A stretch of DNA of 26,694 nt, from IMG/VR virus record IMGVR_UViG_3300025120_000451, positions 1 to 26,694 of that record; one strand, given 5' to 3'. Each line of letters begins with the position of its first letter. Position 1 is the stretch's first letter. This stretch comes from a virus. Position numbers and translations under genes: made by a program. A model generated the notes under the pieces. That model did no database searches, was not told where the DNA came from, and saw only the letters and a program-made list of their open reading frames with translations. This document shows, piece after piece, positions 1 to 26,694 of the stretch.

Positions 1-523
1 TAGATGATATAATAATATCTTCCCCTAATAATGCTGTTCTAGTTTGAGTAATAGTACTTGATAGATAATTATCATATTGAGGACTTTTTACTGCTCCAAT
101 AGGTATATTATTAGATCCACTAAGACCCAAATCAATATTATTATAATCAGCAAATGTATTGTTTTGAGAACCAGGTAAACCATATAATAAACTTGAAGTA
201 GCAACTAAACTACCAGATTCACTTCCAAAATAATTAGAATAATAAAGTTGCATCACACTTGAATAAACAGAATTAGTATTCAATTTATTTACAAATCCTG
301 TAAAATTTTGAGATCCTGAATCAGTAGATCCAAAATTACCATACCATATAGATTGTTGGGAAGTTTCAAATATTAATTTATTAGCTGGGGGTTGAGTACC
401 AAAATAAACTTCAATTCCTACATTAGATGCAGTCATAGCATCTCCTGTAAATCTAAATCCTTTATTAGCAGAAAAAGGAGTTATTACAATATCCTTTGTA
501 GTAAATTGTTTGTAAGCTGACAT
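1..523 (-). CDS. Phage tail/baseplate-region structural protein (partial, C-terminus missing)
   Basis: An open frame runs from an ATG at 521-523 to the window edge without a stop, giving about 174 residues that begin MSAYKQFTTKDIVITPFSAN. It starts 5 bases after the stop of the preceding gene, so it continues the same structural operon. The visible protein is rich in Ser, Gly, Asn and Tyr with repeated SGS/GSQ turns, no signal peptide and no membrane segment, as expected of a beta-rich virion protein. From memory, an N-terminus of the form 'YKQF...DIV.TPF..NK' recurs in uncharacterised structural proteins of marine T4-like phages; I cannot assign a T4 homologue. The real stop lies outside the window. 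Confidence 0.75.
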   Translation of the reverse strand, partial: MSAYKQFTTKDIVITPFSANKGFRFTGDAMTASNVGIEVYFGTQPPANKLIFETSQQSIWYGNFGSTDSGSQNFTGFVNKLNTNSVYSSVMQLYYSNYFGSESGSLVATSSLLYGLPGSQNNTFADYNNIDLGLSGSNNIPIGAVKSPQYDNYLSSTITQTRTALLGEDIIISS

Positions 524-528
524 ACATT

Positions 529-1608
529 TTAGTAATCTAATTTAACTCTAACAAGTAATTCTTTTGTGAAATCTTTAACTAATGGTCTACTTAGTTTAGC
601 TACAGCACATAATTCATTAGAACCATTATATAAACCTACTGTTGTAATAAATGTTTGTGGATTATTATACATAGTATTCCATAATACTTGTCCCGTTGAT
701 CCTGAAACAAATGATGGGTTTGATGAGTAATTAAATTCTGAATTTTGGGCTCTTACAAAGTAAAAATCAGATGCTAATGTTTCTTGAGAATTTAAACGGA
801 AGAAATTACCACCAAATACACTTTGAGATATAGCACCATTTAATCTAGACATATTATTATCATTTTGGTTTGAGTTTCTTAATGTACCTAAATTAATGCC
901 TCCGTCAGTTGCAAATGGTTGATTACCATCTAATGCAGCGGCATTTAGTAATATTAATCCTACATCAGGTAAAAATAAACCATATGATCCAGAATCAGGT
1001 GTAAAACCATTAGCATTTAAGCCTGTGTAAACTGCTCCTTCTGATCCTGAAACTACTTGGTAAACTCTTCCGGCATTTCCAAAAACATTTCCAGTACTAA
1101 TTCTACTATTATCTGTTAAATGTAAGGTTACACCTCCATTTGCAGGCGATCCATTTGCACCATCAGATCCCGATAGGGATAAAGCCATTGTACCTAATGC
1201 TAATGATTCTTTATATCTAGCCCTTTCAATAGCTATAGCATAAAAATAAGATGAAGAATAATTTCCAAATATAAAAGGATCTGTATCATCTCCTAATGCA
1301 ATATTTTGATATTGTCCAAAAATAGTAGATGAAGGTGATTTACCTACAACTAAAGCATTATAATCTAAACTACCACTACCTTGTTCATCAGCATAAGCTA
1401 TGTCAAATTGAACTGCTGCTGTAGTTTCTGTTGATGCTGTTTGATATACATGAATATAATATTGTCCTGAATTTGATGTTGATTGAACTGATGATGTGTA
1501 CATTTCAGTTAATCTAGGTTGATTTCCACTCCATACTGTTCCTGTTTGGGAATCTACACTATTAATTATATCACCATTTGAAAATTGAGTAAAAGCTCCG
1601 TTAGCCAT
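529..1608 (-). CDS. Putative tail/baseplate structural protein
   Basis: A 359-residue protein with no recognised catalytic motif. It is Ser/Gly/Asn/Tyr-rich throughout (for example SGSLDYNALVVGKSPSS around residues 77-91) and looks beta-structured, without signal peptide, membrane segment or coiled coil. It ends in a short region with charged residues (KDFTKELLVRVKLDY). The start at 1606-1608 is preceded by a purely A-rich leader (AAACAAAATAAAACAAAAAC), with no Shine-Dalgarno. It sits between two other structural genes downstream of the giant tail protein, so a role in tail fibre or baseplate periphery is inferred from context only. No specific T4 gene is recognised. Confidence 0.7.
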   Translation of the reverse strand: MANGAFTQFSNGDIINSVDSQTGTVWSGNQPRLTEMYTSSVQSTSNSGQYYIHVYQTASTETTAAVQFDIAYADEQGSGSLDYNALVVGKSPSSTIFGQYQNIALGDDTDPFIFGNYSSSYFYAIAIERARYKESLALGTMALSLSGSDGANGSPANGGVTLHLTDNSRISTGNVFGNAGRVYQVVSGSEGAVYTGLNANGFTPDSGSYGLFLPDVGLILLNAAALDGNQPFATDGGINLGTLRNSNQNDNNMSRLNGAISQSVFGGNFFRLNSQETLASDFYFVRAQNSEFNYSSNPSFVSGSTGQVLWNTMYNNPQTFITTVGLYNGSNELCAVAKLSRPLVKDFTKELLVRVKLDY

Positions 1609-1630
1609 ATTGTTTTTGTTTTATTTTGTT

Positions 1631-2278
1631 TTATTGCATTCCTGCTGACTTTCTTAATTCTACTGGAACTTGTATTCTAGCTCCTGTATCTCTTCCTACT
1701 AATGTTAGAGTAGCATATAATACTGTTGCTGTTCCAAATACATTTATACTAGTTGCACTTAAAGTTATGTTATTACCTGTTACAGTTTTAGAAACATTAG
1801 TTCCTAAAGTTTGTTGATTATTTAAAGCTTCATTAGCAGAAGCTCCTCCTCCTGTTACATTAGCATAAGTAATGTTAGACATAGTTGCTGTGTAACCACT
1901 TTGTTCCCCTGCAGTTCCTTCAAATGTTTGAGTTTGAGGAGTTATTGTTTCTACTTGTCCTGTTTTTAATAGAATTTTTGAATCAGAAAGAACTATAGTA
2001 GGCATTACTGCTGTTCCTCTTGGTAAAGTAACCAATTTATATTTCATTGTTTGTAACTCATTAGGAAAAGCTTCTAATACAGGCATGTTTTCAATTGCTT
2101 CACCATAATATGCTGATCCCGATGGGTGGTTAGGATTATATAAAGAATAATCTACTTCATCATCTGATAAAGAAAATTGTGTTATGTTAAAAGCATTACC
2201 ACCTTGAGCTAGTAATTCTCTTCCTTTTTTAGTTAAAATAGCATCTACTGTTACTACTTGATTATTTAAATATCCCAT
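1631..2278 (-). CDS. Putative tail-region structural protein, 215 aa
   Basis: The N-terminus (MGYLNNQVVTVDAILTKKGR, then ELLAQGGNAFNITQFSLSDDEVDYSLYN) has the form 'tvdaiLTkkGRelLa.g...f.itkfalsDDEvdY.ly', which I recall as a recurrent opening of uncharacterised structural proteins in T4-like phages of marine bacteria. The remainder is Thr/Asn/Gly-rich and probably beta-structured, with a stretch from about residue 110 to 190 (TITPQTQTFEGTAGEQSGYT and on) that could be an Ig-like domain. It is the first gene after a 71-base gap carrying the ATATTTATAA motif 19 bases upstream, so it may head its own transcript. Function is inferred only from location in the tail module. Confidence 0.72.
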   Translation of the reverse strand: MGYLNNQVVTVDAILTKKGRELLAQGGNAFNITQFSLSDDEVDYSLYNPNHPSGSAYYGEAIENMPVLEAFPNELQTMKYKLVTLPRGTAVMPTIVLSDSKILLKTGQVETITPQTQTFEGTAGEQSGYTATMSNITYANVTGGGASANEALNNQQTLGTNVSKTVTGNNITLSATSINVFGTATVLYATLTLVGRDTGARIQVPVELRKSAGMQ

Positions 2279-2296
2279 TTTTTATTAGTATTTTAT

Positions 2297-2304
2297 TATA
2301 AATA
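2297..2304 (-). promoter_or_regulatory. Candidate phage promoter element (TATTTATA on minus strand)
   Basis: The minus strand reads ATATTTATAATAAAAT here, 19 bases upstream of the gene starting at 2278, inside the 71-base gap after the giant gene. The same core recurs upstream of the genes starting at 15220, 18757 and 21424 and before the tmRNA. T4 late promoters have a single TATAAATA box read by gp55; this core is related but differently placed on the strand. In AT-rich DNA such words also occur inside genes (for example 8630-8637), so this is a candidate only. Confidence 0.35.
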
Positions 2305-2349
2305 TATGTATTTTTTATTTCTAATCCAAATTATAATTTAAATTAAATT

Positions 2350-5300
2350 TTATTTTAATGAATCAGGTGATGTTTGTTGAAAAACATTTTCTGATTGGAG
2401 TTTATTAATTAATTTTTGAACATTTCTTTGTTGTATATCAGTTAAATCATTAGGAATTAAATATCCATCTCCTGATAAGGTTAAAGCACCCTGTGATCCT
2501 GATGGTTGATTTACATTTAATACAACTCTATCATCAGCTTCTTGTCTTTTTCTTAAAGTCATGGCATATATTTTTCCTGTTGGAATTGGAATATCTAAAG
2601 TTGCAGGATTAGGTGTTACTTTTATTCTATCAAATAAATATCCAGGATCTATACATTGACCATCTGCACCATTGGTTGGTCTATTTATTAATGGATTAAT
2701 TGATCCTGAAAAGAATTTATTATCGCCAGTAGTTTTCATACCATTAGTTGGACCTCCCCCTTTATTAGTAGTTAATATATAATTAGTACCAAATATTGCA
2801 GCATGATCTTGACCAAAAGGAAAATCTGCCCCACCACCACTATCAAATAAAGATGCAGTAATACCAATTATTCCCGTTTCATTTACTTCATCACGACTAC
2901 TAACACCAACTATAGAACCACTAAGAAGCATTTCATTACCACTACTATTAATACCTAAAATATACATTGTAGTTGAGTTATTTTTTGCTGTTAAATATTT
3001 ATCTTTAAGTGAACTAAAAGAATAATAACCATCAGCTGGAAGTGGATTTCTAAATGTAGTTGTAACTGAATTTGGTAATTGATAACCATTTAAAGAATAA
3101 CATGCTATTTCAAATCTTACGTCAGTTATAGCATAAGTACTTATATCAAAATTACTAGTATACAAAGCTGGTGGGACTTGATCATATCCTAATACTGTAA
3201 AGTCTTGATATGTTTTATTTAAAATTGCATCGTTATTTAAATTAGGTTGATATGCATAAGATACTCTTATTTCATCACCTTTCTCTACTAAAATCTTTTG
3301 ATTATCTATATCTCTATATTCTGATAGATTTGATCCTGATATATTCCATTTGAAAAAATTACTATCAAATTCTAAATCTCTTTGCGTTAATATAGGTAAA
3401 GAACCCTGACCCCATTCTGTTAAAGGTTTTAGGGCAAAAGTACTATCAAAATTCATAGAAGGTATAACTTGAGTTGCAGGTATAAATGGAAATGTTGTCA
3501 TAGGAGCTCCATTATCCGTAAAAGGTATACCAGCTCCTGGAAGAGGTACAGTAATATTATCATAAGCGTTAGGATGATTAGAACCAACTGTATAATCAAA
3601 CGATAAAGGATTAATATTTTTTAATGATAATAAATTATTAATTGAATTAAATAACATAAGAGATGGACCAACAACATTATAACCAGTACTTGTACCAAAT
3701 AAATCTGTTGACACTGCCATTCCTGGTATTCTTCCAACATTTGGTCCTCTTAAATTAATAATTCCAACATCTTGATTTTTTTCATTTTTTGCACTTCCTG
3801 TAAATGCCATTATTACATTAGGTGAATCATAAAAAGAAGGATTACCAGCACTACCACCACTTCCAATTACAGATATATTATTAACCAAAGGAACTTGATT
3901 TAATACTAATCCTGCAGCACTCATAGAAACTATAGATGAAGTTAAATTAATGGATGCAGATTGAGGGGTGGATTCAATAGCTTCATTTATATTACCCCCC
4001 ATAGATGGAGATATACCTTGTTCATAAGAATACCATTTAGGAAGATCATAAAATTGATTAGTTGTTAATAAATCTAATGCTCTTTCATTTGATTGGTATG
4101 CTGCAAACTCTATTGCTCCAGCATTTATAACTTGTGATCCCACACCTAAATTTGTGTATGTAAGTACATTACCTCCTACATTATTAAAAGTTTTTGTAGT
4201 TTGATTATATACAATGGTTGCTTTTCTTTCAGGCATAAAAGTAGAAGACATTGCTATTAAATTTTCATTACTACCATTTATTAAAGAAGAAGTAATAATT
4301 GGAGATTGTTCACTTAATATCTCTTCAAACGGTACTTGAATTAATTGATCTATATTAAAAGTAGTAGTATTATAATATTCTTTACTTTCTAAAGATGATT
4401 TAAAATGAGCAAAAAAGATTGGATTACGATCAATTACTGCTGTTTTACCTAATGAAATATCACCACCCCAACTACCAGTTTCACCATTAATATATCTAAC
4501 TTTATTTTGAGTTAATAAAAATGGAGGATTAGCTAATCCTGTAATTCCTGTATCTCTAGATCTTGCTGTAAATAAACTTTCTGAAGGTATACCTGTGTAA
4601 AAGTTATAATCTGCACTTTCTAATAAACATCCATTGTATCTAGGATTTGCTGATGATAATATTGTATAATTACTTTCGGGTACTCCAGCAAATTCTAATA
4701 AATTATCATTAGTAGCTATTCCTTCAAATCCTAATTGTGAAGCAGATATAATTAATGAATAATCGTTTGGGATACCTTCTTTTAATTCTGTTCCTGGTGT
4801 TACAGGATCAAAATCCATGTCTAAAAATCTTTCATTAGGTCTACTACCACTTATATTGTTAATTATAGGATTATAAGGTGAATTTTGGAATAATTGACTT
4901 TGAGAAGGTACTATAGTAAATGCATCTCTTTCATAGAAGTGTTTAGGGCCTAAACTATTTATAGCTCTAATATAATTTACTGTAATAGTTGAGGATACAT
5001 TTGAATTTAGTGAACTGTTAAAAAAGATAATACCATTATTAGTGTTATAAGCTGTACCTGCTGTAGTATTATATATAAAACTTGACACAGTAGTGGATGA
5101 ATTAAAAGTACTAGGAAATAAAAGTAAATCAGTAACAGGGCCTGCTGTTAAAGGAGCTCCTGTTAAATCTGCACCTTGCAAATATTTAAAAACATCATAA
5201 TTAGGAAAAATAGTTTGTGTCATTTGATTAAATCCAAGACTAAGTAGTTTATTTGTATTAAAATTATTAGCAGTATATGAGATAGAAACTTCATACTCTT

Positions 5301-8300
5301 GTCCTTCTTGTAAATCGAAAAAAGATCCAGTAAAAGCTTCATATCTATTAGTAAGTGTAATTCCAGTAGTATCAATAACAATAGTATTAGCATTAGTTAC
5401 TGTAAATGCTCCAGTCGTACCTCTTTCACCTCCTTTTGTAAAATCAACATATGGTGGTGGTGGAATTATGTCTGGTGTTTTATCATTTCCATCAGCAAAT
5501 ATTCTATAAGGATTATATTGGGTTGGAATAACTTCAAAATTACTACCACTAAATTCACCATCATAAAATTCTGTTTGATGATCATCTACTTTCCACTCAC
5601 CTGTAAAATCATCTATATACCAATTAACTTGTTGTGAAGCTAAAGGTTCGGGTTTTGCAAAATCAACACTTTCTCCAAAACTAATAATATATTGATCAAA
5701 AGTTACTGCAACGGTACTTACTACATTCCAATATATTCTTTCATCGGGGTATATTTCTAAATAATTATTTGATACTAATGGGGGTGGGTCTAAAGAATTA
5801 ATTCCCTCAAATGTAGTACTAAATATTCCCCCTCTTTTACTAGATGTTGCTTGAAATGTTATATCTGCTGGGAAAGATGGAGCTGGGTCAAATAAACCAT
5901 TCCATCTAAATTGGGATCTAAATGCTACATCTGATTGGATATAAACTTTATTATTAGAATCTAAAGCTATAGATATTTTATTGTTTAGAGAAGGAAAGAC
6001 TAAAGAAGGTATATCTGGAAATAGAGGAACTATTGTTAACGGAACTAATAAATTATCTCCTTCATTTTTATAAAATTGTCCCTCATTAGTTATTATATTA
6101 TATTTATTAACACTTCCTCCTGCACTTCCTGTTAAGGAATACATTCCTATACTTGAAGTAATTAATAAATTTCTTTGTGATATTACACTGTTAAATCCTG
6201 TTTGATCAGTGTATCCATAAACATCAGAGCCGGTTTCAGGCGTTTTAGCTATAGGAGTATTGGAATTAACCCCAATCACTGCCATAGACTTATTTCGTTC
6301 TAATAGATGTTGTTTTACAATAATTCCTGTACTTAAACTTGTACGAGCAGGTACATAATTTTTAATTGCTTTAAATAATGAAGTTTCATAAAATTTAATT
6401 AATCTATTATAATCATATTCTTTTTCAATTATAGTAGGTAATCCACCATTGTAAGTAGGATCATTAATAGTAACACCTTGATATTTTTTAAAATAATCTT
6501 CAGCTATACGAGTTAATTCAGGATATCTATCATTACTTTCAGATAAAAATCTTGGATCAGCTATTGCATCTGATACAACACCATGTCCAAAAGTACCTAT
6601 TATATCATCATTTATTTCATTTTGAAATGAGAATCCAACTTCTAATGAATTTAAATCTTCAGTATAACTAGAACTTTGTTCAAATTCTTGTTGTATGCTT
6701 CTAAAGGGTGATAAAATAGTACCATATTCATTACCATCAATTACTTGTATTTTATTTTTAATTCTATTCCTAATACCAGCTGCAGGCTGATCCATATAAT
6801 TTATTTGGGTATTAGGTGCTAAGTATGATGATGTAATTGCTGCTGTATCTGTTCCATCCCACCCTTGGTATACAATAGAATAACCACTTCCCGTATTATA
6901 ACCTGTTAAATAAAGAAATGATGAAGTGTATAATGATCCTTTTTTATTAACTAAAGAAGGATGAACTGAACCTAACGCATTAGCACCAAAGGATGGGAAA
7001 TTTATAAAATCAGGTGTTCCCCCAAATTTTAAAATTCCAACAGCTTTTGTATTTTCAGTAGCAGTTGAAAAACCAGCAGATCCTGATACCTCTACATATT
7101 CTAACTCATTTCCTAATGGTAATCTATAAGATAATAAATCATAAGAACTACCCTTTCCTGTATTTGAATCTGAATGTCCTTGTATTGATTCAGGATTCAT
7201 TACATAATCATTAAATTGAGATGATGATAATGCTCTTCTATAATATCTAAATTCTTGAAAAGATCCTGAGAATCCCGTTCCTAAGCTTCTTCCCCCAACT
7301 CCACCAACTATAGTATTATTAAGTCCTTGGTTTGAAGGGTATGTCATATATCCTCCTAATATAACCCCTCGTGATGATGGGAGAGAAGCATTGATTGGAG
7401 TTGTTTGTCCTCCTTTATTCCAAGCTTCATTTATAGCAGGTATTGGTCCAGCGGGCATTGTAATTGATGTTGATCCTTGAAATCCTATTTGATTCCCATC
7501 ATAACCATCATATATATTATTTGCTACCTTTAATTCATACTCATTTACGGTATTATCTTCGTTTGATGCAGATATATGAATCTTTCTTTGTAATTGAACA
7601 GACCACCAACCTCCATCAAAAAATGGTAAAGAAATAGGATCACTTTCAAAATATCCGTTAGCATTAGCTGTATCTTCAATAATAAATTGCATGGTTCCAT
7701 ATTGGTAATCTGTTGGTAAAACTGCCCCAGAAAATGATCCAGAATTTGATCCTGAATATTGTAATACAATACCAAAATCACTATAATTTATAGCATTTTG
7801 GGAATTTTTTACTAATAAAGAAGAAGTAAATAGAGAATTGGGATGTCCTGGTTCTTGACTTATAGGTCTATCATTTTTAAATCTAAATTGTATACAATCA
7901 GGAACTGCTATATCTGGAGCTGTTAGATGTTTTGTTTCTACATAGTTAGAATTTAAAGGTACCCAAGGAATTCTTATAGATCCACTAGGTAATAATGCTC
8001 CTTTTTTATAATTATATGTAGTTAAAGCATTACTATAACGATTCATCCATAAATCATAATCGTTTTCATCATCCTTATTTTTACCCCCAAATTCACTTAT
8101 ACGAAGCATTGTATTGGGAACACCCCATATATTAATTAATTGTCTTAACCCTGTAACTGTACCTTTTCTTTTTACTAAAGAAACCATATTATGAAATATT
8201 CTTTTATATATTTCTTGAGCAGCATTATCTATAGGATAAGGAAATGAGGGATCGGCTAAAGCAATAACATATCCTAAAGTAGATTGTTGTTGATCATAAT

Positions 8301-9969
8301 AATTTATTACTGATCCTGATGCTATATCTATATAACGATCAATATATTCTAAACCAGACCCTGCTGTTGGGTATACCCCTACACCATTAACATTAAACCC
8401 AATAGAATTAAAATCATTTCCATAAGTATCAAATCCTAAAGATTCTATTACTTCATCAGCTAATCCTAAAGGTAAAACGTCTCCTGTTAAACTAGAATCT
8501 GTATTTCTAACTTGTTCTACAGCTTCAGTATAAAGATACATTTCATCAAAAGTTTGTCCTGTCATATTTACAAACTTAAGATATTGATCATTATTATTAT
8601 TATTAGTTATAAAAGGTGGAATTAAAAAATATAAATAATCTTGATTATTTTCATCATAAAGTGAAGCTGATAGTATTTGATTTTTTCCTGTATTATAATA
8701 AGGATCTAATTCATTAGTACTACCAAACCAATTTAATGCTGCTGAACTTGTTATTGAATAATTTTTATAAGGATAAGTTGTTGAATATTTAGGCCAAGAA
8801 TTTGATCCTGTTATATAGTATAAAAAATATTCATAACTATCAAATTTTCTAATAATGTTATTTATATTATTACTTATATTATTATAACTAGAAGAATAAT
8901 CAGGTGTTCCACTAGTAACACCAGTAATAGTTTCAAGTGCTGCTAATTCTGTTTCGTAAGATTCAATTGAAGATATTTTTGATTTAAAGTTATTTAATCT
9001 TTCTTTTGCTGATGAATATTTTACAAACTGATTCCAGTCAGACCAATCTTTTCTTAAAATAATTCCTTTTTGACTATTTAAATTATTAAATTGATAGTAT
9101 GATTGTGAACTTATAGTATTAACTAAATCATTTAGATTTTTTGGTGGGGTAGAATTATTTATTCTATCTTTTATATCTATATTATAATTAGGACCTTTTA
9201 ATGAAAGTAAATTATCTATAAATTCTAAATTAGGTTGGAAGTCTACTGAATATACTTGAGTTTCTCCTACTTTTGAAATTATTTGTAATTGTTGATCTAT
9301 TTCAAATTCAGAAGGTAGAGGTTTATATAATTTTATTAATATTGAAGTTGGATCAGTTGACCCAGATATAACAGTTTCTAATTGACTGTTTACAGCTATA
9401 AAATTTCTATTATTACCAAAAGAAATATAAAATTCATCAACATTTTCTCTTGCATTTATTTTATTATTAAATTGGTTATAATAAGATTCAATTTGGTTTG
9501 GTGTAAGAAAATTATTTTGTATTCTTAATTCTGTTCTATCTCCTGATATTTCTGATAGAAAATAAGGGTGTTGGTTAAAGCTTTCGTCTTCATTTTGATT
9601 TTCTTCTTCTGATCCTAGTTCATAATCTACAAAATTATAAAGAGCATAATAATTTCCTGAAGAATATCCTTGGTTATAAATATCTTCAGTAGGATTTATT
9701 TCAAATTGATTATAACTAGATGTTGATGTTGATATATTTAATCCTGACTCAGGTGATATAAAGGATCCGTTAGCTGAGTAGTTTGTATTTTGATATAATA
9801 TAGTTTGTGAATAATCATATATATAAAATTGTACTTTGCTTTTAAATGGAGTAAAAGAACCTGTTAGTTCAACTGATGGAACAATAGCATCTAAACTTAA
9901 TTCATACCCTTCTTGAATAAAAACTTCAGCGTTTAATTGATTAATTGATGCAGAAACTGGTATAGCCAT
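2350..9969 (-). CDS. Giant tail/baseplate structural protein with lectin-like (LamG/concanavalin) domain
   Basis: One uninterrupted reading frame of 2539 residues, the largest gene in the window (7.6 kb). At about residues 585-630, a segment YKRIFHNMVSLVKRKGTVTG... followed by ...INIWGVPNTMLRISEFGG resembles the 'lllpllhKtKGT...l..l....gip...i.EyG' segment seen in P2 gpI-like or baseplate-attached tail proteins. About residues 690-920 look like a concanavalin/LamG-type jelly roll (IQFRFKN..., GWWSVQLQRKIHIS, then a closing FSGSFQEFRYYRRALSSSQF). Around residues 1510-1610 there is a possible carbohydrate-binding-like beta domain, and the C-terminal part is again beta-rich. There is no signal peptide or membrane segment. 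It follows the gp6 and gp25 baseplate genes, so it probably forms a baseplate periphery, tail-fibre or receptor-binding component. T4 gp7 occupies a comparable place but is far shorter and I see no clear similarity. Confidence 0.75.
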   Translation of the reverse strand: MAIPVSASINQLNAEVFIQEGYELSLDAIVPSVELTGSFTPFKSKVQFYIYDYSQTILYQNTNYSANGSFISPESGLNISTSTSSYNQFEINPTEDIYNQGYSSGNYYALYNFVDYELGSEEENQNEDESFNQHPYFLSEISGDRTELRIQNNFLTPNQIESYYNQFNNKINARENVDEFYISFGNNRNFIAVNSQLETVISGSTDPTSILIKLYKPLPSEFEIDQQLQIISKVGETQVYSVDFQPNLEFIDNLLSLKGPNYNIDIKDRINNSTPPKNLNDLVNTISSQSYYQFNNLNSQKGIILRKDWSDWNQFVKYSSAKERLNNFKSKISSIESYETELAALETITGVTSGTPDYSSSYNNISNNINNIIRKFDSYEYFLYYITGSNSWPKYSTTYPYKNYSITSSAALNWFGSTNELDPYYNTGKNQILSASLYDENNQDYLYFLIPPFITNNNNNDQYLKFVNMTGQTFDEMYLYTEAVEQVRNTDSSLTGDVLPLGLADEVIESLGFDTYGNDFNSIGFNVNGVGVYPTAGSGLEYIDRYIDIASGSVINYYDQQQSTLGYVIALADPSFPYPIDNAAQEIYKRIFHNMVSLVKRKGTVTGLRQLINIWGVPNTMLRISEFGGKNKDDENDYDLWMNRYSNALTTYNYKKGALLPSGSIRIPWVPLNSNYVETKHLTAPDIAVPDCIQFRFKNDRPISQEPGHPNSLFTSSLLVKNSQNAINYSDFGIVLQYSGSNSGSFSGAVLPTDYQYGTMQFIIEDTANANGYFESDPISLPFFDGGWWSVQLQRKIHISASNEDNTVNEYELKVANNIYDGYDGNQIGFQGSTSITMPAGPIPAINEAWNKGGQTTPINASLPSSRGVILGGYMTYPSNQGLNNTIVGGVGGRSLGTGFSGSFQEFRYYRRALSSSQFNDYVMNPESIQGHSDSNTGKGSSYDLLSYRLPLGNELEYVEVSGSAGFSTATENTKAVGILKFGGTPDFINFPSFGANALGSVHPSLVNKKGSLYTSSFLYLTGYNTGSGYSIVYQGWDGTDTAAITSSYLAPNTQINYMDQPAAGIRNRIKNKIQVIDGNEYGTILSPFRSIQQEFEQSSSYTEDLNSLEVGFSFQNEINDDIIGTFGHGVVSDAIADPRFLSESNDRYPELTRIAEDYFKKYQGVTINDPTYNGGLPTIIEKEYDYNRLIKFYETSLFKAIKNYVPARTSLSTGIIVKQHLLERNKSMAVIGVNSNTPIAKTPETGSDVYGYTDQTGFNSVISQRNLLITSSIGMYSLTGSAGGSVNKYNIITNEGQFYKNEGDNLLVPLTIVPLFPDIPSLVFPSLNNKISIALDSNNKVYIQSDVAFRSQFRWNGLFDPAPSFPADITFQATSSKRGGIFSTTFEGINSLDPPPLVSNNYLEIYPDERIYWNVVSTVAVTFDQYIISFGESVDFAKPEPLASQQVNWYIDDFTGEWKVDDHQTEFYDGEFSGSNFEVIPTQYNPYRIFADGNDKTPDIIPPPPYVDFTKGGERGTTGAFTVTNANTIVIDTTGITLTNRYEAFTGSFFDLQEGQEYEVSISYTANNFNTNKLLSLGFNQMTQTIFPNYDVFKYLQGADLTGAPLTAGPVTDLLLFPSTFNSSTTVSSFIYNTTAGTAYNTNNGIIFFNSSLNSNVSSTITVNYIRAINSLGPKHFYERDAFTIVPSQSQLFQNSPYNPIINNISGSRPNERFLDMDFDPVTPGTELKEGIPNDYSLIISASQLGFEGIATNDNLLEFAGVPESNYTILSSANPRYNGCLLESADYNFYTGIPSESLFTARSRDTGITGLANPPFLLTQNKVRYINGETGSWGGDISLGKTAVIDRNPIFFAHFKSSLESKEYYNTTTFNIDQLIQVPFEEILSEQSPIITSSLINGSNENLIAMSSTFMPERKATIVYNQTTKTFNNVGGNVLTYTNLGVGSQVINAGAIEFAAYQSNERALDLLTTNQFYDLPKWYSYEQGISPSMGGNINEAIESTPQSASINLTSSIVSMSAAGLVLNQVPLVNNISVIGSGGSAGNPSFYDSPNVIMAFTGSAKNEKNQDVGIINLRGPNVGRIPGMAVSTDLFGTSTGYNVVGPSLMLFNSINNLLSLKNINPLSFDYTVGSNHPNAYDNITVPLPGAGIPFTDNGAPMTTFPFIPATQVIPSMNFDSTFALKPLTEWGQGSLPILTQRDLEFDSNFFKWNISGSNLSEYRDIDNQKILVEKGDEIRVSYAYQPNLNNDAILNKTYQDFTVLGYDQVPPALYTSNFDISTYAITDVRFEIACYSLNGYQLPNSVTTTFRNPLPADGYYSFSSLKDKYLTAKNNSTTMYILGINSSGNEMLLSGSIVGVSSRDEVNETGIIGITASLFDSGGGADFPFGQDHAAIFGTNYILTTNKGGGPTNGMKTTGDNKFFSGSINPLINRPTNGADGQCIDPGYLFDRIKVTPNPATLDIPIPTGKIYAMTLRKRQEADDRVVLNVNQPSGSQGALTLSGDGYLIPNDLTDIQQRNVQKLINKLQSENVFQQTSPDSLK

Positions 9970-9979
9970 TTTTTATTAT

Positions 9980-10414
9980 TTATCTAATTGTTGTTTCAAC
10001 TTGTACCTCTTCAGTATTATTAAGATTTAATCTTCCAGTACCTGAAAATTGTATATTATTATCATTAGGGTCAATTGCATCCTCTATATTAGTAGCTTCT
10101 TGAATTAATTCTAAATTTTCTTTTCTTAATTCAGCAATTTCATCTAATAATGCCTGAATCTCAGCACTAATAGTAGCAAAATCAGCATATTCACCACTAG
10201 TTTTTGCAAGATACTGATGAGATTCTATTTCTCCAAGCTTAGGTATAATGTAAAAAAACTTATCATAAAGATACCAAAAATCATCTAATACAGCTAAATC
10301 TCTATCGAAAAAAGAGGGATCAGGTACATTAACTAATTGAGAAAATTTAGTATCTACAGTTTCATTAAATTTATCTCTATCAAACCTTTGTGATTTTATT
10401 ATTATTTTTTCCAT
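9980..10414 (-). CDS. Putative baseplate-associated coiled-coil protein, 144 aa
   Basis: A small acidic protein. Residues about 80-115 (ATISAEIQALLDEIAELRKE...) form a clear heptad-type coiled coil, preceded by an aromatic-rich segment (DDFWYLYDKFFYIIPKLGEI) and followed by a polar tail. The start overlaps the stop of the preceding gene as TAATG, which points to translational coupling with the DNRLRE-like protein, and the giant protein starts 10 bases after its stop. The position between two virion proteins suggests a structural or assembly-chaperone role for the giant protein. No family recognised. Confidence 0.65.
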   Translation of the reverse strand: MEKIIIKSQRFDRDKFNETVDTKFSQLVNVPDPSFFDRDLAVLDDFWYLYDKFFYIIPKLGEIESHQYLAKTSGEYADFATISAEIQALLDEIAELRKENLELIQEATNIEDAIDPNDNNIQFSGTGRLNLNNTEEVQVETTIR

Positions 10415-11862
10415 TACCCATTTATTACTTTAAACATCAAATCTTCATCAAATACTTTTGTAGTACCATCAATAGTAGCTTTTAATAAAATAGTATAATA
10501 TCTTTCTGGCTCTAATCCTCCCATATAAATATCAAAATAACTAGAAGTTGTATCTGCACTTACTTTAGTATATTCACTATCAAAATTTATTATATATTCA
10601 TTAGTTTCTGAGTCTTTTATAGCATATTCTGATTGTTTTGGTAAATAAAAGTTAGTTAAATAACCTGATTGTGTTTGGAATATCTTTTTAGGGTATTGAG
10701 GAACTGCTGCTATTCTAAATCTTTGTACACTTTGAGGATAATAAACCCCATCATTATTATAGGTAGATATAAATGCTTCGGGTTGAGATAAAGTTTGCAT
10801 TTGTGATGATGTACCATAGAAAAAATCATCAAATTTTATTTCTAATGTTGGTGGGTAAATTGTATTAGTATCTACAGAATAAAATTTAAATGTTGATGCT
10901 TGTGATTGTGAAGGAATTAATTCAATTGAAGATGTTTGTTTTACTATAAAACCTTCATTAGGTATGTCTCCACCTAAACCATAAGATTGACTAAACCAAA
11001 CATCTACTGCAAAAGTTACATCTACATCTAAATCTATAGGGTCAGCATATGTAAAAGTTTGAGAAGCAGTTACCATTTTAGCAGTAGAGGATCCAGTATA
11101 CCATGTTCCTCCCCCAGTAGTTGTACCTTGGTTTTGAGAATAAGATCCTGTAGTTCTAGGGGAAAAAGTTCCATTAGTCCAAGATTGTCCTTCTATTTTT
11201 GATCTCCAATTACACCCATTTGTAGTAACTGGTGAATTTCCAAATCTACCTGTTCCCATATCCCAACTTTGAGAAATAGGATAAACCTTTAAATATGAGG
11301 TTGAATTTAAATTTGTTACTACAGCAGCATAATTTTTTAAACTAGATTTCCATTTTCTTTTTTTAAAATTAGTACCTACTAATGTTAATGAGCCTGATGT
11401 TTGTGCTACTAACCCATTTGTTTGAAATGATTGGGATAAAGATGTTGTAAGCAATACATCACCAATTTTATAATTTTTTCCTCTATTAGTAAGAGTAATA
11501 TTTGATATAGTATTTCCTGTTACTGTTATGTTTCCTATTGCTCCTACTCCTGCTCCTGTAGAACTTGTAAATGGGACATTATTATAAACTTTATCAACTA
11601 AATCTGTTGGATTTATTGTGAGTGATCCATTTAAAACTCCTACTCCTGTTGATAAATAACTTATACGTGATCCTGATATATAACTAGTATATGCGCTATC
11701 TATTTCATTTTGAGAAAATTTAATTAAATACCTACTAGTTTGGGCTGCATCATCTAATATATAAGTAGATGCTTCTAATATTTCATCTAACCCAGTATTC
11801 ATTTTTATATTTTGGGTATATAGTGTAGCGTCTTTTTCAGGGAATAGTTTATAAATTGCCAT
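10414..11862 (-). CDS. Putative tail structural protein with DNRLRE-like N-terminus
   Basis: A 482-residue protein. The opening (YKLFPEKDATLYTQ..., MNTGLDEILEASTYI..., RYLIKFSQNEIDSAY) fits the DNRLRE-type pattern 'f..kDa.i......n.G....l.v.......R.lLkFd', a beta-sandwich module found in surface and fibre proteins. Middle parts are Ser/Thr/Gly-rich (residues 200-260), and the C-terminal third (LEPERYYTILLKATIDGTTK) looks like an Ig/fibronectin-like strand arrangement. It is coupled by TAATG to the following 144-aa gene and lies 4 bases after the preceding gene. A baseplate or fibre role is inferred from location; the exact counterpart in T4 is not recognised. Confidence 0.65.
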   Translation of the reverse strand: MAIYKLFPEKDATLYTQNIKMNTGLDEILEASTYILDDAAQTSRYLIKFSQNEIDSAYTSYISGSRISYLSTGVGVLNGSLTINPTDLVDKVYNNVPFTSSTGAGVGAIGNITVTGNTISNITLTNRGKNYKIGDVLLTTSLSQSFQTNGLVAQTSGSLTLVGTNFKKRKWKSSLKNYAAVVTNLNSTSYLKVYPISQSWDMGTGRFGNSPVTTNGCNWRSKIEGQSWTNGTFSPRTTGSYSQNQGTTTGGGTWYTGSSTAKMVTASQTFTYADPIDLDVDVTFAVDVWFSQSYGLGGDIPNEGFIVKQTSSIELIPSQSQASTFKFYSVDTNTIYPPTLEIKFDDFFYGTSSQMQTLSQPEAFISTYNNDGVYYPQSVQRFRIAAVPQYPKKIFQTQSGYLTNFYLPKQSEYAIKDSETNEYIINFDSEYTKVSADTTSSYFDIYMGGLEPERYYTILLKATIDGTTKVFDEDLMFKVING

Positions 11863-11866
11863 TTAT

Positions 11867-12583
11867 TTAAATATTAAAGTTTTTTAAATCATTTAATTTA
11901 GGTTTAACATCTCCAGGAACAATACTTTCATCTATACTATCTGGTATACCCCCTTGTGCTGGTTGTTGGTTTAATCCTTCTTCTATAATTCCTTCAATTT
12001 CATTACTAGGATCTGCTAATACTTCTAAATAAGTTCTATTAGGGGTATATTGTTGTAATGTCATAGTTTCTAAAGTTCCTGCGTCTTCGGAATTTATACC
12101 AGCATTAATAAATTTTGCTTTAGTAGGGTATCTTAAAACTTTATAATTACCTCCATCCATAAATGTTGATTTAGTACCATTTGCTGCAGATGTCCTATTA
12201 GGTCCTCCTGTTCCTCCTTGTTTTGTTCCTGCTGATGGGTCTTCAACATCTAATGCTGATATTTTAGTAGATTGAACTAAATCATTAGTTAAAATATTAG
12301 CTCTTACTATACCTTCATTATTAGTATAATATGAATTATCAGCATTATATCTTTGAACAAAACCTGATGTAGGGTCATTTGTTGTTCCTCCATCTATAGC
12401 TGTTCCATCTGCAGGTTGGTTTTTTCTAATTTCTTCGTATTCTGCCTCTATAGGTGACTGTTTAGGGGGTATTGGTCCCGGGGTATTACCTAAATAAGTT
12501 CCTGGGGCTTCTACTCCTGTAATACCTTGGTCTCCTCTAGTTGTTATTTTAAGTGTATCTTTATATCTTTCTAATAAATCCAT
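11867..12583 (-). CDS. Putative baseplate-region protein of unknown function, 238 aa
   Basis: A low-complexity, mostly hydrophilic protein rich in Gly, Pro, Asn, Thr and Asp. It opens MDLLERYKDTLKITTRGDQG, continues with Pro/Gly-rich linkers (residues 25-45) and ends with an acidic tail. No catalytic motif, signal peptide or transmembrane segment is visible, and much of it may be disordered or fold only on a partner. It sits directly after gp6 in the baseplate operon with an A-rich leader (AAAAATAAAAAAT) overlapping the end of gp6. Function unknown; a small baseplate or assembly protein is the likely class from context. Confidence 0.6.
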   Translation of the reverse strand: MDLLERYKDTLKITTRGDQGITGVEAPGTYLGNTPGPIPPKQSPIEAEYEEIRKNQPADGTAIDGGTTNDPTSGFVQRYNADNSYYTNNEGIVRANILTNDLVQSTKISALDVEDPSAGTKQGGTGGPNRTSAANGTKSTFMDGGNYKVLRYPTKAKFINAGINSEDAGTLETMTLQQYTPNRTYLEVLADPSNEIEGIIEEGLNQQPAQGGIPDSIDESIVPGDVKPKLNDLKNFNI

Positions 12584-12594
12584 ATTTTTTATTT

Positions 12595-14460
12595 TTATAA
12601 AGGTACTACTCTTCCCGTAATATCAGATTGTGGGTATTTTAACTCAAAAACCATAGGATCAACTGATGGGTATATTATACCATTATTAGTAGCAGCTTTT
12701 AAATCATAAGAATAATCACTATAACCTAAACTTGCTCCTGATATGTTATTTATTTCTACATTTTTTACTGTTTGTACTCCTTCTACTTTATCTAAAAGAA
12801 TGCTTAAACTATTTAATAAAATAGGTTGGTTTATATTCCAATTGTCTATATTAAAATATTGGGTTAATTCATTTATACAATTAAGTATAACAGTATTATT
12901 ATTAAAATTAGGTAATACTATTATATCAAAATTACATGTTATATTAATAATATATGCATCTTTAATTTTAATAGAATCATTTATCATCCTATATTCAGAT
13001 AGATATGTTTTTAAATTTTGTTTTAACGTTGATGAAGCTGTTCTTAACTGTTTTCGAGAATTATAAGATAGCACATACATATCTAAAATAGTAGGTAATT
13101 CACCTATTTGATATTCTGCTACTTTGGTAGGTTGTACATATGCTTTAGCTATAGTACCTATATTAGAAGGCATACTTAAAGCTCTAATTAAATAATCTTG
13201 TTGTGTAACAGTTCTTAATTGGTTTTGAAAATTACCTAAAGCATTTTGTCTTATTTCATCTATAGTATCTGCGCCTTGGCCTCCATCTGCTGCTTCTATA
13301 TTATTTGTTGCTACAGAATTAAAAATAGAATTAGCTAAGCTAGTATTTGATATGTTAGGGTTTACAAATACTATATTACTAGGGTTAAAATTAGTAAGTA
13401 CACCAGATGAAACATTAGATTGTAAACCACCTCCTACTAAATACCTAACAGTTAAAGTTGTATTAGAAGGAGCAATACCATAAGTATCAGTAAACATAAA
13501 ATTTAAGGGAGAATATGCTGCTGTTAATTTATCTTTTGAAAAAGATAAACCTGTTCCTACATTATCAGGGTTAGGAACTAAATTTTCATCATTATCACTA
13601 ACAGTTCCAGCTCCAAATCCTAACTGTAATTGAGTAGAATTTAAGAATCTTGTAGTAAATCTTTTTTGGACTTGTTTTAAGTTTAATAAATTGGGAGCAT
13701 CGTCTTGTATAGCATTAGGGTCCGTATAACTTGCGTTTATTTTTGTTGTAAAAACCGTGTCTTGTGCTAGATTTAATACTTCATACCACTCATCACCCCC
13801 ACTATCAAAACAATCTAATACATTAATTATACTAGTATCATTTATATTTACTACTGAGAATTTTGAAGGAGTTGTAAATGTAAAATCTTGAGATTTTATA
13901 GTTCCTGAAATAGCTTTTCTTGTTTTTTTCAATAAAAATCTATTAGGTTGATTTATATTTCCACTCAATGAATAAATAGAAACATCTGTTGGGTCTTGAG
14001 ATGATGAAATTGAAAAATCACAAACATCCTCAGTAATAAAATTTATACTTCCATTTTGATTTGAAGTTATTTGGAAATTTTCTGGTATTTTTAATGCATA
14101 ATCATAATCTGGGACATATGCACCATTTACTGTTTTTGAAGGTAATTGTTGATAAAAAGCTATTTCTGTAGTAGCAACTGTAGTTACTTTAGGTTTATAT
14201 CCTAGCATATAAGCTAAATCAAATAAATTTGATTCTTGTCTTGCATACTGTATAAAAGTTTCCTGTATTTGGTTATCTAAATAAAAAGATAAGACATCAC
14301 CAATGTAAGAAGCCATTTCAATAAATAACATTCCCGTTGAGTCTGATGAGAAATCATTATAAGTATTAGGAAAATAAGTTTGAGAATAGTCTATAAGAGC
14401 ATTTCTAAATGTATTAAAATCTCTATTAGTATAATTTATATTTCTATTTAAATTTGCCAT
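12595..14460 (-). CDS. 6: Baseplate wedge protein gp6-like
   Basis: A 621-residue protein with the hallmarks of the T4 gp6 / baseplate J family. The N-terminus (NINYTNRDFNTFRNALIDYS, then ...YFPNTYNDFSSDSTGMLFIEMASYIGDVLSFYLDNQ) matches the conserved start, followed by RQESNLFDLAYMLGYKPK. A J-like core contains the 'R..VTqqDYliraLsmPs.ig.iakA' motif around residues 410-440, which in the family helps build the inner baseplate ring. It is coupled to the preceding gp25-like gene by a TAATG overlap, the classical gp25-gp6 pairing. Length agrees with T4 gp6 (about 660). It should form the wedge dimers of the contractile baseplate. Confidence 0.9.
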   Translation of the reverse strand: MANLNRNINYTNRDFNTFRNALIDYSQTYFPNTYNDFSSDSTGMLFIEMASYIGDVLSFYLDNQIQETFIQYARQESNLFDLAYMLGYKPKVTTVATTEIAFYQQLPSKTVNGAYVPDYDYALKIPENFQITSNQNGSINFITEDVCDFSISSSQDPTDVSIYSLSGNINQPNRFLLKKTRKAISGTIKSQDFTFTTPSKFSVVNINDTSIINVLDCFDSGGDEWYEVLNLAQDTVFTTKINASYTDPNAIQDDAPNLLNLKQVQKRFTTRFLNSTQLQLGFGAGTVSDNDENLVPNPDNVGTGLSFSKDKLTAAYSPLNFMFTDTYGIAPSNTTLTVRYLVGGGLQSNVSSGVLTNFNPSNIVFVNPNISNTSLANSIFNSVATNNIEAADGGQGADTIDEIRQNALGNFQNQLRTVTQQDYLIRALSMPSNIGTIAKAYVQPTKVAEYQIGELPTILDMYVLSYNSRKQLRTASSTLKQNLKTYLSEYRMINDSIKIKDAYIINITCNFDIIVLPNFNNNTVILNCINELTQYFNIDNWNINQPILLNSLSILLDKVEGVQTVKNVEINNISGASLGYSDYSYDLKAATNNGIIYPSVDPMVFELKYPQSDITGRVVPL

Positions 14461-14867
14461 TATTGTAGTTCTATATTAACTTGATCTTCTATTCCTATAT
14501 TTTGAATTAAATAAGTTACAAATAAATTTATTGTATTTCTATCTGGTTGGTTTTCAAATGATACATTTTTTACTTCTATAGATGGAAAATTAAATGAAAT
14601 ATTTTCTCTAACTCTGTCTTCAATTGCTAGGTTTGTCCCACCTGTAATCCCTTCACCAATAAAATCTCTTAAATTAGCTCCAAAATTTGGTCTCATTACC
14701 CTTTCACCTTTATTAGTTAATAACCAATTAATTAAATTAGTTCTTATTACTTCCTGAGTTGTAAATGTAGGATTAAATACTGCATTTCCCGATAAAGGAA
14801 AACTAAACCCTAGTGCAGCACTACCGCTTCCCTGAGTTGGGAATACATTATTTACAATTCTAGCCAT
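14460..14867 (-). CDS. 25: Baseplate wedge protein gp25-like (GPW/gp25 family)
   Basis: A 135-residue protein, matching the family's usual length. The diagnostic segment is at about residues 37-70: TTQEVIRTNLINWLLTNKGE, then RVMRPNFGANLRDFI, i.e. the family pattern 'i...i..lL.T.kGErvm.P.fG..l'. In T4-like phages and in contractile injection systems (TssE) this protein initiates sheath polymerisation on the inner baseplate and binds gp6 and gp53. It overlaps the start of gp6 and the stop of the preceding 117-aa gene by TAATG junctions, so the three are translationally coupled. Identification is firm. Confidence 0.92.
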   Translation of the reverse strand: MARIVNNVFPTQGSGSAALGFSFPLSGNAVFNPTFTTQEVIRTNLINWLLTNKGERVMRPNFGANLRDFIGEGITGGTNLAIEDRVRENISFNFPSIEVKNVSFENQPDRNTINLFVTYLIQNIGIEDQVNIELQ

Positions 14868-15220
14868 TATTTACTACTCATTAAATTCATTATTTGATCC
14901 ATACCTACATTTCCCTCAGGTAATGTACCATTAGCTACATCCATTCCTGGATTAGGTCTAAAAGATTGTACATTATTAGTATTAAATCCTGCTGCTGTTT
15001 CACCTAAAATATTTTTATAAGCATCTCTTTTATCTTGAGCAGACATTACAGGAGCTGTAGGTGAAGGTGTAGGAATTGAAGTATTATAAGACTCCATAAC
15101 TGGGGTTTTAGTTACTACTTTAGGTGTTTTTACAGCCTCTAAGAGTATATCTTTTAATTCTTCTTGTATTACTTCTCTAACAGTTTCTTTTAGTACTTTT
15201 TTTAATTCTGTTAACTTCAT
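14867..15220 (-). CDS. Small baseplate-operon protein of unknown function, 117 aa
   Basis: Residues 1-30 (KLTELKKVLKETVREVIQEE...) form a strongly amphipathic helix, followed by a Pro/Thr-rich linker (TPVMESYNTSIPTPSPTAP) and a C-terminal part with Gly/Asn/Met (GMDVANGTLPEGNVGMDQIM). There is no known domain. It heads the coupled run 117 aa - gp25 - gp6 (TAATG junctions), and the ATATTTATAA motif lies 12 bases upstream of its ATG, so it may be the first gene of a transcript. A scaffolding or chaperone role in wedge assembly is possible but only inferred. Confidence 0.6.
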   Translation of the reverse strand: MKLTELKKVLKETVREVIQEELKDILLEAVKTPKVVTKTPVMESYNTSIPTPSPTAPVMSAQDKRDAYKNILGETAAGFNTNNVQSFRPNPGMDVANGTLPEGNVGMDQIMNLMSSK

Positions 15221-15232
15221 CTTTAATTTTAT

Positions 15233-15240
15233 TATAAATA
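15233..15240 (-). promoter_or_regulatory. Candidate phage promoter element (TATTTATA on minus strand)
   Basis: The minus strand reads AATATTTATAATAAAATTAA in the 45-base gap between the 632-aa gene and the 117-aa gene, 12 bases before the ATG. The sequence is almost identical to that upstream of 2278 (shared ATATTTATAATAAAAT) although the flanking genes are unrelated. This supports a conserved regulatory element, possibly read by the gp55-like sigma factor. The short distance to the ATG would give a very short leader. Confidence 0.38.
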
Positions 15241-15265
15241 TTAATAATTTATGTTTTTATATCAA

Positions 15266-17164
15266 TTACGACCCAGTAGGTACTGGTAACCCATTTCTAC
15301 CAAATTCAAAATACCATTTATCAGCTGTTGTTAAACCAGCATTTACATTATTTTGATTATATGAACTTGAATTTGGATTTCCTCCTCCAGGTGACCAGAA
15401 TGGTAATTCAGAAGCTACCTGAGCATTTGCATTGTACCAATTTATTCCTAATACATTTTTAAGTTTTATAAGAATTTTAGTTTTAGAATATGCATTTATT
15501 TGATCAAATGTTAATCCATTATTAGTTTCATCATTATTAGGAGGGATTAGATTATTAAAATAATAATCCGTAGCTATATTTATTTCTGATTGCCATATAT
15601 CTCTTATTTCATCGGAAGTAATTACTTCGTTAGCATTTCCACTTATTGGAATTTCATTGATAATAGGTTGATTGTAACCTTGATTTTTACTTAAAAAATA
15701 ATCTTTTAAAGGATCATTAAAATTAATTCCTGCACCTGCTAAAAATCTTAAATTAGCTGCTTCAAAAATAGCTTGGAAAAGTGGTTTTCGTTTAGCCATT
15801 TCTGGTCTTAAATTTACAAAATCATTTCCAATAGTAGCATCATTAAATTGTGTTTCTGCTGTTAAAGCTAATCTTTCTGAATATGGGTATAATCTTCCAT
15901 CACTAGCATATCCAAATGCCCCATCACTACTCCATCTTTTTGATGTAGGGTTATAACTACCACCTATATCATTTGCCTTATTAAGTATATTTCTAGCAGT
16001 AGTTCTTATTAAACTAATTTGACCTGCTATTACTTGATCCGTACCCTCAAAATCTGCTAAGAATAATCTTTTGATAGTTGAATCTAATACTCTATCACCT
16101 TGTTGCCACTCATACCCTTCATTAGCAACTGCTTGTTCCAAAATATTTCTAGAATTATCAAATGCTTCTTGAACTAATTGATCATAATAAAAAGCTGTTG
16201 GTCCCCTATTTTGGGATAATTCCCAAGCTAATTCATATAATTCTTCTGCTTCTTCTCTGTTAGCACCAAAAAGACTCATTAGTATAATAATTTGATTTTC
16301 TCTATAAATAGCTTTAAGTGGATCTTCTTGGGGTTCTGGTGGTGGGAATATTAAATCTTTAGTATCAATTAACCATTTCATTTCATCAACTAAAACAGTA
16401 TTAGATGATGAAAATGATTCATCTCCTAATAATTCTTCTACAGGTATATTTTCATTGTAAAATTCTCCTGGTGGTGGAACTGATTCTTTGTTTTGAGCTA
16501 TTATTTGTTTTTTTATTAATGAAGTATCTGTTGGGGGAAATGATAATCTTAAATAATAATCTCCATATAATAATCCTGGAGGGGTAAGTAGTATTTTTTC
16601 TAATTCTGCCTCAGTTAACCCTGATCCTAAAATTGCAAAATCTAAGTCATTTAAATTATCAGCGTTAATGTTAGGATCTTTTTCTATACAAATATTAAGG
16701 GCAACATCAAATTCATTTAATTTAGTAATTACTTCACCAACATCTTTACTAATTAATTCTAAAGCTTCAGGTATAGATGCTAAAGATGCTTCTTCTTTTT
16801 CTATTAATGTTCCTAAATTATCTAAAGAATCAGCTAAATTATTAGTTACAGATAAAGGTAATCCTATACCTGGAGGTACAGATGAAGGTATGGGTAGTTG
16901 TTTTATTACAGTTTTTCCCGCGCTTAATGCTTGAACTGCTACTTCAGATCCTTTAGCTACTTTATTTAATAAAGCTATTTTTTGATTTATTTGATCTAAA
17001 GCACCATTGATTTGGTTTTTTTGATCTATTAAAAGTATTAATTCATCAGTTGTTGGACAACTACCTTTAAATCTTTCGATTAATACATCTAAAGTTTTAT
17101 TAAATTGAAATGTAACTTTAGTTATACTTTCAACTATTTTAGATATAAATTTTGCTAAAGCCAT
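15266..17164 (-). CDS. Baseplate-hub-region protein of unknown function, 632 aa
   Basis: A 632-residue protein coupled by TAATG to the gp5-like gene before it. The first 170 residues are predicted helical with coiled-coil character (TTDELILLIDQKNQINGALD, INQKIALLNKVAKGSEVAVQ) interrupted by a Pro/Gly segment (LPIPSSVPPGIGLPLSVTNN). The middle holds Pro-rich linkers (PPPEPQEDPL near 273-282) and a helical, acidic segment (ANREEAEELYELAWELSQNR). The C-terminal third is mixed, ending WYFEFGRNGLPVPTGS. I see no lysozyme or peptidase active-site signature. Position suggests a hub, tape-like or tail-tube-linked component; gp27-like or gp29-like roles are conceivable but not supported by recognisable motifs. 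Confidence 0.65.
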   Translation of the reverse strand: MALAKFISKIVESITKVTFQFNKTLDVLIERFKGSCPTTDELILLIDQKNQINGALDQINQKIALLNKVAKGSEVAVQALSAGKTVIKQLPIPSSVPPGIGLPLSVTNNLADSLDNLGTLIEKEEASLASIPEALELISKDVGEVITKLNEFDVALNICIEKDPNINADNLNDLDFAILGSGLTEAELEKILLTPPGLLYGDYYLRLSFPPTDTSLIKKQIIAQNKESVPPPGEFYNENIPVEELLGDESFSSSNTVLVDEMKWLIDTKDLIFPPPEPQEDPLKAIYRENQIIILMSLFGANREEAEELYELAWELSQNRGPTAFYYDQLVQEAFDNSRNILEQAVANEGYEWQQGDRVLDSTIKRLFLADFEGTDQVIAGQISLIRTTARNILNKANDIGGSYNPTSKRWSSDGAFGYASDGRLYPYSERLALTAETQFNDATIGNDFVNLRPEMAKRKPLFQAIFEAANLRFLAGAGINFNDPLKDYFLSKNQGYNQPIINEIPISGNANEVITSDEIRDIWQSEINIATDYYFNNLIPPNNDETNNGLTFDQINAYSKTKILIKLKNVLGINWYNANAQVASELPFWSPGGGNPNSSSYNQNNVNAGLTTADKWYFEFGRNGLPVPTGS

Positions 17165-18408
17165 TACAGAGTTCTTGTTGTTTTAGATTTATAAAATTCA
17201 ATTGAAGTTAACATAGCTTGTGCTTGTAAACCTACTTTGGTAGCTGTTTGAGCAACTGCAATATTAGGAGTAAAAGGTACAGGTGTACCTACAGTACCTA
17301 AAGCACTTGTTAAGGAAATAACATTAGTTAATAGTTTTTGAAAATCAGCTAAAAATTTATCTCCTAATATTAAGGGTTCAGTAGTACTTTCTTCTTTATC
17401 CCCTAACATTATTTTAGTTCCAACTTTAACAACAAAATTAGCAGGGGTATCAAAATTAAAACCTTTTTGAGCTCCAAAAGATATTGTTCTTGCAGAACTA
17501 AGTAAAATATGATCATTTTTAGAATTGAATAATAAACGACCTGAATTGACAATAACTTGGGAACCATTATATGAACTAGGTGAGCTTGGGATTTCACCAA
17601 ATGCAGCTGTATATGAACTATAATCAGTACTAGCTGCTCCTATAGGTATTTGTTGGTTTGATGTTAAATATAATGAAGATTTATCTGTATTAATATTTTC
17701 TACTTGGGGTACCCAAGGATCATCTTCGGTTTCGGATTGACCATTTTTTATAGTAATAATAGGTTCACCATTAACCCCACTATTTGACCAAGGATTGGAA
17801 GGTGTACTATCATTAACCGTACTACCAAATCTTATAGTATTACCCCATCTTCCTTCAATTAAAACATCACCTTCATAGGGTTGTAAATTTCTAATTCCAA
17901 TTCTTTCTTTAAAAGTTATACCTAAATTAATATCATCATTACTAGAATCAGCTTGTAATTCAACTCCTGATTCTGTTTTTGAGTAATTTTTTGAATTAGT
18001 ATCTTTTGATTCTAAAGAATTTGGTAGAGCATTATGGTGAATGCTATTCCATATATTAATACTTTGAAAATAATAAAATTGTTTACCACCACTTACATTT
18101 TGTTGTGTTGTGGCGTCAGGAAGAGAAATAATATATACAATTTCATTTATTAAAGGAAGAAATTTAATATTAGAATATAAAGGAAGAGCAAAACTTAAAG
18201 TTTGTAAAGGTTTTCCTGATGGGTTATTTAACTCTTCAAATAAAATTCCTCCCATACCTGAATATTCTCCGTATTCTTTCCAATTAACAGGATAATCTTT
18301 TCCATTTAAAGAAACAAATTTAACTCTTACAGGTATTATTGAGGGAGAAACTACTGAAGATTGGGGAGTTGTTTTTAATGAATTTAAACCCGTTGGTATT
18401 CTAGCCAT
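17164..18408 (-). CDS. 5: gp5-like baseplate hub / central spike OB-fold protein
   Basis: A 414-residue protein. The segment at residues about 178-196 (YEGDVLIEGRWGNTIRFGST) is the OB-fold signature shared by gp5-type hub proteins in marine T4-like phages, preceded by a beta-rich N-terminal region (VRVKFVSLNGKDYPVNWKEY). Residues about 215-345 contain repeated short beta strands (PIITIKNGQ, SSLYLTSNQ, LLFNSKNDHILLSSA, ISFGAQ, FNFDTP), consistent with spike or beta-prism structure, then a helical C-terminal part (GDKFLADFQKLLTNVISLTS). T4 gp5 also has an internal lysozyme domain; none is seen here. It would close the tip of the tail tube. It overlaps the preceding 118-aa gene by 8 bases and is TAATG-coupled to the 632-aa gene. 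Confidence 0.65.
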   Translation of the reverse strand: MARIPTGLNSLKTTPQSSVVSPSIIPVRVKFVSLNGKDYPVNWKEYGEYSGMGGILFEELNNPSGKPLQTLSFALPLYSNIKFLPLINEIVYIISLPDATTQQNVSGGKQFYYFQSINIWNSIHHNALPNSLESKDTNSKNYSKTESGVELQADSSNDDINLGITFKERIGIRNLQPYEGDVLIEGRWGNTIRFGSTVNDSTPSNPWSNSGVNGEPIITIKNGQSETEDDPWVPQVENINTDKSSLYLTSNQQIPIGAASTDYSSYTAAFGEIPSSPSSYNGSQVIVNSGRLLFNSKNDHILLSSARTISFGAQKGFNFDTPANFVVKVGTKIMLGDKEESTTEPLILGDKFLADFQKLLTNVISLTSALGTVGTPVPFTPNIAVAQTATKVGLQAQAMLTSIEFYKSKTTRTL

Positions 18409-18757
18409 TGTTTTTATTTTCTTTAGATAATCTTTCTAATTTATCCATTTCGGCTAATAATTCAGCTTTTTCTTCTTCTGATATTCCGAACTCACCCTCA
18501 TCATTAGTATTATTAACAGCTCTTTGTATAATAGTAGCCATTTTTATTAATTGTTCGTCATTTTTCACCCCAATCTCTAAATATTCTTTTATTAAAGGTA
18601 CTATTAAAGTAGCATCCCCTATTTCTTGAATTAATGGTTTTAATTCACTTATTAAAGATGAAATTTGTTCTTTTTTCTTTGTTTGGTTATCATATATTTC
18701 ATGAAGAATATCAGAGAATTTTTTATTACCAAATATTATTGAATCTAACTGTCCCAT
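18401..18757 (-). CDS. Helical protein of unknown function, first gene of the tail module, 118 aa
   Basis: A small, charged, almost entirely helical protein (SDILHEIYDNQTKKKEQISS, LISELKPLIQEIG, EEEKAELLAEMDKLERLSKE). No signal peptide, membrane segment or catalytic motif. It lies between the late sigma gene and the gp5-like hub gene, overlapping the latter by 8 bases, with the ATATTTATAA motif 12 bases upstream of its ATG. It could be a baseplate hub assembly factor of the gp26/gp51 class by position, but no sequence similarity is recognised. Confidence 0.6.
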   Translation of the reverse strand: MGQLDSIIFGNKKFSDILHEIYDNQTKKKEQISSLISELKPLIQEIGDATLIVPLIKEYLEIGVKNDEQLIKMATIIQRAVNNTNDEGEFGISEEEKAELLAEMDKLERLSKENKNNG

Positions 18758-18768
18758 AATTTTTTGAT

Positions 18769-18776
18769 TATAAATA
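18769..18776 (-). promoter_or_regulatory. Candidate phage promoter element (TATTTATA on minus strand)
   Basis: In the 35-base gap after the sigma factor gene, the minus strand reads TTAATATTTATAATCAAAAA, 12 bases before the ATG at 18757. It is the third occurrence of the same core at the head of a structural block, with identical spacing to the one before 15220. It is a plausible late promoter for the tail module. Confidence 0.38.
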
Positions 18777-18792
18777 TTAAATTTTTAAGTTT

Positions 18793-19602
18793 TTAAGATG
18801 GGAAAAAACCTTTTTCATAATATACTAAATATTTTTCTTTAAATACTTTATGAAGTCTATTAGCTATTTTTGTAATTTTTGGAGTTTTTACATCAATCAT
18901 TTCTCTTATATAAATGTAAAGTGCTTTTTTATTAAAAACATCTATAGCATCTCTTTTTCTAAATAGTTCTAAAATACAATCAGCAATTTGGGCATCATAT
19001 TCTTTAGGAAAATAACCATAAATATTTTTTGTCATATATTTTACATATAAATCTATAAAGATAGATAATCTATCTCCTTCTTTATATCCTTGGTTATATA
19101 ATTCATCACCAAAATTATTATCTGACTCTATAAATTTTTGAGAAGTTTGTTCTAATTTAGGATTTAAAATAAAAAAAGTATTATCCCCTACATCTAAATT
19201 CTGATGTTTGGTAATATCTCCCATATCAACAGAATCTATTTTTTTCTTATAGTTTTTTTGGTTGTAAATTATTAACCATCTTTTTACTATAGTACCAAAA
19301 TAAGAATATGCTTTAGCTCCTTTAGAAGGGTCAAAAAGATGGATTTTATCTAAAAGAAATACCATTATTTCATGTTGTAAATCTTCTAAATTTTCTACAC
19401 CGTCTGTATAATAAAACTTAAAGGTATGTATTATGTTTTCTGTTAATTTATAAAAAGGATAATGTATTTCCTTGGAATATATATTACTTTTAAATTTTTT
19501 ATCCTTACTTAAATTATATTGAACAATAGCATCTTCTGTTTCTTGAGTAAAATAATTTCTTTTCTGTCTTTTTTTCTTAGCGGCTTTTATTATATTATCC
19601 AT
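18793..19602 (-). CDS. 55: Late-transcription sigma factor, gp55-like
   Basis: A 269-residue protein with a region-2 sigma-factor core at about residues 70-118: GVENLEDLQHEIMVFLLDKI, then HLFDPSKGAKAYSYFGTIVK and RWLIIYNQKNYKKK. This fits the 'DL.qE....ll..i..FDpskg..aysYf..ivkr.li...r' pattern that binds the RNA polymerase beta' coiled coil and melts the -10 box. T4 gp55 (185 aa) lacks regions 3-4 and works with the gp45 clamp and gp33; this protein is longer, with an added helical C-terminal part (residues 165-269). The Lys/Arg-rich N-terminus (AAKKKRQKRNYF) may touch DNA. It lies immediately before the tail module it probably controls. Confidence 0.82.
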   Translation of the reverse strand: MDNIIKAAKKKRQKRNYFTQETEDAIVQYNLSKDKKFKSNIYSKEIHYPFYKLTENIIHTFKFYYTDGVENLEDLQHEIMVFLLDKIHLFDPSKGAKAYSYFGTIVKRWLIIYNQKNYKKKIDSVDMGDITKHQNLDVGDNTFFILNPKLEQTSQKFIESDNNFGDELYNQGYKEGDRLSIFIDLYVKYMTKNIYGYFPKEYDAQIADCILELFRKRDAIDVFNKKALYIYIREMIDVKTPKITKIANRLHKVFKEKYLVYYEKGFFPS

Positions 19603-19611
19603 TTATCACAA

Positions 19612-19890
19612 TTATAAGTTTTTAATTTTAAATCCATTTAATAAATCTTGTATTGTCATAACTGTTTTAAAGAAAAAACCTATTTCATCATCACTTTTAA
19701 ATCTTCCTTGAGCATCTAATTTTTTTAATCTTACATCTGATACTTCTATTGCCTTTGATATTTTATTTAAATATTTCATGTATTCAACTAAAATATCTTC
19801 TTGTTGTTCATTTTTTTTCATTAGATTGAAAACTGCAAATCCTAATACTATTGATAATGCTGAGAGAATTGATATTAATATTATTTCCAT
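19612..19890 (-). CDS. Single-TM membrane-anchored coiled-coil protein of unknown function
   Basis: A 92-residue protein. Residues 2-24 (EIILISILSALSIVLGFAVF) form one hydrophobic membrane helix at the extreme N-terminus, followed by a charged amphipathic region (KKNEQQEDILVEYMKYLNKI) and a conserved-looking motif LDAQGRFKSDDEIGFFFKTV, which I recall from small proteins near gene 55 in marine T4-like phages. Absence of a charged segment before the helix, and the long cytoplasmic-type tail, argue against a classical holin; a spanin-like or replication/membrane-anchoring role cannot be excluded. It sits between the HD-domain gene (1-base spacing) and the sigma gene (9 bases). Confidence 0.7.
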   Translation of the reverse strand: MEIILISILSALSIVLGFAVFNLMKKNEQQEDILVEYMKYLNKISKAIEVSDVRLKKLDAQGRFKSDDEIGFFFKTVMTIQDLLNGFKIKNL

Positions 19891-19891
19891 A

Positions 19892-20653
19892 TTATAAATT
19901 GTCTAACATACTTTTTAATCCTGGGCTTGATATGTTACCTAATGCTTTAGATTTAGTTGTTTTTTTAATTGTAAAATTTTCTTTTGATTTGGTTTGATTT
20001 TCTTTAAATTTTGGCAACCACTCAATTTCAAATTCAATCCTAGCAGCCATCATATCAGCCTGGTGTAGTATGAAAGGTAATGAAGTTCTGGGTTTTTGTT
20101 CAGGCATATAACCTTTTAAATATTTATCATTAGCTGAATCATATAACCCATCATGGGTTTGAATAGCTATCATTTCATTAAAAGTATATTTAATACCATT
20201 ATCCTGAAGTAAAAATAAACCTCTATCTGGAACTGATGAAAATGCTAATTTTTTATTAAACATGTAATCTTCACCTAATTTATCTTTTCTCCATTTATCT
20301 GTTTGAGGAATATATGATTCATGATCTGCATCACCCATTTTCCCTAAATCATGATTAATAGCTGAAAATACTAATTCTTCAGTTGTGAATGTACTCATAT
20401 CACACCCAAAAGATTTCCAAACATCAGACATTGATAAAGCTGCATGGACTACTCTATTAACATGATCAACATACCCACCTGGAAATGCTGAATGGTATTC
20501 TTTTTTATGAGCAGCTGGCATAAGCATAATACGTTCTGCATATGTTTCATAAAATTTAGTTAATTGTTCTTTGCGAGGTGATGAAATATAAGTATCAATA
20601 TTACTTATAAAGTCTTCCCAATTAGATTGTATTTTTTCTGCTGTTAATTTCAT
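19892..20653 (-). CDS. HD-domain metal-dependent phosphohydrolase
   Basis: A 253-residue protein with HD-superfamily metal ligands: H64 and H70 (GGYVDHVNRVVHAAL), the HD pair at 101-102 (SAINHDLGKMGD), a further H/D at about 167-168 (IAIQTHDGLYD), and the helix HQADMMAARIEFE at 197-209 with a candidate last Asp (D200). Such enzymes hydrolyse nucleotide or nucleic-acid phosphate esters; phage members are often thought to adjust dNMP/dNTP pools, but the substrate cannot be read from sequence. The C-terminus is a basic, probably disordered tail (KENQTKSKENFTIKKTTKSK). It begins 14 bases after the 60-aa gene and 1 base before the TM gene. Confidence 0.82.
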   Translation of the reverse strand: MKLTAEKIQSNWEDFISNIDTYISSPRKEQLTKFYETYAERIMLMPAAHKKEYHSAFPGGYVDHVNRVVHAALSMSDVWKSFGCDMSTFTTEELVFSAINHDLGKMGDADHESYIPQTDKWRKDKLGEDYMFNKKLAFSSVPDRGLFLLQDNGIKYTFNEMIAIQTHDGLYDSANDKYLKGYMPEQKPRTSLPFILHQADMMAARIEFEIEWLPKFKENQTKSKENFTIKKTTKSKALGNISSPGLKSMLDNL

Positions 20654-20667
20654 AACTTTTATTTTAA

Positions 20668-20850
20668 TTACATTGTATCTTGTTCACGATCTAATAATGA
20701 TTTTACCTCTTGGATTAAATCTTTAGATTCATTAATTACATCTTTAAATTCTTGAATGTTGGCATTAGGTCTACTTAAAATAAACTTTAGAGTTTGTAAT
20801 TTACCATCTAGTTTATCCATTAATCTTATGCATGTGTTTTTATTTCTCAT
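20668..20850 (-). CDS. Small helical protein of unknown function, 60 aa
   Basis: A short all-helical protein (MRNKNTCIRLMDKLDGKLQT, then LKFILSRPNANIQEFKDVIN and a Glu/Lys/Asp-rich C-terminal helix), resembling a helical hairpin. Tight spacing to the following HD-domain gene (14 bases, A-rich leader) supports it as a real gene and as part of the same transcript. A 151-base AT-rich spacer precedes it. No family or function recognised. Confidence 0.55.
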   Translation of the reverse strand: MRNKNTCIRLMDKLDGKLQTLKFILSRPNANIQEFKDVINESKDLIQEVKSLLDREQDTM

Positions 20851-20892
20851 AATTATTTAGTATGTTAGTATATTTTATATTTTAATACTTAT

Positions 20893-20935
20893 TATCTCTA
20901 TTATCTAATATCTCTTATCTAATATCTCTTATTAA
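20893..20935. repeat. Imperfect tandem repeat, about 14-base unit, three copies
   Basis: Three consecutive copies of a unit close to TATCTCTTATCTAA occur in the 151-base spacer between the 60-aa and 140-aa genes: 20893-20908 (with two extra bases), 20909-20922 (exact) and 20923-20935 (degenerate). The rest of the spacer (20851-21001) is AT-rich, and I see no gene or strong hairpin in it. The repeat may be a replication-slippage product or a binding-site array. Confidence 0.7.
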
Positions 20936-21001
20936 TATTTGTACCTTAATACCTAATATTAATTTATATCCAAGATATATAAAATTATTTGGGAATCCAA
21001 G

Positions 21002-21424
21002 TTATTCTGAAAGACTATCTAGAATTTTTTGAAGATGAGCACACCTTTCATATTCTTCTGTTTCTATAAAAAAAGAAATACCTAATTTTAATGAAGTATC
21101 AAGATATTCATCTGAGTATGTTTTAATTCCTTTTATATGATCCTTATTAGATATATCTATTTTTTTAATATAATTCCATGCTCTATTATATGTAACAAAC
21201 TCACCAGCTTCTTTAACATCATTTAAATCTAAATCTTTGTTTGATTTTTGGAAAAATTTTACTATTTTTTTGTTAAAGTTTATATGGTTTAATATTAATT
21301 TTTTATACATTCCTACCCAATACGTTGGGGTGTTTTTAAAATCCATATAAGTAGTTCCATTATCTACTCCATCAAAATCATCATTAGATCCAAATAAATG
21401 AAATATGTTATCTAAGTTTATCAT
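21002..21424 (-). CDS. Protein of unknown function with C-terminal UVR-like motif, 140 aa
   Basis: A 140-residue soluble protein. The last 25 residues (FFIETEEYERCAHLQKILDS) fit the UVR motif pattern 'ee.yE.Aa.lrd.I..l', a short helical hairpin used for protein-protein contacts in UvrB, UvrC and ClpC/McsA. The rest is not recognised; it has several aromatic residues (NTPTYWVGMYKKLILNHINF) and a Lys-rich middle. The start follows immediately after the candidate promoter core at 21429-21436, leaving almost no leader. It is the first protein gene after the tmRNA. Function unknown; the UVR-like motif is suggestive, not proof. Confidence 0.62.
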   Translation of the reverse strand: MINLDNIFHLFGSNDDFDGVDNGTTYMDFKNTPTYWVGMYKKLILNHINFNKKIVKFFQKSNKDLDLNDVKEAGEFVTYNRAWNYIKKIDISNKDHIKGIKTYSDEYLDTSLKLGISFFIETEEYERCAHLQKILDSLSE

Positions 21425-21428
21425 ATGT

Positions 21429-21436
21429 TATAAATA
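21429..21436 (-). promoter_or_regulatory. Candidate phage promoter element (TATTTATA on minus strand)
   Basis: The minus strand reads TTATATTTATAACATATGA just before the gene starting at 21424; the core ends 5 bases before the ATG. It shares ATATTTATAA with the elements upstream of 2278, 15220 and 18757. If it acts as a -10 box, the transcript would be nearly leaderless. Alternatively it marks an element other than a -10 box. Confidence 0.3.
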
Positions 21437-21464
21437 TAATAAAATATAACTATAAACCCAAATT

Positions 21465-21478
21465 ATCCCCTAAGGGAT
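21465..21478 (-). terminator. Hairpin at the 3' end of the tmRNA coding piece, possible weak terminator
   Basis: The minus strand forms ATCCC-TTAG-GGGAT (5 bp, 4-base loop) about 60 bases after the tag stop codon. It is followed by AATTTGGGTTTATAG, which is only moderately T-rich, so intrinsic termination would be weak. It could instead be a terminal hairpin that defines the processed end of the coding RNA. Confidence 0.4.
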
Positions 21479-21497
21479 CCTCCACCACCGGGCTTAT

Positions 21498-21531
21498 ACG
21501 ACTTGCCCTGTTAAATGCCGTTTAGCTAGGG
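21498..21531 (-). other. Candidate H-type pseudoknot in the tmRNA after the tag
   Basis: On the minus strand, stem 1 pairs CCCT (21528-21531) with AGGG (21506-21509). Stem 2 pairs ACGGC (21517-21521) with GTCGT (21498-21502, one G-U). The order S1-S2-S1'-S2' is that of an H-type pseudoknot, the class normally found downstream of the tag in tmRNA. Stems are short, so this is a hand-derived model. Confidence 0.45.
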
Positions 21532-21538
21532 TACCTAA

Positions 21539-21571
21539 TTAGGCAGCCATCGCTAGTTCAACTTGTTCGCC
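21539..21571 (-). other. tmRNA proteolysis tag reading frame (GEQVELAMAA-stop)
   Basis: Within the coding piece the minus strand gives GGC GAA CAA GTT GAA CTA GCG ATG GCT GCC TAA. Alignment of the upstream bases (TAACT before GGC) with the E. coli pattern (TAGTC before the GCA resume codon) puts the resume codon at GGC. The charged Ala would be added first, giving A-GEQVELAMAA. The Gly-Glu opening and AMAA ending resemble Bacteroidota tags (for example GENNYALAA, GEESYAMAA, from memory), while Glu-Gln-Val-Glu-Leu in the middle is its own. Confidence 0.75.
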
Positions 21572-21710
21572 AGTTATGCGTATGATCTTCATTATATTCT
21601 TACTTTATGTCAAATACCTGTACATCCCCGTATTTTATTGTATATATTTAGTGGAGATGGTGGGAATCGAACCCACGTCCAAAAAAGCAGCTAATATAAT
21701 TATAAACGAT

Positions 21711-21718
21711 CAAATATA
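21711..21718 (-). promoter_or_regulatory. Candidate Bacteroidota-type -7 box (TATATTTG) of the tmRNA
   Basis: The minus strand reads TATATTTG immediately before the first P2 bases of the acceptor piece, an exact match to the Bacteroidota housekeeping -7 consensus TAnnTTTG. No TTG at the expected -33 distance was found (TTG lies 14 and 27 bases upstream), so the match is partial. The phage-motif core TATTTATA (21722-21715) overlaps it. Either would place the transcript start at the beginning of the acceptor piece. Confidence 0.4.
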
Positions 21719-21722
21719 AATA

Positions 21723-21923
21723 TTATATATCCCAATCTTCTTCAGCAATCTGTAATGCTAAAAGAGGAGACATATTTCCATCTGATTTAGACATTGTTGT
21801 TAAAGCATAATATACAACTTCAACTAATTTTTCTTGTCTGTTTACTCTATTAATTATTTCAGAAATTTTAATAATCTCATCACTTCCTACTTTATCTAAA
21901 AACTCTTCTTGAAATTTATCCAT
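21723..21923 (-). CDS. Small acidic helical protein of unknown function, 66 aa
   Basis: A 66-residue protein, mainly helical and acidic (MDKFQEEFLDKVGSDEIIKI, then SEIINRVNRQEKLVEVVYYA, then a tail ending LLALQIAEEDWDI). It lies 16 bases downstream of the oxygenase gene, and its stop codon abuts the tmRNA promoter region. The spacer before it is an ATT microsatellite (21924-21939). No family recognised; coding status rests on composition and tight packing. Confidence 0.55.
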   Translation of the reverse strand: MDKFQEEFLDKVGSDEIIKISEIINRVNRQEKLVEVVYYALTTMSKSDGNMSPLLALQIAEEDWDI

Positions 21924-21924
21924 T

Positions 21925-22607
<683 letters not shown>

Positions 22608-22611
<4 letters not shown>

Positions 22612-23282
22612 TTTTTATTTTTAATTAATTTAATATCTGCTCTTAATTTTTCAACTTTATAACCATATTTTTGAAATGCTTTAATAACTTTATCAACACT
22701 TTCTTTTAAAGTAAGTCTATTATTTTCAAATAATATTTTATCTGGAAATAAAGACGGGTTAAGGATACAATTTTTTATATAATCTAATAAAATTATACAA
22801 TCATGTCCTTCTGTATCTAATTTAAGATATTTTACTTTTTCTATATTATATCTTTTAATTAATTCTTTTGTATTGATAATTTCAACATCCTGAGCTTCTA
22901 ATATTGCTAATTCTTTTAGTCCCTTTAAATCAAAATTTATCCTTTCAGGTCTTTTTAATCCTTTAGTAGGATTATTTTTATTTTTACTAATAGCAAAATT
23001 AAATCTTAAGTGTGAAGGGTGGGGTTGAGAAATTGAATTACACCCACGTAACCAGTTAGGAAAATTATATTTTTCAATATTTTCAGGTTTAACATAAAAA
23101 ATTTTATCAATTCCATTATAATTAGATATACCTAAACATACTTTTTTGACATTTTTTTTATTGGGTAAATTATCTAAATATACTTGGATTGGTTCAATAC
23201 TTAACCCTTTAGTATTATTATCTGCATTTTCTATTAATGTACTAAAATCAGAAGTTCCTATTTCTATAAAATCGTATTCCAT
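22608..23282 (-). CDS. FkbM-family SAM-dependent methyltransferase
   Basis: A 224-residue protein with FkbM methyltransferase motifs: motif I EIGTSDFSTL (residues 7-16), acidic motif II SIEP (28-31) and the family-typical LKLDTEGHD (153-161). FkbM-type enzymes usually O-methylate hydroxyls of sugars or small molecules using S-adenosylmethionine. Its place directly after a glycosyltransferase gene suggests methylation of the glycan made by that enzyme. It is 3 bases after the glycosyltransferase and overlaps the oxygenase start by 4 bases. The C-terminus is basic (KVEKLRADIKLIKNKK). Confidence 0.85.
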
Positions 23283-23285
23283 TTT

Positions 23286-24083
23286 TTAAAATCCTAAATG
23301 TTTTTTTCTTATATAATCTAAATCCCATGAAGTATAAGAATTAAAATATTCTTTATTATTAAATGGAAATTTGTAGGGACATAATCTTCTCCAATGCTCT
23401 CCCCATTTTTCATTTAAATATTCGTAATTTTTTAAATCAACCTCATCTAATTTTTCTTTCATTTGGGGTTCTTCTTTAGATGTTTGTTGACCATTTTTTT
23501 CATAATCCCAACAATTAGCTATTTCTTTTCCATGTAGATAAGTATTATCTAATCCCCTACAAATTTTTGGGTCTAAATTTAAAATTCTCATTATATAATC
23601 TGTATCTTCTCCATAAGCCGGATATAAATTTTCATCAAATAATCCTACAATTCTTACCCCCATTTCAGTTATAGCAAATAGATCATATGTACCTACATTA
23701 TTTTCACCAGCTCTAGGATGAATCATACTTATTTCTTTATCTTGTGCCATATTTGAAAATTCTTCTAATAAACCTGGTGAGAAAGCAACATCATGGTTAG
23801 AAATTATCCAATATGGTTCCATTAAAAAGGATTTAATGATTAAATTCCAAGCTGCTGGGACTCCTAAATTAGAAGGTAAATGTGTTATGTGTATATTTTT
23901 AATAAATTTATTAGATATATTTTTTAACTTATCTAATTCCCTATTAATCTTTCCTCTTCCATTATTATTAATTATAAATAAATTATCTACAGGATAATCA
24001 ATTGATAACATTAACCTCTTTACCCAATGAACTCCATTTACTACTGGGACCCCAATAACAGGTATACTTTTTTTATCTTCCAT
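23286..24083 (-). CDS. GT-A fold glycosyltransferase (family 2-like)
   Basis: A 265-residue protein with a Rossmann-like GT-A start (SIPVIGVPVVNGVHWVKRLM), the nucleotide-sugar region with LPSNLGVPAAWNLI (69-82, the 'N.G...a.N' motif), a metal-binding equivalent of DxD in WIISNHDVAF (92-101), and the acceptor-side ED motif in LYPAYGEDTDY (153-163). It should transfer a sugar from a nucleotide donor to a protein, glycan or DNA acceptor. The C-terminal part (HWRRLCPYKFPFNNKEYFNS) is aromatic-rich. The start overlaps the stop of the SET gene by 11 bases. Confidence 0.82.
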   Translation of the reverse strand: MEDKKSIPVIGVPVVNGVHWVKRLMLSIDYPVDNLFIINNNGRGKINRELDKLKNISNKFIKNIHITHLPSNLGVPAAWNLIIKSFLMEPYWIISNHDVAFSPGLLEEFSNMAQDKEISMIHPRAGENNVGTYDLFAITEMGVRIVGLFDENLYPAYGEDTDYIMRILNLDPKICRGLDNTYLHGKEIANCWDYEKNGQQTSKEEPQMKEKLDEVDLKNYEYLNEKWGEHWRRLCPYKFPFNNKEYFNSYTSWDLDYIRKKHLGF

Positions 24084-24450
24084 TTCTTTTATTTTTTAAG
24101 GGCCAATAATTATCTCCATAATAAGTACAAATTTCTTCACTAATATTTATATCTCTTTGAGCTATAAAATCAAAATGGTATGGAATTTTACTATCAAACC
24201 ATAGTGCATTATAATTTTCATCATGGTTATAAATGCAACCAAATCCTAAAGGTAATACGTGTTCAATAGCATTAATTTTTGGATAATTAAAGATGTAATC
24301 ATGTAAACTATTACTAATAGGATCATCTGCTTTAATACAATAACATGTTTCTATAAGCTCTTCCTTTTTAATAAACTTATCAGTAAATACTCCATATCCT
24401 TTCTCATCAGTCCATTTTACATATAAATTATTAGGTACTTTAATTTTCAT
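24073..24450 (-). CDS. SET-domain protein (putative protein-lysine methyltransferase)
   Basis: A compact 125-residue protein that is essentially one SET domain. The N-terminal strand motif KGYGVFTDKFIKKEELIETC (17-36) contains the GxG-type SAM loop. GFGCIYNHDENYNALW (69-84) provides the NH...N motif, and ISEEICTYYGDNYW (103-116) gives the 'GEE..t.YG' motif with the catalytic tyrosine region (Y110/Y111). SET enzymes methylate lysines (some methylate arginine or ribosomal protein side chains). A substrate-free assignment is all the sequence allows; the target could be a virion protein or a host chromatin/ribosomal protein. It overlaps the TPR gene by 11 bases and the glycosyltransferase gene by 11. 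Confidence 0.82.
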   Translation of the reverse strand: MKIKVPNNLYVKWTDEKGYGVFTDKFIKKEELIETCYCIKADDPISNSLHDYIFNYPKINAIEHVLPLGFGCIYNHDENYNALWFDSKIPYHFDFIAQRDINISEEICTYYGDNYWPLKNKRNGR

Positions 24451-25060
24451 TTTCTTTAATTAAATGTGAAAGTCCTAAATTTTCTATAACTTCACTTATT
24501 AATGTTTTATATCTTTCATTTAAATCATTATTAGGATTATTAATTAATTCTATAAATAAATCTGTACTTTCTTGTGTTTTTCCTATATGCCACCCTGCAA
24601 GAGCTTTATAATATAAAAATACAAAATATCCATCATATCTATTATAATATTCAAATTTTTTATCACTTAATATATTAGCAATTCCTATACAAGCATATGA
24701 ATACATTGTAAAATACTTTTCTTCAGCAGATGCAATTCTATCACCACAAAATTCTAACCATAAACACATAGCGTTATAAGCTTCTGGTCTATGTGGTGAT
24801 TGTGATATTGCTTGAAATATTTGTCCTCTTTCAAATACAGGTCTTCCACCTACCTTAGCCATACAATCCCAAGAACATAATAAACTCTCATAAACTAAAT
24901 TATCATTTTTAGACAATTCAGCACACCTTAAGTAGTATGATAAAGCTGATGCATATTGTCCTATATCAAAATAACTACATGCTAATTTAAAATTACATAT
25001 ATCTTCTCTAGGGTTAAGGATATATTTATTTAAATTTTCTTCTAATTTATAATTTCTCAT
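24440..25060 (-). CDS. TPR-like helical-repeat protein
   Basis: A 206-residue, almost all-helical protein. Residues 25-60 (FKLACSYFDIGQYASALSYY, then LRCAELSKND) match a tetratricopeptide repeat, 'A..y...g.y..A...y..a'; further helices at 60-90 and 110-190 (EYYNRYDGYFVFLYYKALAG, WHIGKTQESTDLFIELINNP) suggest additional degenerate repeats. The segment AISQSPHRPEAYNAMCLW resembles the helical repeats often attached to phage and bacterial glycosyltransferases. It overlaps the propeller gene by 14 bases and the SET gene by 11. It may act as a scaffold or substrate-recruiting partner for the cassette's enzymes. Confidence 0.72.
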   Translation of the reverse strand: MRNYKLEENLNKYILNPREDICNFKLACSYFDIGQYASALSYYLRCAELSKNDNLVYESLLCSWDCMAKVGGRPVFERGQIFQAISQSPHRPEAYNAMCLWLEFCGDRIASAEEKYFTMYSYACIGIANILSDKKFEYYNRYDGYFVFLYYKALAGWHIGKTQESTDLFIELINNPNNDLNERYKTLISEVIENLGLSHLIKENEN

Positions 25061-26081
25061 ATTCTATTTTTTCTAATATTATTTTTGGCATTTTAAGTAT
25101 GTATGCTGCATTATCTTGAAAACCAAAGGTAATCAATAAATCCTCACCTACTTCAGTTAACCCACAATTAAATTCAATCATAGCATCCATAAATTTAAAC
25201 TGTTTAGATACTTTAACTATATTCCAATCTTTATCATAAAATACAAATCTATGATGATAGTGGGCATCTTTTTCATTTCCAACAGGGTGGTATGGGAAAA
25301 AACATTCATGTGTAATACATAATCTATAATCACCAAAAGGTATTACTTGTGATCCTCCCCTTAAATCTCCTGTTTTTAATTTTGTATTAGATATTTTCTT
25401 ACTCCAATCTTTTTTTACTACAGGTTCACAATTTTTGTTTTTGCAATCAACTTTAACTAATTCTACAGGATCAGCATGTCTAAGAAAATGGTAAGGCATA
25501 TCTAAAACTGGCATCCAATTTTTTTCAAGATATCCTTCTTTTTCAGGAACCTCTATCCTATCTCTTGTAACTTCAACAAATCCTTCATCACCCAATTCAA
25601 CCTCACACATTTCCATCCTTCCAGTTCCTATTTCATCTATATCTCTTCTTACACCACAGGTATATAGTTTATCATCCCATCTAAATAGTCTTACATCTTC
25701 TTGTCCTATAAAATCCCAAAGTGGGGATTTATCATATTTAGTAGTATTAATTTTACTTAATCGAGTTATATTTAAATCATCATCTAAATGACATAAATAA
25801 TTAACTGTTTCTAAGAATTGAAATTCTTCAGGATTCATATATTGCATACACCCCCACATACCCCAATATTTTTGCTCAAATTCAACATGATGCATAACAT
25901 ATCCTACATGCCTTATATTAACTAATAATCCTTCTTTTTCATCATTATAGATAGTAGCATTACATAATCCTGTTCCTCCTGTAAGTTTACTTGGGATTAT
26001 TAAAGGTTTTATACTACCTCCATGCTTTAAAGATAATTTAACTAAATTAGTTTCTTTTGGATATAACTTTTTCCAATTCAT
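25047..26081 (-). CDS. Five-bladed beta-propeller protein, GH130/GH43-like glycoside phosphorylase or hydrolase
   Basis: A 344-residue protein with GH130-type propeller signatures: IGQEDVRLFRWDDKLY (125-140), an EKNWMPVLD motif (186-194), a Gly-rich RGGSQVIPFGD (241-251) with an active-site-like ITHEC (256-260), the paired HH of AHYHHRFVFYD (273-283), and IEFNCGL (302-308) with FGFQDNAAYI (319-328) near the C-terminus. Family members cleave or phosphorolyse beta-linked mannosides and related glycans, using acidic residues, of which D129 is a candidate. It opens the glycan cassette. A similar propeller linked to glycosyltransferases is, from memory, common in marine phages. No signal peptide, so it acts inside the cell or in the virion. 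Confidence 0.78.
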   Translation of the reverse strand: MNWKKLYPKETNLVKLSLKHGGSIKPLIIPSKLTGGTGLCNATIYNDEKEGLLVNIRHVGYVMHHVEFEQKYWGMWGCMQYMNPEEFQFLETVNYLCHLDDDLNITRLSKINTTKYDKSPLWDFIGQEDVRLFRWDDKLYTCGVRRDIDEIGTGRMEMCEVELGDEGFVEVTRDRIEVPEKEGYLEKNWMPVLDMPYHFLRHADPVELVKVDCKNKNCEPVVKKDWSKKISNTKLKTGDLRGGSQVIPFGDYRLCITHECFFPYHPVGNEKDAHYHHRFVFYDKDWNIVKVSKQFKFMDAMIEFNCGLTEVGEDLLITFGFQDNAAYILKMPKIILEKIEYEKL

Positions 26082-26117
26082 ATATCAATTTTTTATTTGT
26101 TTTGCATTATTCTGTGA

Positions 26118-26142
26118 CATTCATATTATATATATTATACAA
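26118..26142 (-). promoter_or_regulatory. Possible promoter of the glycan cassette (TATAATATATATAATAT)
   Basis: In the 110-base spacer ahead of the propeller gene, minus-strand TATAATATATATAATATG follows the hairpin. TATAAT boxes occur in it, but there is no good -35 hexamer at the proper distance and it lacks the TAnnTTTG of Bacteroidota promoters. The start of the propeller gene (26081) lies about 40 bases downstream. Weak evidence. Confidence 0.25.
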
Positions 26143-26177
26143 CGCATTAAAACCGCAAAAAAACGCGGTTAAATGCG
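26143..26177. terminator. Strong hairpin downstream of the DUF932-type gene
   Basis: A 12-bp composite stem (CGCATT/AATGCG and AACCGC/GCGGTT, with a 2x1 internal mismatch) closed by an 8-base loop sits 15 bases after the stop codon of the DUF932-type gene. On the minus strand the loop is T-rich (GTTTTTTT) but the bases after the stem (TTGTATAATA) are not a clean U tract. It is conspicuously GC-rich for this AT-rich DNA and marks the boundary between the DUF932 gene and the glycan cassette. It may act as a terminator or as an mRNA 3'-end stabiliser. Confidence 0.5.
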
Positions 26178-26191
26178 CATATATTAATTTA

Positions 26192-26694
26192 TTAACAAGC
26201 ATATTCTAAAGCTTTTGAAAACATTTTTCTATTTAAATCTAAATCTTGTTTAAAGTTTTTAACAATTCTAGCTTGTCTAACCTTACCTGACTTTGTTCTG
26301 TAATGAAAATTTCCTTCAATAATATTTTCTTGAACTCTATTAAATACTTCCCATAATCCATTACCTCTATCTTCATTACGTTGAGATTCTAATACTTCTC
26401 CAATAGCTTCATCACTAACTGTATTATCTGATCCCTTAACTCTAATATCTAATAAAGATTTAGCTAATTCTAATACTTTTTCCCCTTCTAATTCAATATT
26501 CTTCATTTTATTCATAGATTCAACAGTTAATGGTAATTTTTCAACCATTTCTTTAATCATTTCTTGAAGATCTTCAAATGTATAACCCATATGACGCATT
26601 TTTACATCTTCAAATTCTGTATCTGCAATAACTAAACCATTTTCACAAATCATTCTAAATAATCCTGCTGTAAATGTAAAAGCATTTTTACCAT
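26192..26694 (-). CDS. DUF932-family phage protein (partial, N-terminus outside the window)
   Basis: The frame is open to the window edge: 13 complete codons (GKNAFTFTAGLFR) precede the first methionine at 26653, so the gene continues beyond 26694. The visible 166 residues include NGLVIADTEFEDVKMRHMGY, a helical middle, and a C-terminal segment LWEVFNRVQENIIEGNFHYR ... ARIVKNFKQDLDLNRKMFSK, the DUF932 (plasmid/phage-like, TIGR03299-type) C-terminal pattern. DUF932 proteins are widespread in phages and plasmids but their biochemical role is not firmly established. The gene ends just before the strong hairpin. Confidence 0.7.
   Translation of the reverse strand, partial: GKNAFTFTAGLFRMICENGLVIADTEFEDVKMRHMGYTFEDLQEMIKEMVEKLPLTVESMNKMKNIELEGEKVLELAKSLLDIRVKGSDNTVSDEAIGEVLESQRNEDRGNGLWEVFNRVQENIIEGNFHYRTKSGKVRQARIVKNFKQDLDLNRKMFSKALEYAC

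Follow-up and report, generated by a model that had tools for sequence, protein, structure and literature searches.

A circularly permuted tmRNA gene with Bacteroidota-type signals in a marine phage and its relatives

The window analysed here, a stretch of 26,694 nucleotides from IMG/VR record IMGVR_UViG_3300025120_000451, is a fragment from a marine virus. A tmRNA gene was found on its minus strand. The order of elements on this strand is permuted: the 3' strand of helix P2, the T arm, the 3' strand of the acceptor stem and A21652 are followed by a spacer, the 5' strand of the acceptor stem, the 5' strand of P2 and the tag reading frame. The 3' strand of P2 (21680-21700) comprises two helical blocks, 21700-21694 and 21689-21680, in the alignment of the window to R1, a held-out covariance model built from relatives alone with the window excluded. 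The T arm (21660-21676) has the stem GUGGG/CCCAC and the loop UUCGAUU. The acceptor 3' strand CAUCUCC (21659-21653) and the discriminator A21652, together 21652-21659, are separated by a 22-nt spacer (21651-21630) from the acceptor 5' strand GGGGAUG (21623-21629). The latter pairs with 21653-21659 in all seven positions, G3-U70 among them, and marks the predicted mature 5' end of the coding piece. A recount of the sequence reproduced exactly the ends 21652 and 21629, the spacer and the complete acceptor pairing given in the first-pass annotation. There is no CCA end in the DNA; the bases encoded after the discriminator are CUA, so CCA is presumably added to the 3' end. The spacer is presumably excised, by analogy with the known permuted form.

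The coding piece continues with a segment (21591-21622) containing the D-like sequence UUUGAC, which is of Bacteroidota type, and the 5' strand of P2. The tag reading frame (21539-21571) reads GGC GAA CAA GUU GAA CUA GCG AUG GCU GCC UAA, that is, GEQVELAMAA, with the resume codon GGC at 21571 and the end of the stop codon UAA at 21539. It is followed by an H-type pseudoknot (21490-21521; ACGGC/GUCGU and GGGC/GCCC) and by the 3' part of the RNA (21448-21489, the extent given by ARAGORN, the 3' end being approximate). The latter contains the hairpin AUCCC/GGGAU, which among the relatives is confined to the sub-clade of the window.

ARAGORN calls a permuted tmRNA (its asterisked class) at 21448-21743 of the minus strand, with the tag GEQVELAMAA. 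The Rfam models of alpha-, beta- and cyanobacterial permuted tmRNA (RF01849, RF01850, RF01851) have been merged into RF04321 (tmRNA_permuted), which scores the locus at 69.7 bits against a gathering cut-off of 47 (E 9.9e-12). The old beta_tmRNA model RF01850 matches only in part, at 43.2 bits and below its cut-off of 84, and the standard one-piece model RF00023 gives 32.2 bits, also below its cut-off (47). The held-out model R1 scores the window at 164.5 bits (E 4.9e-38). The features expected of a permuted tmRNA are present: the acceptor 3' strand and T arm preceding the acceptor 5' strand with a spacer between, the G3-U70 alanine identity pair, a resume codon opening a frame that ends in -AA, and a pseudoknot behind the tag. 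Thus the circular permutation proposed in the first-pass annotation stands. The same annotation had named a better standard tmRNA elsewhere in the phage as evidence against it; ARAGORN and the RNA models found no second tmRNA anywhere in the record.

Relatives were drawn from IMG/VR using a minor-coat-like neighbour protein and two DNA patterns. The same permuted gene, in the same order, was recovered in about 40 or more contigs, in agreement with the phage setting proposed earlier. In nearly all loci found with the tag pattern ARAGORN reads a permuted tmRNA, with few exceptions bearing the tag GEQVELAMAA or a close form. Two such loci missed by ARAGORN match R1, L224 at 168.7 bits and L237 cut by the contig end. 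One locus found with the acceptor pattern, L089, is of a different, betaproteobacterial-looking type. Three further viral permuted tmRNAs (L326, L336, L359) have other G-first tags, GTYNAPLALAA and GAYNAPLALAA, and all three contain UUCGAC. Locus L216, from a viral record of 247 kb, has a permuted tmRNA just above the RF04321 cut-off, with a tag that looks cyanobacterial by eye (ANNIVAFTRQTALV).

One relative, L007, has the two neighbouring genes without the tmRNA between them, and its flanks share 90% and 85% identity with those of the window. This is a natural empty site, and the comparison shows that the tmRNA was gained or lost at one site. The gene is also missing from Immutovirus; thus it is dispensable in the wider phage group.

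Covariation was analysed in 22 relatives, leaving the window out, at 28 pairs of the acceptor, T stem and P2. Standard pairs make up 98.5% of the cells, with two-sided change in 12 of the 28 pairs. Covariation scores 0.402, compared with 0.157 for shuffled alignments (exceeded in none of 500) and no more than 0.112 for slid ones. In P2, two-sided changes were observed in 9 of the 16 pairs between its strands. The T stem is paired in 100% of cases, with two compensated pairs. The acceptor retains 7/7 pairs in every relative; its position 5 covaries between A-U and G-C, and G3-U70 does not vary in any of 30 rows. So the acceptor and P2 pairings do covary, the absence of which would have spoken against the first-pass reading. 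Two-sided changes in the pseudoknot were read off the alignment; its second helix occurs as GGGAU/AUCCC, GAAGC/GCUUC, GAGGC/GCCUC and other variants. The spacer sequence is not conserved, its length being mostly 16-22 nt. In three relatives (L234, L238, L219) it reaches 68-70 nt, with repeated AT-rich units around ATATTCA/GATATAAT inserted within the spacer segment.

The resume context, AACU directly before GGC, fits the AAYU-GGN context of Bacteroidota tags. When bacterial genomes were searched with a pattern demanding AAYT-GG and a tag beginning with G-E, the matches were mostly Bacteroidota; as the query itself contained the motif, it is the identity of the matching genomes, not the motif frequency, that is informative. 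A pattern specific to the tag of this family had no match in bacterial genomes. The tag frame and its -MAA end are kept across relatives. In five divergent loci the frame starting at GGC spans 36-38 residues and still ends in FAMAA or ALMAA, an argument for translation of the tag and for selection on its end. These long tags, found in L267, L269, L324, L272 and L351 (for example GKQVNTTIASIFASLSAIRSLSQETIVAKEQVFAMAA followed by the stop), are misread by ARAGORN; the tag of the window has ten residues.

A promoter-like motif, AATATTTATA (21715-21724, minus strand), lies immediately upstream of the tmRNA, and its core is nearly invariant across 37 relatives. A count over ten phage stretches gave 33 copies of ATATTTATA on the coding strand against a single copy on the opposite strand. 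Of the 33 coding-strand copies, 16 are situated just upstream of start codons; the motif also stands directly before the tmRNA. Judged by this distribution, the AATATTTATA/ATATTTATA motif is probably a phage promoter. The window also encodes a protein with sigma-70 region 2 (PF04542; 18793-19602, minus strand), which may be a phage sigma factor that recognises the ATATTTATA motif.

In the phage collection, the closest relative of the window's baseplate wedge protein is that of Flavobacterium phage immuto, with 44.9% identity across 99% of the query, closely followed by Microcystis phage Mel-JY01 (42.9%). A second neighbour protein matches immuto alone, weakly. Shine-Dalgarno-like motifs precede 2 of the 25 genes of the window, and scarcity of such motifs is usual in Bacteroidota. 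From the immuto-like baseplate and the rarity of these motifs we infer a Bacteroidota host. The UUGAC loop, the AACU-GGC context and the G-first tag bear out the Bacteroidota-like tag and translation signals noted at first sight. SmpB was not found in ten contigs of the family, and thus the phage tmRNA must rely on the SmpB of the host. Other genes on the minus strand of the window encode a SET-domain protein (24073-24450; PF00856, E 1e-8) and a 2539-aa open reading frame (2350-9969).

Permuted tmRNA is known from Alphaproteobacteria, Betaproteobacteria and Cyanobacteria, and one-piece tmRNA is the rule in Bacteroidota. The gene shares with the alpha-, beta- and cyanobacterial permuted forms the order of acceptor piece, spacer and coding piece, the acceptor, T arm and P2 pairings, and an RF04321 score above the cut-off. 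It differs from them in the UUGAC loop, the AACU-GGC context and the G-first tag, as well as in the partial, sub-threshold match to RF01850. With the standard tmRNA of Bacteroidota (tags such as GENNYALAA) it shares the loop signature, the resume context, the G-E start and the A-L/M-A-A end of the tag; however, the standard RNA is in one piece with the opposite order and has no ACGGC/GUCGU pseudoknot. This pseudoknot motif was found in 2 of 4 sequences from crAss-like phages, a prophage-like region and L255, in none of 101 bacterial standard genes and in none of 42 other viral permuted sequences.

Phage-borne permuted tmRNAs are already published. The tmRNAs of Methylophilales phage Melnitz and of pelagimyophages are likewise phage-borne, marine and permuted. 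For the Melnitz tmRNA, an alphaproteobacterial origin and a link with a glutamine riboswitch have been described (PMC9004378), whereas the window has Bacteroidota-type signals and no riboswitch listed by the RNA-family search. The hint in the first-pass annotation that a permuted tmRNA in a phage is unusual in itself was too strong, as 53 of 133 unique phage tmRNA structures had been suggested to be two-piece (PMC9004378). A database of 2025 lists 79 unique phage tmRNA sequences (PMC11915505). A blastn search with the tmRNA of the window against phage records gave no match at 1e-5. What is new is the phage lineage of Bacteroidota type: no description of it was found in the open papers searched, and it may be listed elsewhere without a name.

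RF04321 was run, with filters stricter than usual, on 395 genomes sampled from the phylum to which a marine Bacteroidota genome belongs. A single genome exceeded the cut-off, and it also retains a standard tmRNA. Its permuted gene adjoins two tRNAs in a stretch with genes for a DnaB-like helicase, a DNA helicase, a family A polymerase and an exonuclease. The helicase, polymerase and exonuclease genes match phage families, and we read the region as a prophage or phage-like island. R1 gave weak matches in sampled genomes of the order and phylum. Among the 15 loci fetched, ARAGORN reads a standard-form tmRNA in 12 and the permuted gene of the island in one, and makes no call in two; one standard gene was read by eye as well.

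Related permuted tmRNA genes are carried by the crAss-like phages cr60_1 (annotated SsrA) and cr53_1. They resemble the window in the permutation, UUUGAC, the AACU-GGC context and an alignable coding piece, and differ in a longer spacer and in the tags GNTSYVMDYTRLAA and GNTSYVMDYTGIAA. Their RF04321 scores, 40.3 and 50.3 bits, are near the cut-off of 47, compared with 69.7 for the window. RAGATH-9 and RAGATH-20 RNAs occur near the permuted tmRNA of cr60_1. Two Cellulophaga phages (Flavobacteriia phages; L390/L391), phi40:1 and Calle_1, were considered as further carriers and rejected: they do have a tmRNA, annotated in Calle_1 and unannotated in phi40:1, but in the standard form, and the tag given by ARAGORN looks wrong.

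It is highly probable that the phage carries here a working tmRNA gene, circularly permuted and of Bacteroidota type. The processing, charging and tagging, as well as the benefit to the phage, we infer as follows. Transcription would probably start at the phage's own promoter (AATATTTATA). In the folded precursor, the two halves would be kept together by the T arm, acceptor stem and P2; host RNase P would cut before G21629, and host 3' processing would trim the RNA to A21652 and add CCA, the loss of the 22-nt spacer yielding a two-piece RNA. This would be charged with alanine via G3-U70 and carried to stalled ribosomes by host EF-Tu and SmpB. GEQVELAMAA would then be appended, and the tagged chain released and degraded by proteases. 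The phage may benefit by keeping ribosomes free during infection or by recycling host protein.

As for the origin of the gene, coding pieces were aligned and scored against shuffled controls. The family coding piece has a median Z of about 5-6 with bacterial standard tmRNAs and a Z of about 5-8 with the crAss, prophage and L255 sequences, compared with a median of about 1-2 with the 42 other viral permuted sequences (single ones up to 13.8). All 37 relatives have UUGAC in the D-like loop, as do the ten family members included in the same scan. The bacterial standard set, which had itself been picked out with a Bacteroidota-type pattern and consists largely but not exclusively of Bacteroidota, contains 89 UUGAC, 11 UCGAC and one with neither among its 101 genes, whereas the 41 other viral permuted sequences have 36 UCGAC, one UUGAC and four with neither. 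Because the coding piece resembles standard Bacteroidota tmRNA more than other viral permuted ones, and given this distribution of the loop, the comparison leans towards a separate permutation of a Bacteroidota-type tmRNA in phages. We give about an even chance to a fourth, independent origin of permuted tmRNA in a phage lineage, from which it would later have passed to unrelated phages of Bacteroidota (tailed marine phages, gut phages of the crAss-like group and the phage-like island), with the hosts keeping the standard gene.

A somewhat less probable origin, with the same working, is acquisition of a permuted tmRNA of alpha-, beta- or cyanobacterial type from a different phage or from a host; the Bacteroidota-like loop, resume context and tag would then have evolved later by convergence to suit Bacteroidota hosts. 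Permuted tmRNAs of other types are indeed common in viral contigs and known in marine phages (PMC9004378), RF01850 does match in part, and the tRNA-like core is short enough to converge. Against this stand the same coding-piece alignments and the predominance of UCGAC in the other viral sequences.

Another possibility is that the RNA is made without being charged or decoded and acts as a decoy blocking host tmRNA, in the way that the tag-less tmRNA form of phage DS6A is reported to inhibit endogenous tmRNA in E. coli (PMC11915505). It is very improbable here, as the tag frame stays open and retains its -MAA end even at 36-38 residues, and the resume context, G3-U70 and the pseudoknot are all conserved. 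A pseudogene, or a relic of a host gene left by imprecise prophage excision, would agree with the existence of relatives such as L007 and is hardly credible in view of the strong compensatory change over many divergent contigs, which already contradicts it, the conserved upstream motif, and the lack of a permuted source gene above the cut-off in the sampled Bacteroidota, save for the phage-like island.

tmRNA frees stuck ribosomes and tags half-made protein. Its permuted form has been described from three main bacterial groups, to which a phage-only lineage with Bacteroidota signals would add. If this reading is true, phages can give rise to the permutation, or maintain it, without its fixation in the host, and these genes provide a natural case for asking why a two-piece tmRNA is tolerated. 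It would also mean that Bacteroidota phages, including crAss-like gut phages, supply their own ribosome-rescue RNA.
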